Origin: Cryomorphaceae bacterium BACL7 MAG-120322-bin74
GTDB lineage: Bacteria > Bacteroidota > Bacteroidia > Flavobacteriales > Schleiferiaceae
NCBI GenBank assembly: GCA_001438205.1
Contig: LICG01000003.1
Coordinates: 1-64,000, forward strand
Length of the DNA stretch: 64,000 bases
Direction of reading: 5' to 3'
The number at the start of each line of letters is the position of its first letter. Within the stretch, counting starts at the first letter, position 1. The position numbers were made by a program, and so were the translations under genes. Positions 1 through 64,000 of this stretch are shown here, piece by piece. The notes beneath the pieces are model-generated. The model did no database searches and had not been told where the DNA came from. It saw only the letters and a list, made by a program, of their open reading frames with translations.

Positions 1-22
1 TCATATCAAGGTCAAAAGCCAT
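1..22 (-). CDS. acn: Probable aconitate hydratase, N-terminal fragment only
   Basis: Only the first seven codons lie in the window; they read MAFDLDM. This matches the usual N-terminus of Bacteroidota aconitate hydratases (MAFD followed by an acidic residue and M), which isomerise citrate to isocitrate in the TCA cycle. A perfect TAnnTTTG box at 40-47 stands 17 bases upstream of the ATG, so a transcription unit clearly starts here. The identification rests on seven residues plus the promoter and is an inference; the presence of citrate synthase and isocitrate dehydrogenase elsewhere in the window fits but does not prove it. Confidence 0.55.
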
Positions 23-39
23 ATGCTGGGTATATTACA

Positions 40-47
40 CAAAAATA
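40..47 (-). promoter_or_regulatory. TAnnTTTG promoter box of the gene starting at 22
   Basis: Reads TATTTTTG on the minus strand, an exact match to the Bacteroidota -7 element, 17 bases before the ATG. The expected transcript start leaves a leader of roughly 10 bases. Confidence 0.6.
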
Positions 48-73
48 CTCCGAAACATGCCGATTTCATTGAT

Positions 74-102
74 GATTTTATTCTAAAATCGGGAATTTTC
101 CC
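74..102 (-). terminator. Weak inverted repeats downstream of the gene at 120-944
   Basis: A 7-base inverted repeat (74-80 with 84-90, loop TTC) is followed by a second, GGGAATTTTCCC at 91-102. They lie between the stop of the secreted protein gene and the promoter of the gene at 22. Stems are AT-rich and there is no long T-tract, so terminator function is uncertain. Confidence 0.3.
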
Positions 103-119
103 AAATATTTCTATAAAAT

Positions 120-944
120 CTACCGAAGCGGAATGCGCTGAACCCAAGAGTGGCCTTCATGACGCACCACAACTAAAATCATCGAAGAACGTGTAATAGA
201 AGTAGGAATGGCCCACGAATCACCTGTCCAGGTACCGGTCAGCAACGTTTGTCCCTCTAGTGTGAATACTTGCACTTGATCATGGGATTGCGCTGTTGTC
301 CTTTCGAGATATACGACATCGCCTTGCTGCATCCATGTATAGCCATCCAAGTCTTGTTCATCCACAGATATCCATAGGTGCCCTGCTTCTATCGTGCTAT
401 CCGCTTTTGCTTGGTATGCACAATCTTTTAGGGTAAAACGCTTGCCGTCTTCTGCCATTTGAAGACGAATCCAACCATAAAGGTAACTTCCATCTTTCTG
501 GATACGCGCGCCCATAAAACCATCCGTATAGGGGTCCTGCCATTGTGAATAGGGGTCATGTACACTGTCAAAACGGTAATCAATCGTTCCATAGTTTCCT
601 GTGGGAGACATGCCTTGCCAAGATGAGGAAGAGATGCCGATCAAATCCCCTACATCTAAACGGTCAGCATAATTAAAAAGTCCCCGTTGCTGACCGAAAA
701 TACCCGCGCTCACAGAATCAAATGGAGCCACAATGGCCACATCAATCGCTGAAGTGGTGGTCCCTGTATCTCGGTATAGAATAAAACGGAAGTCTAAGGC
801 AGTATCACCATTAAGATCCAGATCAAAATATTGACCGTTCACAGACAAGGTTGTGTCCGTAAAATCGAGGTATGTGTATTGCGCCTGGGCAGTAACCGTC
901 CCCAAAACGAGGAGAAAGGCGGCATGTAATTTGTTTAGCATCAT
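120..944 (-). CDS. Secreted hypothetical protein with possible type IX secretion tail
   Basis: The reading frame is open back to 1019, but the likely start is one of two adjacent ATGs at 944 or 941, because the following residues (MLNKLHAAFLLVLGTVTAQA) form a clear signal peptide. The mature protein, about 250 residues, has no domain I recognise; it is rich in aromatic and acidic residues and probably beta-stranded. The last 60 or so residues (QVQVFTLEGQTLL, then SWAIP, ending WVQRIPLR) resemble the C-terminal sorting domain of type IX secretion substrates. A weak promoter box CAACTTTG lies at 952-959, and the gene is divergent from the ABC permease. The sorting-domain call is an inference from sequence style. 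Confidence 0.65.
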   Translation of the reverse strand: MMLNKLHAAFLLVLGTVTAQAQYTYLDFTDTTLSVNGQYFDLDLNGDTALDFRFILYRDTGTTTSAIDVAIVAPFDSVSAGIFGQQRGLFNYADRLDVGDLIGISSSSWQGMSPTGNYGTIDYRFDSVHDPYSQWQDPYTDGFMGARIQKDGSYLYGWIRLQMAEDGKRFTLKDCAYQAKADSTIEAGHLWISVDEQDLDGYTWMQQGDVVYLERTTAQSHDQVQVFTLEGQTLLTGTWTGDSWAIPTSITRSSMILVVVRHEGHSWVQRIPLR

Positions 945-982
945 GGAACTGCAAAGTTGCAAAAGCCAAGCCATCCACCCAC

Positions 983-990
983 TACCTTTG
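983..990 (+). promoter_or_regulatory. TAnnTTTG promoter box, near-leaderless
   Basis: Reads TACCTTTG, an exact match, six bases before the ATG at 997. The predicted transcript start coincides with or slightly precedes the start codon. Together with a weak opposing box at 952-959 it forms a 52-base divergent promoter region. Confidence 0.6.
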
Positions 991-996
991 TTAAAT

Positions 997-2253
997 ATGG
1001 CCAAAATACGCGTATCCATCTACATTGAAGCCTTCAGAATGGCAGTGCAAGCCCTTCAGGCTCAGTTACTTCGTGCCATATTGACGGCATTAATCATTGC
1101 CATTGGCATCACCGCTTTAGTCGGTATGTTGACCGCAACCAGTGTCATGGAGGCCAGTATTTCGGGTCAATTCACCTCCATGGGCGCCAATACCTTCACA
1201 ATTCAACAGGGGGGAATGAACATCCAGATCGGAAGAAATGGCATCAAAGAGAAACAGCAGCCCCAGATTCCACTGCGTACTGCTTTAAAGTTACGAGAAG
1301 CCCTCAGCCAAAAAGGAATCAAAGCCAGCGTGAGTGATGATTTAGTCGGAACGGCGGTGGTATTCTACGAAGGGCAGGAAACCAACCCCAATGTTCGGGT
1401 CATGGCAGCCGACCAAAACTATGCTGAAGTGAATGCCCTGACCCTTTCTAGTGGACGTTATTTTTCGCCGATTGAGTTGCGTGAAGCGCGTGCGGTAGCG
1501 CTGATTGCGCCCGATGTTGTCGCCAAGCTTTTTCCAGATGGACAAGCATTGGGTAAACGAATACGCGTGAGCGGAAATAAGCCCTATACCGTGATTGGCA
1601 TCACGGCGCCAAAAGGAAATAGTGGCTTTATGGCCTCTGACAACTTGGTCTATCTACCCCTAATGACCGGTCATCAAGATTTTGGCTCAGGTCAGTCTTC
1701 TTATGTAACGAGCATTATTTCGCCCAGCCCAAGCGCTTTAGATGCGACCATGGATGAAGCCATCGCCTCCATGCGGGCACTTCGCAAATTGCGCCCTGGC
1801 AAAGAAAACAACTTTAATATTCGACGGAGTGACAGCCTTTCGTCCATGCTCATAGAATCTCTTAGTTCCGTCTCTATGGGCGCTGCGCTCATAGGTTTTA
1901 TCACCTTACTTGGCGCCTCCGTCGCCCTCATGAACATCATGCTAGTCTCTGTAACAGAGCGCACACGTGAAATTGGCACAAGGAAGGCTCTTGGCGCAAA
2001 TCAGCGCATTATTGTCTTGCAATTTTTAGCCGAGGCCATCCTGGTATCCGTTATGGGAGGTATCCTCGGCACGGTGCTTGGCCTCTTTGTGGGGAATGCC
2101 TTGGCCTTAGCGATGGACTCACCTGCCGTTTTTCCGCTACAATGGATGATCTTAGCATTGGTCGTTTCGGTATTGGTTGGCATTATTTCTGGCTGGTACC
2201 CTGCGCGTCAAGCGGCCAAACTAGACCCGATCGAAGCCCTCCGCTATGAGTAA
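997..2253 (+). CDS. MacB/FtsX-type ABC transporter permease
   Basis: A 418-residue integral membrane protein with the MacB layout: one N-terminal membrane helix (about residues 24-45), a periplasmic domain of about 240 residues, then three C-terminal helices within about 290-410. The FtsX-family signatures ERTREIGTRKALGA and WYPARQAAKLDPIEALRYE are present. The family forms mechanotransmission ABC systems that move lipoproteins, peptides or antibiotics rather than channelling substrate through the membrane. The ATG at 997 is chosen over in-frame codons at 853 and 943 because the protein then begins with the family's short N-terminus and sits just after a promoter box. It overlaps wzm by 8 bases; no LolD/MacB-type ATPase gene is adjacent, so its partner must be encoded elsewhere. 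Confidence 0.85.
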   Translation: MAKIRVSIYIEAFRMAVQALQAQLLRAILTALIIAIGITALVGMLTATSVMEASISGQFTSMGANTFTIQQGGMNIQIGRNGIKEKQQPQIPLRTALKLREALSQKGIKASVSDDLVGTAVVFYEGQETNPNVRVMAADQNYAEVNALTLSSGRYFSPIELREARAVALIAPDVVAKLFPDGQALGKRIRVSGNKPYTVIGITAPKGNSGFMASDNLVYLPLMTGHQDFGSGQSSYVTSIISPSPSALDATMDEAIASMRALRKLRPGKENNFNIRRSDSLSSMLIESLSSVSMGAALIGFITLLGASVALMNIMLVSVTERTREIGTRKALGANQRIIVLQFLAEAILVSVMGGILGTVLGLFVGNALALAMDSPAVFPLQWMILALVVSVLVGIISGWYPARQAAKLDPIEALRYE

Positions 2254-3079
2254 ACCCATGACAACGATCCAAGCCCAGGATCCCATTTGGCGACGCACTA
2301 CTGCTGAGATACATCGCGCGCGCAGTGTTGCTTGGGCTTTTGCGCGCCGTGATGTTCAGTTGCGCTTTGCCCAAACCCGCATGGGTTGGTTGTGGTCCCT
2401 TGGACAGCCTCTTTTGGCTGCAGCTATTGTCTTCATTGTCTTTTCATGGATAGTGCAAGTGCAAGCGCCTAACGGCTTCTCTTATCCTCTCTATGCATTT
2501 GCTGCACTCCCAGCTTGGCTCATGGCACAGCACATCATCTTACAAGGAGCGCCCAGCTTGGTGCATAACCAGCACATAGTGAGCAAAGTGGCATTCCCTA
2601 GACAAGCTTTACCTATGAGCAAAGCCGGAGTAGCACTGGTGGATTTTATGGTGGCTTCCCTGTTATTCGTCGTCTTTCGCGGTTACACTCTAGGCGTTTG
2701 GTTGGACGGACTGCATTGGGTCCTTTTGAGTAGTCTTGTGAGTATCTATGCTGCCTTAGGCATTGCCTATTGGATTGCGGCCCTTTCGGTGCGCTATCGC
2801 GACATCTTGGCTTTGCTTCCGTTTCTACTACAGGGACTCTTTTTACTTACCCCCATTGCCTATCCTACCGAACGCTTTGCAAGCGCTTTGGGTGCCTATA
2901 GTTGGGTCCTATACCTCAATCCCTTTGTCTGCATTGCGGACGGAATGCGCTATGCCTGGCTAGGGGTGGACGACTTGAACAACTACCATCTCATTTCTTT
3001 TTTGATGGCAACAGGTTTGTTTATCACGGGCACATGGGCCCTGAAAGGCGCAGAACGGAATATGATTGACCATCTATGA
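2246..3079 (+). CDS. wzm: Polysaccharide ABC exporter permease, Wzm-like
   Basis: A 277-residue ABC-2 type permease of the polysaccharide/polyol phosphate export family. A cytoplasmic N-terminus containing RDVQLRFAQTRMGWLWSLGQP, the hallmark coupling region, precedes about six membrane helices; the C-terminal LLTPIAYP and LNPF segments are also typical. Such proteins move an undecaprenyl-linked O-antigen or capsule chain across the inner membrane. The start overlaps the MacB-like gene by 8 bases and the stop overlaps the ATPase gene by 4 (ATGA), implying co-translation with both. Gene name is by family; a TagG-like substrate cannot be excluded. Confidence 0.85.
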   Translation: MSKPMTTIQAQDPIWRRTTAEIHRARSVAWAFARRDVQLRFAQTRMGWLWSLGQPLLAAAIVFIVFSWIVQVQAPNGFSYPLYAFAALPAWLMAQHIILQGAPSLVHNQHIVSKVAFPRQALPMSKAGVALVDFMVASLLFVVFRGYTLGVWLDGLHWVLLSSLVSIYAALGIAYWIAALSVRYRDILALLPFLLQGLFLLTPIAYPTERFASALGAYSWVLYLNPFVCIADGMRYAWLGVDDLNNYHLISFLMATGLFITGTWALKGAERNMIDHL

Positions 3080-4239
3080 GCCTGGGAAAAGATACCGCGA
3101 TTCAAATCCAAGGACTGGGTAAACAATACCGAGGTCGGGGTGCCTTTAAGGGCCGTGACTTTTGGGCTTTGCAACCCTTGGATTTAGAAGTAAAAGAAGG
3201 ACAGGCATTAGGGCTTATCGGTCCCAATGGGGCAGGGAAATCCACTTTACTGAAAATGCTATCAGGCCTCACCCATCCCAGTGTTGGAAAGTATACCTAC
3301 CGGGGTCATATGACCAGCCTCTTAGAGGTTGGAACAGGTTTTCATCCGGATCTTTCTGGACGTGAAAATATTTATCTGAGTGGCGCCTTGTACGGGATGA
3401 AGCGCAGTGAAATAGCCAAATCTATCGACGCCATCCAAGATTTTTCAGGATTGCACGACCGCTATATGGACCATCCTATCAAGCATTACTCTAGTGGTAT
3501 GAAAGTGCGACTTGGCTTTTCGGTTGCAGCGCATTTACAAGCGGATATTTTGGTCGTAGATGAAGTTTTGGCTGTGGGGGATGCCCGCTTTCAGGCCAAG
3601 TGTATGCAACGTATGGAGTCCCAGATGCAGGAACATGGGCGTACCGTACTTTTTGTGTCACACAATCTGTATGCGTTGCAATCTCTATGTCACGAGGCGC
3701 TGTGGCTCCAAGACGGTGAAGCTGTGCAACACGGGCCTGCAGAAGCTATCACGCAAGCCTACCTAGAAAGCGTCCAAGATCCAAAGCAGGGCATCCAGAT
3801 TGCGCATGATCATGCTGGCAGTGGAAAACTGCGCATCACGAATCTCATGTGGCTCAAAGGGCCACCGCAAACGGGACAATCCAACACACTCAAGATCACC
3901 TATCAAGGAGACAGCGACCATCAGGAGGTTGATGTGCGCCTAAATGTACTTGGACGCGATGGGCGCTTTCTTAGCCCTATCGCCATGCATGCCCATGGCT
4001 TTCGGCCGGAACATCTTCCTGCCCAAGGGGAATTAATGGTACACTTTGCCTCCATTCCATGGATGGAAGGATCCTATTCGATGGACTTGCGCCTGACTGA
4101 ACGTGGAGTGGTAGCCCAAGAAGCCAAGAATATTTGGGGATTCAAAGTCTCCTCGGGTAGTTTTTTAGCCGAGGGAGACCCTTATACAGCGGGCAAAAAT
4201 GGGGTGCACGTTTCGCAACAATGGACCATCAACAGTTAA
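3076..4239 (+). CDS. wzt: Polysaccharide ABC exporter ATPase, Wzt-like
   Basis: A 387-residue ATP-binding subunit. Walker A GPNGAGKS is at residues 49-56, the signature is the variant YSSGM at 138-142 usual for O-antigen exporters, and Walker B ILVVDE is near 158-163 with a following VLAVGD. After about residue 245 comes a beta-rich C-terminal extension of about 140 residues. In Wzt proteins this extension recognises the modified non-reducing end of the finished O-polysaccharide, so it probably sets export specificity here. It is paired with the permease upstream (ATGA overlap) and converges with the sulfotransferase gene, the two overlapping by 4 bases. Confidence 0.88.
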   Translation: MSLGKDTAIQIQGLGKQYRGRGAFKGRDFWALQPLDLEVKEGQALGLIGPNGAGKSTLLKMLSGLTHPSVGKYTYRGHMTSLLEVGTGFHPDLSGRENIYLSGALYGMKRSEIAKSIDAIQDFSGLHDRYMDHPIKHYSSGMKVRLGFSVAAHLQADILVVDEVLAVGDARFQAKCMQRMESQMQEHGRTVLFVSHNLYALQSLCHEALWLQDGEAVQHGPAEAITQAYLESVQDPKQGIQIAHDHAGSGKLRITNLMWLKGPPQTGQSNTLKITYQGDSDHQEVDVRLNVLGRDGRFLSPIAMHAHGFRPEHLPAQGELMVHFASIPWMEGSYSMDLRLTERGVVAQEAKNIWGFKVSSGSFLAEGDPYTAGKNGVHVSQQWTINS

Positions 4240-5138
4240 GCCTTCCCTAAGTACTTTTTTATCCACTTTTTAATTCGCCCCCTCAACGGCAAGGGCAGGG
4301 CATGAGGGCCATTCGGATGGTGGAACAGTCGGTGCATGTAGGCCGAGCCCTCTGAGGAAGGGAGTGTACGCACCTTTTCTAAGACCCAGTCTTCTCCATC
4401 ATAGCCCTGCTGTTGTAGAAATGGACCAAATACCGGCTTAAAAAAAGCAATATCATCGGGGGTAAACCAACGTCTCCAATTGCTATGTGCATTGGTACGA
4501 CTTACATGCTTAAAGCTGGGGCGAATGCCGTGGTCCGCTGAGAGAGAAAATCCCAAGTAGGCCTCTAGGGGCGCCCAATTCTTGTCCACCAAGTCCTCAT
4601 AGTGGAGGATAAACCAGCCGTCTAGGGCCAAACTTGTTAGGAAATCAGACAAGGCATCTAAGCCCGCCTTATAGCCTTCGGCCCAGGTCTCAAGAACCGC
4701 TGGGTCGCTGCTGTGTAGTTGATAAAAAGGGACTTCTTCGGGGTGCCTTTCCTTATGCTCTGTTAAGCGGAGTGCACGATAAAAATCCTCCGAATCAGGG
4801 AGATGCAGATGAAACCAACGGTAAAAAAAACCTGAAATCCATCGATCTCTGGGGTCACGGACTAAAAAAATCTTTTTGTCGTAGATGGAGAAGGCTGCTT
4901 GGGCATCCGCGCCATTCCAACCCGATTTTTGGTTGGCGTCCGCATACAGAATTTTGGCCAAAAGATGCTCTGCCGGTGGCCATGACATACCGTCTCCGCG
5001 TGTAAGGGTACCATCTGGAGCCATCGTTTTGGGCTCAAAACACTCCACAAGTGGAGAATGCGCTGTCATGGCTTCCGCCAAGAGCGAAAAGAGGTACGTG
5101 GTGCCACTTTTTGGCAATCCGTAGATAACAGCGCGCAT
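4236..5138 (-). CDS. Sulfotransferase family protein
   Basis: A 300-residue PAPS-dependent sulfotransferase. The 5'-phosphosulfate loop GLPKSGTT is at residues 7-14, and the 3'-phosphate motif FLVRDPRDRWISGF at 91-104 supplies the expected Arg and Ser. Known members transfer sulfate from PAPS to hydroxyl groups of carbohydrates or small molecules. Its place beside a Wzm/Wzt exporter and glycosyltransferases suggests sulfation of a surface glycan, but the acceptor cannot be read from sequence. It runs opposite to its neighbours: the 3' end overlaps wzt by 4 bases and the 5' end is only 29 bases from the divergent glycosyltransferase gene. A weak TACCTTCC box lies 6 bases before the ATG. Confidence 0.8.
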   Translation of the reverse strand: MRAVIYGLPKSGTTYLFSLLAEAMTAHSPLVECFEPKTMAPDGTLTRGDGMSWPPAEHLLAKILYADANQKSGWNGADAQAAFSIYDKKIFLVRDPRDRWISGFFYRWFHLHLPDSEDFYRALRLTEHKERHPEEVPFYQLHSSDPAVLETWAEGYKAGLDALSDFLTSLALDGWFILHYEDLVDKNWAPLEAYLGFSLSADHGIRPSFKHVSRTNAHSNWRRWFTPDDIAFFKPVFGPFLQQQGYDGEDWVLEKVRTLPSSEGSAYMHRLFHHPNGPHALPLPLRGRIKKWIKKYLGKA

Positions 5139-5155
5139 GGGGCCGGAAGGTAGTG

Positions 5156-5163
5156 TAAATTCG
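5156..5163 (+). promoter_or_regulatory. TAnnTT(T/C)G promoter box, leaderless
   Basis: Reads TAAATTCG (one mismatch from TAnnTTTG), exactly four bases before the ATG at 5168. The same TTCG ending recurs before lgt. Confidence 0.45.
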
Positions 5164-5167
5164 GGGC

Positions 5168-6226
5168 ATGAAGGAGGCCCCGCCCCGCGTCAGCGTCATT
5201 GTTCCCAATTTTATGCACGCTCCTTATTTGGAGGAGCGATTGCTTAGTATTGCGAACCAGACCTTTTCTGATTTTGAAGTTATTCTCTTGGACGATGCCT
5301 CCACCGATACCTCTGTTGATATTCTCCAGGCCTGGTGCAGCAAAGACCCGCGCTTCCGCTTTGAACCCAACGCAGAAAACAGCGGGAGCACCTTTGCACA
5401 ATGGAATAAAGGCGCCGCAATGGCAAAAGGAGAATACCTGTGGATAGCGGAAAGCGATGATGTGGCAGACCCGCATCTATTGGAAACGCTGGTACAACAA
5501 CTTGACACCCAAACCAACGTGGTGATCGCCTACGCGCAAAGTATGCTCATTGATGAAGCGTCCAAGCCTTTACACACCTTCGATGTGCACTACCAGTACA
5601 TCTTTGGTGGAGATCGTTGGCATACCGCCTATGTGAGCACGGGGCTTCATGAAATCACGCACTTTATGATTTTGCACAATGTGGTCCCCAATGCCTCGGG
5701 CGCCTTGCTGCGGAAGTCACGCTTTGATGCCATTGGAGGAGCCGATCCAAAAGCCAAACTCAATGGAGATTGGATGTTTTATATCCGCATGCTAGAGGGG
5801 GGTGACATTGCCTACGTACCCGAAGTGTTGAACTTTTTTCGTCTCCATGCCGCCACGCAGCGTCAAAGAGCAAATGCCAATGGAAACGTATACCGGGAGT
5901 TACTTGCTATTGTAGATTATATTCAAGGCCATCATGCGCCCGAAGCATGGATCGTGAGCAAAGCTTACCGAAATGTGGCTGCCTGGTGGACCCATTCCTT
6001 GTATCGTCAAACATGGCATGGCCCAGGCACCCGAGAAAACATTCAAGTCAACTTGGGCTTGTTTAAGCGATTTTTACGGCTTCATCCTGCCGTACTACTC
6101 CATATTCCCTACGAAGGGGTGGTTCGTTTAGCCGTAGTAGTGTTAGCTACCTTAGGCCTAAAGGAACCCTTACGGCGCCTATTACACCGTTTCTTTCCGC
6201 GTCATTTTATGCCGCGCGCCACATGA
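5168..6226 (+). CDS. Family 2 glycosyltransferase
   Basis: A 352-residue GT-A fold enzyme. It opens with VSVIVPNFMHAPYLEERL, the nucleotide-binding strand, then LLDDASTD with Asp42-Asp43, and the metal/nucleotide motif ESDD around residues 95-98. It probably transfers a sugar from a nucleotide sugar to a lipid-linked oligosaccharide on the cytoplasmic face of the membrane. The C-terminal 60 residues contain a hydrophobic stretch that could be an amphipathic membrane anchor. It starts an operon of two GT2 genes and an aldo/keto reductase joined by ATGA overlaps. Sugar and acceptor are unknown. Confidence 0.85.
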   Translation: MKEAPPRVSVIVPNFMHAPYLEERLLSIANQTFSDFEVILLDDASTDTSVDILQAWCSKDPRFRFEPNAENSGSTFAQWNKGAAMAKGEYLWIAESDDVADPHLLETLVQQLDTQTNVVIAYAQSMLIDEASKPLHTFDVHYQYIFGGDRWHTAYVSTGLHEITHFMILHNVVPNASGALLRKSRFDAIGGADPKAKLNGDWMFYIRMLEGGDIAYVPEVLNFFRLHAATQRQRANANGNVYRELLAIVDYIQGHHAPEAWIVSKAYRNVAAWWTHSLYRQTWHGPGTRENIQVNLGLFKRFLRLHPAVLLHIPYEGVVRLAVVVLATLGLKEPLRRLLHRFFPRHFMPRAT

Positions 6227-7098
6227 GGCCCCAGCATGCATCTTCCTTCGATTGTACCGTGGTCATTCCCTGCTATAATGCCACTGCCTTTTTGCGGGAG
6301 ACCTTGGCATGCATTCCCATGGGGATAGCGGTCATAGCGATAGATGACGGCTCTATAGACGCAACCCTCGCACATTTAGTTACGTGGCAGCAAATGGATC
6401 CCGAATATCGTTGCGTCCTACAGCATAAGGAAAATAAAGGTCTTGGCGCCGCGCGCAATTCGGGCTGGGAAGCGGCAAAAACCACTTGGATCCTTTTTCT
6501 AGATGCAGACGATCTGCTGGAAGCCTCATGGGCAGATGCGCTACGCCCATCACTCCCTTTATGGGAATCCTCCACAGTTTGGGCCGTTCATCCCTACGCT
6601 GAATGGGATGGACAAATGGTGCGTAAACGACATGTAGATTCTATTACACAAACCTCAGACTTGGTCACGAAACGTTTGCCATTTTCCCCTTCGGGCAGCC
6701 TACTTAAAAAGGAGGTATTACACGAAATGCAAGGCTGGAGCACAGATCGCAACATGGTGGAAGATATTGACCTTTGGATGCGGTTATGGCGGGCGGGGCA
6801 TCGACCCTATACGTGGTCTTCGGTAGCATGGACGCGATATAGAACCAACATTGGCCTCACCAAAGATGTGCATCACCATGCCCAAAAAGTTTTGAAACGG
6901 ATCCAGTGGTTCATTGATCAAGGCTGGGTAGAAGCCGACTTGCTTCCATCTGCTACCCACGAAATATGGAGGCAAGTAGGCCGCACCCATCACAAGCTAG
7001 GTCGTTGGCAGGAAGCACGCACCGCCTATGCCTTGGCAAAACCCACGTTGATGCTTTTTGTGCTGCGCACGCTTACCTATTTACACATAGCGCTATGA
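6223..7098 (+). CDS. Family 2 glycosyltransferase
   Basis: A 291-residue GT2 enzyme, distinct in sequence from the one upstream. The start TVVIPCYNATAFLRETL is followed by AIDDGSID (Asp41-Asp42) and LFLDADDLLE with the DxD-type motif at 94-97. A second acidic motif, MVEDIDLWMRLW, corresponds to the ED motif near the catalytic base in this family. The ATG overlaps the stop of the previous glycosyltransferase (ATGA), and the following reductase gene starts inside its stop codon, so the three are translated together. Probably one step in building the glycan exported by Wzm/Wzt. Confidence 0.85.
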   Translation: MRPQHASSFDCTVVIPCYNATAFLRETLACIPMGIAVIAIDDGSIDATLAHLVTWQQMDPEYRCVLQHKENKGLGAARNSGWEAAKTTWILFLDADDLLEASWADALRPSLPLWESSTVWAVHPYAEWDGQMVRKRHVDSITQTSDLVTKRLPFSPSGSLLKKEVLHEMQGWSTDRNMVEDIDLWMRLWRAGHRPYTWSSVAWTRYRTNIGLTKDVHHHAQKVLKRIQWFIDQGWVEADLLPSATHEIWRQVGRTHHKLGRWQEARTAYALAKPTLMLFVLRTLTYLHIAL

Positions 7099-7973
7099 CC
7101 CTCTTCTCCCCTATCGCCCATGGCTATTGGCGCTTGCTTGATTGGCATTTGCGACCCAATGAGATACAGAATCTCATCTTAAAAGGGCTGGATTTGGGTA
7201 TTAGCACCCTCGACCATGCGGATATTTATGGGGACTATCAAGGTGAAGCAGCTTTCGGCCAGGGGTTTAAACGCTTGCCGCCATCTACCCGATCCCAGGT
7301 GCAGCTTGTCACCAAGTGCGGCATTCATTTAATCTCCTCTTCAGCGCCTGCAAGAAAGGTCAAGCATTATGACTACCGGGCAGCACATATTATCCAAAGT
7401 GTAGACAACAGTTTGGAACGTCTTGGGACCGACTATCTAGATGCCTTGCTCTTGCATCGGCCGTCGCCATTGCTCCAACCGCAAGAAGTGGCCGAGGCTT
7501 TTGAACAACTGTATCAAGCAGGAAAGGTGCGTGGTTTTGGCCTGTCGAACTTTTCCCCTTCACAATGGGATGTCGTACAGCGGTATTGGCATCAACCATT
7601 ATGGACGCAGCAAGTAGAGATCTCTCCACTGCAAACAGATTATCTATTCAACGGTGGCCAAGACCACGCGCTGGCACATGCCTATAGCCCTATGGCCTGG
7701 TCACCACTAGGCGGCGGTCGACTATTTCAGCCAAAAACACCCCAGGAGCAGCGTGTTTTCGGGGCATTTCAGACTTTATCACAAGAATGCGGCATACCCA
7801 TCGACACATTAGCCTACGCTTGGTTGCGGGCCTTGCCGTCTAAGCCGATTATTTTGGTTGGTAGTGGAAAAGTAGAGCGACTCAAAGCGGCCACGGAAGC
7901 ACTTTCATTTACATTCCCCTATGAAGCCTGGTTTCACATTTTAGAGGCTTCGCGCGGACATGCCGTTGCATAA
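7095..7973 (+). CDS. Aldo/keto reductase
   Basis: A 292-residue NAD(P)H-dependent aldo/keto reductase with the catalytic tetrad in place: Asp40 and Tyr45 in LDHADIYGDY, Lys74 in TKCG, His121 in LLLHRP. The C-terminal VGSGKVERL loop is the cofactor phosphate-binding region. It resembles the YdhF group of oxidoreductases. The start at 7095 is chosen because it overlaps the upstream stop as ATGA; the frame is open further upstream but only inside the glycosyltransferase gene. The operon position suggests a role in sugar-nucleotide or glycan chemistry, but these enzymes are promiscuous and the substrate is not known. A terminator follows. Confidence 0.85.
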   Translation: MTLFSPIAHGYWRLLDWHLRPNEIQNLILKGLDLGISTLDHADIYGDYQGEAAFGQGFKRLPPSTRSQVQLVTKCGIHLISSSAPARKVKHYDYRAAHIIQSVDNSLERLGTDYLDALLLHRPSPLLQPQEVAEAFEQLYQAGKVRGFGLSNFSPSQWDVVQRYWHQPLWTQQVEISPLQTDYLFNGGQDHALAHAYSPMAWSPLGGGRLFQPKTPQEQRVFGAFQTLSQECGIPIDTLAYAWLRALPSKPIILVGSGKVERLKAATEALSFTFPYEAWFHILEASRGHAVA

Positions 7974-7976
7974 AAA

Positions 7977-7997
7977 AGCCTGCTCAATGAGCAGGCT
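7977..7997. terminator. Bidirectional intrinsic terminator
   Basis: The inverted repeat AGCCTGCTC/GAGCAGGCT with loop AAT is flanked by six A on the left and a T-rich run on the right. It separates the convergent aldo/keto reductase and icd genes; the better T-tract is on the minus strand, for icd. Confidence 0.8.
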
Positions 7998-8057
7998 TTC
8001 TCCTTCTTTGGGTGATCGCGTAAAGATCAAATTCCTCGGGAGGATTTGGTCAAACGT

Positions 8058-9287
8058 TTAGTTTAATCGTGCTTGAAGTTCTTGGTCAATCGCATCTAAG
8101 AACTCTTGTGTATAGAGATAGTGAGCGCCATGCTTTACATCATTGCCATGGATACATACCGCCAAATCTTTGGTCATTTTACCAGACTCCACCACATCAA
8201 CACAAACGGTCTCAAGGGTATTCGCAAAATGGATCAATGCCTCATTGTTGTCCAGCTTACCACGATGCGCTAAGCCACGGGTCCAAGCAAATATGGAAGC
8301 GATAGGATTGGTACTGGTTTGTTTTCCTTCCTGGTGCTGGCGATAGTGACGCGTAACGGTGCCATGTGCGGCTTCCGCCTCAAGGGTCTTGCCATCAGGG
8401 GTAACCAAGACAGAGGTCATGAGCCCTAATGAACCAAAGCCTTGTGCGACCGTATCGGACTGAACGTCCCCATCATAATTTTTACAAGCCCAGATAAAGC
8501 CACCTTCCCATTTGAGGGCCGAAGCCACCATATCATCAATCAAACGGTGTTCATAGGTGATCCCTGCCGCTTTGAAATCCGCTTCAAATTCATTGGCGTA
8601 CACCTCTTGAAAGATATCCTTAAAACGGCCATCATACTTTTTCAGGATGGTATTCTTGGTGCTTAGATAGAGGGGCCATGCTTTCTGGATCGCCAAATTC
8701 ATGCAAGAACGTGCAAACCCATAGATAGATTCGTCCGTATTGTACATGCTCATGGCCACGCCGCCACCTTCAAAATTATACACATCAAAGGTTTGGACTT
8801 CACCCCCATCTTCAGGTGTAAAGGTCATGGTCAATTTTCCCTTTCCTTCAATCACCGTATCGGTTGCGCGGTATTGGTCACCAAAGGCGTGACGACCGAT
8901 AACAATCGGCTTATTCCAGGTCGTCACCAAACGGGGAACGTTAGTGCAAATAATCGGCTCACGAAAAACCGTCCCACCGAGAATGTTTCGGATCGTACCA
9001 TTTGGACTTCTCCACATTTTCTTCAAGCCAAATTCAACTACACGTTCTTCATCCGGCGTTATGGTCGCACATTTAATGCCCACATTATATTTTTTGATAG
9101 CCTCAGCTGCATCCACCGTGACTTGGTCATTCGTAGCGTCGCGATGTTCCATGCCCAAATCATAGTATTTGATGTCCAAATCCACATAGGGGAGTATCAG
9201 CTTGTCCTTGATAAAGGTCCAAATGATGCGGGTCATTTCATCCCCATCCAATTCTACTATCGGATGCGCTACGTGTATCTTTTCCAT
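8058..9287 (-). CDS. icd: NADP-dependent isocitrate dehydrogenase, eukaryote-like type
   Basis: A 409-residue enzyme converting isocitrate to 2-oxoglutarate and CO2 with NADP+. Sequence runs such as [43 protein letters not shown] and [12 protein letters not shown] are those of the dimeric subfamily found in eukaryotes and many Bacteroidota, not the E. coli type. Isocitrate-binding Ser/Arg residues (SPNGTIRN) and metal-binding Asp residues ([17 protein letters not shown]) are present. The ATG at 9287 is preferred over an in-frame TTG at 9293. It is a single gene between two terminable units: a terminator lies downstream, and dnaX ends 49 bases upstream on the same strand. Confidence 0.95.
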
Positions 9288-9336
9288 AAACAAAGTATTT
9301 AGGCCGTCGTGGCTATATCTTGAAAGAACTGCAAAT

Positions 9337-11241
9337 TTACTCCAAATCCAGCTTAAATTCTTCCCTAAATTGGGCTAAATAGGGATTTTTTTCTAATAAA
9401 AATTGAAATCTCTCCTCGGGCGTATAGACAATTCGGGCATTGCTTGGCCCCTCTTCTATACGCGCCTGTAGGCGGATTGCATCGTTTTCTAAGATGCTTC
9501 TCAAGGTTGCGACCAATTCATCCCGAACTTCCTCCAGATAGTCTGCTTGCACCCGGTTTTCAACCGAAAGACGAACACGAAAATCATCTTCAAGCACCGG
9601 CGTCGCTTTGGATATCACGGCATATATGATTGGGCGGTCCTCCATCAATTTTACCGCATCAAGCCAAGCCGTTTCTAATGCGTTTTGACTAAAGGGGCTT
9701 ACTTTTTTAACTATGACCTCCGTATCCTCTGTGTCTATAAGGGGCTGTTTTTTATTGCTTTGTCCGCTAGAACTTAAGTTTGCCTTGAGCGAAAAGGTAG
9801 CCCTCCGCTTTCTTGGTTCTTGCGTAGACTCTGTCACGTCCGAAACGGGTCCTAGCTGATCTGGCCCAGATGCAGCTCCTGGCACATTTTCTTCCTCGGG
9901 ACCATCAAAAGCCTCTGATAGCGTGGCAGGCGTGGGCAACCTGCTTGACGCATCGTGCGGCATGTCCATGCCCTTTCCCGTTTCTAAGACCTTTGTTTCC
10001 GTTTTCTCCTGCCCTACGTCAGGGGGCATAGAAGCCCCCGTTTTTTGCTCAAGTACGGTTGTATCAGATTTGGGCGACTCCTGCAGCGCGATCTTATGAC
10101 TTTCAGCCTCACGGTCCGCAGGGCTTTTCGCTTTTTTTTCAGCTGGCTCGGCTAGGTTAGGCTTTTTTTTTTCAGGCCCGCGCCCTGAGGTAATGCCCGC
10201 CATTTCGAGCAAGGCAATTTCTACCAACAACCTCGGATTTGAACTTGCTCTGTACTGCAAGTCGCATTGCGATAAAATTTTTAATGATTCAGCTAAAAAA
10301 GCCGGTGTTGCCATCTGCGCTTGATCTCGGTATTGCACCTTGACGCTCTCAGGAACATCCATTAAGCGCACAGTCACTTCATGCTTTGCCAGCAAAACAT
10401 CACGCAAATGCGAGGCCAAGCCCCCAACGAAGCGATGGAGATCAAACCCGCGTTCCATGACATGATGTACCTGAAGCAGTAACGCCGTGGTATCGGACGC
10501 CATCAAGAATTGAACACTTTCAAAGTAGACGCTTCTGTCCAGCAACTGAAGATTTTCACGGACAAGGTCATAGGTAATGGACCCACCTCGCGCAAAGGCG
10601 GCTACACGGTCAAAGATGGAAAGGGAGTCCCGCAACGCACCATCTGCTTTCTCCGCAATAGCATGCAGCGCTTCCTCTTCGGCCGTAATACCCTCTTTTT
10701 CTGCGACAAAGGCCAAGTGATTAGAAATATCCTGTAAGCCAATGCGCTTAAAATCAAAAATCTGACAACGCGATAAAATCGTAGGTAGGACCTTGTGTTT
10801 TTCCGTTGTGGCCAGAATAAAGATGGCATGGGCGGGCGGCTCCTCTAAGGTCTTAAGGAAGGCATTAAATGCCGCTTGCGACAGCATATGTACCTCATCA
10901 ATGATGTAGACTTTGTACTGTCCAACCTGGGGCGCAAAGCGTACCTGGTCGATGAGCTGACGAATGTCATCCACAGAGTTGTTGGAGGCGGCATCCAGTT
11001 CAAAAATATTCAAACTATAATCTTGGTCCGGCCCCGTATGCACTTCATTGATACGACGCGCCAAGATCCGTGCACAGGTTGTTTTACCAACCCCACGCGG
11101 CCCGCAGAAAAGCAGTGCTTGCGCAAGATGGCCACTGGCCACTTCATGTTCTAGTGTTTCCGTTACATGCGCTTGGCCTACGACCGCCTCAAAGTCCTTT
11201 GGACGGTATTTTCGGGCGCTAACAATGTACGGTTGGTCCAT
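9337..11241 (-). CDS. dnaX: DNA polymerase III subunits gamma/tau
   Basis: A 634-residue clamp-loader ATPase. Walker [10 protein letters not shown] is at about residues 47-55, followed by IIDEVHMLS and the sensor region [21 protein letters not shown]+ domains I-III end near residue 350; a Lys/Glu/Pro-rich linker leads to a C-terminal tau-type region. Two points stand out. The four-cysteine zinc module normally inserted between Walker A and LDAASNNSV is missing: only a short loop ([14 protein letters not shown]) is there. Also, residues 357-360 (EKKK) are encoded by a run of ten A, where slippage in either direction meets an early stop and would give a gamma-like product of about 360 residues. 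The promoter box is 4 bases before the ATG. Confidence 0.95.
10163..10172 (-). other. A10 slippery tract in dnaX (candidate gamma/tau switch)
   Basis: The coding strand has ten consecutive A followed by G, right after domain III. In frame it encodes part of E-K-K-K-P. Reading one base back gives AAA GCC TAA, with the stop at 10157-10159; skipping one base gives AGC CTA ACC TAG, with the stop at 10152-10154. A second A8 run lies 23 bases downstream (10132-10139), and a one-base backward shift there also meets a stop (TGA) after seven further codons. Transcriptional or ribosomal slippage at such tracts in dnaX is established in Thermus and E. coli. Confidence 0.6.
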
Positions 11242-11245
11242 AGGT

Positions 11246-11253
11246 CAAATCTA
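11246..11253 (-). promoter_or_regulatory. TAnnTTTG promoter box of dnaX, leaderless
   Basis: Reads TAGATTTG on the minus strand, an exact match, with exactly four bases between it and the dnaX ATG. It occupies most of the 24-base gap after the cruF-like gene. Confidence 0.6.
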
Positions 11254-11265
11254 CGCATCAACGCT

Positions 11266-11904
11266 TTAGGCCAAAGGCCAAAGGTGGAAACCTGCAAAAA
11301 AAAGTGCCTGACATAATAAGACCGCCCCAGCCAATCGGTTAGACCGCTCCATGGCGTCCCCAAGGATGGCTTGCATTCCCCACGCAATGAAAAACCAGCT
11401 GAGATAATTCATCCATCCGGCTGTTCCAGCAAATAACCAAAGGCGCAAACTTGGCGCCACCGGTTCAATGAGAAAGTCCATCCATACCAGCAGTAGGGAT
11501 GCGATGATCTGCCGCTGCCAGCGCGGCAACTCGGCCACATACCCATACACCCATTGACCGGCTGCCAAACTAAGCATAGCCCAATTGATGCCAATCATCC
11601 AAGGCGTGTTGAATATACTTGGCCCCAAGCCCTCTAGATATACATAGGTCCCAAAAGGGTATCCCGTGTTTACGCCCACTATTTCTAGCCCTAGACCCAA
11701 CAGATAGAGTAGCATTAGACGGACCTTGAGAGCTTGTCCCCCACCGGCAAAGCCAACCAGGATCCAAAAACTGATCAACAAATGCACGGGCGTAAGGACC
11801 GAAATAAGTTCAGCATAGGCAGAATGCCAGCCAATGAATCCCACAAGATGCAATACCATGAGGAGTACTAGCGCGCTCCCGAATTTTTGATTTTCAGTCC
11901 ACAT
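11266..11904 (-). CDS. CruF-like carotenoid biosynthesis membrane protein (DUF422)
   Basis: A 212-residue protein with about seven membrane helices. The family motifs GLEIVGVNTGYPFGTYVY and WMDFLIEPVAP (conserved Gly/Pro/Tyr and Asp/Glu-Pro) are present. Characterised members are carotenoid 1',2'-hydratases such as CruF and bisanhydrobacterioruberin hydratase, which add water to the end of an acyclic carotenoid. No other carotenoid gene is in the window. It begins 6 bases after the VIT-type transporter gene, implying a shared transcript, and ends 24 bases before dnaX. Membership of the family is fairly secure; the exact reaction is inferred. Confidence 0.75.
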   Translation of the reverse strand: MWTENQKFGSALVLLMVLHLVGFIGWHSAYAELISVLTPVHLLISFWILVGFAGGGQALKVRLMLLYLLGLGLEIVGVNTGYPFGTYVYLEGLGPSIFNTPWMIGINWAMLSLAAGQWVYGYVAELPRWQRQIIASLLLVWMDFLIEPVAPSLRLWLFAGTAGWMNYLSWFFIAWGMQAILGDAMERSNRLAGAVLLCQALFFAGFHLWPLA

Positions 11905-11910
11905 AGGGAT

Positions 11911-12684
11911 TTAGCTTAACCATTTTTCTAGAAGATCGCCCGCAGTATAAGCCAATACCGCCGCTATGGCGCCAAGGAGAAGCGTCTCAAGGACACTGCG
12001 TAGGATGGGGCGACTATTGACACGTGCTTTTAAAACACCTATCCCCACAAAAGCGAGCCCCGTAGAAATAGCCGAAGCCGTAAATAACTCCACATCATTA
12101 TAGCGCGAAATCCATGGAAATAGATGCATTACGTAGATCCACAAAGGGACAAAACCAACGAGGTTAAAACTTAAAAAAGTCATCCATGCTGTGACAATGG
12201 GCCTTTTCTCTTCAGGAAACAAAGCCAATTCGGATTTCATCATTTCCTCTACCCAACGGTCCTTATCGGCGCAAATAACATCCACCACTTGTTCTAAAAG
12301 TTCGCCTTCAAATCCTTTCGCTTGATAAATCTCACGAATTTCTTCACGCTCCACGTCAGGCACATGATCGACTTCCCAATACTCTTGCGCCAAAGCGCGC
12401 TCATAGGTTTCTTCATTTGTTTTGGAGGAGAGGTAGGCCCCAACCGCCATAGAGAATCCGTCTGCTATCAAATTGGCAAAACCCAGGATCAGGGTAGTGG
12501 TCGTCCCTAGCCCAGCACCAGCGGCCCCTGCCACAACAGCAAAGGTGGTGACCGCCCCATCTATTCCACCATAAACAAATTCCGTTATATAGACTTGAAA
12601 CCTACCCAACCAGCCTGTTGGGCTGGCATGGAGCACCCCTTCATCATGGGGATGGTTTTTTAACGGGGGGTCAATATGGGCCAT
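11911..12684 (-). CDS. VIT1/CCC1 family iron/manganese transporter
   Basis: A 257-residue membrane protein. FVYGGIDGAVTTFAVVAGAAG is the characteristic first membrane helix of the family, followed by ANLIADGFSMAVGAYLSSK, whose Asp and Met line the transport path; a cytoplasmic acidic segment of about 90 residues (EEIREIYQAKGF...) precedes three further helices. Known members move Fe2+ or Mn2+ out of the cytoplasm in exchange for protons. A perfect promoter box lies four bases before the ATG, so the transcript is predicted to lack a leader. It heads a two-gene unit with the CruF-like gene. Substrate metal is inferred from the family. Confidence 0.85.
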   Translation of the reverse strand: MAHIDPPLKNHPHDEGVLHASPTGWLGRFQVYITEFVYGGIDGAVTTFAVVAGAAGAGLGTTTTLILGFANLIADGFSMAVGAYLSSKTNEETYERALAQEYWEVDHVPDVEREEIREIYQAKGFEGELLEQVVDVICADKDRWVEEMMKSELALFPEEKRPIVTAWMTFLSFNLVGFVPLWIYVMHLFPWISRYNDVELFTASAISTGLAFVGIGVLKARVNSRPILRSVLETLLLGAIAAVLAYTAGDLLEKWLS

Positions 12685-12688
12685 AGAA

Positions 12689-12696
12689 CAAAGATA
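12689..12696 (-). promoter_or_regulatory. TAnnTTTG promoter box of the VIT-type gene, leaderless
   Basis: Reads TATCTTTG on the minus strand, an exact match, with four bases (TTCT) to the ATG. Confidence 0.6.
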
Positions 12697-12699
12697 CCT

Positions 12700-14634
12700 T
12701 TAACCCGCACTCGTTTTGGATTGCGCCGCATGACGCTGCTGCATCTTAAACATTTGAAATGCTTGAAATAGCTGAGAATCTGCCATTTGGTTTCGAAGGG
12801 GTAAAAAGCGACGTAATCCTTGGTGTGCGATGCCTTCGGGCATTCCTCGCAAAGCAGTCACAACCGCACGCTGATAATCGGGGCTACGATAAAGGTCCTC
12901 CGTTAAAAAAGCCGCTACCAACCCCCTTGCAGCACCCTCATACTCTTCTAAGGCATTTAAAGTGACCGCATATTGCAGCTGTCCGCCGGGATGCCTTGGG
13001 GAGAGCCGTAGCAACGTTTCATAGGATTCCTTTGCCTCTTGCAGTTGCCCGCGGTAGCGGTACATATTCGCTTTCTGATACCAAGTGACCACATGGTAGG
13101 GATGTACGTGTAATGCCTCATTAAAAAACGACTCTGCTTGTGTGAAGTTCTTTTCGGTAAAAGAAGGGCTCTGTCCCTGCGCTTGTGCCTCGCTGAACAT
13201 ACTCCCCATCCCGGCAAAGTAGATGACAGGGTTGCTGAACCGATCGAGTTCATTCCATGAGGAGATCGCTTCGGTTGCACTACGCACAATGCCACTTGCC
13301 TCCTTTCGGCTATTGAGATCCAGAACAACTTGATTGGCTCGGTCCGCTTGAATGGCCTTCATAGAGATCCCAATGGACATCATGAGCAGCAAAGCAGAGA
13401 GGCTCAAAACAACTTTTTTCGGCACCCCTATTCCGCCACGACTCAATAGCCCCACCAAGAATAAGAAAGGAGCAAAAAAGGCAGCCCGTTCGAGCGGAAA
13501 CTCAAAGGAGGCATAGACCAAGGTGATGACCATAACAGCCAACCATACTTGGCCCTCTAGGGTCTTGCCTTTTTCCTTGAATGACTTTCCCCATTGTACG
13601 AATAAGAGAAGAAAGAATGAGGCGAATAGAAACACGCCTACATAGCCTTGTTCTGCCAAAACCCAGATAAAGTCATTGTGGGGACGCACCTCCGAGGTGA
13701 CGCCTTCTGCCACACTAGGATTCATACCCAACAATCCATATTTAGGGAAGTGAATGCGCCATTGGCCCGGCCCAACCCCGAAAAGGGGATGCTCTGCTTG
13801 CATCTGGAATGAATGATCCCAAAAGACCTGCCGGATTTCTAGATTGGCAGGATCGAATAGACGCTTTTGGACAGGCGGGGAAAGGATCAGAAGGGTGACC
13901 AACCCGGCGCCACTAAATAACGCCCAGCGGAATGACCCCGAAGGGCGCCAGCCAAGGATGAAGGCAGAAAACAAGGCGAGCGCGCTGCCCAACCAAATAC
14001 TGCGGGTTTGTGCCAGCAGAATAGCCCCAATACCGATGATCAGAGCAGTTGTAGAAAGGTAGCCAGGCCAGTAGGTACGACTTCGACCCAACAAGATTAA
14101 GGGCACCGTTAAAGCAATGGCTGAAACCGTAAAGTTTTTATGCCCCATCAGACCGGACACGAGATAGGGATCTTCCCATGCTGATACCCCATGGGCTAAA
14201 AAAGTAAGCACATAATGAAGACTGAGGATCAAGCTAAAACCGAGCATGAAGGTGAAAAACGCACGCAATGGTGCCGATTCATCCTTTTGCCACAGCGTAC
14301 CCAAGAGTAGGATCCCTGCATAGCCAGTCAGACGACCCGCACTAAATTTCCATTCTGCAACGGAGAAGAGCTCCGTGAAGCAGGGCGCTGCCCATGCAAA
14401 GGCCGTAAGACCTAACCAAAGGAATGCAGGCCAGGAAACTCGGACGCCTCCCTCTGTATTCTTCCACATATAGAAAACCGTCACCGTACTCACTGCAGAA
14501 AACGCCAAATGCACAGGCCACAAGCCTGGATCCCCAAGCTTTGAAAATAGGCCTATAGCGGGAATGCCCGCGGTCAAAACCCCTAATATTAAGGAGTACC
14601 AGGCCATAGGTGGATTGTTACTTTTTTCCTTCAT
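12700..14634 (-). CDS. O-antigen ligase/polymerase-like protein with C-terminal TPRs
   Basis: A 644-residue protein. The first 420 or so residues hold around a dozen membrane helices with a Wzy_C-type periplasmic loop: residues around FGVGPGQWRIHFPKYG and EVRPHNDFIWVLAEQGYVGVF contain the conserved Arg and His of O-antigen ligases. The C-terminal 200 residues carry tetratricopeptide-like repeats (for example HPYHVVTWYQKANMYRYRGQ and SPRHPGGQLQYAVTLNALEE). Such proteins join or polymerise lipid-linked glycans in the periplasm; the TPR-bearing form is common in Bacteroidota, some of which glycosylate proteins. It is a single-gene unit between the rplI terminator and the VIT-type gene. Acceptor is unknown. 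Confidence 0.8.
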   Translation of the reverse strand: MKEKSNNPPMAWYSLILGVLTAGIPAIGLFSKLGDPGLWPVHLAFSAVSTVTVFYMWKNTEGGVRVSWPAFLWLGLTAFAWAAPCFTELFSVAEWKFSAGRLTGYAGILLLGTLWQKDESAPLRAFFTFMLGFSLILSLHYVLTFLAHGVSAWEDPYLVSGLMGHKNFTVSAIALTVPLILLGRSRTYWPGYLSTTALIIGIGAILLAQTRSIWLGSALALFSAFILGWRPSGSFRWALFSGAGLVTLLILSPPVQKRLFDPANLEIRQVFWDHSFQMQAEHPLFGVGPGQWRIHFPKYGLLGMNPSVAEGVTSEVRPHNDFIWVLAEQGYVGVFLFASFFLLLFVQWGKSFKEKGKTLEGQVWLAVMVITLVYASFEFPLERAAFFAPFLFLVGLLSRGGIGVPKKVVLSLSALLLMMSIGISMKAIQADRANQVVLDLNSRKEASGIVRSATEAISSWNELDRFSNPVIYFAGMGSMFSEAQAQGQSPSFTEKNFTQAESFFNEALHVHPYHVVTWYQKANMYRYRGQLQEAKESYETLLRLSPRHPGGQLQYAVTLNALEEYEGAARGLVAAFLTEDLYRSPDYQRAVVTALRGMPEGIAHQGLRRFLPLRNQMADSQLFQAFQMFKMQQRHAAQSKTSAG

Positions 14635-14639
14635 GCCCT

Positions 14640-14647
14640 AAAAGTAA
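14640..14647 (-). promoter_or_regulatory. Promoter box contiguous with the rplI terminator T-tract
   Basis: Reads TACTTTTT (one mismatch at the last base of TAnnTTTG), five bases before the ATG at 14634. It continues directly from the T-run that follows the terminator hairpin at 14649-14675. Confidence 0.4.
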
Positions 14648-14648
14648 A

Positions 14649-14675
14649 AAACCCCGTCGGAAGGACGGGGTTTTA
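14649..14675 (-). terminator. Intrinsic terminator of the rpsF-rpsR-rplI operon
   Basis: An 11-base perfect stem (AAAACCCCGTC with GACGGGGTTTT, loop of five) lies 20 bases after the rplI stop and is followed on the minus strand by further T residues. Confidence 0.85.
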
Positions 14676-14695
14676 GATGCTCTATGGAGGAGAAA

Positions 14696-15148
14696 TTAAT
14701 TTTCCTCCCCAATCACTTCAAACGAAAAGTCAATGACCACTTCACGGTGTAGACGCATTTTCGCAGTGTACTTTCCAGCTGCTTTAATGGTGCCACCTGC
14801 GATTTGGATGAACTTCTTGTCAATGGAGTGACCCATTGCAGCAAGATCTCCAGCAATGTTTGCATTGGTGATAGCACCAAACAATTTACCGCCTTTACCT
14901 GCCTTTGCAGTCAACTTCAATTCAACACGTGCCAAAGCTTCGGCTGTCTTGTTTGCAGTTTCAATCATTTTTGCCTCCTTGTGGGCGCGTTGACGGATGT
15001 CTTCCGCCAATACCTTCTTTGCAGAAGGTGTAGCCAAAATAGCCAAGCCCTGTGGGATCAAATAGTTACGGCCAAATCCGTTCTTAACGGTAACCGTATC
15101 GTCCTTGTAACCAAGGTTTTCAACGTCAGATTTTAAGATAACTTCCAT
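14696..15148 (-). CDS. rplI: 50S ribosomal protein L9
   Basis: A 150-residue protein with the L9 N-terminal domain signature (MEVILKSDVENLGYKDDTVTVKNG, then GRNYLIPQGLA), a long connecting helix around residues 40-75 and a C-terminal domain containing LFGAITNANIA. Binds 23S rRNA near the L1 stalk. Last gene of the rpsF-rpsR-rplI operon, 8 bases after rpsR, with a strong terminator behind it. Length and order are standard for Bacteroidota. Confidence 0.97.
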   Translation of the reverse strand: MEVILKSDVENLGYKDDTVTVKNGFGRNYLIPQGLAILATPSAKKVLAEDIRQRAHKEAKMIETANKTAEALARVELKLTAKAGKGGKLFGAITNANIAGDLAAMGHSIDKKFIQIAGGTIKAAGKYTAKMRLHREVVIDFSFEVIGEEN

Positions 15149-15156
15149 GGCGCTGA

Positions 15157-15447
15157 TTATTTGAGGTTGTCGGCTACGTAAGGCATAAGACCCAAGTGAC
15201 GTGCGCGCTTGATGGCCTGGGCTAATTTGCGCTGGTACTTCAATGAGGTACCCGTGATGCGGCGAGGTAAAATTTTACCTTGCTCATTCACAAAACGCAA
15301 CAAGAAGTCAGGATCCTTGTGGTCAATGTGCTTAATGCCGTATTTCTTGAAGCGGCAATACTTCTTGGTGTTGGTAGCATCAATTGCGATCGGCTGTAAG
15401 TAGCGGATCTCAGATTGATTGCCAGCGTTTGATTCCAAAGTGCTCAT
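15157..15447 (-). CDS. rpsR: 30S ribosomal protein S18
   Basis: A 96-residue protein with the S18 core [37 protein letters not shown] and [21 protein letters not shown]. Binds the platform of the 30S subunit next to S6. Only one cysteine is present, so this is the zinc-free form. The N-terminal 20 residues ([20 protein letters not shown]) are slightly long, but the ATG at 15447 fits the 12-base spacing after rpsF. Confidence 0.97.
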
Positions 15448-15459
15448 TTCTTTGTGGGA

Positions 15460-15795
15460 TTAAGCGTTTTTGACTTTGGCGCGACGCTTGGCAGCATACT
15501 CAACGCCGTGTTTGTCCAATGCCACGGTGAGGAAGCGCATGATGCGCTCATCACGCTTCATTTCTACTTCAAGAGTAGAGATGACAGTAGCTGGAGCTTT
15601 GAACTCGAGGAGGTTATAGAACCCACTCTTCTTTTTGTCGATGGGGTAAGCCAACTTGCGGAGGCCCCACTTTTCGACGTTGATAAGCTCGGCACCATTC
15701 GATTGTAGGTAGCCGGTATACTTATCAACCGCTTCCCTTATCTGATCTTCAGACAAGACGGGAGTTAGAATGAAAACGGTTTCGTACTGATTCAT
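15460..15795 (-). CDS. rpsF: 30S ribosomal protein S6
   Basis: A 111-residue protein with the S6 start [19 protein letters not shown], the [19 protein letters not shown] strand and [15 protein letters not shown]. It partners S18 in the 30S platform. First gene of the rpsF-rpsR-rplI operon; an exact TAnnTTTG box 20 bases upstream gives a short leader of about 13 bases, in contrast to the leaderless units nearby. Confidence 0.97.
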
Positions 15796-15815
15796 TGTAT
15801 ATGAAATTAGGGGTG

Positions 15816-15823
15816 CAAAGATA
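15816..15823 (-). promoter_or_regulatory. TAnnTTTG promoter box of rpsF
   Basis: Reads TATCTTTG on the minus strand, an exact match, 20 bases before the rpsF ATG. Confidence 0.6.
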
Positions 15824-15863
15824 GTGAAAAGAATAGAATGTATAAGGGTAATTAGGCAAAAGA

Positions 15864-16022
15864 GCAGAAGGTTTCAAGGGCTCAAGGGTTAAAGGGTGGA
15901 AGGGGTATCCAGCTAGTAGACTTTTTCTCTCAAAAGCGCTGATTGAGGGGCAAAATTTGCTATGCAACATGCAACCCACACATTGCCCCGCACCTTCTAC
16001 CCTTCTACTCTTCTACTCTTCT
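15864..16022. repeat. Short purine/pyrimidine repeats in the xth-rpsF gap
   Basis: The 234-base gap 15796-16029 is the longest without a gene. It holds the rpsF promoter, a purine-rich run of loose CAAGGG-like repeats (about 15864-15906) and a pyrimidine run of three near-copies of the 8-mer TTCTACTC (about 15993-16018). No open frame or RNA gene was recognised. Confidence 0.45.
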
Positions 16023-16029
16023 CTCCTTT

Positions 16030-16800
16030 TTACTCTCCTACCCCGCCCACCTCAATCAATACCGGACAATGGTCGCTGCCGTATTCCTCGGTCAGAATGT
16101 CCGTGCGCAGGACCTGCGCCATGAATCGTTCAGACACGACATGGTAGTCTAAACGCCAGCCAATATTCTTCTCACGTGCCCCAGAGCGCATGCTCCACCA
16201 AGAGTACTTTACTTCTGTAGGGTGCTGGGCACGCCACGCGTCGACAAAACCCTTCCCGAGCAAATACACCATCCCGTCAATTTCAGCTTGGGTATACCCC
16301 GGGGTTTTGTTGTAATTAGACTTAGGGTGGGCCAAATCGATTTCTTGATGGGCTACGTTCAAGTCACCACAATAAATGATCGGTTTCTTTTGGTCGTATT
16401 CGGATAACAAATCCGCAATATTTCGGTCCCATGCTTGCCGATTAGGGATACGAGAAAGATCTCCTTTAGAATTGGGCACATAGGCCGTTGCGACGAAGAA
16501 ATGCGCATATTCTGCCACGATAAGTCTGCCTTCGCCGTCGTGTTCTGGCTTTCCCACTCCTGCTTTGACGTTTAGTGGTGCTTCTTTTGTAATTAAAGCA
16601 GTACCACTATAGCCTTTTTTCTCGGCAGAATGGGCATACACATGATATCCCGAACCAAACAATACCTCAGCCACCTGCTCTTCTGTGGCTTTGGTTTCTT
16701 GAAAGCACACCACATCGGCGTCCCAAGCAGTAAGTTGATCTAAGAGGCCTTTTTTAGCCGCTGCGCGAATGCCATTGACATTCCAAGAAATAATTTTCAT
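16030..16800 (-). CDS. xth: Exodeoxyribonuclease III / AP endonuclease
   Basis: A 256-residue enzyme of the exonuclease III family, which cuts DNA 5' of abasic sites and degrades 3' ends in base excision repair. The catalytic motifs are all visible: SWNVNGIRA (Asn), CFQETKA (metal Glu), YCGDLNVAHQEIDLAHP (Asp and Asn), WWSMR, GWRLDYHVVS and the terminal SDHCPVL with the catalytic His. It is a single-gene unit; its start is 45 bases from the divergent lipoprotein gene and a promoter box with the sequence TACCTTTA stands four bases before the ATG. Confidence 0.95.
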   Translation of the reverse strand: MKIISWNVNGIRAAAKKGLLDQLTAWDADVVCFQETKATEEQVAEVLFGSGYHVYAHSAEKKGYSGTALITKEAPLNVKAGVGKPEHDGEGRLIVAEYAHFFVATAYVPNSKGDLSRIPNRQAWDRNIADLLSEYDQKKPIIYCGDLNVAHQEIDLAHPKSNYNKTPGYTQAEIDGMVYLLGKGFVDAWRAQHPTEVKYSWWSMRSGAREKNIGWRLDYHVVSERFMAQVLRTDILTEEYGSDHCPVLIEVGGVGE

Positions 16801-16804
16801 GCCT

Positions 16805-16812
16805 TAAAGGTA
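16805..16812 (-). promoter_or_regulatory. Promoter box of xth, leaderless
   Basis: Reads TACCTTTA (one mismatch, last base) on the minus strand, with exactly four bases (AGGC) to the ATG. Confidence 0.45.
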
Positions 16813-16845
16813 CCGAGCCTAAGCAGAATTGACGAACTTTCCGCC

Positions 16846-17508
16846 ATGGGAATTTTCCACAAATGCATCGCGTTCGCTAGCTTTCTCGCGCTAGCCAGTT
16901 GCCAGCCACGATGGGCTATCCAAGGGGCTTATCAATTTGCAAATAATGCTTCGTTGATTCAGCATGACCAGATTAAAGTCCTAAAAGCGCCCAAATTTAA
17001 CATAGCTTTTTACACCCAAGCACTTATTCAAAACGGACAACCCCTTCTGGCCCAGAACATCCAATTTGATCGGAAAACCGGCCGACTCCTTGCCTGTAGC
17101 TTGACCGGCGGAAGTGTTCAAGCCTACCATGCACAGTTCCTGCCCGGATGGATGAATCTCCATTCGGATGCCTTTGGCCATGAGGTGGTGGATCAAATCT
17201 CTCTGCCTGAAGAAAGCCTCTTCCACCCGGGAATGGCTTCTTATTATCCACTCATTTTAGATGAACTATGGCATCTCCGTGTCGGCCAAGAATCCCTCAT
17301 TACCATGGTACATCCACCCAAAGGCAACCTCACCAAGGCCAGTTATTATCTTGAGCAAAAGACAAAAACGACGCGCATTTATCTCTACCGTAATGACAGC
17401 AACGTTGGAACACTGACCTACAGAAAATCAAAAGGGAAGTGGAATCTTCTCAAGGCAGACCTCATGAACCAAAACGTGCCCTATACCTGGGAGCGACTGA
17501 AAAATTAG
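16846..17508 (+). CDS. Hypothetical lipoprotein
   Basis: A 220-residue protein with a type II signal peptide: a hydrophobic stretch then LASC, giving lipid attachment at Cys19. The mature part contains no domain I recognise. It is rich in Tyr, His and Leu and probably forms beta strands (for example KTTRIYLYRNDSNVGTLTY). Bacteroidota lipoproteins with the residue after Cys as here (Gln-Pro) may lie on the inner leaflet of the outer membrane, but this is not certain. It is divergent from xth and converges with icmF, with 3 bases between the stops. A weak GAACTTTC box lies four bases before the ATG. Confidence 0.7.
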   Translation: MGIFHKCIAFASFLALASCQPRWAIQGAYQFANNASLIQHDQIKVLKAPKFNIAFYTQALIQNGQPLLAQNIQFDRKTGRLLACSLTGGSVQAYHAQFLPGWMNLHSDAFGHEVVDQISLPEESLFHPGMASYYPLILDELWHLRVGQESLITMVHPPKGNLTKASYYLEQKTKTTRIYLYRNDSNVGTLTYRKSKGKWNLLKADLMNQNVPYTWERLKN

Positions 17509-17511
17509 TCC

Positions 17512-20500
17512 TTACATGTTCCGGCGGTATTGCCCTCCGACTTCAAACATGGCTGCCGTCATTTGCCCTAATGAGCAGACTTTGGACGCTTCCATAATCG
17601 CAGCAAAAACGTTGCCGCCTTTGAGCGCGGCCTCTTGAATCGCGGACAGAGCCTCCTCTGCCTGCCCAGTAGAGGCTTGCTTTAAAGACATAACCGTCGC
17701 AATTTGGCCCTCCTTTTCCGCTTCTGTTGCACGGATAACCTCTCCTGGAATGAGTGTGGGCGAACCTTTGGAACTCAAGAAGGTATTGACGCCGATGATG
17801 GGGTATTCTCCGGTGTGCTTCAGCATCTCGTAATGCATGGACTCTTCTTGAATCTTTCCGCGCTGGTACATGGTTTCCATGGCCCCTAGTACGCCACCGC
17901 GCTCGGTAATGCGGTCAAACTCTAACATCACCATCTCCTCGACCAAATCGGTCAACTCTTCAATGATGAAAGAACCTTGCAAGGGGTTTTCATTTTTGGC
18001 CAATCCAAGCTCCTTGTTGATGATCAGTTGAATAGCCATGGCGCGACGAACCGATTCCTCTGTTGGGGTGGTAATTGCCTCGTCATAGGCATTGGTATGT
18101 AGCGAATTACAGTTGTCATAAATCGCATACAGGGCCTGCAAGGTGGTCCGAATGTCATTAAAGTCAATCTCTTGCGCGTGCAAGGATCGGCCTGATGTCT
18201 GAATATGGTATTTGAGCATCTGCGCCCTCGCGTCCGCTCCATACTTTGCCTTGAGGGCTTTTGCCCAAATACGACGCGCTACTCGGCCAATGACCGCATA
18301 TTCTGGATCAATCCCGTTGGAGAAGAAGAAGCTAAGGTTCGGGCCAAACGCATTGATATCCATCCCACGACTCAGGTAGTATTCTACATACGTGAAGCCG
18401 TTCGATAAGGTGAAAGCCAATTGCGTAATGGGATTAGCACCCGCCTCGGCAATATGATACCCCGAAATGGAGACGCTATAGAAGTTGCGCACCTTTTCCT
18501 CAATGAAATAGGCTTGAACGTCGCCCATCAACCGAAGCGCATACTCCGTAGAGAAAATACAGGTGTTCTGCGCCTGGTCTTCCTTTAGGATGTCCGCTTG
18601 CACGGTTCCCCGTGTGGCACTTAGGGCCTCCGCCTTAATTTTGGCGTAGACCTCTGACGGCAAAACCTCATCACCTGTCACCCCCAGTAGGAGCAGTCCC
18701 AATCCATCATTTCCCTCGGGCAAATCTCCATGGTAGCTGGGGCGCTGAAGGCCCGCGTCGTCATACTTCGCCTTTTTTAGGGCCTCTACTTTTCCTTCCA
18801 GCTTGTTGGCTTGGATATATTTTTCACATTGCTGATCGACCGCGGCATTCAAGAAGAAGCCCAAAAGCATGGGCGCAGGCCCATTGATCGTCATAGACAC
18901 CGAAGTGCTCGGATCACAGAGATCAAATCCACTGTAGAGTTTTTTTGCATCATCCAAGCAACAAATGCTTACGCCGGCATTGCCAATCTTGCCATATATA
19001 TCCGGGCGTCTGCCGGGATCATGCCCATAAAGGGTGACGGAGTCAAAAGCCGTGCTTAAACGCTTAGCAGGCATACCTAAGGAAACGTAATGGAATCGCT
19101 TATTGGTTCTTTCCGGTCCGCCTTCACCCGCAAACATCCGGGTAGGATCCTCCCCAGTTCGTTTGAATGGATAAATACCCGACGTATACGGGAAAGATCC
19201 GGGTACATTTTCTTGCAGAATCCAACGCAAAATATCCCCCCATGAACGGAAACGTGGTGTGACCACCTTGGGAATTTTTTGCCCTGAAAGGGAAAGGCTG
19301 TGCGTGGGCACCTTGATGTCTTTGCCGCGCACCTGGTACACGTATTCCTCGGCCATATAGCGTTCACGAAGGGCCGGCCAACCTTCAATCAGGTCCCAAT
19401 TATGGGGATCTAGGTAACGCTTTTTCTGTTCAAAGACTTCTTGCAGGCCTTTGATCAAACGGTCCTTGTCCTCCATCTCACTGGCGGCCAAATCCACTAT
19501 AGCACGTTGCAGGCTGTATAGGCTATCTGCCACATCGGACTGCTGTGCAACCCATTGATTGTAGCCGCGGACGCCTTCAGAAATTTCACTCAGATACCGG
19601 GTACGCGCCGGAGGAATGATGTACATCTTCTCACTCTTCCCTTCTGGGCGAGCGTTGTCATGAGACAGGTGTGCTGCACCTGCTTTGCTGACCAAGGTCT
19701 CCATTACCGCGCGGAACAATCGATTGGTCCCAGGATCATTAAATTGAGATGCCATGGTGCCGAATACCGGCATATCCTCAATAGGATCATGCCAACGGTT
19801 GTGATTGCGTTGCACTTGCTTCTTCACATCCCGCAAAGCATCCAAGGCTCCGCGTTTGTCAAACTTGTTTAGGGCAATTAAGTCCGCAAAGTCCAACATA
19901 TCAATTTTCTCCAGCTGGGTGGCTGCACCATATTCCGGTGTCATCACATACAGAGAGACGTCACTGTGGTCCAAAATCTCTGTATCTGACTGGCCAATTC
20001 CACTGGTTTCTATGATAATAAGGTCAAATGCAGCCGCTTGCAGAATACGCAGCGCCTCCGCCACATGCTTACTTAGCGCCAGGTTGCTTTGACGCGTGGC
20101 CAAGCTGCGCATATAAATATTGGGGTGTTGGATCGCATTCATCCGAATACGGTCACCGAGCAAGGCGCCTCCTGTCTTGCGCTTCGAAGGATCCACGCTG
20201 ATAATACCTAAGCGCATCTCTGGATAATCCAACAAAAAACGCCGCACCAATTCATCCACCAAAGAGCTCTTGCCAGCACCCCCTGTTCCTGTAATACCTA
20301 GGACCGGGGTCTTCTTGCCCTTTGCAAGGGCTTTTTCTAGTGCAGGAAGTTCTTCTTCATAACGCGCAGGAAAATTCTCCGCACATGAGATCAACCGCGC
20401 CAAATGACGCGCTTCCCCTTTAAGTGCACCTGCCAAAGCGCCTTCTACTTGGTCCCCAATCGCAAAATCACATGTCTTCAGAAGATCATTGATCATGCCC

Positions 20501-20898
20501 TGTAAGCCCATAGAACGACCATCGTCCGGGTGATAAATTCGGGCAATGCCATAGGCTTGCAATTCCGCAATCTCGGTGGGCAAGATGGTGCCACCACCAC
20601 CCCCAAAAATTTTGATATGGCCTGCCCCTCTTTCTTGGAGCAAGTCGAACATATACTGGAAGTACTCCATATGCCCTCCTTGATACGAAGTCATGGCAAT
20701 GGCGTTGGCATCCTCTTGAATGGCCGTATTGACGACCTCTTCTACACTGCGGTCATGTCCTAAATGGATGACTTCTGCACCACTGGACTGGAGGATTCTC
20801 CGCATAATATTAATGCTGGCATCGTGGCCATCAAAAAGGGATGCCGCGGTAACAATGCGAATGCTATGTTTTGGAGCGTAGGGTTGTGCGTCCACCAT
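17512..20898 (-). CDS. icmF: Fused isobutyryl-CoA mutase, IcmF type
   Basis: An 1128-residue coenzyme B12 enzyme with three parts: a B12-binding domain (about 10-145, with the lower-ligand motif DGHDAS, His25), a MeaB-like G-protein chaperone (about 190-420, Walker [13 protein letters not shown] at 201-212, LNKFDK as the guanine motif), and the acyl-CoA mutase barrel (about 540-1110). The order is that of IcmF. Substrate-determining positions favour isobutyryl/butyryl-CoA: Phe589 (RMFAGEGG) replaces the Tyr, and Gln777 (DQAQNTCIF) replaces the Arg, that bind the methylmalonyl carboxylate in methylmalonyl-CoA mutase. Many databases label this family methylmalonyl-CoA mutase. Its own promoter lies 20 bases upstream. 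Likely links branched-chain and straight-chain C4 acyl-CoA pools. Confidence 0.9.
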
Positions 20899-20918
20899 GA
20901 GTTTTGAGCCTTAAAAGA

Positions 20919-20926
20919 CAAAGATA
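20919..20926 (-). promoter_or_regulatory. TAnnTTTG promoter box of icmF
   Basis: Reads TATCTTTG on the minus strand, an exact match, 20 bases before the ATG. Confidence 0.6.
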
Positions 20927-20981
20927 CGGGCCGAAGCCTGCCCTTGGCGCGAACAGCTACCCTTATGGCAAGGTCCTTGAC

Positions 20982-21710
20982 CTAGGAAATACCCAGCGAC
21001 TTCAAAGCGGCAGGTAAGGCATCAAAGTGCGTAAACACTCCATCCGGCTGCGTATCCCCATCGGGAGGCAAGGCATCTGGTGCCTGAAACCAAAGGGTTT
21101 TCATGCCCACAGCTTTTCCGCCGGCGACATCGCGCAAAAGAGAATCTCCCACCATAACCGCCACATCCGCCGAACAACCCGCAGCATTGAGGGCAAAACG
21201 GAAAATGGCCTGATCGGGTTTGTAGGCCCGCGCCATATCGGAGGTGGTATGCGTCGCAAAAGGAATGTCCAACTTCAAGGCCGCGACCTTGCGTGCTTGA
21301 GACGCCAATACCCCATTGGTCAAAATATGCAGGATATATCCCTTTGTATGAAGCAAAGTAAGAGCTTCTCGTACCCCTGGATAGGAATGCCCACGGTCCG
21401 GCATTTGTTCCGTGAAGGCCTCCTCTAGATGCCTTGCTATGGTCCTCTTTTCTAGGGTAGATAAAAAGGGCACAAAGCGTTCAAGTAGCATGGGAAAACG
21501 TCTGTTTCGGACATAATCCACCGAATAGCCAGCCGATTGAATGATGTCCCAGAGCCCATCATTGATTTCTTGGTAGGCGCTGGCTAAATGCTCGGACGCT
21601 ATGGCTTGCAAGGGCACATGCGATTGACCCAATTCCGCCAGCACCTCTTGGGCATTTTTTTCATGGTGCCACAGCGTTCTATCTAGATCAAAAAAGACAT
21701 GGGTGTTCAT
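20982..21710 (-). CDS. HAD-family phosphatase, YjjG-like
   Basis: A 242-residue haloacid dehalogenase-type hydrolase. All four motifs are visible: DLDRT with nucleophile Asp8 and acid/base Asp10, LTNG, the Lys of AYKPDQAIF, and VMVGDSLLRDVAGG. A helical cap lies between motifs I and II (about 15-95). The length and cap type fit YjjG-like noncanonical pyrimidine nucleotidases, which clean the nucleotide pool, but the substrate cannot be assigned. Its ATG overlaps the stop of the RecD-like helicase gene by 4 bases (ATGA), so the two are probably co-translated; an exact promoter box within the helicase gene's last codons could also drive it alone. Confidence 0.85.
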   Translation of the reverse strand: MNTHVFFDLDRTLWHHEKNAQEVLAELGQSHVPLQAIASEHLASAYQEINDGLWDIIQSAGYSVDYVRNRRFPMLLERFVPFLSTLEKRTIARHLEEAFTEQMPDRGHSYPGVREALTLLHTKGYILHILTNGVLASQARKVAALKLDIPFATHTTSDMARAYKPDQAIFRFALNAAGCSADVAVMVGDSLLRDVAGGKAVGMKTLWFQAPDALPPDGDTQPDGVFTHFDALPAALKSLGIS

Positions 21711-23104
21711 TCCGTGTCAAAAGTAGATGCAGGAAAACCAATCAAGGACAAGGATTCTTGGGCTCGGGTAAAGGCCGTGTACATCCACCGTATAAAATCA
21801 ACATCATCTGGGGAAGGGGTATACGGCCATTCCACAAAGACATGTGGCCATTGCCCCCCCTGGGATTTATGGCCCGTTAAGGCATAGCCAAATTTTAATT
21901 GAAGCGCTTGCAAATAAGGATGCTCACGCAAAAATTCAGAACGCTGTGCTTTAGGTAGACGTTGCGCTTCTTCCCTTGCCCCTGCTATCAAGCCTTTCAT
22001 TTGCGCCTCTGGCAGTCTAGCTGCGTGGGAATCTAGGGCATTGAGGAGCACTTTTGCTTCCACATGTGGCTCCTCATCGCGGTCCAGCCAGCGCAAGGTC
22101 GCATCGGCAAAGGTGAGCCCATAGCGCTCTTCTTGGTTGCGCCAACTTTGGACTTCGAACATATCACCATTGGCAATAAAACCGGCACTGTCCTCAGGAT
22201 CTATCCAGCGCTCATTGTTTTGAACCACCATCACCACATCCCCCGCATTGAGGATGTCCTCCCGCCAAAGCAATTGGCCTCTGATCTGGCGGTTGTATGC
22301 CACAGCGCGTTGATTCGAGCGTGTGATGACGACGGCATCATGGGCCCCTCCTTGATAGGCTGATTCTAAGGCCTCAAATACTTCATGTGCATCCTGCAGT
22401 CTGCGCACCTGAGGCCCTTGATGTAACGTAGGGAATTGGGGCGGCGTCAACCGTAAAGCATCACGGAGTACCGTTGCATTGGTGAGGATACTCGACCCCT
22501 GGACCTGACGCATGACTTCAAACAAAGCGGCACCTCGAATCCGCCAGCCGTAATGGTCGCGAATGTGCCGAGGCAACAATGCCGGCGAAAAATCCTGGCC
22601 CACCGGGGGCAATTGCGCCTCATCTCCAACCAAGATTAACCGACAATCCTCCCCTTGTGTTACAAAATGAAGTAAATCTTCAAAAAGGGTGCGTGACTCG
22701 CCAATGTCCCCAAGCATGGATGCCTCATCCACAATATAGACCCGGTTTGTTCCCTTGTTTGGCCGTTTAATCCGTTTAAAACCGCCTGCAGGATCCCGGA
22801 CGGTGAGGTAGAGCATTCGGTGCAAGGTGTAGGCCCGACGCTTCAGTTGGCCCTGTAGCACTTTGGCTGCACGTCCAGTCGGTGCTGCAAGAACTGCACG
22901 CATATTGAACGAAGGCAAGCAAGAAGCGAGGGTCCGCATCAGGGTTGTTTTGCCTGTACCCGCATATCCTTTGAGGATAAACAAGCGTTCTTCAGGATCC
23001 TCAAGAAGGTAATGGCTCAAGGCTTCCATGGCCGAACGCTGGTCATTTGTCGGGGTTCCCGGAAAACGGGAACTAAAGGTTTTAAGAAGTTCGGTAGAAT
23101 TCAC
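21707..23104 (-). CDS. RecD-like ATP-dependent DNA helicase
   Basis: A 465-residue superfamily 1B helicase of the short RecD2/Dda-like kind. Walker A GYAGTGKTT starts at residue 46, VLAAPTGRAAKVL is motif Ia, VDEASM (about 125-130) is Walker B, LVGDEAQLPPVG is motif III, and GYALTGHKSQGGQWP with MYTAFTRAQESL are motifs V and VI. Known relatives unwind DNA 5' to 3' during repair. The reading frame stays open to 23728, but that stretch runs antisense through the neighbouring gene; the GTG at 23104 is the first plausible start and gives the usual length. It is followed by the HAD gene through an ATGA overlap and is divergent from the gene at 23165, 60 bases apart. Confidence 0.85.
   Translation of the reverse strand: MNSTELLKTFSSRFPGTPTNDQRSAMEALSHYLLEDPEERLFILKGYAGTGKTTLMRTLASCLPSFNMRAVLAAPTGRAAKVLQGQLKRRAYTLHRMLYLTVRDPAGGFKRIKRPNKGTNRVYIVDEASMLGDIGESRTLFEDLLHFVTQGEDCRLILVGDEAQLPPVGQDFSPALLPRHIRDHYGWRIRGAALFEVMRQVQGSSILTNATVLRDALRLTPPQFPTLHQGPQVRRLQDAHEVFEALESAYQGGAHDAVVITRSNQRAVAYNRQIRGQLLWREDILNAGDVVMVVQNNERWIDPEDSAGFIANGDMFEVQSWRNQEERYGLTFADATLRWLDRDEEPHVEAKVLLNALDSHAARLPEAQMKGLIAGAREEAQRLPKAQRSEFLREHPYLQALQLKFGYALTGHKSQGGQWPHVFVEWPYTPSPDDVDFIRWMYTAFTRAQESLSLIGFPASTFDTE
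21718..21725 (-). promoter_or_regulatory. TAnnTTTG box inside the helicase 3' end, ahead of the HAD gene
   Basis: Reads TACTTTTG on the minus strand, an exact match, seven bases before the HAD gene's ATG. It lies inside the codons for S-T-F-D of the helicase, so it could be a coding coincidence. Confidence 0.4.
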
Positions 23105-23164
23105 AGGTACGATTGCAAGGGCACAAGGTAAAATTTCATAGTTTTGGCTCGCAAACTTTTTATC

Positions 23165-23803
23165 ATGACTGCACGTACAATCCTTTACTTGCGCATTGCC
23201 CTTGGTGTCATTGCGATCCTCCTTACTTATCGCATCTATCGCATCATCATGGAGCCGATTGAATTCAGCGCCATCAAGGAAAAACGCTATGAAATTGTCA
23301 CGCATCGTTTGGAGCAGCTCCGTGAAGCTCAGCTCACCTTTAAGGAGGAGTATGGGAAATACGCAGCCACTTTTGATCAGTTGATTCCCTTCTTGGAATA
23401 TGCACAAGTGAACATCATCGAGCGTAAAGACTCCTCTTTTATGGCCTACAATAAGGTATATCAGACGGACATGCTCAAGGATACCATCATTTACCGCATC
23501 ATTGGCCAAACCACGGCCAAAGATAAATTGGTCGCAAAGAGCCCTGATTTGTTTGAGTCTAATTTCAATGCAGATAAGCTTCGTTTCATACCCTACACTG
23601 CGGATAGCGTCGAATTCACCATGGCCACGGGATTTGTGGACCGCAATGGGGTACGCGTCCAAGTATTTGAGATTATTGCCCCTAACACTGATTTCTTTGC
23701 AGATATCTACAATGAGTACAAAACCCACATCAAGAATCTACGCACCTCCTCGTTGATTGTAGGCTCCTTGACTGAACCTACCTTGAGTGGAAACTGGAAA
23801 TAA
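23165..23803 (+). CDS. Membrane-anchored hypothetical protein
   Basis: A 212-residue protein with one N-terminal membrane helix (about 6-30, LYLRIALGVIAILLTYRIYRII), a helical segment that may be coiled coil (about 38-62) and a soluble domain of mixed strands. Topology suggests a periplasmic body. I do not recognise the family; it looks like a conserved Bacteroidota protein. The ATG at 23165 is preferred to a codon at 23144 because it directly precedes the membrane helix. It overlaps the next gene's GTG by 17 bases and precedes the DUF3822 and rsmD genes. Confidence 0.7.
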   Translation: MTARTILYLRIALGVIAILLTYRIYRIIMEPIEFSAIKEKRYEIVTHRLEQLREAQLTFKEEYGKYAATFDQLIPFLEYAQVNIIERKDSSFMAYNKVYQTDMLKDTIIYRIIGQTTAKDKLVAKSPDLFESNFNADKLRFIPYTADSVEFTMATGFVDRNGVRVQVFEIIAPNTDFFADIYNEYKTHIKNLRTSSLIVGSLTEPTLSGNWK

Positions 23804-24521
23804 TATTTGGCCCCCCCATTGGGTCTTTTTTCCCCAAACAGAATCCTCTCCGGAGGATTCTGTCGTTTTATTAGGTTACGGTTCGGATGGCGCCATGCTT
23901 CTGTTGATAAACGCAACAACTAAGCGGCCTTTGGGTCCAAGTCTTCCCATTTCTTTTGACGAGGTATCCCAATGGGAAGCCCATGCAAAAGGAGCTTTTG
24001 CCGAATGGCACCAATTTGGCCAAGAGGCTTTTGCCGCTTGGTTTCCAAAAGATTGGACACAAGAACCCGCTGTTTTAGCGAAACCCTTAGATCCCACCGG
24101 GGATGCTTGGGAAAGCTATAGCATTGAAAAGGGCATGCGTCTTTTGTACCGCATGCCTAAGCATTGTCCGGAGGGCGCGATTCCTATGATGGCGATCAAT
24201 GCACAACGGTGGTTGAGCCCACTCGCAAAAAGAGATGCGGTACGCGTGCACCGCATGGGAAATCGGCTTGAAATTGCAGCCATTCAAAAAGGCCGACTCA
24301 TCGTCCACAATCTTTTTACACCACAAACGGCGCAAGATGCTGCCTATGCCTGCATGTTGCTCTATGACCAGTGTAGCCTCTCCGCCACGCATATTCCCTT
24401 GATTTGGGAAGGGGATGCAGATGAATCCTGCTGGGAAATTTTGCGCCCCTTTATTCAAACATTGGACAGCACAGCATCCCATCCTTGGTCTGCCCTTACT
24501 GTTTTATATCCAAGCCACTAA
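23787..24521 (+). CDS. DUF3822-like protein
   Basis: A 244-residue protein of unknown function resembling the DUF3822 family of Bacteroidota, which is often encoded next to rsmD. Sequence features are the first strand LLGYGSDGAMLLLINATTKR, a central region and the C-terminal IPLIWEGDADESCWEIL and HPWSALTVLYPSH; the family has an actin-like fold in its core, but nucleotide motifs are not clear here. The only upstream start candidates are GTG 23787 and ATT 23805, because the family's first strand must be kept. The GTG lies inside the previous gene, and a stable hairpin at 23839-23862 falls in codons 18-26. The rsmD ATG follows directly after the stop. Confidence 0.6.
   Translation: METGNNIWPPHWVFFPQTESSPEDSVVLLGYGSDGAMLLLINATTKRPLGPSLPISFDEVSQWEAHAKGAFAEWHQFGQEAFAAWFPKDWTQEPAVLAKPLDPTGDAWESYSIEKGMRLLYRMPKHCPEGAIPMMAINAQRWLSPLAKRDAVRVHRMGNRLEIAAIQKGRLIVHNLFTPQTAQDAAYACMLLYDQCSLSATHIPLIWEGDADESCWEILRPFIQTLDSTASHPWSALTVLYPSH
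23839..23862 (+). other. Perfect hairpin with UNCG-type tetraloop in the 5' coding region
   Basis: CAGAATCCTC and GAGGATTCTG form a 10-base perfect stem closing a TCCG loop (C-UCCG-G in RNA, a very stable tetraloop). It lies 36 bases after the stop of the upstream gene. The following T-run is short, so it is a poor terminator; it may be an RNA-stability or translational element. Confidence 0.5.
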
Positions 24522-24522
24522 C

Positions 24523-25104
24523 ATGCGCATTATCCGGGGGAAAAATCGAGGAAAAATCCTGATAGCACCCAAAAACCTACCCGTCCGCCCTACCACTGAC
24601 ATGGCAAAGGAAGGCCTCTTTAACGTCGTAGAAAATTATCTTGAATGGGAGGCTATCACGGCATTAGACCTCTTCACAGGCACGGGTAATATCAGCTTTG
24701 AAATGGCCAGTCGTGGCTGCAACGACATCACCGTCGTAGACAATAACCGCGACTGCCTTCGCTTTATTGATAAGACGGCTGGGCAACTTCAGTACACCGC
24801 AATTAAAACTAGCATGGGGGATGCATTGATCTTCCTGAGAAGGACATTGCGCAAATGGGATTTCATCTTTGCTGACCCCCCCTATGATTATACCGAATAT
24901 CCTGTACTCGTTTCTTCGGCTATAGATCACCTCCCTGAAGACGGAGTTTTTGTGCTCGAACATGGCGTAGATCATTCTTTTCAGGCGCATCCAGCCTGCT
25001 TTGACACCCGACGGTATGGCGGCGTCCATTTCAGTTACTTTAGTCCCGAAGCAATCAAAAATGAGCGTGCTTCACTCGAAGACACATCGGATTCACCTAG
25101 CTGA
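24523..25104 (+). CDS. rsmD: 16S rRNA (guanine(966)-N(2))-methyltransferase
   Basis: A 193-residue SAM-dependent methyltransferase. MRIIRGKNRGKILIAP is the family N-terminus, VRPTTDMAKEGLFNVVEN the RNA/SAM entry region, LDLFTGTGNISFEMASRG the SAM-binding loop, and DPPY at residues 118-121 the catalytic motif for exocyclic amine methylation. It modifies G966 of 16S rRNA during 30S assembly. The ATG at 24523 follows the DUF3822 stop by one base; an earlier in-frame codon at 24415 is inside that gene. It ends 23 bases before the convergent rdgB gene, with no obvious terminator. Confidence 0.95.
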   Translation: MRIIRGKNRGKILIAPKNLPVRPTTDMAKEGLFNVVENYLEWEAITALDLFTGTGNISFEMASRGCNDITVVDNNRDCLRFIDKTAGQLQYTAIKTSMGDALIFLRRTLRKWDFIFADPPYDYTEYPVLVSSAIDHLPEDGVFVLEHGVDHSFQAHPACFDTRRYGGVHFSYFSPEAIKNERASLEDTSDSPS

Positions 25105-25127
25105 AGTTCACTTTCAAAAAGACCTGT

Positions 25128-25697
25128 CTAGATTGCTGCAATCCACGCCTTCAGCGCACGGGTGCGATGACTCATGGCTTTCTTTTCTTCTAAGGTCATT
25201 TGGGCAAAGGTTCTTCCGTCTCCTTCTTCTGGAACAAATAAGGCATCATATCCAAATCCTCCATTGCCGCGTTCTTCCGTTAGAATATGCCCCCATACTT
25301 CTCCATAAAAAGTATATTCTCCCTTGGGTGTTATATACGCCATCACCGTCTGAAAGCAGGCCCTGCGGTCCTCTTGACCCTCAAGCGATTGGATCAACTT
25401 AGCACGGTTGGCTGCATCATCTTTTTGTTCGGAAGCATAGCGTGCAGAATGGACGCCTGGCGCCCCATCTAACGCAACGACCGATAATCCGGAATCATCC
25501 GACAAGACAAAACCATGACCCGCTGCACGTAAAAAGCGTGCTTTCTGAAGTGCATTGGCCTCTAACGTGGTGCCCGTTTCAGGCAGCTCTTCTATTATTC
25601 CTACCTCTGTTGCCGTTAGGGCCTCCCAGCCAGCAGGAAGTGCAGCGTGAATTTCCTTTACTTTGTTGGGATTCTGCGTGGCTAAAACAATCTTCAT
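25128..25697 (-). CDS. rdgB: Non-canonical purine NTP pyrophosphatase, RdgB/HAM1
   Basis: A 189-residue enzyme that hydrolyses dITP, ITP and XTP to keep deaminated purines out of DNA and RNA. The family start MKIVLATQNPNKVKEI, the metal site VLSDDSGL with Asp67-Asp68, and the loops GAPGVHSARY, GNGGFGYDALFVP and MSHRTRAL are complete. The start codon at 25695-25697 shares the tetramer CATG with the start of the divergent transporter gene, so the two genes overlap by two bases at their 5' ends. A near-consensus box five bases upstream lies inside the transporter's coding region. Confidence 0.95.
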   Translation of the reverse strand: MKIVLATQNPNKVKEIHAALPAGWEALTATEVGIIEELPETGTTLEANALQKARFLRAAGHGFVLSDDSGLSVVALDGAPGVHSARYASEQKDDAANRAKLIQSLEGQEDRRACFQTVMAYITPKGEYTFYGEVWGHILTEERGNGGFGYDALFVPEEGDGRTFAQMTLEEKKAMSHRTRALKAWIAAI

Positions 25698-27057
25698 GAC
25701 CCCAAATATCCGAAAGACCTCCGTCCTATTGGCAGGCCCCTTGTTTTTTCTTTTTGCCCTGCTGAGCCATTTACCTCATGAACATGCGGTCGTCCTAGGC
25801 ACAACCGCCTGGATGCTGCTGTGGTGGTTTACTGAAGTCATTCCGCTACCCGCAACGGCTCTGCTCCCCATTCTCACCTTTGGAGGGTTTGGCATTTTGA
25901 CCTCATCCGATTTAGCCAATGCTTATTCTCACCCTTTAATCTTCCTGTTTCTTGGGGGATTTTTCTTAGCGCGGGGCGTGGAACACCATCACCTCCATCG
26001 TCGATTTGCGCTAGCCATTCTTCGTCGATTTGGACAACGAGCCCACCATGTGCTCGCCGGCGTCATGGGGGCAACCTTTCTTTTGAGCTTGTGGATGAGC
26101 AACACCGCCACAGCCGTCATGATGCTGCCGTTAACCCTTTCGTTGATTCGTCACTTGCCCGGGGAAGATGAAAAACTTGAACGCAATATTCTTTTGGGAA
26201 TGGCTTGGGGCGCAAACCTTGGCGGCATTGGGACCTTGATCGGCACACCCCCAAATCTGGTCTACGCAGCATTTCGGCAGCAGACCTTTCATGAGGAAGT
26301 GTACTTTATGGATTGGACCCTTCAGGTATTCCCCATTGCCCTATTACTGCTCATCGGCGCCTTTTTCCTGTTGCGCCGCGGAATGCCCAATGTGGATCTG
26401 CGGGGCATGCAATGGCCCGAACCCGAACCTTGGACTTCTGGGGAAAAGCGCGTCGCCAGCATCTTTGCGCTGACGGCGCTGGCTTGGATGACCCGTCAGT
26501 GGCTACAACCGTGGGCAGGCCTATTTCAATTGAGCGACACCTTCATTGGCCTAACGGGGGCCTTGGCATTATTCGCCTTTCGAGATGTAAACCGGAAACC
26601 GCTGTTAACGTGGGGAGAGGCTCAAAAGATTGAATGGGGTATCCTCTTGCTCTTTGGCGGCGGAATGTCGCTTGCCTCTGGGATGCAAGCATCCGGATGG
26701 CTCGATGCCCTTGCAACCCAAGGCGTCAGCACATGGCATCCGGCTTATTGGATCTTGGGATTCACGATTTTGGGGGTTTGGACCACCGAATTGTTTTCGA
26801 ACATGGCCCTGGTCAGTGGAACTTTGCCCTTGGCGCTCGCCGTATCTACAGCGCAAGGCATCCCCTTTGAGCAGTTAGCTATCCCCTTAACCGTAGGAGC
26901 AAGTTGTGCTTTTATGCTTCCTATGGCTACTCCACCCAATGCGATCGTTTTTGCCTCAGGTAAAATTCGAATTCCGGATATGGCGCGCACAGGATTTGCC
27001 ATGAATGTCTTAGCCACTTTGGTATTATGGCTGCTCTTTGCCTTTGTTTTTGTATGA
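25696..27057 (+). CDS. DASS family anion:sodium symporter
   Basis: A 453-residue transporter with about eleven membrane helices of the divalent anion:Na+ symporter (SLC13) family. The two pseudo-symmetric substrate/Na+ motifs are visible: SNTATAVMMLP with GTPPNLVYA in the first half, and LFSNMALVSG with MATPPNAIVFASG in the second. Members import di- or tricarboxylates or sulfate. In the first half SNT is intact; in the second the usual SNT is SNM, which may affect specificity. The ATG at 25696 shares the CATG tetramer with the rdgB start; an in-frame GTG at 25678 would extend it by six residues. Convergent with the LysR-type gene, 15 bases apart. Confidence 0.88.
   Translation: MTPNIRKTSVLLAGPLFFLFALLSHLPHEHAVVLGTTAWMLLWWFTEVIPLPATALLPILTFGGFGILTSSDLANAYSHPLIFLFLGGFFLARGVEHHHLHRRFALAILRRFGQRAHHVLAGVMGATFLLSLWMSNTATAVMMLPLTLSLIRHLPGEDEKLERNILLGMAWGANLGGIGTLIGTPPNLVYAAFRQQTFHEEVYFMDWTLQVFPIALLLLIGAFFLLRRGMPNVDLRGMQWPEPEPWTSGEKRVASIFALTALAWMTRQWLQPWAGLFQLSDTFIGLTGALALFAFRDVNRKPLLTWGEAQKIEWGILLLFGGGMSLASGMQASGWLDALATQGVSTWHPAYWILGFTILGVWTTELFSNMALVSGTLPLALAVSTAQGIPFEQLAIPLTVGASCAFMLPMATPPNAIVFASGKIRIPDMARTGFAMNVLATLVLWLLFAFVFV
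25703..25710 (-). promoter_or_regulatory. Promoter box of rdgB inside the divergent gene
   Basis: Reads GATATTTG (one mismatch, first base) on the minus strand, five bases before the rdgB ATG and within the first codons of the anion transporter gene. Confidence 0.4.
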
Positions 27058-27072
27058 GCGCAAACGACGCGC

Positions 27073-27963
27073 CTAATGGCGCCATTCTTTGGGCCATTGG
27101 GCAGCAAAGGCGCGACATAAAGGACTGCGCATCTCCTCTAGAACATGGCCCTTTGGCGCAATCCACACCCATTCACGCATAGCGCCTTGAATTCGTTTCA
27201 ACTCTGCTTGACGCAAAGGAGACATGGAGCCAGCCGCCATGCCAGGAACAAGCGCAGGGCCAAGATTTTGATCCGCCATCTGGATGTACGCCTCCATGTG
27301 TTGCGTATGGAGTCTCTTTGAGCCTTCATGCGGGACAATCCCCCATTTCGCAGCCCAGCGTGCGAGTTCATGCCCCTTGGCAGGCAGAAGAAACTCCGCA
27401 TCACGCATTGCCTGGATGGGTATTTCATTCCATCCCTTCCAAGGATGACCCGCAGGTAAAAGCACATACATAGGTTCTTCAAAAAGGGGATAGTGCATCC
27501 CGGCTCCTGTCCAGCAGGAAGAATCTACGATCACGGCATCCAAACTTCCTTGGTTCAACTGTTGCTGTAACGTTTCTGGTTGGGCAGCCACAAATTCAAT
27601 GTACAGATCTGGAAATGTTTGGGCGGCGGCCTCCAACCAAAGTGCGCCCACATAGGTTGCACTGCCTTCCGGAATCCCAATGTGGATGACTCCGGCCAAT
27701 GGATGCTCCCATTGCGCTATCAATTCAGGTATGGTAGACACAGCATCTAAGGTGGCTTGCGCTTGTTTTAAGACGGCCTTTCCTAAAGGCGTAAGATCTA
27801 TCGGCTGCTGCTGTCGATCCACCAAGAAATGTCCCAGTTCTTCTTCAAGCTTTTGGAATTGGGCACTCAGGGTAGGCTGCGAAACACCGCAAGCCACGGC
27901 AGCCTTGCCAAAACTCCTGTGCTTGGCTAATGCTATAAAGTAGTTGAGTTGGGTAAGCGTCAT
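27073..27963 (-). CDS. OxyR-like LysR family regulator lacking the redox cysteines
   Basis: A 296-residue LysR-type transcription factor. The winged helix is at about residues 1-60 (LNYFIALAKHRSFGKAAVACGVSQPTLSAQ), followed by a linker helix and a periplasmic-binding-like effector domain. It aligns best with OxyR, which senses peroxide through Cys199 and Cys208. Here the matching segment reads LLPAKGHELARWAAKWGIV, with Glu199 and Gly208, so the disulfide switch is absent; it probably senses something else or is constitutive. The start at 27963 gives an ATGA overlap with the GNAT gene, placing it last in the radC-wecB-GNAT operon. Confidence 0.85.
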   Translation of the reverse strand: MTLTQLNYFIALAKHRSFGKAAVACGVSQPTLSAQFQKLEEELGHFLVDRQQQPIDLTPLGKAVLKQAQATLDAVSTIPELIAQWEHPLAGVIHIGIPEGSATYVGALWLEAAAQTFPDLYIEFVAAQPETLQQQLNQGSLDAVIVDSSCWTGAGMHYPLFEEPMYVLLPAGHPWKGWNEIPIQAMRDAEFLLPAKGHELARWAAKWGIVPHEGSKRLHTQHMEAYIQMADQNLGPALVPGMAAGSMSPLRQAELKRIQGAMREWVWIAPKGHVLEEMRSPLCRAFAAQWPKEWRH

Positions 27964-28865
27964 CGCAAGCCCCATCTTTGATAGCGTAAATACGGCGCAT
28001 TCTGCGCTCCAAAACCAGCATAAAATCGAGCTAATCCTTCTGCTTCGCTTCCTTCGAAGTCAAAAATTTCCCAGCGGCCTGCGACGTACATCAACACTTC
28101 ATTCACGAGATGTGTCATCGCTTTTTGCTCCCTTCCTTCATCCGAGATGGCAGAAAATAACAAGATGGCTCTATTCCCTGAAAAGGCTATAAATACACCC
28201 GCCATAAAGCGGTTTCCTTCAGCGTACAAAGACCAAACTGCGCCGCGACCTTTATGCAGCAGATGATACATAGCGGACCGCATTGCAGGCGAAAAGCCTT
28301 CAGGAATTTTGTATCGTCCCGCTTGATACTGAGCAAAGGCCTGAAGAAGTATATCGGGCGTATCATGTTCAAACAGCGTGAATGATTTCTTCTGACTCGC
28401 CTTAAGGTTGCGGATGGTTTGCTTGTTAAACCCCTTGTACATATTTTCATAAGAGCCACGGATGTCCAAGACATAATTAGGCTTCTCAGACCATCGTTCG
28501 AGTCGAAGTCCTTGAAGGCGCCATTTTTCCGATTTGGACTGCCAATCTGAAGGCCTGTGTAAGCGTATATCCACTTTATTAAATTGGCCCGGAATGAGGG
28601 CAATGGCTGAGTGTAATCGTTTGCTGTCATTTGCACCGGTGCCAATGGGGCCCCATTGCTGCATACCAAAGGGAATATAGGCCGTCCCCAAGCCCATCTT
28701 GGTTCTGTACGCCATGGGCAAGGCAAAGTCCTTACCCACCAAAGCGCCCCAGTTTTGCCCCAGTGCATCGGCATATGCCTCTTGGTCATATGGAAAATCC
28801 CAAGGTGCACTTGCTGCCCACTCCGCCCATTGCGCGCTTGACCAAGTGCCTTCCAACCACTTCAT
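27960..28865 (-). CDS. GNAT/FemAB-like acyltransferase
   Basis: A 301-residue protein with the FemAB-type GNAT layout: an N-terminal half containing YKGFNKQTIRNLKASQKK (the usual RR/K-rich acyl-handling region) and a C-terminal half with AVWSLYAEGNRFMAGVFIAF, then DFEGSEAEGLARFYAGFGA, a motif shared with peptidoglycan and lipid-linked aminoacyltransferases. In Bacteroidota such genes occur in glycan-building clusters beside deacetylase-like proteins. The ATG at 28865 is chosen because it overlaps the upstream stop as ATGA; in-frame ATGs at 28907 and 28874 lie inside the previous gene. Acyl donor and acceptor are unknown. Confidence 0.7.
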   Translation of the reverse strand: MKWLEGTWSSAQWAEWAASAPWDFPYDQEAYADALGQNWGALVGKDFALPMAYRTKMGLGTAYIPFGMQQWGPIGTGANDSKRLHSAIALIPGQFNKVDIRLHRPSDWQSKSEKWRLQGLRLERWSEKPNYVLDIRGSYENMYKGFNKQTIRNLKASQKKSFTLFEHDTPDILLQAFAQYQAGRYKIPEGFSPAMRSAMYHLLHKGRGAVWSLYAEGNRFMAGVFIAFSGNRAILLFSAISDEGREQKAMTHLVNEVLMYVAGRWEIFDFEGSEAEGLARFYAGFGAQNAPYLRYQRWGLR

Positions 28866-31120
28866 CGCTTCCATTGCCCTAAAAATGTTTGTAATCCATG
28901 GACCCAAGGGCGGTATTGTCTTGTTTCAGGAAACACGTCCATTCCAGGAGAAAAGAAACGCCAATGGGTGGCCAAAACAAGACCTGCGCCAAAACGATTT
29001 GCCCTATCTGACCAGTCCTGTAAAGTCTTGGCTATAGTAGCCTGGTCCATACCAAGGAGGTTTTGATCCATCAAGGCAACCGGGACATAGGTCAAATAGG
29101 GAATACCCTCCTGATCCGTGGCACCATGGTCGCCAACGCCCCAGGCCGGGATTGGGACGGCCACACCCGCACGGTAGCCCATCACTTTTGCGTATTCCAT
29201 ACTCCAGTCTTCTTTCACCCCAGTGGCATAAAGTGCTTTCTGTGATGCGGGCAGCTTCATTTTTAAGTAATGATAACGCAATCGCTGGGAAGCTTTTCCC
29301 GTGGCCTTTGTGAATGCCTCTAATTCTAGCCTAAGGCCATGAAAGCCTTGCGCATGATGGGCATAGGTCGGGTGCAATCCCATGCTTGGGCTCTTTCTGG
29401 CCCAAAGGTTTATCGCTTGTGCAACGTGTATATTTTTGACGGTTGGCCCTTTGTCATACGGGCCGCGCTGGGGGCCAATCCACGCAAAGAACTGCCAGCG
29501 TATGCTTGGGTGTGATGCCATCATCTTTTCAAATGTAGCAGAAGCATCAAAAGGGTCCTGTTTGGCAAAATGTAATGACCCTACTTTCAGCTGCCCTTTA
29601 AAAAGGTTGCGCAAGGCAGAATACCCTCGATGCAGCCAAGAATAACCCTTAAACGCATAGAGGTGGTCCATGTCTACCACGACGGTTGGCGGGGCAGTAG
29701 ACCTATGGGATAAACTGTAATCTGGCACAAACCGTGCAATGAAGGCCTCTAGCCATACATGCCCTTGCGGGATATCGGGATCCTGTTGCAGGGCTACCCA
29801 TTGCATAGAATCTTCGGGTTTTGCTCTTCCGTGCATATCCATGGCTTGTTCCTGAAACTCTTCAGCACGAGAGGCCAAATAGGCCGCTTTGGCGAGGAAA
29901 TCTCCCTCTATTTCTTGAACATTCCAGGCACGAAAATCTTTATTCCACTGAGCACATCTGGGCCACACTGCACCGCCCGGCGTGAAGGTCAATTTTATCC
30001 CTGTCACCCGCCTTGTCACCTCTGCGGCAAATGCCAATTGGGGATTGTGGGCATCACCTCGGAGCACAAGTTCATTGGGTAAGCAAGGACCCTTCTTCCA
30101 AAGTGCTGCGGCCATCTTTGTCGCTGCATCGCCATTCCCATAAATGGGCGGAAAAGCCTTAGGTGTTGCCCGCTCCAGAACCTCTAACAACGCTTGACTT
30201 AGGGCCTCTGCATCTGGATATTGCGCTGGATGAACTAAGAAGGATTGTCCAGATGATAAAAGCTCGACCCACTCCGTTTCGCCGCGCAGGACAATGGACT
30301 TTCTTTGACAGAAATAGGCTTCTTTTTGTACCCCTCCTGAATCTGTAATCACCCAATCCGCAGCATCTAATTGCTCCAGCATGGCTTTCCTTCCGAGGGG
30401 CGGGTACCAGTGAATGCTATTGGGTAATTCACCCTCTGCAAAGTGAGCTCTTAATCGGGGATGTATGGGCCAGTGAATGTCATATTCCCCCGCCAACTCG
30501 GCCAGGGCTGTTACAATGCGCTGCCGCACAGCAGGCTCATCCACATTGGTATTCCGGTGCACGGTAACGAGGATTCGATTGGCTTGACTCGCCTTTGATT
30601 TTCTATGCATCATGGCATCTGCCATGATGTCGCCTGTCATAAGGGTATGGTTGGGTCCTCGGTCCAGCCCTTCACGACGCAATTGCATTAAGGCTGACTC
30701 GGAAGGCACAAAGTGCCAATCGCTGATCGTATCTGTTTTTATCCTGGCTTCCTCTTCTGGCATTTCCGCATTAAAGCTGCGCAGACCTGCCTCGACGTGC
30801 GCTAGGGGCAAACCAAGCCTTTTGGCGGCGCGCGCGCCACACCAAGTAGTAAAGGTGTCGCCATAGACCACTACGGTCGAGGGAGACCATTTTTCCAGTG
30901 TTTTGCTCATCGCAGCAATATTGTCTTCATGCACGGAACACCATTGCAGCACTCCGTCAGGTGCAATGCCAAATTCCTCAAAGAAGACCGCACTCATACT
31001 GGACTCATAATGCTGACCAGAATGCAGCACACTTTGTGGCGCACCAAGTGCATCCAATGCATGCCAAAGAGGCATAAGCTTTATAAACTGAGGGCGCGCG
31101 CCGACGATGTGAACAATCAT
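28862..31120 (-). CDS. Fused UDP-GlcNAc 2-epimerase and polysaccharide-deacetylase-like protein
   Basis: A 752-residue protein joining two families usually encoded separately. Residues 1 to about 355 are a WecB-type epimerase (MIVHIVGARPQFIKLMPLW, HSGQHYE, VYGDTFTTWCG, HVEAGLRSFNAEMPEE, TVHRNTNVD, TDSGGVQKEAYF), converting UDP-GlcNAc to UDP-ManNAc. From about 365 it matches the Bacteroidota DUF7033/deacetylase-like family: VVVDMDHLYAFKGYSWLHRG, LHPTYAHH, LRYHYLKMKLP, and a beta-alpha-barrel tail. The deacetylase's metal Asp-His-His set is only partly recognisable, so activity is uncertain. The start overlaps the radC stop as ATGA. It is followed by a GNAT-like gene, so a small glycan-modifying operon is likely. 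Confidence 0.85.
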   Translation of the reverse strand: MIVHIVGARPQFIKLMPLWHALDALGAPQSVLHSGQHYESSMSAVFFEEFGIAPDGVLQWCSVHEDNIAAMSKTLEKWSPSTVVVYGDTFTTWCGARAAKRLGLPLAHVEAGLRSFNAEMPEEEARIKTDTISDWHFVPSESALMQLRREGLDRGPNHTLMTGDIMADAMMHRKSKASQANRILVTVHRNTNVDEPAVRQRIVTALAELAGEYDIHWPIHPRLRAHFAEGELPNSIHWYPPLGRKAMLEQLDAADWVITDSGGVQKEAYFCQRKSIVLRGETEWVELLSSGQSFLVHPAQYPDAEALSQALLEVLERATPKAFPPIYGNGDAATKMAAALWKKGPCLPNELVLRGDAHNPQLAFAAEVTRRVTGIKLTFTPGGAVWPRCAQWNKDFRAWNVQEIEGDFLAKAAYLASRAEEFQEQAMDMHGRAKPEDSMQWVALQQDPDIPQGHVWLEAFIARFVPDYSLSHRSTAPPTVVVDMDHLYAFKGYSWLHRGYSALRNLFKGQLKVGSLHFAKQDPFDASATFEKMMASHPSIRWQFFAWIGPQRGPYDKGPTVKNIHVAQAINLWARKSPSMGLHPTYAHHAQGFHGLRLELEAFTKATGKASQRLRYHYLKMKLPASQKALYATGVKEDWSMEYAKVMGYRAGVAVPIPAWGVGDHGATDQEGIPYLTYVPVALMDQNLLGMDQATIAKTLQDWSDRANRFGAGLVLATHWRFFSPGMDVFPETRQYRPWVHGLQTFLGQWKR

Positions 31121-31839
31121 ATGGTGGTGCGGGCTGAAGCTAACCAACCCTTATCCGCAAAACTAACGTAATCCCCGTGGCCCACGATAAGATGGTCCAG
31201 AAGATCAATCTCTAAAAACCGACCCGCTTCCGCTATTCGCTCCGTCAACGCCTTATCCTCGACACTAGGCGTGAGTTGGCCACTTGGGTGATTGTGGGCA
31301 ATGATAATGGCGGGTGCGCATAACTCTAAGGCCCTTTGAAATACCACACGGATATCTGCCATGGTGGCTGTCCAGCCCCCTTTACCAATGCATTCCAGAG
31401 CCTTTACATCACATGCGCGACTCAAGTAGAGAACCCAAAACTCCTCATGGTCTAGTGCGAGAAGGGCCGATTTTAGATACCTAAAGGCATCATAACTCCC
31501 CCTGACACGCGCCTTGTGTTGATTTATCCGGGGTTCGACAGGTGTTCCCATTCGACGTCCTAGTTCAAACGCAGCGGCCAATGTTGCCGCCTTTGCTTTG
31601 CCTAATCCTGATATGCGCATCCATTTTTCAGGACGTCCTTGTTCCAACATGTATAAATCCTCTCCGTGAAGCTTCCATAACTCCTGTGCCAAACCTAAGG
31701 CTGTTTTCCCTTGTGCGCCATTGCGCAAAAGGATAGCCAAGCATTCTGTTGTAGATAAACCGCGCGCGCCTTTAAGGAGACATTTTTCACGCGGACGATC
31801 TTCTGGCGACCAATCACGAATCATCATCTTTCCATCCAT
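31117..31839 (-). CDS. radC: RadC family JAB-domain protein
   Basis: A 240-residue protein with an N-terminal helix-hairpin-helix region (SGLGKAKAATLAAAFELGRR) and a JAB/MPN metalloprotease-like domain with the zinc motif HNHPSG at about residues 182-187 and a downstream Asp. The family's function is unsettled; a role in repair was once proposed. The ATG at 31839 is chosen because a promoter box lies four bases upstream of it and the family N-terminus (IRDWSPEDRPREK) follows; an in-frame codon at 31884 is an alternative. It heads the operon radC - wecB fusion - GNAT - OxyR-like, all joined by ATGA overlaps. Confidence 0.9.
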   Translation of the reverse strand: MDGKMMIRDWSPEDRPREKCLLKGARGLSTTECLAILLRNGAQGKTALGLAQELWKLHGEDLYMLEQGRPEKWMRISGLGKAKAATLAAAFELGRRMGTPVEPRINQHKARVRGSYDAFRYLKSALLALDHEEFWVLYLSRACDVKALECIGKGGWTATMADIRVVFQRALELCAPAIIIAHNHPSGQLTPSVEDKALTERIAEAGRFLEIDLLDHLIVGHGDYVSFADKGWLASARTTI

Positions 31840-31843
31840 CCTG

Positions 31844-31851
31844 CAAAAATG
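31844..31851 (-). promoter_or_regulatory. Promoter box of radC, leaderless
   Basis: Reads CATTTTTG (one mismatch, first base) on the minus strand, exactly four bases before the ATG at 31839. Confidence 0.4.
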
Positions 31852-31938
31852 ACCATCCGACGGCACAACAGCCGTTGAAGCCACGGTATAAATAGTTTAA
31901 CTCATGGATTCGTCCGGAACTAAAAAACTTTGGGCAAC

Positions 31939-31967
31939 AAAAAAGCCGCCCAAGGGCGGCTTTTTTT
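31939..31967. terminator. Intrinsic terminator downstream of rpsT
   Basis: GCCGCC and GGCGGC pair around a CAAG loop, extended by six A on the left and seven T on the right. It lies between the rpsT stop and the radC promoter; on the minus strand it is followed by a T-tract. Confidence 0.88.
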
Positions 31968-31991
31968 GACCAAATCAGATATCGTAAAAGC

Positions 31992-32246
31992 TTACGACAA
32001 TCCGTTTACGTGCTTCGCCAAACTTGATTTCAAGTTGGAAGCTTTGTTCTTGTGAATGATGTTGCGCTTTGCCAACTTGTCCAACATGGCGCTCACCAAT
32101 GGAAGTTGGGTAGCGGCATCTTTGGCATCTTTCAATGCAAGCAAGCTTCGAACCGCATTACGGGTTGTCTTGTGATAGAAGCGATTGTGCATGCGCTTCT
32201 TCTGCGTCTGACGGATGCGCTTAAGAGAAGATTTGTGATTTGCCAT
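31992..32246 (-). CDS. rpsT: 30S ribosomal protein S20
   Basis: An 84-residue, lysine- and arginine-rich helical protein with the S20 pattern MANHKSSLKRIRQTQKKRMHNR, followed by TRNAVRSLLALKD and IIHKNKASNLKSSLAKHVN. Binds 16S rRNA at the base of the 30S body. It follows a tRNA-Glu gene by 39 bases on the same strand and no separate promoter box is evident, so both probably share a transcript. A strong terminator is downstream. Confidence 0.97.
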   Translation of the reverse strand: MANHKSSLKRIRQTQKKRMHNRFYHKTTRNAVRSLLALKDAKDAATQLPLVSAMLDKLAKRNIIHKNKASNLKSSLAKHVNGLS

Positions 32247-32285
32247 ACCTACTTAAATCAATGTTTTCTTTTTAATCAAAATTCG

Positions 32286-32359
32286 TGACCCGTACGGGAT
32301 TCGAACCCGTGATCTTCTCCGTGAAAGGGAGATGTCCTAAACCGCTAGACGAACGGGCC
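32286..32359 (-). tRNA. tRNA-Glu (anticodon TTC)
   Basis: A 74-base cloverleaf on the minus strand: acceptor GGCCCGT with ACGGGTC, anticodon stem TCTCC/GGAGA around the loop CTTTCAC (anticodon TTC), and the T-arm ACGGGTTCGAATCCCGT. The discriminator is A and the CCA end is not encoded. An exact promoter box stands 17 bases upstream. Located just before rpsT. Confidence 0.96.
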
Positions 32360-32376
32360 AAATGGTTTTGGGAGTG

Positions 32377-32384
32377 CAAATGTA
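32377..32384 (-). promoter_or_regulatory. TAnnTTTG promoter box of tRNA-Glu/rpsT
   Basis: Reads TACATTTG on the minus strand, an exact match, 17 bases before the mature 5' end of tRNA-Glu. Confidence 0.6.
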
Positions 32385-32441
32385 TGATAAAATTCGAATT
32401 GTTCTCAGCCTTGGGGCAGAAATTTTCTTGAATTATGCCCC

Positions 32442-33104
32442 TTATTTCAAACCTGCTGGACGGTAGCCCAGACGCTTACTCGTCCGTTGCCTTAACTCTT
32501 CTCGAAGCCCTTCCAATTCCATTAATGAAATATCATGAATTTCAGCAAATGGCGAAACCACCAAATCCATGTCCATGGCTTGTAACATGGCGTGCTCAAT
32601 CCACGATTGCATGACCGCAGAAGTTAAATGCTCTTGCGTCAGTGGAATGCCCAGTCGCCCGACGCCTTCTGCCATAAAGTGGCCTTCGCCATTGACAAAC
32701 AATCTACTCAGCAACATACCGACATCATTCATTCGGCGCATCCTAAAGGAATCCGAAAGAAAATTATAGGCATGGATTAAGCCAAAATACGCCCTGTTTG
32801 CATTTTCCTGAACATAGGGTGTATTGCGCAAAGGATGCTCGCTAGGAAGCGCGAAAGCATTGGTATGCAACTGAAAAATCAGGGAATCACCACTGAAACG
32901 AATCTCCACTTCAAACTCACCCCGGTCTATAAACTCAACCACCACCGAATGATCAATGGCACAGATTTGGCCATTTAACGCTACGGCTGTTTCGCGCAGC
33001 ATTTGCTTCAAGTCCGAAAAAGCTTCCAATGCCTTTCGATGCACCAATTGCTTATTGCTAGACTTGGTGGCTAACACCTTCAATATATCTTCTTGGCGGC
33101 TCAT
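32442..33104 (-). CDS. Conserved hypothetical protein
   Basis: A 220-residue soluble protein with no signal peptide, membrane helix or cofactor motif that I recognise. The N-terminal third is helical and charged (MSRQEDILKVLATKSSNKQ), the middle forms strands (VVVEFIDRGEFEVEIRFSG), and the C-terminal half is helical with MSLMELEGLREELRQR-like charge patterns. It looks like a Bacteroidota-restricted family. The ATG at 33104 is preferred to an in-frame codon at 33131, which is inside proS; it follows the proS stop by one base, implying co-transcription with the tRNA synthetase. Confidence 0.7.
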   Translation of the reverse strand: MSRQEDILKVLATKSSNKQLVHRKALEAFSDLKQMLRETAVALNGQICAIDHSVVVEFIDRGEFEVEIRFSGDSLIFQLHTNAFALPSEHPLRNTPYVQENANRAYFGLIHAYNFLSDSFRMRRMNDVGMLLSRLFVNGEGHFMAEGVGRLGIPLTQEHLTSAVMQSWIEHAMLQAMDMDLVVSPFAEIHDISLMELEGLREELRQRTSKRLGYRPAGLK

Positions 33105-33105
33105 C

Positions 33106-34578
33106 TTAATAGGCACGTGCAAAGAGAACACGCTGTGTCGATGGTGCTCCAGTTAAAATACATGTGCCCGTTTCTTGCGGATTGTCTAAGGGAATGCAAC
33201 GAATGGTCGCCTTTGTCTTATCCTTAATCTGGTCCTCCGTTTCCGGCGTTCCATCCCAGTGGGCAGAAACAAATCCCCCCTTGTCTAAGGCCTGTAAGAA
33301 GTCCTCCCATGTGTCAGATATATGGATATTGGCATCTCGGTGTGCCTTCGCTTTTTCAAACAAGTCTACCTGGATTTGCGTCAACATCCCTTCCACTTCA
33401 GCCGCTAGGCCTTCCATGGGCAAATAGGACTTAGTTAGCGTATCACGTCGTGCAATCTCCACGGTTCCTTTCTCTAAATCTTTGGGCCCAATGGCGATGC
33501 GCAAGGGTACCCCTTTCAGCTCGTACTCATTGAACTTCCATCCTGGCTTGTAGGTGTCACGGTTGTCATACTTCACCCGGATGCCCAGCTTCTTCAATTC
33601 TGCAAAGAGGGGATCTGCCACAGCATCAATGGCTGCCAATTCCTCTTCTCCGCGGTAAATGGGGACGATGACCACTTGAATCGGCGCCAATTTGGGCGGA
33701 AGGATAAGCCCATTGTCATCCGAATGGGTCATAATCAGGGCACCCATTAAACGCGTAGACACCCCCCAAGAGGTTGCCCATACATGCTTCACTTCGCCAT
33801 CTTTATCTTGGAATTTCACGTCAAATGCCTTGGCAAAATTTTGTCCTAAGAAGTGGCTTGTCCCTGCCTGTAATGCTTTCCCGTCTTGCATCAACGCTTC
33901 AATACAATAGGTTTCTAACGCACCTGCAAAACGCTCATTGGCCGACTTCAACCCTCGAATGACCGGAATCGCCATGTGTTCTTCGACAAAATCCCCATAT
34001 ACGTGGAGCATTTGTTGCGCTTCTGCAATGGCCTCTTGCTCCGTCGCATGGGCCGTATGCCCCTCTTGCCATAAGAATTCCGTCGTGCGCAAGAAAAGAC
34101 GTGTCCGCATTTCCCAACGCACCACATTGGCCCATTGATTGACCAAGATGGGCAAATCTCGGTAGGATTGCACCCATCCACGGTAGGTGTCCCATATGAT
34201 GGTTTCTGAGGTAGGACGTACAATGAGTTCCTCCTCCAACTTGGCATCCTCATCTACGATAATACCAGGACCGTCAGGATTGTTTTTGAGCCGATAATGG
34301 GTAACAACGGCACATTCCTTGGCAAAGCCATCCACATGCGCTGCTTCTTTGGAGAAATAGCTTTTGGGGATAAACAAGGGAAAATAGGCGTTCACATGCC
34401 CCGTTTCCTTGAAACGGAAGTCTAATTCTGCTTGGATTTTTTCCCAAATTGCATATCCATGCGGCTTAATGACCATACAGCCCCGAACAGCTGAATTATC
34501 TGCTAAGTCTGCCTGAACAACCAGGTCATTATACCAACGGCTGTAGTCCTTTTCGCGCGTTGTGAGATTCTTTGCCAT
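33106..34578 (-). CDS. proS: Prolyl-tRNA synthetase, archaeal/eukaryotic type
   Basis: A 490-residue class II synthetase charging tRNA-Pro. Motif 2 (the region around [20 protein letters not shown] and [21 protein letters not shown]) and motif 3 are complete; the C-terminal extension of about 80 residues with GTCILTG-like sequence and a terminal Tyr is that of the archaeal/eukaryotic form. The bacterial editing insertion is absent, as expected for this form, which is common in Bacteroidota. It is the first gene of a two-gene unit with the hypothetical gene behind it, and is divergent from the lipoprotein gene 58 bases away. No convincing promoter box was found near its ATG. Confidence 0.96.
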
Positions 34579-34636
34579 AGAGAATGGTATGGGATTTGTA
34601 TCTTAACTAAGAATATAACCACAAAGGTACTTCGGA

Positions 34637-35614
34637 ATGCGCTACACCTTTTTATCCCTTTTTGCCATAGCAAGTCTTGCTTCTTGTACTTCGGTAGACC
34701 GCAGAACGCTTGCCGAATATGATGATGGTATATATTCTTGGGATCCCTACCCCATTGAAGCTACACGGTATTATGATCAACGTAGTCAAGATGTTTATTT
34801 GTTCGGGGATGACGGGTACAATGACGGGTATGACGAAGGGTACAATGATGCCTTTTACAGCGTTTCAGGGCCCTACGCAAGTCCTTATTTTTCATACCGC
34901 CCACGCAATCGTCGTTGGAGCTACTCACCATTCCAATACTACCCATCTTATTACTACGGTTACAATAGCCCTTACATGACGCCATTTGGCATGAATCCCT
35001 ATGGCATGACATCTCCTTGGAGTCCTTGGGGTTATGGTTATCCTGGATGCAGTATGCCCGGATATGGCTACCCATACGGTGGATACGGTTACGGCAGCTA
35101 TGGATATGGAGGCTACGGTTACGGCGGATATGGATCCCCATGGGGTGGCATGACGGGCAGCACCCCTGGTAATGGCGGCGCCGTGAGTAATCCTGTCGGC
35201 ACTAGTAGCAATATTTCTATTCGACGTATGGACATCTCTGGAGGACCTCAAACCCGGCGTCCGAGTGTCGAAAATGTTACAGGACGTCAAAGAGAGACGT
35301 CCAAAACGATTCAAAGCCCCATTGAGCCTGCAGGTCGCCGTTCTTATCAAATAGGCGAGATGCCTCAGCGTCCAAGCGTGGTGGAAGGGCCCCATTCTGT
35401 GCAAGACGAACAGCCCATTCGGTCACGTGCAACCCCTCGCACAACCGAACCTCAGGGTACAAGCCGAAGCATACCTTCACCAGCTTCAAGACCTACTTCG
35501 CAGGAAAAAACACAACGGTCTTCTCCTAGTAGTTCGCCTGCAACACGTTCCAGTGCACCCGCTCAAAGCAGCCCCTCCCCGAGTCGTTCCACTGGTGGAC
35601 GTGGTGGGCGATGA
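34637..35614 (+). CDS. Gly/Tyr-rich repeat lipoprotein
   Basis: A 325-residue protein with a lipobox (SLASC, lipid on Cys17). Residues about 50-80 carry a DGYNDGYDEGYNDAF repeat; 80-180 are extremely rich in Tyr, Gly, Pro, Ser and Trp with YGYGGYG-type repeats; the C-terminal 140 residues are Arg/Pro/Ser-rich and probably disordered. No enzyme domain is visible. The composition suggests a flexible or adhesive surface protein, perhaps bound to the outer membrane. The stop overlaps the start of the barrel protein gene as ATGA, so both are probably made together. Composition alone may mislead homology searches. Confidence 0.75.
   Translation: MRYTFLSLFAIASLASCTSVDRRTLAEYDDGIYSWDPYPIEATRYYDQRSQDVYLFGDDGYNDGYDEGYNDAFYSVSGPYASPYFSYRPRNRRWSYSPFQYYPSYYYGYNSPYMTPFGMNPYGMTSPWSPWGYGYPGCSMPGYGYPYGGYGYGSYGYGGYGYGGYGSPWGGMTGSTPGNGGAVSNPVGTSSNISIRRMDISGGPQTRRPSVENVTGRQRETSKTIQSPIEPAGRRSYQIGEMPQRPSVVEGPHSVQDEQPIRSRATPRTTEPQGTSRSIPSPASRPTSQEKTQRSSPSSSPATRSSAPAQSSPSPSRSTGGRGGR
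35071..35145 (+). repeat. Short GGNTAYGG-type coding repeats
   Basis: Imperfect tandem copies of GGATAYGGN/GGCTACGG units encode alternating Tyr-Gly (GGYGYGSYGYGGYGYGGYG). The unit is short enough for slipped-strand length variation. Confidence 0.55.
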
Positions 35615-36999
35615 GCCGAATTCTGCTTGTTACACTAGGCTTATGTGCCTCGTCATGGCTTTCTGGACAAAGCCTATGGCATTTTACCAGCCGTCTCACC
35701 CAGCCTTGGGCTGGCAGTGCGCGCTACATGGCCACGGGGGGGGCATTGTCCTCTCTGGGCAATGATCCATCTGCAATTCTTGACAATCCGGCCACCGCTG
35801 CAACCTATCGCGCTGGTGAGATCAGTTTAACGGGTCTGTATCGACAGAGTATAGGCGGTATGGTGTCACAGGGGGCATACCTCCCTGCCTTCCATTGGGG
35901 CTCTGCTATTGAGGGCACAGATGGTTCTATCATTGCCTTCAGTCTTGATACACGGCAAAGTAGATTTCAACCCAGTCCTTGGTCAGAATACGGTACAGAC
36001 ATTGGAACGAGCCAAGTGCAATCATGGTTAGCCCAAGCAGGCAATCGCAGTCCAGATGAATGCTTTAACGAGGGACTCTATGGACCTTATGCAGCCTATC
36101 AAGCCTATGTTTTGGAGTACGATGGCCAAAATCTTTACCCGATCATGTTGGGTGACCCTTCGCTTCGCTCTATGTCCTTTACCCGAAGCAGTGTGCAAAA
36201 TCAAGTGCAAGGGAGCGTTGCCGTGCGCACCAATCGCATTTCATTTGGCGGTGCTTTAGAATATTATCAAGCCAAAACCAAGGAATCTACTTATATCAGT
36301 GAATACGGCTATGCCCAAGACAGCTACCTTCTCACCATAGCTTCACGGCAAACAGACAGTGCCGTGAGTGGTGGGGTACGAATGCGCTTTGGCTTTCTAG
36401 GTCGCGTTGGCGAAGGCACACGCATTTCCGGCTTCTTACATGCGCAAAGTTTGGCGACAACCCGTTGGCATTATCGTTACCGCATCATGCCTGGCCCATC
36501 TAATCCCAATGGGGTCGGGGTTGAACCATTTGAACTCTACCAAGATGAAAATCTAAAATTGATTCAACCTGGTTCCGGCGGAATGGGTATCGCACAGGTC
36601 TTCGGCTCAAATGGATTTCTTTCGGCCGAATATCGCTTTACCCCGGCACCCAAAAGGCCCATTCAATCCCCCCTGTCCTTTATGGGCATTGGAGAAGAAA
36701 TAGCCGCTGAACTAAAGGCCCAGCATGATATGAGAATCGGGGCAGAATGGCGACAAGATGCCATTTCATTCAGAGCAGGCATTCACCACGCAAGCAGGGC
36801 AAGCCACTTTGTCGAACATTCCGGCTTTACCCAATTCTCCATGGGCATGGGGGTACGAAATGCCCAATCCTTTTTTGATATTGCCCTTTCCACGCAGTTT
36901 CGGCAAGGCAAAATAATTCACCCATTAGAGGGCTATGTATGGAATCTACCCGCACAAGAATGGATGTTGGTCGCAACCTATTCTGTGCGATTGCGGTAA
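35611..36999 (+). CDS. Outer-membrane beta-barrel protein, FadL/OmpP1-like
   Basis: A 462-residue protein with a signal peptide (ending near SGQS) and many alternating hydrophobic strands. The N-terminus (SLWHFTSRLTQPWAGSARYMATGGALSSLGNDPSAILDNPA, shown here in overlapping motifs GSARYMATGGA and NDPSAILDNPA) is the plug region of FadL/OmpP1-type transporters in Bacteroidota, where the protein opens with a fold that reports early gene-product placement. Strands continue to the end (MLVATYSVRLR). Such barrels carry hydrophobic compounds, often fatty acids, across the outer membrane. It overlaps the Gly/Tyr-rich lipoprotein gene by 4 bases and is followed 25 bases later by the BNR protein. Substrate unknown. 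Confidence 0.75.
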   Translation: MSRILLVTLGLCASSWLSGQSLWHFTSRLTQPWAGSARYMATGGALSSLGNDPSAILDNPATAATYRAGEISLTGLYRQSIGGMVSQGAYLPAFHWGSAIEGTDGSIIAFSLDTRQSRFQPSPWSEYGTDIGTSQVQSWLAQAGNRSPDECFNEGLYGPYAAYQAYVLEYDGQNLYPIMLGDPSLRSMSFTRSSVQNQVQGSVAVRTNRISFGGALEYYQAKTKESTYISEYGYAQDSYLLTIASRQTDSAVSGGVRMRFGFLGRVGEGTRISGFLHAQSLATTRWHYRYRIMPGPSNPNGVGVEPFELYQDENLKLIQPGSGGMGIAQVFGSNGFLSAEYRFTPAPKRPIQSPLSFMGIGEEIAAELKAQHDMRIGAEWRQDAISFRAGIHHASRASHFVEHSGFTQFSMGMGVRNAQSFFDIALSTQFRQGKIIHPLEGYVWNLPAQEWMLVATYSVRLR

Positions 37000-37012
37000 G
37001 CCCCGTGGTTCC

Positions 37013-37020
37013 TATCTTGG
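37013..37020 (+). promoter_or_regulatory. Near-consensus promoter box, leaderless spacing
   Basis: Reads TATCTTGG (one mismatch, seventh base), exactly four bases before the ATG at 37025. Support comes mainly from the spacing. Confidence 0.35.
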
Positions 37021-37024
37021 GGAC

Positions 37025-40000
37025 ATGAAGTCATCTCTTTACACTGCTGCAGCACTTTTGGCTGCCCTCTCTCTTTTTGGTCAAAGTTCTAGTGCGCTCA
37101 AATGGCGCTCCATTGGCCCAGCTGTCACCTCAGGACGGATTGCCGACCTTGCCGTTGACCAAAACAATCCAGATCGATGGATTGTGGCCACGGCTGCTGG
37201 TGGTGTTTGGCTGACCGAAAATCATGGTCTTTCCTTTGAACCTGTTTTTGATTCTGAGGGCTCCTACTCTATTGGTTGCGTCACGATTGACCCCAGTAAC
37301 AGCCATACCGTTTGGGTGGGTTCTGGTGAAAACAATAACCAACGTTCAGTCGCTTATGGTGATGGGGTATACCGCTCACACGACGGTGGCCACAGTTGGA
37401 CCAATATGGGTCTGAAGAATTCTGAGCATATTGGCATGATTGCCGTGCATCCGACCAACCCAAATATTGTTTGGGTGGCCGCCTATGGTCCCGTTTGGAG
37501 TCCAGGTGGTGACCGTGGTATCTACAAAACCACGGATGGAGGACAAAATTGGCGTCAAGTTCTTCAAGTGTCCGAAAACACGGGCTTTAATGAGGTTCAC
37601 CTCGATCCACGCAACCCGAAGGTTTTATACGCCACAGCTCATCAGCGCCGCCGTCATGTTTTTACCTACATCTCTGGCGGACCTGAATCTGGATTGTACA
37701 AATCAGAAGACGGGGGCGAAACGTGGAATGAACTAAAAAGTGGCCTACCAAGTGGCGACAAAGGGCGCTTTGCCTTAGCTATTTCACCCGCCAATCCTGA
37801 TGTCGTCTATTGCATGGTGGAAGGACATGGACTGTACAAAAGTCAAGACCGCGGAGCAAGCTTTAGCAAACAAAGTGAGCATGCTACCAGTGGCAACTAT
37901 TATGTTGAGCTTTTTGCTTCACCACACGATGTAGAGGTGGTGTACTCGATGGATACCTATGCCCAGTGGAGCCAAGATGGGGGTAAAACCTTTAAAGGGC
38001 TTGGAGAACGTGGAAAACACGTGGACAACCATGTCGCTTGGATCGACCCCAGCAACCCACAGCATTTGATTCTCGGTTGCGACGGAGGCATTTATGAGAC
38101 ATGGGACCATGCAAGCTCATGGCACTTTAAATCCAACCTGCCTGTGACCCAATTTTATCGGGTCGCGGTAGACAATGCTACCCCCTTCTACAATGTCTAT
38201 GGCGGAACCCAGGACAATTTCTCTCTGGGTGGACCAAGCAGAACCATCAATGACCGCGGCATTGTCAATAGCGATTGGTATGTTACCCAAACAGGCGATG
38301 GCTTTGAATCCCAAGTGGATCCTTTAGATCCAAACATTGTGTACGCCCAGGCTCAGTATGGCTGGCTTCAGCGCTATGATCGCAAAAGTGGGGAAGGTGT
38401 GCCCATTAAGCCTATTGAAAGCGTGAGTGAAAAAGCCTATCGTTGGAATTGGGATGCGCCCTTGCTCATCAGTCCCCATGACAACAAGACCCTTTATTTT
38501 GCGGCAAATAAACTCTTCAAGAGCACGGACCGCGGCAACAACTGGACCTCCATTTCGGGTGACTTAACCCGTCAAATTGACCGAAATGCACTGCCCGTGA
38601 TGGGGAAAGTGTGGAGTATGGACGCGATTGCTAAAAACCAAAGCACCACCATCTACGGAAACATTGTCGCCTTACATGAGTCCCCTGTGGCAAAAGGTTT
38701 GCTCTACGTAGGCACAGATGACGGTTTGGTACAGGTGAGTGAGAATGATGGCGGTAATTGGCGCAAAGTGGACAAATTTTCGGGCGTCCCTGCCAACACC
38801 TATGTAAATGACCTAAAGGCCTCTTTGCATGACGCCAATGTAGTGTATGTTGCATTTAACAACCACAAGAATGGCGACTTTAAGCCCTATGTATTGGTTT
38901 CAAAGAACAAAGGGAAAACGTGGGAATCCATTTCCGGTGATTTACCCGAACGTGGTTCTGTGTACAGCATTGCACAAGATCACATTGATCCTAATCTGCT
39001 CTTTGCCGGAACGGAATTTGGCATCTATTTCTCCACCTCTGGAGGGACTACCTGGAAGAAATTAGGTAGTGACCTACCTACGGTTGCCGTGCGTGATATT
39101 GAGGTACAAAGACGTGAAAATGACCTCGTGGTAGCCACCTTTGGTCGCGGCTTCTATGTGCTCGACGACTATAGTCCCTTGCGTGAATTTCATGACAACG
39201 TGACGGACGATGATGCCCATATTTTTGACGTGAAAACGGGTCTACTCTACCATGAAGCAAGTCCGATTGGCTATGGACCTCCCGGATTTATGGGAGCCGA
39301 GTACTTTATGGCCTCGAATCCAGATGTGGGGGTTACGTTTACGTATCACATCAAGGAAGCGCCAAAAACGCGCAAAGCCCAAAGGCAAGCGGATGAAAAG
39401 AAGAATCCCGATGCCATCCATTATCCAACAGCAGACCAAATGCGGGCGGAGGACCATGAGGTCGACCCCTATCTCCTTGTTGTAATCTCAGACGCAAAAG
39501 GTCAGCCACTACGGCGGATTGCCCGCAGCTACAGCAGTGGTATACAGCGCTTCACGTGGGATGGGAAAGTGGCCCGGAAGGATGCACCGAAGCGCGCGGC
39601 CTATTTTGTATCACCAGGAACATATAACGTACAGCTGATTGGCTTTGCGGAAGGCAAATTTGACACCTTGACGGAGCCTAAAGCATTCAATGTCAAACAT
39701 CTAAATAATCTCAGCCTCCCTTCCACGGACCTTGCCTTGCAAAAGTTTCAGCAACGTGTGAACCAAACGGGAAGGCGTTATGAACGCTTAGACATGACCT
39801 TCAAAGAGACGCAATCCCTTGCCAATGATTTGTATGAAGCCCTTAAGTATACGCCTAGCGGTTCACCTGAACAACTTCAAACGGTTATGCAATTGCAATC
39901 AGACTTAGAAGCAATGGACATTGTGCTCAATGGAGACGCTTCCATGTCTAAGAGAGAGTTTGAGACCTTACCAGGACTCGGTGATCGCCTATCAACAGCC

Positions 40001-40195
40001 ACATGGGGCTCATATGGTATGCGAAGCGAGGTGACTGGAACGATGAAAGCACAATTAGACATCGTAGAGGCCGCCCTACCCAAGCTAGAAGAAAAATTAG
40101 AGGCTCTGCAGAAGTCGCTCAAAATGGCGGAAACTTCTGCCATTCAAGACGGCGCACCCTATGTAAGGGGTGGATTAGATCAACCCTTGCCCTAA
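37025..40195 (+). CDS. Secreted sortilin/VPS10-like BNR-repeat protein
   Basis: A 1056-residue exported protein. The signal peptide (MKSSLYTAAALLAALSLFGQ) fixes the start at 37025, not the earlier frame at 36935. About 700 residues form sortilin-type beta-propeller repeats with many Asp-box motifs (SHDGGHSW, TTDGGQNW, SEDGGETW, STDRGNNW, SKNKGKTW), then a C-terminal region of about 300 residues with a domain rich in beta strands (YNVQLIGFAEG) and a helical tail. This architecture is frequent in Bacteroidota proteins annotated as glycosyl hydrolase, VPS10 or photosynthesis-system-assembly-like; no catalytic residues are recognisable. Large size suggests periplasmic or surface binding or hydrolysis. 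Confidence 0.85.
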   Translation: MKSSLYTAAALLAALSLFGQSSSALKWRSIGPAVTSGRIADLAVDQNNPDRWIVATAAGGVWLTENHGLSFEPVFDSEGSYSIGCVTIDPSNSHTVWVGSGENNNQRSVAYGDGVYRSHDGGHSWTNMGLKNSEHIGMIAVHPTNPNIVWVAAYGPVWSPGGDRGIYKTTDGGQNWRQVLQVSENTGFNEVHLDPRNPKVLYATAHQRRRHVFTYISGGPESGLYKSEDGGETWNELKSGLPSGDKGRFALAISPANPDVVYCMVEGHGLYKSQDRGASFSKQSEHATSGNYYVELFASPHDVEVVYSMDTYAQWSQDGGKTFKGLGERGKHVDNHVAWIDPSNPQHLILGCDGGIYETWDHASSWHFKSNLPVTQFYRVAVDNATPFYNVYGGTQDNFSLGGPSRTINDRGIVNSDWYVTQTGDGFESQVDPLDPNIVYAQAQYGWLQRYDRKSGEGVPIKPIESVSEKAYRWNWDAPLLISPHDNKTLYFAANKLFKSTDRGNNWTSISGDLTRQIDRNALPVMGKVWSMDAIAKNQSTTIYGNIVALHESPVAKGLLYVGTDDGLVQVSENDGGNWRKVDKFSGVPANTYVNDLKASLHDANVVYVAFNNHKNGDFKPYVLVSKNKGKTWESISGDLPERGSVYSIAQDHIDPNLLFAGTEFGIYFSTSGGTTWKKLGSDLPTVAVRDIEVQRRENDLVVATFGRGFYVLDDYSPLREFHDNVTDDDAHIFDVKTGLLYHEASPIGYGPPGFMGAEYFMASNPDVGVTFTYHIKEAPKTRKAQRQADEKKNPDAIHYPTADQMRAEDHEVDPYLLVVISDAKGQPLRRIARSYSSGIQRFTWDGKVARKDAPKRAAYFVSPGTYNVQLIGFAEGKFDTLTEPKAFNVKHLNNLSLPSTDLALQKFQQRVNQTGRRYERLDMTFKETQSLANDLYEALKYTPSGSPEQLQTVMQLQSDLEAMDIVLNGDASMSKREFETLPGLGDRLSTATWGSYGMRSEVTGTMKAQLDIVEAALPKLEEKLEALQKSLKMAETSAIQDGAPYVRGGLDQPLP

Positions 40196-40223
40196 TATGG
40201 CGGTTCTAAAAATGTTCAATAAC

Positions 40224-40255
40224 AAAAAAGGCGCCCCGGAAAGGGCGCCTTTTTT
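40224..40255. terminator. Bidirectional intrinsic terminator
   Basis: A 13-base perfect stem AAAAAAGGCGCCC/GGGCGCCTTTTTT with a six-base loop lies between the convergent BNR and fabH-like genes. T-tracts are present on both strands. Confidence 0.9.
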
Positions 40256-40273
40256 GTTTTCTTCTGAAGCTAT

Positions 40274-41347
40274 TTACATCCGATAAACAAACGCATTGAT
40301 GTTCATCCCTGCGCCAACGGAGGCAAAGAGCACCACATCCCCTTTCTCTACCGAATGGCCTTGATAAGACTCGTGGCGGACCATGTCAAACAGTGTGGGT
40401 ACCGTTGCCACTGAACTATTGCCCAGCCACTGAATAGACATGGGCATCACCGCATCTAAATCCGCTTCCATCCCATAGAGCTTGTAAAGACGCTCACCCA
40501 CTGCATGGTCCAATTTAGCATTGGCTTGGTGCATAAAGATTTTTTTTACATCCGATAAATGCACACCCGCATTATCCAGGGCGGCTTTCATGGCGTCCGG
40601 TACATGACGGATGGCAAATTCATAAATCTTACGGCCCTTCATTTTGATCAAACGCTCAGAACGCGGCAATGCCGGATTGTTCGATGGGTTTGATTTCAAG
40701 AAATAGGCTTCATTTTTAGTATACGACACAGCAGCGCGTCCTAGAATCCCTGATCCATTATGGACTTCTTGGATTTCAAAACATGCGGCGCCTGCCCCAT
40801 CCGAGAAAATCATCGAATCACGGTCATGCACATCGATGATTCGAGAAAGCGTTTCACACCCGATGACCAATGCGCGCTTAGCTAACCCTCCACGCAAATA
40901 CGCCTCTGCGACTAACACACCTTGAATCCAACCTGGGCAACCAGCTAAAACGTCAAATGCCACCACATGAGGGTTTTCAATCCCCATTTCATGTTTGACA
41001 CGGGAGGCAATGCTCGGCATTTGCTCCATCACGCGCGCGCCAAACTCAATGTCACCAAAGTTTTGGGCCACAATCAAAAGGTCAATGTCTTCGGCATCCC
41101 ACCCTGCGTCAGCTAGGGCCTTTTGCCCAGCAATAGCGCCCAAATCCTTTGAGGTTTGGTCAGGTCGCGCATAGCGTCGCTCCGCGATCTCGGTAATGCT
41201 TTGAAACTTCTCAATGATGATCTCATTGGGATGAGGGAATGGATTTCCCTCTTCATCTAAGAAGGCGCGATCCATAAAATCGCGATTGGGGACAATCACT
41301 TCTGGAATAGCAGATCCCGTTCCGGTGATGACAATAGCTGGTTTCAT
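40274..41347 (-). CDS. 3-oxoacyl-ACP synthase III family protein, FabH-like
   Basis: A 357-residue thiolase-fold enzyme with the condensing triad: Cys137 in AGCPGW, His273 in MHQAN and Asn310 in GNSS. FabH starts fatty acid synthesis by joining acetyl-CoA or a branched acyl-CoA to malonyl-ACP; relatives also make alkenes or secondary metabolites. A 15-20-residue insertion (RAFLDEEGNPFPHPNEIIIEKF) near residue 28 distinguishes it from E. coli FabH and is typical of a Bacteroidota subgroup, so the exact substrate is uncertain. The ATG at 41347, not the longer frame, is supported by a promoter box five bases upstream. Divergent from folE. Confidence 0.85.
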   Translation of the reverse strand: MKPAIVITGTGSAIPEVIVPNRDFMDRAFLDEEGNPFPHPNEIIIEKFQSITEIAERRYARPDQTSKDLGAIAGQKALADAGWDAEDIDLLIVAQNFGDIEFGARVMEQMPSIASRVKHEMGIENPHVVAFDVLAGCPGWIQGVLVAEAYLRGGLAKRALVIGCETLSRIIDVHDRDSMIFSDGAGAACFEIQEVHNGSGILGRAAVSYTKNEAYFLKSNPSNNPALPRSERLIKMKGRKIYEFAIRHVPDAMKAALDNAGVHLSDVKKIFMHQANAKLDHAVGERLYKLYGMEADLDAVMPMSIQWLGNSSVATVPTLFDMVRHESYQGHSVEKGDVVLFASVGAGMNINAFVYRM

Positions 41348-41352
41348 GGCCG

Positions 41353-41360
41353 CAAAAGTA
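41353..41360 (-). promoter_or_regulatory. TAnnTTTG promoter box of the fabH-like gene
   Basis: Reads TACTTTTG on the minus strand, an exact match, five bases before the ATG at 41347. It faces away from the identical box at 41384-41391. Confidence 0.6.
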
Positions 41361-41383
41361 CCCCTTTTTAGTGAGATGCTCCG

Positions 41384-41391
41384 TACTTTTG
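41384..41391 (+). promoter_or_regulatory. TAnnTTTG promoter box of folE, leaderless
   Basis: Reads TACTTTTG, an exact match, four bases before the folE ATG. The two divergent start codons are only 48 bases apart and their boxes 23 bases apart, so the core promoters overlap. Confidence 0.6.
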
Positions 41392-41395
41392 CCCC

Positions 41396-42067
41396 ATGAA
41401 TCCAGTGGACCATCACGACGACGCCGACCACATGGGCGGTGCTTTTGACACCCCTATGCGCAAAGATGCCTTTGAGCTTTCCGAAGATGAGAAGATCTCG
41501 AGGATTGAAACCCATGTGCGGGGCATCATGGATGCCCTTGGTTTAGACCTGCAGGACGACAGCCTGCGCGGCACCCCAAAGCGCGTTGCCAAGATGTACG
41601 TTAAAGAAGCATTTGGCGGGCTAGATCCTGCTAAAAAGCCCATCCTGAATACATTTGAGAACAACTACCAATACGGCGAAATGTTGGTGGAAAAGAATAT
41701 CGTGGTCTATTCTACATGTGAACACCACCTCTTACCCATTGTGGGACGTGCACACGTCGCGTATTTATCGAAGGACCGCGTCATTGGCTTGAGTAAGATG
41801 AACCGCATAGTCGACTTTTATGCGAAGCGACCCCAAGTACAAGAACGCCTCACCCGTCAAATTACCGCTGCACTGCAGCAAGCCCTTGGTACCGACGATG
41901 TAGCTGTCATGATTGACGCTAAGCATCTCTGCGTCAATGCGCGCGGCATTCGCGACATTGATTCGAGTACTGTCACGGCGGAATATGGAGGACGTTTTGC
42001 AAAAGAAGCTGCCCTCAAGCAAGATTTTCTTTCCTACGTCCAATTAAAAACCGAATTTGGGGACTGA
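41396..42067 (+). CDS. folE: GTP cyclohydrolase I
   Basis: A 223-residue enzyme converting GTP to 7,8-dihydroneopterin triphosphate, the first step to folate or tetrahydropterin. The zinc ligands are in STCEHHLLP (Cys108 and His111) and near KHLCVNARGI (third Cys); VGRAHVAYLSKDRVIGLSK and DSSTVTAEYGG are family motifs. The first 25 residues are a His/Asp-rich tail that could be metal-binding. Starts an operon with cysS (4 bases after the stop) and yidD. Confidence 0.97.
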   Translation: MNPVDHHDDADHMGGAFDTPMRKDAFELSEDEKISRIETHVRGIMDALGLDLQDDSLRGTPKRVAKMYVKEAFGGLDPAKKPILNTFENNYQYGEMLVEKNIVVYSTCEHHLLPIVGRAHVAYLSKDRVIGLSKMNRIVDFYAKRPQVQERLTRQITAALQQALGTDDVAVMIDAKHLCVNARGIRDIDSSTVTAEYGGRFAKEAALKQDFLSYVQLKTEFGD

Positions 42068-42071
42068 TACT

Positions 42072-43553
42072 ATGAGCCAACTCCAGATTTACGATAGCCA
42101 CCAAGGCGCCCTAAAGACGTTTACGCCCCTAAAAGAAGGGCATGCAGGCCTTTATGTATGCGGGCCTACCGTCTACAGTCATGTGCACTTAGGTAATGTG
42201 CGGACCTTCTTGTCTTTCGACATGGTCTTCCGCTATCTCCAGTTTCTGGGTTATAAGGTTCGTTATGTCAGAAACATCACGGATGCAGGCCATTTGATCG
42301 ATGATGCCGATGAAGGGGAGGACAAAGTAGGTCGACGGGCAAAACTAGAGCAGGTAGAACCCATGGAAATTGCGCAGCGCTACACGGTAAACTTTCACGA
42401 TGTGATGCGCGCATTTAATACCCTCCCACCCTCTATTGAACCAACTGCTACGGGACATATAGTCGAGCAAATTTCTATGACCCAACAACTTCTTGAGAAC
42501 GGTTGGGCCTATGAAGCCAATGGCTCCATCTATTTTGATGTAGACGCCTATAGCAAGGTGCATCCTTACGGAGAACTTTCTGGTCGAAACTTGGACGAAA
42601 TGCGCAGTGGCACAAGAGAACTAGATGGTCAAACAGACAAGCGTTCTCCTATAGATTTTGCGCTTTGGAAAAAAGCATCTGAGGCCCACATCATGCGTTG
42701 GGCTAGTCCCTGGGGCGAAGGCTTCCCAGGTTGGCACCTAGAATGCTCTGCCATGAGCACTAAATACCTGGGCACCTCCTTTGATATCCATGGTGGAGGT
42801 ATGGACTTAAAGTTTCCCCACCACGAATGTGAAATTGCGCAAAACAAAGGGGCAAATCAAGATGGAGGTGCACAAGTCTGGATGCATGCCAACATGTTGA
42901 CGCTTAATGGCAAACGGATGTCAAAATCCACGGGCAATACCCTCTTGCCGGATGAGTTACTCAGCGGAGATTCACCACACCTCAGCAAAGCCTACCCCGC
43001 TTCTGTGGCACGCTTCTTTATTCACCAAGCACATTACCGTAGCGTGCTAGATTTTAGCGATGAAGCCCTACAAGCAGCAGAAAAAGGATACCAACGATTG
43101 ATCCATGCGTGGAAGGCATTGTCCGAACGCCCCGGCGAAGGCCCATCCAAAGGTTCCTTTGATGTGGATCACTGGCAAGCCCAATGTGTGGCGGCGATGA
43201 ACAACGACTTCAATAGCCCTATCCTTATTGCACATCTCTTTGATGCAGTGAAGGCTATTCAGGCGGACCAACAAGACCGTAGCCTTCTAGGTCAATCTGG
43301 CGCCAAAGTGCTTTTACAGCATCTGAATGCGTGGATATTTGATGTCTTAGGCCTTCAAGATCAAATGCGCCATGCGCATGCAGGTAGTCAGAAAGCCTTA
43401 GATGCCGCCATGGGCATTGTCTTACAGGCAAGAAAGCAAGCAAGAGACCAAAAGGACTGGTCCACCAGTGACGCGATTCGCGACCAGTTGGCAGCGGGAG
43501 GTATACAAGTAAAAGATGGCACCGACGGCAGCACATACACTATAGGAGAATGA
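42072..43553 (+). CDS. cysS: Cysteinyl-tRNA synthetase
   Basis: A 493-residue class I synthetase. The zinc ligand [15 protein letters not shown] contains the HIGH-type motif HLGN, and KRMSKSTGN is the KMSKS motif; zinc-binding HLECSAM and HHECEIAQ follow. The C-terminal helical domain binds the tRNA anticodon. The ATG at 42072 ([10 protein letters not shown]) is chosen over a TTG at 42057, which is inside folE. Fits the folE-cysS-yidD operon; yidD starts inside its stop codon. Confidence 0.97.
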
Positions 43554-43810
43554 CCCTCCTGAAGTGGATTCTTGCTAGCCCACTGCTTTTTCTCATTGGG
43601 CTCTATAAGTACATCCTCTCCCCCCTTACCCCTCCCTCTTGTCGACATAGCCCAACCTGCTCCACCTATGCATCAGATGCCGTGCGAGAATGGGGGCCAT
43701 TAGAAGGAGGTTGGATGGCCTTGAAACGCATAGGTCGATGCCACCCTTGGGGCACCCATGGTTGGGACCCCGTTCCTAAACGACCAAAAAACTACCCAGA
43801 TGCAGGATAA
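43550..43810 (+). CDS. yidD: Membrane protein insertion efficiency factor YidD
   Basis: An 86-residue protein with an amphipathic N-terminal helix (LASPLLFLIGLYKYILSP) and the family core PPSCRHSPTCSTYASDAV followed by GRCHPWGTHGWDPVP; the three Cys are conserved. YidD assists the YidC membrane insertase. The ATG overlaps the cysS stop as ATGA. Last gene of the folE operon. Confidence 0.93.
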   Translation: MTLLKWILASPLLFLIGLYKYILSPLTPPSCRHSPTCSTYASDAVREWGPLEGGWMALKRIGRCHPWGTHGWDPVPKRPKNYPDAG

Positions 43811-43837
43811 GTCACTGACTTGTTCCCTGCTCTTGTT

Positions 43838-43845
43838 TACCTTCG
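43838..43845 (+). promoter_or_regulatory. Promoter box of lgt, leaderless
   Basis: Reads TACCTTCG (one mismatch from TAnnTTTG, seventh base), exactly four bases before the ATG at 43850. Confidence 0.45.
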
Positions 43846-43849
43846 TTTT

Positions 43850-44917
43850 ATGCTATTAACTCTCACGTGGGCAGCCGAACGCGGTCTTAGCTTAGGCCCC
43901 CTCTTTTTGCGCTATTACCAAATCTTGTTTTTTGCGGGATTTTTGTCTGGTTTTTACCTCATGCGTCGCTACTTCAAAAAGGAAGGGGTTTCACAGGAAA
44001 TTCTTGATAACCTCCTCATTTATACTGTAATAGCCACAATTATCGGAGCAAGATTAGGCCATGTTTTCTTTTATGACTGGGCGTATTACCGTCAACATGT
44101 TGTCGAGATCTTTATGCCTTGGAAAGGGGGCCTGGCTTCGCACGGAGCCGCCATTGTCATCCCCACCGTATTATACTATTTTGCACGAGTCCATTTACGA
44201 CCTTTAGGCAAATCCTACCTCTGGCTCATGGACCGCGTCGTGATCACCGTTGCGCTGGCGGGCGCCTTAATTCGAGTTGGAAACTTCACCAACTCCGAGA
44301 TCTATGGCGATCCAGCGAATAGTGCGGTTGAAACGGTTTACTTACGCCCAGTGCTCGACTATACAGAGCAATATTTCAGCGCTCTTGTCTCCGACGTAAC
44401 CTTTGTCCCTACAGGCAATAGCCTAGAAACAGACAGTCTTTCCTTGCCTGAATACGAACTACAGATTACGCCTGCAGATGGGGTTGAAATCGGCTCCTTG
44501 CAATCGATGGTGGAAGTGCATCTGATTCCCTTGTTCAATTTGCAGAAAAAAGACAACCGCCACCTCTTCATACCGGAAGATGCCTATGTGCAACCCATGG
44601 AGGGAGGCAAGTATCGACTGTTGGCCTATGGCATTCCGAGACTTCCCTCCCAATTATTTGAGGCTTTAGGCTATCTCCTTATTTTTCTCATGCTCTTCTT
44701 CTTTGGGGAACGTGGGCACCTCAGGACGGAAGGAAGGATATTTGGCTTATTTCTCCTTTTGGTTTTCGGATTCCGCATTGCGATAGAATTTGTGAAAGCC
44801 AATCAGAAAACTTTTGAAGAAGGAATGGCTCTCAACATGGGGCAGTGGTTAAGTATCCCCCTCGTGCTGCTGGGCATTGGGCTTATTCTTCACTCCTTAC
44901 GCACCAAAAATTCATGA
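43850..44917 (+). CDS. lgt: Prolipoprotein diacylglyceryl transferase
   Basis: A 355-residue membrane enzyme that adds diacylglycerol to the lipobox cysteine of lipoproteins. About seven membrane helices are visible; the core signature is HGAAIVIPTVLYYF (conserved His) and GALIRVGNFTNSEIYG (Arg and Asn). A soluble insertion of about 100 residues (about 165-265) is larger than in E. coli Lgt, as in other Bacteroidota. The ATG at 43850 fits the promoter box; a TTG at 43820 would add ten residues. Followed by a DUF192 gene with an ATGA overlap. Consistent with the many lipoproteins in the window. Confidence 0.93.
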   Translation: MLLTLTWAAERGLSLGPLFLRYYQILFFAGFLSGFYLMRRYFKKEGVSQEILDNLLIYTVIATIIGARLGHVFFYDWAYYRQHVVEIFMPWKGGLASHGAAIVIPTVLYYFARVHLRPLGKSYLWLMDRVVITVALAGALIRVGNFTNSEIYGDPANSAVETVYLRPVLDYTEQYFSALVSDVTFVPTGNSLETDSLSLPEYELQITPADGVEIGSLQSMVEVHLIPLFNLQKKDNRHLFIPEDAYVQPMEGGKYRLLAYGIPRLPSQLFEALGYLLIFLMLFFFGERGHLRTEGRIFGLFLLLVFGFRIAIEFVKANQKTFEEGMALNMGQWLSIPLVLLGIGLILHSLRTKNS

Positions 44918-45447
44918 CGCGTTCCTTCATCAAAACAACCGGAACCATCTTGCTCGGCATGGCATTAGTGGGCTTTTTATTTGTTCAAATCGCCCCCGTT
45001 TTTACGGGCGCAAGGGACCCCAACAAGCCAAAGGCGCAGAACATAGCGGATAGCTATGAACCTCCTTTTCAGCATGAAGGGACCGGCGCTTTTCTCAACG
45101 GATCAGACACAGTAGCTCTGTACCGTCTAGAAATAGCCGAAACCGAACGCGAAGTGCAACAAGGCATGATGTGGCGTAAACATATGGACGGCGATATGGG
45201 CATGCTCTTTCTAATGCCTGAAGAACGCATGCAGAGTTTTTGGATGAAGAATACCTACGTTGGATTGGATATCATTTATATTTCATCCGAAGGGGGCGTC
45301 GTGAGCATACAGGCCAACGCCCAGCCCTTTAATGAGTCTCCTCTTCCTTCTGAAGGCCCTGCAAAAATTGTTTTAGAACTTCCCGCTGGCACCTGTGCCA
45401 AAGTGGGAATCACCCCTGGTATGAATTGGATCTGGAATCGATTATGA
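44914..45447 (+). CDS. DUF192 family exported protein
   Basis: A 177-residue protein with an N-terminal signal or membrane anchor (about 8-27) and a DUF192 domain (about 60-177) with MMWRKHMDGDMGMLFLMPEE and SFWMKNTYVGLDIIYIS, the conserved Met/Trp/Asn motifs. Function of the family is unknown. The ATG at 44914 overlaps the lgt stop as ATGA; the longer frame is inside lgt. Followed by the BNR gene with another ATGA overlap. Confidence 0.85.
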   Translation: MTRSFIKTTGTILLGMALVGFLFVQIAPVFTGARDPNKPKAQNIADSYEPPFQHEGTGAFLNGSDTVALYRLEIAETEREVQQGMMWRKHMDGDMGMLFLMPEERMQSFWMKNTYVGLDIIYISSEGGVVSIQANAQPFNESPLPSEGPAKIVLELPAGTCAKVGITPGMNWIWNRL

Positions 45448-46775
45448 AAAGCACTACTACCCTCCTAATCATCATGAGCCTCATGAGCTCTATGCATGCC
45501 CAAACAAGCTATACGTATAAAGTTTCGGAGCTTACCAAGCAAAATCGCCCACATGAATGGGCTTGCGAACCGAGCATTGCAGCGGACCCCAACAGCTTCC
45601 ATATTGTAGCTGGATCTGTGCTGGATCAAGTACACACCAACGCCTTTCCGTTGTCCGCTGATTGGCATCATCAAACACTCACCTCTACCTATGGGGTCTA
45701 TGGTGATCCCATCTTACAATACGACAATGCAGGAAGAGTATATTTTCTGCACCTAGCAAATCCCAGCGGCAAAGCCCACCAAGAAGGCGATTGGCTAGAC
45801 CGAATTGTGATCCAATGGAGCGACGACCATGGCGCCACCTGGAACAATGGCAGCGGCATCGGGTACAACCCGCCAAAAGACCAAGACAAGGAAGGAATTT
45901 CTATTGATCCTTTCAGTCATACCCTCCATGTTTCTTGGACAGAGTTTGACAAATATGGTGAAGCTGACCGAAGCCTTTATCGCTCGCGCATACGGTATGC
46001 CCAATCCGAAGACCGCGGAGAGACCTGGTCAACTGCAGTGACCCTTTCGTCCCATGAAGGAGACTGCGTGGACGATGACAAAACAACGGAAGGGGCCATT
46101 CCTGCTGTTGATCCACTTGGGGGTGTTTCCGTGATTTGGAGTGTCAATGATACCCTTTGGTTCAATCGTTCTGATGATGACGGCGCAACTACTTGGTTTG
46201 GTCATGAAATTCCTTTTGCCTCCCAGCGTGGGGGTTGGGCACAAGAAATACCCGGTTTTGGGCGCGCCAATGGCATGCCCATCTCTATGTATGACCGCAG
46301 TGGTCGCCTCCATTTAGTCTTTGGTGAACAAGACGGCGATAGTTCATGGGTTGCCTATCAATATTCCGATAATAGAGGACGGTATTGGTCACCCAAGCAA
46401 GTCATCCCACGCCCTGCCGGTGTTGTCCATCATTTCATGCCCTGGTTTACCGTGGACACAATGAACCAAAATGCCCTACATATCATGGCCTACGGCCAGC
46501 AGGATACCGTCAACTGGACGACTCAAGCCTACCATACCGTAAGCCACGACGGAGGGAAGACTTGGCAACATCATGCCCTCGCAGAGGCCTTTCAGCCTGC
46601 GCCCAAAGCCTTTTTTGGTGATTACAATGGTATTACCGCTGGACCGATGGGTGTTCATATGGTGTGGACGCAGCAAAAGGAAGGGGAAAACAGTGTTTAC
46701 TACGGATGGTATGGCCAAATTGAAATGGCCAAGGATCCCATCGAAAAAGACAAAAGGAAAAAGTCTAAACGATGA
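45444..46775 (+). CDS. Secreted BNR-repeat (sialidase-like) protein
   Basis: A 443-residue exported protein with a signal peptide (MKSTTTLLIIMSLMSSMHAQ). Several Asp-box motifs of the BNR type occur, for example SDDHGATW, SEDRGETW and SHDGGKTW, indicating a six-bladed beta-propeller. The fold is that of sialidases and related enzymes, but the catalytic Arg triad and Tyr/Glu pair cannot be confirmed by eye, so a lectin-like role is equally possible. The ATG at 45444 overlaps the DUF192 stop; pepE begins inside its own stop. Confidence 0.75.
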   Translation: MKSTTTLLIIMSLMSSMHAQTSYTYKVSELTKQNRPHEWACEPSIAADPNSFHIVAGSVLDQVHTNAFPLSADWHHQTLTSTYGVYGDPILQYDNAGRVYFLHLANPSGKAHQEGDWLDRIVIQWSDDHGATWNNGSGIGYNPPKDQDKEGISIDPFSHTLHVSWTEFDKYGEADRSLYRSRIRYAQSEDRGETWSTAVTLSSHEGDCVDDDKTTEGAIPAVDPLGGVSVIWSVNDTLWFNRSDDDGATTWFGHEIPFASQRGGWAQEIPGFGRANGMPISMYDRSGRLHLVFGEQDGDSSWVAYQYSDNRGRYWSPKQVIPRPAGVVHHFMPWFTVDTMNQNALHIMAYGQQDTVNWTTQAYHTVSHDGGKTWQHHALAEAFQPAPKAFFGDYNGITAGPMGVHMVWTQQKEGENSVYYGWYGQIEMAKDPIEKDKRKKSKR

Positions 46776-47476
46776 GCCTCCATCTTCTACTAGCCTCTAC
46801 CTCCACGGTCCATGGACAACCTTATTTGGGCTATTTCAAGGAGGCTTGGACTGCGCATTTTGCTCAGGGCACAGGACCCGTGGTATTTGTGCCCTACGCA
46901 AGACCAGGAGGTACGTCTTGGGATGATTATACGGCCCATGCTACACAAGCTTTTGAAGCTGAGGGCATTCCGATGCGAGGCATTCACAGTTTTGCTTCGC
47001 CAGCTGAGGCGATGACAGAGGCTCGCGGTGTTTTTATCGGGGGTGGAAACACCTTTGTCTTGCTTAAGACATTGATAGACACCGGTGCTTTTCATGCCAT
47101 TGATGCTGCTGTCAGAAACGATCTTCCTTATATGGGCTCCAGTGCTGGGAGCAATGTAGCCGGCCGAAGTGTGGGAACAACCAATGATATGCCCATTGTC
47201 TACCCCCCTCAATTTGAAGCATTTGGATGGATTCCCTATAATCTGAACCCGCACTATTTAGACCCTACGACAGATTCTACCCACATGGGCGAAACGCGTG
47301 AAACCCGTATCAAAGAATTTCATCAATTCAATGACGTAGCCGTCATGGGTTTACGCGAAGGGACTTGGCTAGAGATTCATGGGACTACATCAACCCTCCA
47401 CGGCCCTTTGGCGGCACGAATTTTCACTGCAGGAAACGTACCTGTCGAAATGCCCTCAGGCCCATTCTCCCTTTAG
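46772..47476 (+). CDS. pepE: Peptidase E-like S51 family protein
   Basis: A 234-residue protein with the PepE fold: FIGGGNTFVLL, then GSSAGSN, where Ser124 corresponds to the catalytic nucleophile of Asp-Xaa dipeptidase, with His161 in NPHYLD as the likely partner. S51 peptidases cleave dipeptides with N-terminal Asp. No signal peptide, so probably cytoplasmic. Last gene of the lgt-DUF192-BNR-pepE operon, each pair overlapping by ATGA. The gpmI promoter follows within the 56-base gap. Confidence 0.85.
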   Translation: MSLHLLLASTSTVHGQPYLGYFKEAWTAHFAQGTGPVVFVPYARPGGTSWDDYTAHATQAFEAEGIPMRGIHSFASPAEAMTEARGVFIGGGNTFVLLKTLIDTGAFHAIDAAVRNDLPYMGSSAGSNVAGRSVGTTNDMPIVYPPQFEAFGWIPYNLNPHYLDPTTDSTHMGETRETRIKEFHQFNDVAVMGLREGTWLEIHGTTSTLHGPLAARIFTAGNVPVEMPSGPFSL

Positions 47477-47520
47477 CCCATGTGGGCGAGTGAAGGATTA
47501 CCCTTCCGAGAAGAAAAAAG

Positions 47521-47528
47521 TACCTTTG
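47521..47528 (+). promoter_or_regulatory. TAnnTTTG promoter box of gpmI, leaderless
   Basis: Reads TACCTTTG, an exact match, four bases before the GTG at 47533. Confidence 0.6.
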
Positions 47529-47532
47529 TCTT

Positions 47533-49044
47533 GTGAATACATCGCACCGTAAAGCCGCCCTCATCATCCTAGATGGATGGGGCATTGCCGCCAATTCAGA
47601 CGTTTCGGCAATTGACCAAGCGAACACCCCTTTTGTCGATAGTCTTCATCAATATCCCACAACACATCTAGAAGCCTCTGGGCGGGCGGTGGGCCTTCCC
47701 GAAGGCCAAATGGGCAATTCTGAAGTGGGCCATATGAACCTTGGTGCAGGTCGAGTGGTATACCAGGATCTTGTAAAAATTGACTTAGCCATAGAGGAAG
47801 GTACATTGATGCAAAATGCGGTGTTCCTTGACCTATTGCAGCGCGCAAAAGGGAAGAAACTCCATCTTTTGGGCTTAGTAAGCGACGGGGGGGTGCACAG
47901 TCATATTGCCCATTTGAAGGGGCTGCTGAGTCTTTTTCATACTGCGGGCTTGGACAATGTGGTATTGCATGCCTTTACCGACGGCCGAGACACGGACCCA
48001 CAAGGTGGGGCCAACTATCTCGCCGAGGTCGAAGCGCATATGGCCCAAACCACGGGCCGCATTGCCACCTTGATCGGCCGTTACTTTGCCATGGACCGTG
48101 ATAAACGCTGGGAGCGGGTCAAGAAGGCCTACGACGCCTTGGTCCACAGGACGGGCGTTCAATCGCAGGAGAGTGCTTGCGATGCCCTCAGAGAAGCCTA
48201 TGCACACGGGACAACAGACGAATTCATTGCGCCCATTCTTTTACATGATGATCCCATCCAAAAGGGCGATGTCATCCTTTTCTTCAACTACCGCACCGAC
48301 CGGGGCCGAGAACTCACACAAGTTTTAAGCCAAGAGGCTTTTCCAGCCTGGGATATGGAACCCTTGGACACAGACTACTTCACGTTGACCAACTACGATA
48401 AAACCTTCAAGGGCATTGAGGTTATTTTTGAAAAAGACAACCTGAAAGACACCATGGGCGAGGTTCTAGAGGCAGCAGGAAGGACCCAAATCCGGATTGC
48501 TGAAACAGAAAAATACCCGCATGTTACCTTCTTTTTTAGTGGTGGACGTGAAGAGCCCTTTCAGGGAGAAAAGCGCCTTCTCTGTCCTTCCCCTAAAGTG
48601 GCCACCTATGATCTACAGCCCGAAATGTCTGCCTTTGATATCCGGGATGCCATCCTACCTGAACTGGAAGCAGAAAGTGCAGATTTTATCTGTTTAAATT
48701 TTGCCAATCCTGATATGGTGGGACATACAGGAAGCATGGAAGCCGCTATTATCGCCGTTGAAACGGTGGACCAATGCACCCGTGCCATCGTAGAAAAAGG
48801 GCTAGGACATGGGTATACATTCTTCATCCTAGCAGACCATGGCAATGCGGACTGCATGAAAAATCCAGATGGCAGCCCCCATACAGCCCATACTACCCAA
48901 CCCGTCCCTTTCCATATGGTCTCTCCAGAGGCAAAGGATCACACTTTACATTCAGGGGTTTTGGGGGATGTTGCGCCGACCATTCTTCACTGGATGGGCC
49001 TTGATCAACCCTCCGCTATGACGGGGAACAGCCTCATCCAATGA
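47533..49044 (+). CDS. gpmI: 2,3-bisphosphoglycerate-independent phosphoglycerate mutase
   Basis: A 503-residue alkaline-phosphatase-fold enzyme interconverting 3- and 2-phosphoglycerate in glycolysis. LIILDGWG holds the metal-binding Asp14, and MGNSEVGHMNLGAGRVVYQD the phosphoserine Ser63; NFANPDMVGHTGS and ADHGNAD supply the second metal site. Start is GTG at 47533, supported by the promoter box four bases upstream and the family's N-terminus. Heads an operon with map and a methyltransferase, all by ATGA overlap. Glycolytic partner eno is encoded at the other end of the window. Confidence 0.97.
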   Translation: MNTSHRKAALIILDGWGIAANSDVSAIDQANTPFVDSLHQYPTTHLEASGRAVGLPEGQMGNSEVGHMNLGAGRVVYQDLVKIDLAIEEGTLMQNAVFLDLLQRAKGKKLHLLGLVSDGGVHSHIAHLKGLLSLFHTAGLDNVVLHAFTDGRDTDPQGGANYLAEVEAHMAQTTGRIATLIGRYFAMDRDKRWERVKKAYDALVHRTGVQSQESACDALREAYAHGTTDEFIAPILLHDDPIQKGDVILFFNYRTDRGRELTQVLSQEAFPAWDMEPLDTDYFTLTNYDKTFKGIEVIFEKDNLKDTMGEVLEAAGRTQIRIAETEKYPHVTFFFSGGREEPFQGEKRLLCPSPKVATYDLQPEMSAFDIRDAILPELEAESADFICLNFANPDMVGHTGSMEAAIIAVETVDQCTRAIVEKGLGHGYTFFILADHGNADCMKNPDGSPHTAHTTQPVPFHMVSPEAKDHTLHSGVLGDVAPTILHWMGLDQPSAMTGNSLIQ

Positions 49045-49838
49045 TTGTACTCAAGAATGCTGAAGAAATAGAACGCATGCGCGTCAGCGCACTCATGGTA
49101 TCCAAGACGTTGGGCATGTTGGCCGCTGAGATAAAGCCTGGCGTTACTCCGCTGCGTCTTGACAAGCTAGCGGAGGCATTTATCCGAGACCATGGCGGTA
49201 TACCAGGCTTCTTGGGCATGTATGACTTCCCCAATACCTTGTGTACCTCCATCAATGAGCAAGTAGTCCATGGCATTCCCAATGACAAACCGCTCGAAGA
49301 AGGTGACATCATCTCCATCGATTGTGGCGTCCTCTATGATGAATATTATGGCGACCACGCGTATACATTCCCTGTTGGCGCGATTGATCCAGCGGTAAAA
49401 AAATTATTGGACACCACAAAAGCTTCCTTATACGAAGGTATTGCAGCCATGAAACGCGGCAACCGGGTGGGTGACATCGGGTATGCCATTCAACGCTACT
49501 GTGAAGCAGAAGGCTATGGGGTCGTGCGGGAATTGGTGGGACATGGCCTTGGGAAGCAGCTCCATGAAGACCCACAAGTACCCAACTACGGCAAGCGAGG
49601 CAGTGGAAAATTACTACAAGATGGAATGGTCTTAGCGATTGAACCCATGATTAATCTCGGCACGCACCGAGTCCGCCAACTGAGTGATGGATGGTCGATT
49701 ATCACAGGAGATAAGAAGGCTTCAGCGCACTTTGAGCATGATGTCGCCCTCGTTGAGGGTCGACCTGTGGTCCTTTCCACTTTTGATTATATCTATGACG
49801 CTTTGGGCTTACCAAAGCACGATCCCATTTTTGTATGA
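49041..49838 (+). CDS. map: Methionine aminopeptidase, type I
   Basis: A 265-residue pita-bread-fold metalloprotease removing N-terminal Met from new proteins. Metal ligands are in IDCGVLYDEYYGDHAYTF (two Asp), HGLGKQLHEDPQVPNYG (His and Glu neighbourhood), and LAIEPMINLGTHR and FEHDVALVEG (two Glu). The N-terminal extension and length match the Bacteroidota form. The start overlaps the gpmI stop as ATGA, and the next gene overlaps its stop in the same way. Confidence 0.96.
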   Translation: MIVLKNAEEIERMRVSALMVSKTLGMLAAEIKPGVTPLRLDKLAEAFIRDHGGIPGFLGMYDFPNTLCTSINEQVVHGIPNDKPLEEGDIISIDCGVLYDEYYGDHAYTFPVGAIDPAVKKLLDTTKASLYEGIAAMKRGNRVGDIGYAIQRYCEAEGYGVVRELVGHGLGKQLHEDPQVPNYGKRGSGKLLQDGMVLAIEPMINLGTHRVRQLSDGWSIITGDKKASAHFEHDVALVEGRPVVLSTFDYIYDALGLPKHDPIFV

Positions 49839-50611
49839 TACGCTGGGCCCTTACCTATATTCCTCGCCCCTGGCTTATTCGGCTTTCTATGCTCGTGCGC
49901 ATACTTGGCCCTATACTCTATGCCGGAAACCGATTTACCGACCCCATTGATGGACGATCCTACCGAAAATTCCTTCCCTATGGTTACGGCGGACGGATTC
50001 GTGACAATGCGTTAAGCCCAGGCACCAATTCCTTAGAACGCCACCGACTGCTATACCTCTACTTACAGCGATTCACGGACTTCTTTCGTGCACCCAAGAC
50101 GGTACTTCACATTGCCCCCGAACAGTGCTTCCACTATCGTTTTAAAAAACAAGTCAATCTCCAGGTCCTCACGGCTGATATCGAATCTCCCCTTGCGGAT
50201 ATGCACTTTGATCTGCACCAGGTTCCCCTTGAAGACAACCGTTTTGACGTCATTTTTTGCAATCACGTGCTCGAACATGTGACGGATGATGCACAATGCC
50301 TTCGAGAGCTATACCGTGTGATGAAGCCCGGTGGATGGGGCATCTTTCAGGTGCCCTGGGTACCCGGTATCAAAACAACGGATGAAGATCCTAGTATCAC
50401 GGATCCTGCGGAACGAGAACGGAGGTTCCTTCAATATGACCATGTCCGTCTCTACGGTGAAGACTACCCAGACAGACTAGCTGCAGCAGGTTTTCGCGTA
50501 GAACGAATTGCTTTATTTGAAACGCTTCCAATCGAAGAAATTAAACGCTTCTGCCTACCTAATGATGAGCCCTTATTTGTGTGCCACAAACCAACAGAGG
50601 CGCATGCTTGA
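49835..50611 (+). CDS. Class I SAM-dependent methyltransferase
   Basis: A 258-residue protein with a Rossmann methyltransferase core: KTVLHIAPEQCF (motif I variant), VLTADIESP, and FDVIFCNHVLEHVTDD (motif IV) followed by LRELYRVMKPGGWGIFQVP. A hydrophobic N-terminal 30 residues (ALTYIPRPWLIRLSMLVRIL) may form an amphipathic or membrane-associated segment. Small-molecule, lipid or protein substrates are all possible. Last gene of the gpmI operon; terminator follows after about 20 bases. Confidence 0.8.
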   Translation: MIRWALTYIPRPWLIRLSMLVRILGPILYAGNRFTDPIDGRSYRKFLPYGYGGRIRDNALSPGTNSLERHRLLYLYLQRFTDFFRAPKTVLHIAPEQCFHYRFKKQVNLQVLTADIESPLADMHFDLHQVPLEDNRFDVIFCNHVLEHVTDDAQCLRELYRVMKPGGWGIFQVPWVPGIKTTDEDPSITDPAERERRFLQYDHVRLYGEDYPDRLAAAGFRVERIALFETLPIEEIKRFCLPNDEPLFVCHKPTEAHA

Positions 50612-50633
50612 GCACATTGTTTTTCAGAAAAAC

Positions 50634-50665
50634 AAAAAAGGCCGCCCTTGTGGGCGGCCTTTTTT
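50634..50665. terminator. Bidirectional intrinsic terminator
   Basis: A 14-base perfect stem AAAAAAGGCCGCCC/GGGCGGCCTTTTTT around a TTGT loop separates the convergent gpmI operon and the coiled-coil gene. Confidence 0.9.
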
Positions 50666-50683
50666 ATCCTACCATTATATCAA

Positions 50684-51481
50684 TTAAGCCAGCACAGCCA
50701 ACACTGCGGCCATCTTTTCTTCTTCTTCTCGGGCCAATTGTGCGTCAACTAAAATTCGACCAGAATGCTCGTCAATCATGATTTTCTTTCGCTGTGCAAT
50801 CTCCATTTGACGCTGAAGTGGAATAGTGAAATACGATCCTGAAGATGCACCACGTTCAATACTGACGATGGCTAGACCATTATTTACTTTTCCACGTATA
50901 CGCGTGTAAGCAGATAATAAACGTTCATCTCCAATATTTTCAGCTAGGTCTTTGGAGCGATCTAATAAAACCGCCTCTTCCTTTTCTGTTTCCTTGATGA
51001 TGGACTCTAATTCGCCCTGCTTAAATGATAAATGGCTCTTGCGTTCAGCTAATTTTTCTTCTACCGTAGCCAAAACAGCTCCGCGTGTCTCCACAGTTGC
51101 TTCAAATTCACGGATATGCTTTTCAGCCAATTGAATTTCCAATTCTTGGTACTCAATTTCCTTGGCAATCGCATCAAACTCACGATTGTTACGCACGTTT
51201 TTCTGCTGCTCTTCATATTTGCTGATTTTCTCCTGGCAACCTTTAATCAATTGCTTGTGGCCTTTGATTTCTGTTTTAGCCGAAGAAACTTCCTCATGGA
51301 TGCGCTCAAAGCGTGTCTCCAAACCCGTGATTTCATCCTCCAAATCTTGAACCTCAAGGGGAAGCTCACCGCGAAGGCTGCGGATTTCGTCAATGCGACG
51401 ATCCACGATTTGTAGATTGTACAAAGCGCGGAGTTTATCTTCTACTGTGGCCGTAGCCGTAGTGCTAGTCTTTTTAGCCAT
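50684..51481 (-). CDS. Coiled-coil protein with degenerate C4 zinc ribbon
   Basis: A 265-residue protein. Residues about 15-175 form a long charged coiled coil (EDKLRALYNLQIVDRRIDEI onward); the C-terminal part aligns with the C4-type zinc-ribbon domain found in this family. There all four zinc cysteines are replaced: RGASSGSYF and DEHSGRILVD occupy the usual CxxC positions, so zinc binding is unlikely. The rest of the ribbon, for example IPLQRQMEIAQRKK, is kept. The function of the family is unknown; it may scaffold. The gene follows nif3 by one base on the same strand, a pairing seen in many Bacteroidota. Confidence 0.85.
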   Translation of the reverse strand: MAKKTSTTATATVEDKLRALYNLQIVDRRIDEIRSLRGELPLEVQDLEDEITGLETRFERIHEEVSSAKTEIKGHKQLIKGCQEKISKYEEQQKNVRNNREFDAIAKEIEYQELEIQLAEKHIREFEATVETRGAVLATVEEKLAERKSHLSFKQGELESIIKETEKEEAVLLDRSKDLAENIGDERLLSAYTRIRGKVNNGLAIVSIERGASSGSYFTIPLQRQMEIAQRKKIMIDEHSGRILVDAQLAREEEEKMAAVLAVLA

Positions 51482-51482
51482 A

Positions 51483-52580
51483 TCAAACAGTGATCATGGG
51501 ATTGGTTACCGACGTTGTCGTAAGGACGGCAAAATTACGGAATTTCCTTTGAATGTGGTCTGCTAAGATTTTAATGGTAAACTGCTCGCTTTCCCAATGG
51601 CCCACGTCCATTAAAACTAGGGCGCCTTTCGCCTCAAAATAACGATGATACGTAATATCAGCCGTCAGATAGACGTCTGCATTTTGCCGTATTGCTTGCG
51701 GAAGAAGATCCATTCCAGCCCCTCCGCAAAGCGCAATTTTCTTCACTTTTGACTTCACCAATGGACTGTGACGAATAGCCGAAACGCCAAGGGTGTTTTT
51801 GACGAGTTGGACAAAGTCCTTCCAATCCATTTCTTCTACCAGGGCTCCTATGACACCAAAACCTACATCTTGACGCGTATTCTCCATCGCAATCCAAGAA
51901 TGCGCTACTACTTCGTATGGGTGGGAGGACACTAAAGCGGTTTGCACTGCCCCTCGATGTTCGGCGGATACCACAAAATGCTGCTGTGCTTCCTGGACCT
52001 TCTTCTGTTCCCCTATCACCCCATCAAAGGGATTTGCCCCAGATAATGGGCGAAAGGTTCCCTCCCCCTGGACATTAAAATGACATGCATCATAGCGGCC
52101 CACTCTACCTGCTCCAGCGTCAAAAAGGGCATTGGCTACCTTTTCAGTATGTGTCAATGGGGTATGGACGTTTAGCCCATACAAAAGACCTTCTCTGGGC
52201 GCCAAAATAGAGAGATCATGAACCGACAAGGCTTCTGCCAAAGCATGGCTCACGCCATCTTCTACGCTATCAAGGTTAGTATGTGCCGCATACAGGGCAA
52301 TTCCGTCTCTTAGCGCCATAGCCACGCAACGTTCTACCTCTGTTTTGCCCGTGAGCTGCTTTAATCCTTTGAAAATAATGGGATGGTGTGTCACCAATAG
52401 ATTACACCCTTTATCCTTAGCCTCTTGCAAAACCTCTTCCGTTACATCTAATGCCACGAGTACACCCGTTACCAGCATAGACGGATCCCCGACGAGCAAG
52501 CCAGAGTTGTCATAAGACGCCTGAAAAGCTAGTGGAGCCCACGTTTCTAATAATTGGGCAATGTCTTTAACGTATACCAT
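51483..52580 (-). CDS. Nif3-like dinuclear metal centre protein
   Basis: A 365-residue Nif3/YbgI/YqfO family protein. The metal site is built from SYDNSGLLVGDP, VTHHPIIFKGLK (two His) and near the C-terminus DVGHWESE. Residues about 125-270 are a CutA/PII-like insertion, so it is the long YqfO-type, which forms hexamers. Cellular role is unsettled; some members are proposed GTP cyclohydrolase I-related (type 2), but folE encodes a type I enzyme here. It is upstream of the coiled-coil gene by one base and its promoter box is four bases before the ATG. Confidence 0.92.
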   Translation of the reverse strand: MVYVKDIAQLLETWAPLAFQASYDNSGLLVGDPSMLVTGVLVALDVTEEVLQEAKDKGCNLLVTHHPIIFKGLKQLTGKTEVERCVAMALRDGIALYAAHTNLDSVEDGVSHALAEALSVHDLSILAPREGLLYGLNVHTPLTHTEKVANALFDAGAGRVGRYDACHFNVQGEGTFRPLSGANPFDGVIGEQKKVQEAQQHFVVSAEHRGAVQTALVSSHPYEVVAHSWIAMENTRQDVGFGVIGALVEEMDWKDFVQLVKNTLGVSAIRHSPLVKSKVKKIALCGGAGMDLLPQAIRQNADVYLTADITYHRYFEAKGALVLMDVGHWESEQFTIKILADHIQRKFRNFAVLTTTSVTNPMITV

Positions 52581-52584
52581 GGAG

Positions 52585-52592
52585 TGAAGATA
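52585..52592 (-). promoter_or_regulatory. Promoter box of nif3 contiguous with the rpsA terminator T-tract
   Basis: Reads TATCTTCA (two mismatches at the end of TAnnTTTG), exactly four bases before the ATG at 52580. It continues from the seven T that follow the rpsA terminator stem. Confidence 0.35.
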
Positions 52593-52595
52593 AAA

Positions 52596-52623
52596 AAAGG
52601 GCCACCCTTTGAGGCAGCCCTTT
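52596..52623 (-). terminator. Intrinsic terminator of rpsA
   Basis: AAAGGGC and GCCCTTT pair with an imperfect inner stem (GCC/GGG region) about 23 bases after the rpsA stop, followed on the minus strand by T residues. Confidence 0.75.
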
Positions 52624-52645
52624 GAAATCTATTAAAAGAAAAGGA

Positions 52646-54775
52646 TTATTCGTTGTTCTCCATCTCTTCCTTCAAGCGCGCCAAGCTGTCAAGATCACCT
52701 AAAGTGGACTTTTCAACTATTGAGTTCACTGCATTTACTGCAGAAGAACCTCCTTTGTTACCACCGCCCTTGCCTTTCTTGCTTCCGCCTTCTTGGCTAT
52801 CTGCAACTTGCTTAAAGGTTTGGGTGTGTGACACTAAAATGCGACGGCTATCACGGTTAAATTCAATCACAACGAAATCAATCTGCTCGCCTACTGCGAT
52901 AGATGATTCGTCTTCCTTAATGGCATGACGTGCAGGGCAATAAGCATCCAACTCTTGGTCCGCAAACCATACATTGAATCCTTTGTCTGCCGCAGACTTC
53001 ACTTCACCTTGGTGTTTGCTTCCTTCACCGAAGACAACTGCATAACTGTCCCATGGGTTTTCAGAAACTTGCTTGTGACCTAGGCTCAAACGACGGTTTT
53101 CAACGTCAATGTCCAATACCTGCACCTCAAGATCAGCGCCTACAGAAGTAAACTCAGATGGGTGCTTCACTTTCTTCGTCCATGAAAGGTCAGAGATGTG
53201 AACCAACCCATCGATACCCTCTTCTAACTCCAAGAATACACCGAAGTTGGTAAAGTTGCGCACCTTACCAGTATGGGTGGAATTCACAGGGTACTTAGAC
53301 GTGATTTCAGACCAAGGATCTGGTGTCAATTGCTTCACACCTAGAGACATTTTGCGCTCTTCGCGGTCAATGCTCAATACAATAGCCTCGACTTGGTCGC
53401 CTGCCTTGTAGAAATCATTGGCAGAACGTAAGTGTGAACCCCAGCTCATTTCAGAAACGTGGATCAAACCTTCAACGCCGGATGCAACCTCAACAAAGGC
53501 ACCATAGTCCGCAAGAACAACAACCTTTCCTTTGATCTTGTCACCTGCAGCGATACTAACATCCAATGCATCCCATGGATGTGGGAACAATTGCTTAAGA
53601 CCCAATTGGATACGCGTCTTAGCCTCATCAAAGTCAAGGATAACCACATTGATCTTCTGATCGAGTCCAACCACTTCTGAAGGATGGTTGATGCGGCTCC
53701 AAGAAAGGTCTGTAATGTGTACCAAACCGTCAACACCACCCAAGTCGATAAATACGCCATAGCTGGTGATGTTTTTGACCACACCTTCCAATACTTGACC
53801 TTTCTCCAACTGGCCGATGATCTTACGCTTCTGTTCTTCCAAGTCAGCCTCAATAAGGGCCTTGTGCGAAACAACCACGTTTTTAAACTCGTGGTTAATC
53901 TTCACAATCTTGAATTCCATCGTCTTATCAACGTAGATATCATAATCGCGAATAGGCTTTACGTCGATCTGTGAACCGGGAAGGAATGCTTCCAATCCGA
54001 AAATATCCACAATCATACCGCCTTTGGTGCGGCACTTTACATAGCCTTGTACAATTTCTTCTGTGTCAAAGGCTTCGTTCACACGATCCCACGCTTGGAT
54101 AGAGCGGGCTTTGCGGTGAGACAGAACCAATTGACCTAATTTATCTTCTTGCTTGTCAACGAGAACCTCTACAGCATCTCCAATTTTCAAATCAGGATTG
54201 TAGCGGAATTCATTTAGTGACACAACTCCTTCAGACTTTGAGCCGATGTCGATGATCACATCACGGTCAGACATATTGACCACCTTACCGGTTACGACTT
54301 GGTGCTCAACAGAAGTCACCAAAGTGTCTTCATACATCTTTTCCATTGCCATGACACTCTCCGACTTCTCTTTGCTTCCAGTTTCGTAGGCGTCCCAATC
54401 AAAGGGCTCTTCTGCTTCTTCCGCTTCCAAAACAAGATCTTCATCTTCGCCTTCTTCCTCTTCAGAAGCTTCTACTTCTTTCTTAGGGGCTTTCTTGGTG
54501 GCACGTTTTGCAGGTGTTTTTTCAGCTGGTTCGGCTTCCTCAGCAGCGAGTGCTACTTCTGTAACAGATGCTTCTTCTACAGCGGGAACTTCTTCTGCAA
54601 CAGATGCTTCCTCTACAGCGGGCGCTTCTTCTGCAACAGATGCTTCCTCTACAGCGGGCGCTTCTTCTGCAACAGGTGCTTCCACCGCTTCTTCAGCAGG
54701 TACAGCAACTTCTTGGATGGTTTCTGGGGTGTTCAGCTCTTCAGCTTCAACTTCAGGCTTGGTCGATTTGGCCAT
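52646..54775 (-). CDS. rpsA: 30S ribosomal protein S1 with acidic repeat N-terminus
   Basis: A 709-residue S1 protein. Six S1 RNA-binding domains are recognisable from about residue 165 to 670, for example VVTGKVVNMSDRDVIIDIG, GVVKNITSYGVFIDLGG, KGKVVVLADYGAFVEV and TGKVRNFTNFGVFLELEEG. The first 150 residues are an acidic, Glu/Ala/Val/Pro-rich tail with 12-residue repeats (APAVEEASVAEE), and the C-terminal 45 residues are Lys/Gly-rich. S1 captures mRNA on the ribosome, which matters where Shine-Dalgarno signals are weak. The ATG at 54775 is chosen because the preceding frame back to 54865 is noncoding leader. Preceded by a promoter box at 54888-54895 and a large inverted repeat. Confidence 0.94.
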   Translation of the reverse strand: MAKSTKPEVEAEELNTPETIQEVAVPAEEAVEAPVAEEAPAVEEASVAEEAPAVEEASVAEEVPAVEEASVTEVALAAEEAEPAEKTPAKRATKKAPKKEVEASEEEEGEDEDLVLEAEEAEEPFDWDAYETGSKEKSESVMAMEKMYEDTLVTSVEHQVVTGKVVNMSDRDVIIDIGSKSEGVVSLNEFRYNPDLKIGDAVEVLVDKQEDKLGQLVLSHRKARSIQAWDRVNEAFDTEEIVQGYVKCRTKGGMIVDIFGLEAFLPGSQIDVKPIRDYDIYVDKTMEFKIVKINHEFKNVVVSHKALIEADLEEQKRKIIGQLEKGQVLEGVVKNITSYGVFIDLGGVDGLVHITDLSWSRINHPSEVVGLDQKINVVILDFDEAKTRIQLGLKQLFPHPWDALDVSIAAGDKIKGKVVVLADYGAFVEVASGVEGLIHVSEMSWGSHLRSANDFYKAGDQVEAIVLSIDREERKMSLGVKQLTPDPWSEITSKYPVNSTHTGKVRNFTNFGVFLELEEGIDGLVHISDLSWTKKVKHPSEFTSVGADLEVQVLDIDVENRRLSLGHKQVSENPWDSYAVVFGEGSKHQGEVKSAADKGFNVWFADQELDAYCPARHAIKEDESSIAVGEQIDFVVIEFNRDSRRILVSHTQTFKQVADSQEGGSKKGKGGGNKGGSSAVNAVNSIVEKSTLGDLDSLARLKEEMENNE
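54552..54683 (-). repeat. 36-base tandem repeats in the rpsA 5' coding region
   Basis: Two copies of a 36-mer (54588-54623 and 54624-54659) differ only at their first base; a diverged copy precedes (54552-54587) and a partial one follows (54660-54683). Each unit adds 12 residues in frame (APAVEEASVAEE-type). Confidence 0.8.
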
Positions 54776-54842
54776 GCGCTTGTTTTCTTGTATTCCAGCA
54801 GTTTTGCAGGCTTCAGCGCCCACCAGAAGGGTATAAAAAATA

Positions 54843-54888
54843 GCAGTCCTTTTTGGCGCCTGCAAAAACGCTTTCCAAAAAGGACTGC
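54843..54888. terminator. 14-base perfect inverted repeat between gltA and rpsA
   Basis: GCAGTCCTTTTTGG (54843-54856) and CCAAAAAGGACTGC (54875-54888) pair perfectly around an 18-base loop. On the minus strand the stem is followed by TATTTTTTATA, so it resembles a terminator for gltA, yet its 5' arm abuts the rpsA promoter box at 54888-54895. It may also be a transcribed element of the rpsA leader. Confidence 0.6.
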
Positions 54889-54895
54889 AAAAATA
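54888..54895 (-). promoter_or_regulatory. TAnnTTTG promoter box of rpsA
   Basis: Reads TATTTTTG on the minus strand, an exact match, sharing its last base with the inverted repeat. It implies a leader of about 105 bases before the rpsA ATG, the longest in the window. Confidence 0.55.
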
Positions 54896-54926
54896 AGGTA
54901 AAATATTGATTTACATAAGAAAAATC

Positions 54927-56231
54927 CTAGCTTCCAAAGCGCTTCTTAAGTAATTCTGTCGTGGTTGAACCCGGGCGTTCCAAGGGCATTGCCAAGGCAC
55001 GATCCCAAATCAAATTAGTTAACGTACCAATGGCACGTGACACGCCGAAGAGCACCGTATAAAAGTCATACTCCACTAAGCCATAATGCATGAGCAGCTG
55101 ACCTGAATGTGCATCGACGTTTGGCCATGGATTCTTCACTTTTCCCGTTGCTTCTAAAATCCCAGGAACCACATCATAGATATTGGAAATCACCTGGAAC
55201 AGCGGATCTTCAGGCATATGCTTTTGAGCAAACTCGCGTTGTGCGGTATACCGTGGATCTGTTTTGCGCAATACCGCATGGCCAAAACCCGGAATCACCT
55301 TTCCGCCTGCTAGCGTGGCTTGACAGTATTGAGCAATTTCTTCTTTGGTTGGCGTTTCAGAGCCAATGGCTTCTTTCATCTCCAAGGTCCATTTAATGAC
55401 CTCTTGATTTGCTAGGCCATGAAGAGGCCCGGCGAGACCATTCATTCCTGCCGCAAAACTCTGATACGCATCTGACAATGCAGACCCGACAAGATGAACC
55501 GTATGGGCAGAGACGTTGCCCCCTTCATGATCCGAGTGAATCGTCATGTACAATCGCATGAGTTCTCTGAACTCTTCATTGTCATACCCCAACATGTGGG
55601 CAAAATTACCCGCCCAATCCAACTTAGTATCAGGTTCAATATGCTCTCCATTTTTATATGCACGACGGTAGATGTATGCAGCAATCCGCGGTAAACGCGC
55701 AATCAAGTTCATCGCATCTTCATATGTAGTGTCCCAATATTCCGATTTTTTTACGCCATTGGCATACGCCTTTGCAAACTCACTTTCAGTGCGTAACGCC
55801 ATGATCCCCACCACAAATTGCGTCATGGGGTGAGTATAGCTTGGCAGAGCGTCGATGGTTTTAAATACATGCGGAGGTACAATCGCACGGCGCGCCCAGT
55901 TGTTGCTGACGCGACGCACATCATCATCTGTTGGTAACTCATTCATGAGGATGAGATAAAACAGACCCTCAGGAAGTGGCTCCTGGCCGCCAGGATATGC
56001 AGGAAGCAACTTTTGTAATTCAGGAATACTATAGCCACGGAAACGAATGCCCTCTTCAGGATCCAATTTGCTGGTTTCACAGATCAATGCCAACATACCG
56101 CGCATGCCTTGATAAATCTGATTCACTTTTATCTCACCCAAGGTCTCTTCTCCATGGGTAGCTAAAAACGCTTTGGTTTCCGCTTGAGCAATAGGGATTT
56201 TGGTGGAAAAATGTTCTTTTATGCGGTCCAT
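54927..56231 (-). CDS. gltA: Citrate synthase, mitochondrial-like type
   Basis: A 434-residue citrate synthase. Key catalytic segments are SDHEGGNVSAHTVHLVGSAL, MNGLAGPLHGLANQEV, VIPGFGHAVLRKTDPRYTAQ and KNPWPNVDAHSG, giving the active-site His, His and Asp. The close match of these runs to the mitochondrial enzyme, rather than the E. coli-like type II form, is striking. Condenses oxaloacetate and acetyl-CoA, the entry step of the TCA cycle. Third gene after carA and eno, 9 bases behind eno, and apparently ended by the inverted repeat at 54843-54888. Confidence 0.94.
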   Translation of the reverse strand: MDRIKEHFSTKIPIAQAETKAFLATHGEETLGEIKVNQIYQGMRGMLALICETSKLDPEEGIRFRGYSIPELQKLLPAYPGGQEPLPEGLFYLILMNELPTDDDVRRVSNNWARRAIVPPHVFKTIDALPSYTHPMTQFVVGIMALRTESEFAKAYANGVKKSEYWDTTYEDAMNLIARLPRIAAYIYRRAYKNGEHIEPDTKLDWAGNFAHMLGYDNEEFRELMRLYMTIHSDHEGGNVSAHTVHLVGSALSDAYQSFAAGMNGLAGPLHGLANQEVIKWTLEMKEAIGSETPTKEEIAQYCQATLAGGKVIPGFGHAVLRKTDPRYTAQREFAQKHMPEDPLFQVISNIYDVVPGILEATGKVKNPWPNVDAHSGQLLMHYGLVEYDFYTVLFGVSRAIGTLTNLIWDRALAMPLERPGSTTTELLKKRFGS

Positions 56232-56240
56232 TTTGAGGTC

Positions 56241-57524
<1,284 letters not shown>

Positions 57525-58625
57525 TTATATTTTTTTAACGTTCATTAATGTGACAAAGTCTTGAAATAAGTAGCGCGAGTCATGGGGGCCAGGAGAAGCT
57601 TCAGGATGATACTGCACGCTGAAAACTGGGGCATCCGTCCGACGTATGCCGGCAACCGTTCCATCATTCAGGTGTACATGCGTTAATTCTATATGCGCAT
57701 GTTTCTCTACATCTTCCATAGCAACAGCAAAGCCATGGTTTTGGGAGGTGATTTCTCCTTTTCCTGTGGCCAAATTCTTAACGGGATGGTTAATCCCCCT
57801 GTGCCCATTGTGCATCTTGTACGTTTTCATCCCTGAAGCAAGAGCGATCATCTGATGCCCGAGGCAAATGCCAAAGGTGGGTTTTCCAGAAGAAATCATG
57901 GACCTTGCCACTTCAATCACCTCAGGAGATGCGGAAGGGTCACCGGGACCATTGGATAAGAAGAACCCATCTGCACCGGTGGCAGCCATGGCTTCAAACG
58001 AGGTATTATGCGGGAACACCGTAACACGGCACCCAACTTCTGTAAGGCAGCGCAAAATGTTCTTCTTGATCCCTAAATCTAATGCCGCAACGTGCAAAGG
58101 GGCATCCGCTTCACCAAAGGCGTAGACCTCTTTTGTGCTAACGTCAGGACAAAGCGCCAATCCCTCCATAGAGGGGGTCGAATTCAATTCCATCTTTATC
58201 TCTTCTAGGCGGTCGACTTCTGTCGTAATGACAGCATTTTGCGCACCATGTTCGCGAATATGACGCACGAGAGCGCGGGTATCCACATCGGCGATGGCTA
58301 CTTTGTTTTGTTCCTTGAAGAAAGCAGCCAACGTCTTTCCCTCTGCCCGAGGACGAGATTCGACTTCACTAAAATTGCGCACGATCAAACCCGAAATTTG
58401 CACTTGCGCATTTTCAGATTCTTCCGCAACAATGCCATAGTTACCAATGTGCGCAGTAGTTGTCACCATTAACTGACCTTTATAACTTGGATCTGTGAAT
58501 ATCTCTTGATATCCTGTCATCCCAGTATTAAAGCAAATTTCACCAAATGCCGTGCCATCAAGACCTGTAGATCTTCCATGAAAAACGGTTCCATCTTGAA
58601 GGATTACAACTGCTTTTGAACTCAT
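57525..58625 (-). CDS. carA: Carbamoyl-phosphate synthase small subunit
   Basis: A 366-residue glutamine amidotransferase subunit. The N-terminal part has TGMTGYQEIFTDPSYKGQ; the C-terminal class I amidotransferase domain has the nucleophile in GICLGHQMIA and the His of QYHPEASPGPHDS. It supplies ammonia to the large subunit for arginine and pyrimidine synthesis; carB is not in the window. Separated from rplQ by a terminator-like hairpin, so carA-eno-gltA could be partly independent of the ribosomal operon. No clear promoter box was found in the 90-base gap. Confidence 0.96.
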   Translation of the reverse strand: MSSKAVVILQDGTVFHGRSTGLDGTAFGEICFNTGMTGYQEIFTDPSYKGQLMVTTTAHIGNYGIVAEESENAQVQISGLIVRNFSEVESRPRAEGKTLAAFFKEQNKVAIADVDTRALVRHIREHGAQNAVITTEVDRLEEIKMELNSTPSMEGLALCPDVSTKEVYAFGEADAPLHVAALDLGIKKNILRCLTEVGCRVTVFPHNTSFEAMAATGADGFFLSNGPGDPSASPEVIEVARSMISSGKPTFGICLGHQMIALASGMKTYKMHNGHRGINHPVKNLATGKGEITSQNHGFAVAMEDVEKHAHIELTHVHLNDGTVAGIRRTDAPVFSVQYHPEASPGPHDSRYLFQDFVTLMNVKKI

Positions 58626-58649
58626 TCATACTATTTTAGAACTGGACAT

Positions 58650-58680
58650 AAAAAAAGGATAAGGGGTCACCTTATCCTTT
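58650..58680 (-). terminator. Intrinsic terminator or attenuator between rplQ and carA
   Basis: AAAGGATAAGG and CCTTATCCTTT form an 11-base stem with a five-base loop, followed on the minus strand by seven T. It should stop most transcription from the ribosomal operon before carA. Confidence 0.85.
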
Positions 58681-58715
58681 GCAAGTTAGCAGAGATTTCA
58701 CGCGCATTTGTGTGA

Positions 58716-59246
58716 TTATTCTGCCTCGTTTTCGTTGTTTTCCACAGGCGCATCAACTGAAGCTTCAGTAGACTCTTCTACTACTGCCTCAGGGGCTTCA
58801 ACCTTCGTAGCTTCAGAGGCTGGAGCCGCTGTTTTCTTGCCACGACGCGTTGACTTCTTCGCCTCCTTCTTTTCGTTGCCATAGATTTCATTATAATCTA
58901 CAAGCTCCATCATACACATATCTGCATTGTCACCTAGACGATTACCCGTCTTGATGATGCGGGTATATCCGCCTGGACGGTCTCCGACCTTCACCGCTAC
59001 TTCACTGAAAAGCTCCGTAACAGCATACTTGTCTTGAAGGTAGCTAAATACCATACGACGATTGTGCGTGCTATCAACTTTAGAACGTGTAACCAATGGC
59101 TCCACATACTTCTTTAGTTCTTTTGCTTTGGCCACCGTTGTATTGATACGCTTGTGCGTAATCAACGAAGTTGCCATGTTGCTCAACATCGCCTTCCTGT
59201 GGGAAGCCGTACGTCCAAGGTGATTAAATTTCTTGCCGTGTCTCAT
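58716..59246 (-). CDS. rplQ: 50S ribosomal protein L17 with acidic C-terminal extension
   Basis: A 176-residue protein. Residues 1-116 are the L17 core ([43 protein letters not shown]). The last 60 residues begin with Lys/Arg ([17 protein letters not shown]) and end in an acidic Glu/Ala/Val tail that E. coli L17 lacks. Such tails are common in Bacteroidota L17. Last ribosomal gene of the operon, 6 bases after rpoA. Confidence 0.96.
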
Positions 59247-59252
59247 TGCAAA

Positions 59253-60245
59253 TTATTCCTTATCCAGTTTGTACTTGGTGGTATCCATCCCGAAAGAAAG
59301 ACCCAAATGTGCGACCAACTCTTCGAGTTCAGTCAATGACTTCTTACCGAAGTTGCGGAACTTCATTAAGTCAGCTTTCGTGTAAGAGACCAAGTCAGCC
59401 ACAGTCTCAACTTCAGCTGCCTTCAAGCAATTCAACGCACGAACACTTAATTCGAGTTCGGTCAAAGCCTTCAGAAGAAGCTTGCGCATCTCCATCACTT
59501 CTTCGTCATAGCTCTCCACTTCTTGAATGGGCTCTGAGTCAGGAATCATGCGCTCATCGGTGAACAACAAGAAATGTTGAATCAAGATCTGCGCCGCATC
59601 AGTTAAAGCGTCTTGAGGTGCAATGCTTCCGTCTGTGTGGATGTCAAGGATCAACTTTTCAAAGTCAGTCTTTTGCTCAACACGGAAGTTCTCAATGCTG
59701 TAGTTGACATTCTTGATTGGCGTATAGATTGCATCAAGCGCTATAGTGCCTAAAGCTGCATCTACCTTTTTGTTCTCCTCCGCGGGAATATAACCACGAC
59801 CTTTTTCGATCGTAAGTTCCATTTCAATCTTAACAGAGGCATCCATGTTGCAAATCACCATATCAGGGTTCAACACTTGATAATTGGTCATAAATGAGCC
59901 CAAATCACCAGCCGTTAACTGGTCTTTACCTGTCAAGCTAACCTTCACGACTTCAGCATCTGCCGAATCAATTTGGCGCTTAAGGCGAACCTGCTTAAGG
60001 TTCAAAACTATTTCTGTCACATCTTCCACGACACCTTTGATCGTAGAAAATTCATGCTCTACACCATAGATACGCACCGAAGTGAAAGCAAAACCCTCTA
60101 AGGAGTTCAGCAATACGCGACGAAGTGCGTTACCTACCGTTAGACCATAACCTGGCTCTAATGGACGGAATTCAAACTGTCCGTGTGTATCAGTAGTCGC
60201 GTTAACAATAACCTTTTCAGGCCTTTGGAATTGAAGGATAGCCAT
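59253..60245 (-). CDS. rpoA: RNA polymerase subunit alpha
   Basis: A 330-residue subunit. The N-terminal assembly domain is recognised by [21 protein letters not shown], followed by [14 protein letters not shown]; the C-terminal DNA-binding domain contains [21 protein letters not shown] and [18 protein letters not shown]. Standard length. Sits in the order rpsD-rpoA-rplQ usual for bacteria, with 3-6 base gaps. Confidence 0.98.
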
Positions 60246-60248
60246 AGC

Positions 60249-60857
60249 TTATTTCGAGTAGAGTTCGACAATCAGTTGCTCCTTAATGTTTTCAGGAATC
60301 ATGTCTCGTGAAGGGACACTGTCAAAAGTTCCTGTCATGGTCGCATCGTTCCAGGTCACCCAACCATATTGGTTGTTAGATCCACCTGAAAGGGCTGCAG
60401 TAATAACCTCGAGGGTTTTGGACTTCTCACGTACAGAAACCACGTCACCGGGCTTCACTTGGTAAGAAGGAATGTTACATACTATGCCATTCACCGTCAT
60501 GTGACGGTGAGAAACCAACTGACGTGCACCACGACGTGTAGGTGCAACACCTAGACGGTAAACTACATTGTCAAGACGGCTCTCGCAAAGCTGCAATAAA
60601 ACCTCACCCGTAACGCCCTTAGAGCGTGACGCGCGGTCAAACAAAATGCGGAACTGACGCTCCAAAATACCATAGGTATATTTTGCTTTCTGCTTTTCAG
60701 CTAATTGAACGGAGTATTCGGACTTCTTGCCGCGCTTGCGTTGGAAACCATGTTGTCCGGGAGGATAGTTGCGCTTTTCTAATGCGCGATCCGGGCCAAA
60801 AATGGGCTCACCAAAGCGGCGTGCAATCTTCGTAAGGGGACCTCTATAACGTGCCAT
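60249..60857 (-). CDS. rpsD: 30S ribosomal protein S4
   Basis: A 202-residue protein in the zinc-free form: [20 protein letters not shown] lacks the N-terminal cysteine cluster. The S4 RNA-binding fold is seen in [20 protein letters not shown] and [20 protein letters not shown]. It nucleates 30S assembly and is a likely operon regulator, as in other bacteria (not shown here). Confidence 0.98.
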
Positions 60858-60877
60858 TTCTTTCTGTCAATTAAAAA

Positions 60878-61276
60878 TTATACGCGACGGCGTTTTGGGG
60901 GACGGCAACCGTTGTGCGGAATAGGCGTGATATCCACGATTTCCGTTACTTCGATTCCACTGTTATTCAAGCTTCGAATCGCACTCTCGCGACCGTTACC
61001 TGGGCCCTTTACATAGACCTTGACTTTACGCAATCCCGCTTCTACAGCAACACCTGCAGCATTCTCAGCTGCCATTTGTGCCGCGTAAGGCGTGTTCTTT
61101 TTAGAACCACGGAATCCCATTTTACCCGCAGAGGACCAAGAAATTACTTGACCTTGGGTATTGGTGAGTGCAATGATGATGTTGTTAAATGTAGAAGTAA
61201 CGTGAGCTTCTCCCACGGCTTCCACTTTCACCTTGCGCTTTTTCGTCGTCTTAGTCGACTTGGTAGACTTAGCCAT
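60878..61276 (-). CDS. rpsK: 30S ribosomal protein S11
   Basis: A 132-residue protein with the S11 pattern: [41 protein letters not shown] and the terminal [11 protein letters not shown]. Platform protein of the 30S subunit. The first 15 residues are a Lys/Thr-rich tail. Between rpsM and rpsD. Confidence 0.98.
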
Positions 61277-61286
61277 CAGTTATGGA

Positions 61287-61664
61287 TTATTTCGTTGCCT
61301 TCTTCTTGTTTGCTACCGTCTTACGCTTACCCTTACGAGTACGCGAATTATTCTTGGTACGCTGACCACGAAGGGGCAGCCCCAGACGGTGTCGGATACC
61401 GCGTTGGCATCCAATATCCATCAATCGCTTGATGTTCATTTGTGTTTCAGATCGGAGTTCTCCCTCCACTTTCACATTGTCGGTAATCCAGTTACGGATT
61501 TCTTGCAATTGATCATCCGTCCAGTCTTGGACTTTGATGTTAATATCAACGCCCGCCGCTATGAGGATCTCACGCGATCGTGAACGACCTACTCCGTAGA
61601 TATAAGTCAGTCCAATTTCTCCACGTTTATTTTTCGGGAGGTCTATGCCAGCAATTCTCGCCAT
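61287..61664 (-). CDS. rpsM: 30S ribosomal protein S13
   Basis: A 125-residue protein with [34 protein letters not shown] and the C-terminal [20 protein letters not shown] followed by a Lys-rich tail. It contacts the P-site tRNA in the 30S head. Follows rpmJ by 19 bases. Confidence 0.98.
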
Positions 61665-61683
61665 TTTTTTAGTCTAAATGGAT

Positions 61684-61800
61684 TTAACCTTGTCGTTGCT
61701 TCAACTTCGGATTCTTCTTGTTGATGATGTACAAGCGGCCCTTGCGACGGACAATCTTGCAATCAGCGCTACGCTTTTTAAGTGATGCTCGAACTTTCAT
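61684..61800 (-). CDS. rpmJ: 50S ribosomal protein L36
   Basis: A 38-residue protein too small for many gene callers: [20 protein letters not shown] followed by [18 protein letters not shown]. Of the four zinc ligands found in other L36 proteins, only one Cys remains, so it is the zinc-free form typical of Bacteroidota. Lies between infA and rpsM. Confidence 0.96.
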
Positions 61801-61821
61801 GGTGTGTTTCTAAACAAATCT

Positions 61822-62037
61822 TTAATAACGGTAGGTAATACGTGCCTTGGACAAATCGTAAGGAGACAACTCCAATTTCACACGATCCCCTGGAAGGAGT
61901 TTGATATAGTGCATACGCATCTTTCCAGAGATATGTGCGGTCACTACGTGTCCATTCTCTAACTCAACGCGAAACATTGCGTTAGAAAGATTTTCCGTAA
62001 TGGTGCCGTCTTGGGTAATCCCCCCTTGTTTTGCCAT
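61822..62037 (-). CDS. infA: Translation initiation factor IF-1
   Basis: A 71-residue S1-like OB-fold protein: [39 protein letters not shown] and [16 protein letters not shown]. Binds the ribosomal A site during initiation. Starts 2 bases after the secY stop. Confidence 0.97.
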
Positions 62038-62039
62038 AG

Positions 62040-63371
62040 TTAGATGGTGTTATTTCTGCCCGTCAGACGTCCTCCATCCATGAGGCCGTCATAATGACTG
62101 TTCAACAAATAACTTTCAACTTGCATCAAGGTGTCAAGGACAACACCTACGATAATCAACAGAGAGGTGCCTCCGTAGAATTGAGCCCATTGCATATTCA
62201 CGCCTGCTGTCATAGCAAGGGAAGGCAAGATGGCAATAAGTGCCAACAGAATAGCACCAGGTAATGTGATTTTGGCTAGAACATCATCGATGTAGCTGCC
62301 TGTCGCTTCTCCTGGTTTAATGCCGGGGATAAACCCACCATTGCGCTTTAAATCATCGGCAATTTGGGTTGTGTTGATCTGAATCGCAGTGTAGAAATAG
62401 GTGAATACCAAGATCAGCATGGCGAAAACAAAATTGTACCAGAACCCTTGGATATTGCCAAAGACATCTACCATCCAGGTTGCGCCCGCACCCTCCAAAC
62501 CTGTGTATTGCACCACGGTTAGCGGAATAAACATCAAAGCCTGTGCAAAGATGATCGGCATAACGCCAGAGGCATTTACTTTAATCGGTAGATAATTACG
62601 TCCGATGGTCTTATTACTGCCACCTGCAACACGCTTAGCGTACTCCAGTGGGATTTGACGTACAGCTTGGGTAATGGCAATAGCGAAAAGGAAAACGAGG
62701 TAAATCGCCACCATCTCAAGGAGGAATTTAATCCATCCGCCACCTGTTGGGCTCAACTGTGTAACCAATTCCTGGAAGAAAGCCTGTGGCAACGTAGCCA
62801 CAATACCAATCATGATCAATATGGAGATACCGTTGCCGATGCCTTTTTCCGTGATGCGCTCACCGAGCCACATCGCAAAAATGGTTCCTGCAATAATAAC
62901 AGTCCATGCTGCAAACCAGAAGGTCGGCATTGGCAGGGTGACCGTCACGCCTTGCATAAGCAAGTTCGTGATGTATCCAGGTGCCTGAGCTGCCACAATC
63001 AAGATGGTCAAGTAGCGCGTGATTTGATTCAACTTTCGGCGTCCAGACTCCCCTTCCTTTTGCATCTTTTGGATGCTGGGCACAGCGAGACCCGCTAATT
63101 GAATCACAATAGATGCCGAGATATACGGCATGATACCTAAAGCCAATACCGAAGCATTTGCAAAAGCACCCCCAGAGAATGCATTGATCAATCCAACCAA
63201 ACCTTCAGAAGCCTGGTTCTGAAGTTGACCCAAAGATTCAGGATCAATACCCGGTAGTACCACATTGGAGCCCAAACGGTACACCAAGAGCAAACCGGCT
63301 GTCAAGAGAATTTTCTCTCGCAGTTCGGCGATGCGCCAGATGTTTTGGAGGGTTTGGATAAAACGCTTCAT
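62040..63371 (-). CDS. secY: Preprotein translocase subunit SecY
   Basis: A 443-residue channel protein with ten membrane helices. The start [12 protein letters not shown], the plug region around [22 protein letters not shown], and the C-terminal [20 protein letters not shown] with [14 protein letters not shown] are characteristic. It forms the Sec channel for export and membrane insertion. Lies between rplO (11 bases) and infA (2 bases). Confidence 0.98.
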
Positions 63372-63382
63372 AGGTAGGGTCC

Positions 63383-63829
63383 TTAGAGGGTTTCGACAGA
63401 TCCACCCGCTGCCTCAATAGCTGCAGATGCGGTTGCACTGAATTTATGCGCGGATACTTTAACAGCAGCAGTTAAGATTCCTCGGCCTAATACTTTGACC
63501 AAATCATGCTTGTTTGCCAATCCATTTTGCATCAATACTTCCAAGTTAACTTCAGTAAGTTGCTTGGTTTCAACCAAGTTTTGAAGCGTATGAAGATTGA
63601 TCCCACGGTATTCCACACGATTTGGATTGGTGAAACCAAACTTTGGAACACGACGCTGAAGGGGCATTTGACCGCCTTCAAAACCGATCTTTTTGCTATA
63701 ACCAGAACGTGACTTTTGGCCTTTGTGACCGCGTCCAGCTGTTCCGGCAGAACCACTACCCTCTCCGCGTCCAAGACGCTTCTTGGTGAATGTAGAACCT
63801 GCAGCAGGTTTAATATTGTGAAGTGACAT
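63383..63829 (-). CDS. rplO: 50S ribosomal protein L15
   Basis: A 148-residue protein with the Gly-rich loop [40 protein letters not shown] and a C-terminal [17 protein letters not shown]-like domain. Assembly protein of the 50S subunit. Follows rpmD by 8 bases. Confidence 0.98.
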
Positions 63830-63837
63830 ACCTTCTC

Positions 63838-64000
63838 TTATTTAACTTCTTCAACTTGAATGAGATGGAACACCGTACGAACCATACCTGCAATTTGAGG
63901 AGTATTCTCGTGTTCCACACTGTGGTTCATCTTGCGCAAACCTAAGGCGACCATAGTGGCACGCTGGTTAGGTGGGCGGTTGATGAGGCTGCGAACTTGT
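63838..64000 (-). CDS. rpmD: 50S ribosomal protein L30, C-terminal part
   Basis: Open at the window edge. The 53 codons visible read [20 protein letters not shown], then [20 protein letters not shown] and end HLIQVEEVK before a TAA at 63838-63840. This is the L30 C-terminal part, and its place before rplO is the normal order of the spc operon. The start lies beyond the window. Confidence 0.93.

Follow-up and report, generated by a model that had tools for sequence, protein, structure and literature searches.

A conserved, covarying leader of rpsA mRNA in Flavobacteriales, probably a site of S1 feedback, with a first hairpin that may terminate gltA transcription in one subclade

Ribosomal protein S1 brings mRNA to the ribosome. 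In several gamma-proteobacterial families it specifically represses its own mRNA, the rpsA leader of this group (described for E. coli, for example) having a specific fold with AU-rich single strands, which S1 is thought to bind cooperatively, and no canonical Shine-Dalgarno sequence; the protein is described as preferring U- or AU-rich sites and as having high affinity for pseudoknots (PMC10931766). For the tisB toxin mRNA of E. coli, whose standby site precedes the RBS by about 100 nt, a pseudoknot near the 5′ end was proposed as required for binding of S1 and the 30S subunit (PMC7708055). Translation in Bacteroidota does not use Shine-Dalgarno pairing (PMC10931766, PMC9976891), and purified F. 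johnsoniae S1 promoted initiation on one mRNA devoid of a Shine-Dalgarno sequence (PMC9976891). For related lineages, Flavobacteria and Bacteroidia, structured 5′ leaders are described upstream of the genes for ribosomal proteins S4, S15, S16 and L13 and for homologs of L19 (Eckert and Weinberg 2020; PMC7247131), and the rpsB motif, the leader of S2 and thus of another gene, is an r-leader that also includes a pseudoknot interaction (PMC2704228). The leader considered here resembles the gamma-proteobacterial one, by description, in its place before rpsA, in having a specific fold and in the lack of a canonical Shine-Dalgarno sequence, its AU-rich linker being a candidate counterpart of the single strands; it differs in having two hairpins that are predicted to be joined by their loops and in belonging to another phylum. 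With tisB it shares a predicted pseudoknot close to the 5′ end. Rfam 15 at gathering thresholds places no family on the leader, weaker matches scoring far below threshold, and reports only a tRNA elsewhere in the window (the whole stretch of 64,000 nucleotides analysed); in 20 loci of relatives it reports only Flavo-1, outside the leader, so that a known Rfam RNA was rejected as an explanation. One such Flavo-1 RNA, at L045:719-794 in a family f3 genome, precedes the rpsA leader by about 100 nt. An S1 or rpsA leader is absent from the printed table of PMC7247131, the main text of which contains "rpsA" and "bS1" zero times; PMC2864571 and PMC8040213 likewise never mention "rpsA" in their main text, and among the matches listed for openly searchable full texts no paper on a Bacteroidota rpsA leader was recognizable by title or start of abstract. 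Ribosomal leaders thus being a known kind of element, the rpsA leader of Flavobacteriales appears to be a new member.

The locus came to attention through a perfect inverted repeat, 54843-54856/54875-54888, with 14-nt arms that are 100% complementary and a loop of 18 nt, placed between gltA and rpsA, both of which are read from the minus strand. On that strand TATTTTTTAT (54842-54833) stands directly 3′ of the stem, and repeat, loop and T-rich run are present exactly as originally claimed; TATTTTTG (54895-54888) stands 5′ of it, and the stem begins with the final base of this box, which bears out the proposed overlap with the rpsA promoter as one shared base, the last G of the box. Inverted repeats that are perfect over 14 nt and enclose a loop of 3-30 nt number three in the window compared with a mean of 0.0 in 40 dinucleotide shuffles, so that a chance palindrome was rejected, as was a dispersed repeat in view of the single match in the own genome. 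The remaining two repeats are situated at 40221 (loop 10) and 50634 (loop 4). In F. psychrophilum the -7 box occupies positions -12 to -5 (PMC9723704); the rpsA mRNA is accordingly predicted to start just after the TAnnTTTG box, at about 54883, with a leader of about 108 nt. The original prediction had put it at about 105 bases and called it unusually long, rightly so in view of median leaders of 24 nt in F. psychrophilum and 32 nt in B. thetaiotaomicron (PMC9723704). By comparison with relatives the 14-base repeat is the visible part of a larger conserved leader, in which the box is followed in many Flavobacteriales by hairpin P1, an AU-rich linker, hairpin P2, the motif UACAA and, about 13 bases later, AUG. 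The elements assigned in the window are as follows, with their basis in brackets.

52646..54775, minus: rpsA, 30S ribosomal protein S1, ATG at 54775-54773 (NCBIfam 30S ribosomal protein S1, 880 bits)
54927..56231, minus: gltA, citrate synthase, the gene upstream of rpsA, stop codon at 54929-54927 (gene identity confirmed)
54888..54895, minus: -7 box of the rpsA promoter, TATTTTTG, TAnnTTTG (sequence)
54883..54883, minus: predicted transcription start (inferred from the box position -12 to -5, PMC9723704, and sequence)
54884..54888, minus: outer 5′ extension of the stem, GCAGU, expected only in gltA read-through RNA (6 of 115 leaders)
54875..54883, minus: 5′ arm of P1, CCUUUUUGG, pairing 54883-54875 with 54856-54848 (structure parse, own-versus-foreign test)
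54868..54872, minus: helix a, AGCGU, in the P1 loop, partner of c, 54872-54868 with 54819-54815 (parse; crossing order, reached by 0 of 50,000 permutations)
54858..54867, minus: helix b, UUUUGCAGGC, in the P1 loop, partner of d, 54867-54858 with 54811-54802 (parse, partner tests)
54848..54856, minus: 3′ arm of P1, CCAAAAAGG (structure parse, own-versus-foreign test)
54843..54847, minus: outer 3′ extension of the stem, ACUGC (6 of 115 leaders)
54833..54842, minus: T-run UAUUUUUUAU behind the extended stem, candidate terminator tail (stem and T-run test)
54829..54847, minus: linker between P1 and P2 (68% AU in the window)
54820..54828, minus: 5′ arm of P2, UUCUGGUGG, pairing 54828-54820 with 54801-54793 (parse, pair counts)
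54815..54819, minus: helix c, GCGCU, in the P2 loop, partner of a (parse; crossing order, reached by 0 of 50,000 permutations)
54802..54811, minus: helix d, GCCUGCAAAA, in the P2 loop, partner of b (parse, partner tests)
54793..54801, minus: 3′ arm of P2, CUGCUGGAA (parse, pair counts)
54788..54792, minus: UACAA motif (12 nt before AUG)

The sample of relatives was assembled in two parts. A search of 60 genomes from 34 genera, own genome among them, gave 55 strong rpsA matches, five genomes (G011, G017, G042, G046 and G050) showing weak S1-domain matches only; 50 loci (30 + 20) were read from this sample, and in three genomes (G011, G013 and G016) the leader was met on another contig, between gltA and the N-terminus of rpsA. 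The second part comprised the best 80 loci from a scan of named genomes and covers Cryomorphaceae and Schleiferiaceae (both Flavobacteriales), Phaeocystidibacter, Flavobacterium, Aquimarina, Maribacter, Tenacibaculum, Flagellimonas, Apibacter, Myroides and others, plus three Bacteroidales/Marinilabiliales. A simple pattern, namely the box, UACAA ending 85-160 nt past the box start and an open ATG after it, is matched by 115 of 130 loci (45/50 in the first sample, 70/80 in the named-genome scan), representing 109 distinct leaders; six leaders are identical between the two samples and probably belong to the same genomes. Although the search pattern allowed TAnnTTT followed by G or C, TTTG ends the box in 115/115 leaders; the distance from +1 to UACAA has a median of 100 nt, and that from UACAA to AUG a median of 13 nt, falling within 10-16 nt in 101/115. 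Loops have median lengths of 17 and 25 nt, and in 69 parsed leaders the linker averages 78% AU compared with 62% in the rest of the leader. Among the 15 loci that miss the pattern, seven (L008, L011, L013, L030, L052, L064, L076) have a contig edge in or near the rpsA start, which puts the leader off the stretch. Another five, recovered by the model R1 described below (L041, L065, L072, L082 and L118, with 29.1, 40.6, 46, 83.7 and 41.5 bits), have the leader at spacings beyond the pattern. Three, Bacteroidales or Marinilabiliales by title or genus (L110, L119, L125), have no leader and give no R1 match at E 1. In these last (Bacteroidales, Odoribacter, Marinilabiliales), and similarly in L162 and L163, UACAA is absent and a motif like AATAATGTCTAACTTATTAG or ATATAATGTCTTATTCAATTAA is seen between box and start, which may mark a different S1 leader or else a short leader frame. 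As to the coding part, the S1 N-terminal extension is repetitive, with acidic EEAPAVEEASVA repeats at 54540-54720 of the window and lysine-alanine, KKPAA-like repeats in some genus mates (among L154-L156, L008, L011 and L013), whose contigs end there.

The helices were evaluated by an own-versus-foreign test, in which the best helix of a leader is compared with the best helix formed by its 5′ part with the 3′ parts of other species. For 71 leaders less than 80% identical, own pairing exceeded foreign pairing in P1 (14.73 vs 12.45), in P2 (14.27 vs 9.72) and between the two loops (16.67 vs 13.98), each with 0 of 100,000 permutations, while two control pairings were devoid of signal (90,979 and 63,800 of 100,000); an earlier run with 25 leaders had the same loop-loop outcome. 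By eye, the loops of P1 and P2 are complementary at two places. For a second loop-loop helix, tested in 69 parsed leaders, the crossing order a-b/c-d is favoured, its value being reached by 0 of 50,000 permutations, and the two nested orders are not (49,319 and 49,675 of 50,000); the fourth arrangement, pairing the segment after b with that after d, also gave 0 of 50,000 and is tentatively taken for an echo of shortened or misplaced b helices. The parse failed in two of the 71 representatives (L009 and L097), which leaves the 69; the parser took another register of P1 in L003, L004 and L010, the stem test was repeated without it, and L050, a poor fit, was retained.

Pair counts required an alignment. 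In that of 34 diverse leaders obtained with MAFFT the arms and loops had shifted against each other, which made it unusable; two smaller alignments were also set aside, and the counts refer to the aligning set, 38 of the 115 leaders. In these the four helices comprise 26 pairs with 87.7% of cells paired, two-sided changes are found in 20/26 pairs, and covariation equals 0.455 versus 0.265 in shuffles, 0 of 500 shuffles reaching any of five measures. Structure versions that were slid along the alignment gave 46-54% paired, a control biased towards the structure, because the 38 leaders were picked for their expected alignability and served as the source from which the structure was drawn up. RNAalifold, which is blind to crossing pairs, returned P2 alone on the same alignment. 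Partner tests and pair counts agree in describing a conserved leader structure all four helices of which covary across the leaders compared. Conservation of the stem in relatives had been set beforehand as the point at which the claim might fail, and the stem turned out conserved and covarying. What the original prediction had overlooked is the pairing between the loop of the repeat hairpin and that of another hairpin, which stands immediately ahead of the start codon, a pairing that is supported by covariation.

To estimate the distribution of the leader we used the model R1, built of the 38 aligned relatives, the window not being one of them, and containing P1, P2 and the promoter box. It finds the window site at 54788-54895, minus strand, with 42.2 bits, as the sole match in the own genome at E up to 1; when 19 kb were searched, the palindrome also gave a weak match on its opposite strand (17.7 bits, E 0.31). 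At E 0.01, the own genome being counted in each set, R1 matches 178/395 genomes of the order and is without match in 217/395, and matches 18/395 in the class and 27/296 in the phylum, one match per matching genome; these counts are lower bounds, because eight genus members in which the pattern occurs go unmatched by R1 (G001, G002, G005, G007, G008, G010, G018, G020). All 22 R1 loci whose sequence was checked, the window among them, precede rpsA, which is the gene association of an r-leader. Three class matches, from family f42 in a different order, likewise stand before rpsA. These (L144, L146, L158) look like a miniature leader with shorter loops that are partly complementary by eye, where CCGG/CCGG and UGAAA/UUUCA could pair loop to loop. 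Outside the order, ATACAA occurs near the start codon in 11 of 28 class loci, the 28 being the best-scoring of 98. For 14 out-of-order leaders, chosen by eye for the motif (13 of the best 28 of 98 class loci plus L158; L185 was tried and dropped since the pattern did not fit), P2 was supported with 3 of 50,000 permutations, P1 less so (567) and the loop-loop pairing weakly (1,186). The core consisting of P2, UACAA and in part the loop complementarity thus appears to extend beyond the order into other Bacteroidia.

In contrast to comparison, folding energy adds little: the leader alone is no more stable than its shuffles (z -0.09), so that the four helices are supported by comparison and not by energy, and the read-through RNA of 152 nt, in whose fold P1 is extended, has a moderate z of -1.88. 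RNAfold, which does not consider pseudoknots, gives -27.6 kcal/mol for a fold of the window leader with b-d and no P1, versus -16.9 kcal/mol for P1 and P2 alone, and on account of this preference the helices may be alternatives and not one fold. The leader would then be a switch, P1 and P2 exchanging with nested b-d according to ligand, temperature or transcription speed, to which one may add that the read-through RNA extends P1 and that in L003, L004, L005 and L010 an extra complementarity of 8-9 pairs, GGCGCCCAA/UUGGGCGCU, overlaps arms of P1 and P2 and may constitute an alternative fold. The loops, on the other hand, look long enough for a loop-loop complex, the helices need not be mutually exclusive, and we consider such switching quite unlikely.

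The resemblance of the repeat to a gltA terminator, noted from the beginning, holds for the nearest surroundings of the window. In the window and its nearest relatives (L002-L006 and L010) a helix of 10-14 pairs starts from the box G, and 7-9 of the 10 bases behind it are T; helices of at least 8 pairs starting at this G are found in 6/115 leaders, exactly the subclade of the window, so that lengthening of the stem and the T-run occur together. The stretch from gltA to the box was scanned for separate terminators, defined by a stem of 5-12 pairs that include 4 or more G-C, a loop of 3-8 and 5 or more T in 8; none was found in 6/6 subclade loci and one in 6/11 other gltA-linked loci. Another, simple terminator scan did not list the repeat itself, whose 18-nt loop is too long for it. 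The full stem has -24.1 kcal/mol (z -4.6) and the truncated one -11.9 kcal/mol (z -1.5), and the arrangement of a stable stem and then a T-run is that of an intrinsic terminator. Among the six sequences the extension has changed once, GC to GU in L005, which leaves covariation for the terminator part nearly nil. The extended hairpin may stop transcription arriving from gltA in the window organism and its closest relatives, sharing with an intrinsic terminator that overlaps a promoter the stem and the T-run behind gltA, and differing from a plain one in that it is confined to 6/115 leaders and has a conserved leader hairpin as its base. A terminator is not indispensable to gltA, given that in L007 and L017-L020 the long stem is missing and a separate terminator as well.

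If the repeat were solely this terminator and its overlap with the promoter incidental, the 14-bp stem, its stability, the T-run and the lack of any other terminator found before rpsA of the subclade would be accounted for; what it explains is, however, limited to the T-run and the five outer pairs. P1, P2 and the loop pairing are kept in relatives having no long stem with T-run, in loci where a separate gltA terminator exists (L009, L012, L014, L015, L016, L023), and where the stretch fetched around rpsA showed no gltA: gltA adjoins rpsA in 17/50 loci, and most of the remaining ones, with gltA not found within that stretch, show the same leader layout before rpsA. Since covariation of P2 and of the loop-loop helices contradicts it as the whole story, a purely terminating role of the repeat is very unlikely. 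As regards the RNA started at the promoter, the original prediction was correct in that part of the 5′ arm, GCAGU, would be lost, and went too far in reserving the stem for gltA read-through RNA, because an RNA started at the predicted site should retain CCUUUUUGG/CCAAAAAGG, 9 of 14 pairs, which is the part of the stem with a conserved counterpart in relatives. Lacking GCAGU, its stem is weaker and ends five bases before the T-run, from which the RNA started at 54883 is predicted to escape termination.

Taken together, the structured 5′ leader of rpsA mRNA is most likely a site at which S1 controls its own synthesis, a reading that we hold probable. It is the best explanation of a fold met so far only before rpsA, at a near-fixed distance to AUG and with an AU-rich linker, and the suggestion of an S1 regulatory site in the original prediction is strengthened by the conserved covarying fold, binding of S1 being inferred and another ligand conceivable. 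The course of events would be the following. RNA starts at about 54883, within the inverted repeat, and its first nine bases would form P1, as sequence and covariation suggest; P2 would close just before UACAA-N12-AUG, and the loops would be joined by a-c and b-d, consistent with the covariation. The compact pseudoknotted fold and the AU-rich linker would thereby come within reach of the initiating 30S subunit. When free S1 is in excess it would bind fold and linker in competition with S1-bearing 30S subunits, and rpsA would be repressed; when S1 is scarce, the 30S subunit would bind and rpsA be translated. In the subclade, the outer five pairs GCAGU/ACUGC together with the T-run would turn the P1 hairpin into a terminator for gltA RNA.

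The same elements might serve the opposite end, the leader being an S1-dependent enhancer or standby site, a landing pad of the 30S subunit for translation of rpsA and not for its repression. The near-constant distance to AUG is in line with this, as are the tisB pseudoknot required for S1 and 30S binding and for translation (PMC7708055) and the phylum's initiation without Shine-Dalgarno use (PMC10931766, PMC9976891); were it a general enhancer, however, one would expect to meet it in front of further genes, whereas the 22 R1 loci checked all precede rpsA. Enhancement and feedback are compatible, and enhancement in place of repression seems unlikely to us. Hairpins at mRNA 5′ ends often protect the mRNA, and the fold does sit at the predicted 5′ end; a role in mRNA stability or processing with no ribosomal protein bound would need neither the loop-loop fold nor the fixed spacing to AUG, and is highly improbable.

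Within the S1-feedback reading we put forward, tentatively and with less than even confidence, that one hairpin is used in two ways selected by the start of transcription, as a terminator of gltA RNA or as half of the pseudoknot for S1 feedback, and that the P2/UACAA core is maybe an old S1 element of much of Bacteroidia. How the level of S1 is set in Bacteroidota is a basic question, given the role of this protein and initiation without Shine-Dalgarno pairing. The subclade of the window offers a natural case in which five added pairs may have made a leader hairpin a terminator for the upstream gene, and strong conservation together with known helix partners makes the leader tractable by compensatory changes.
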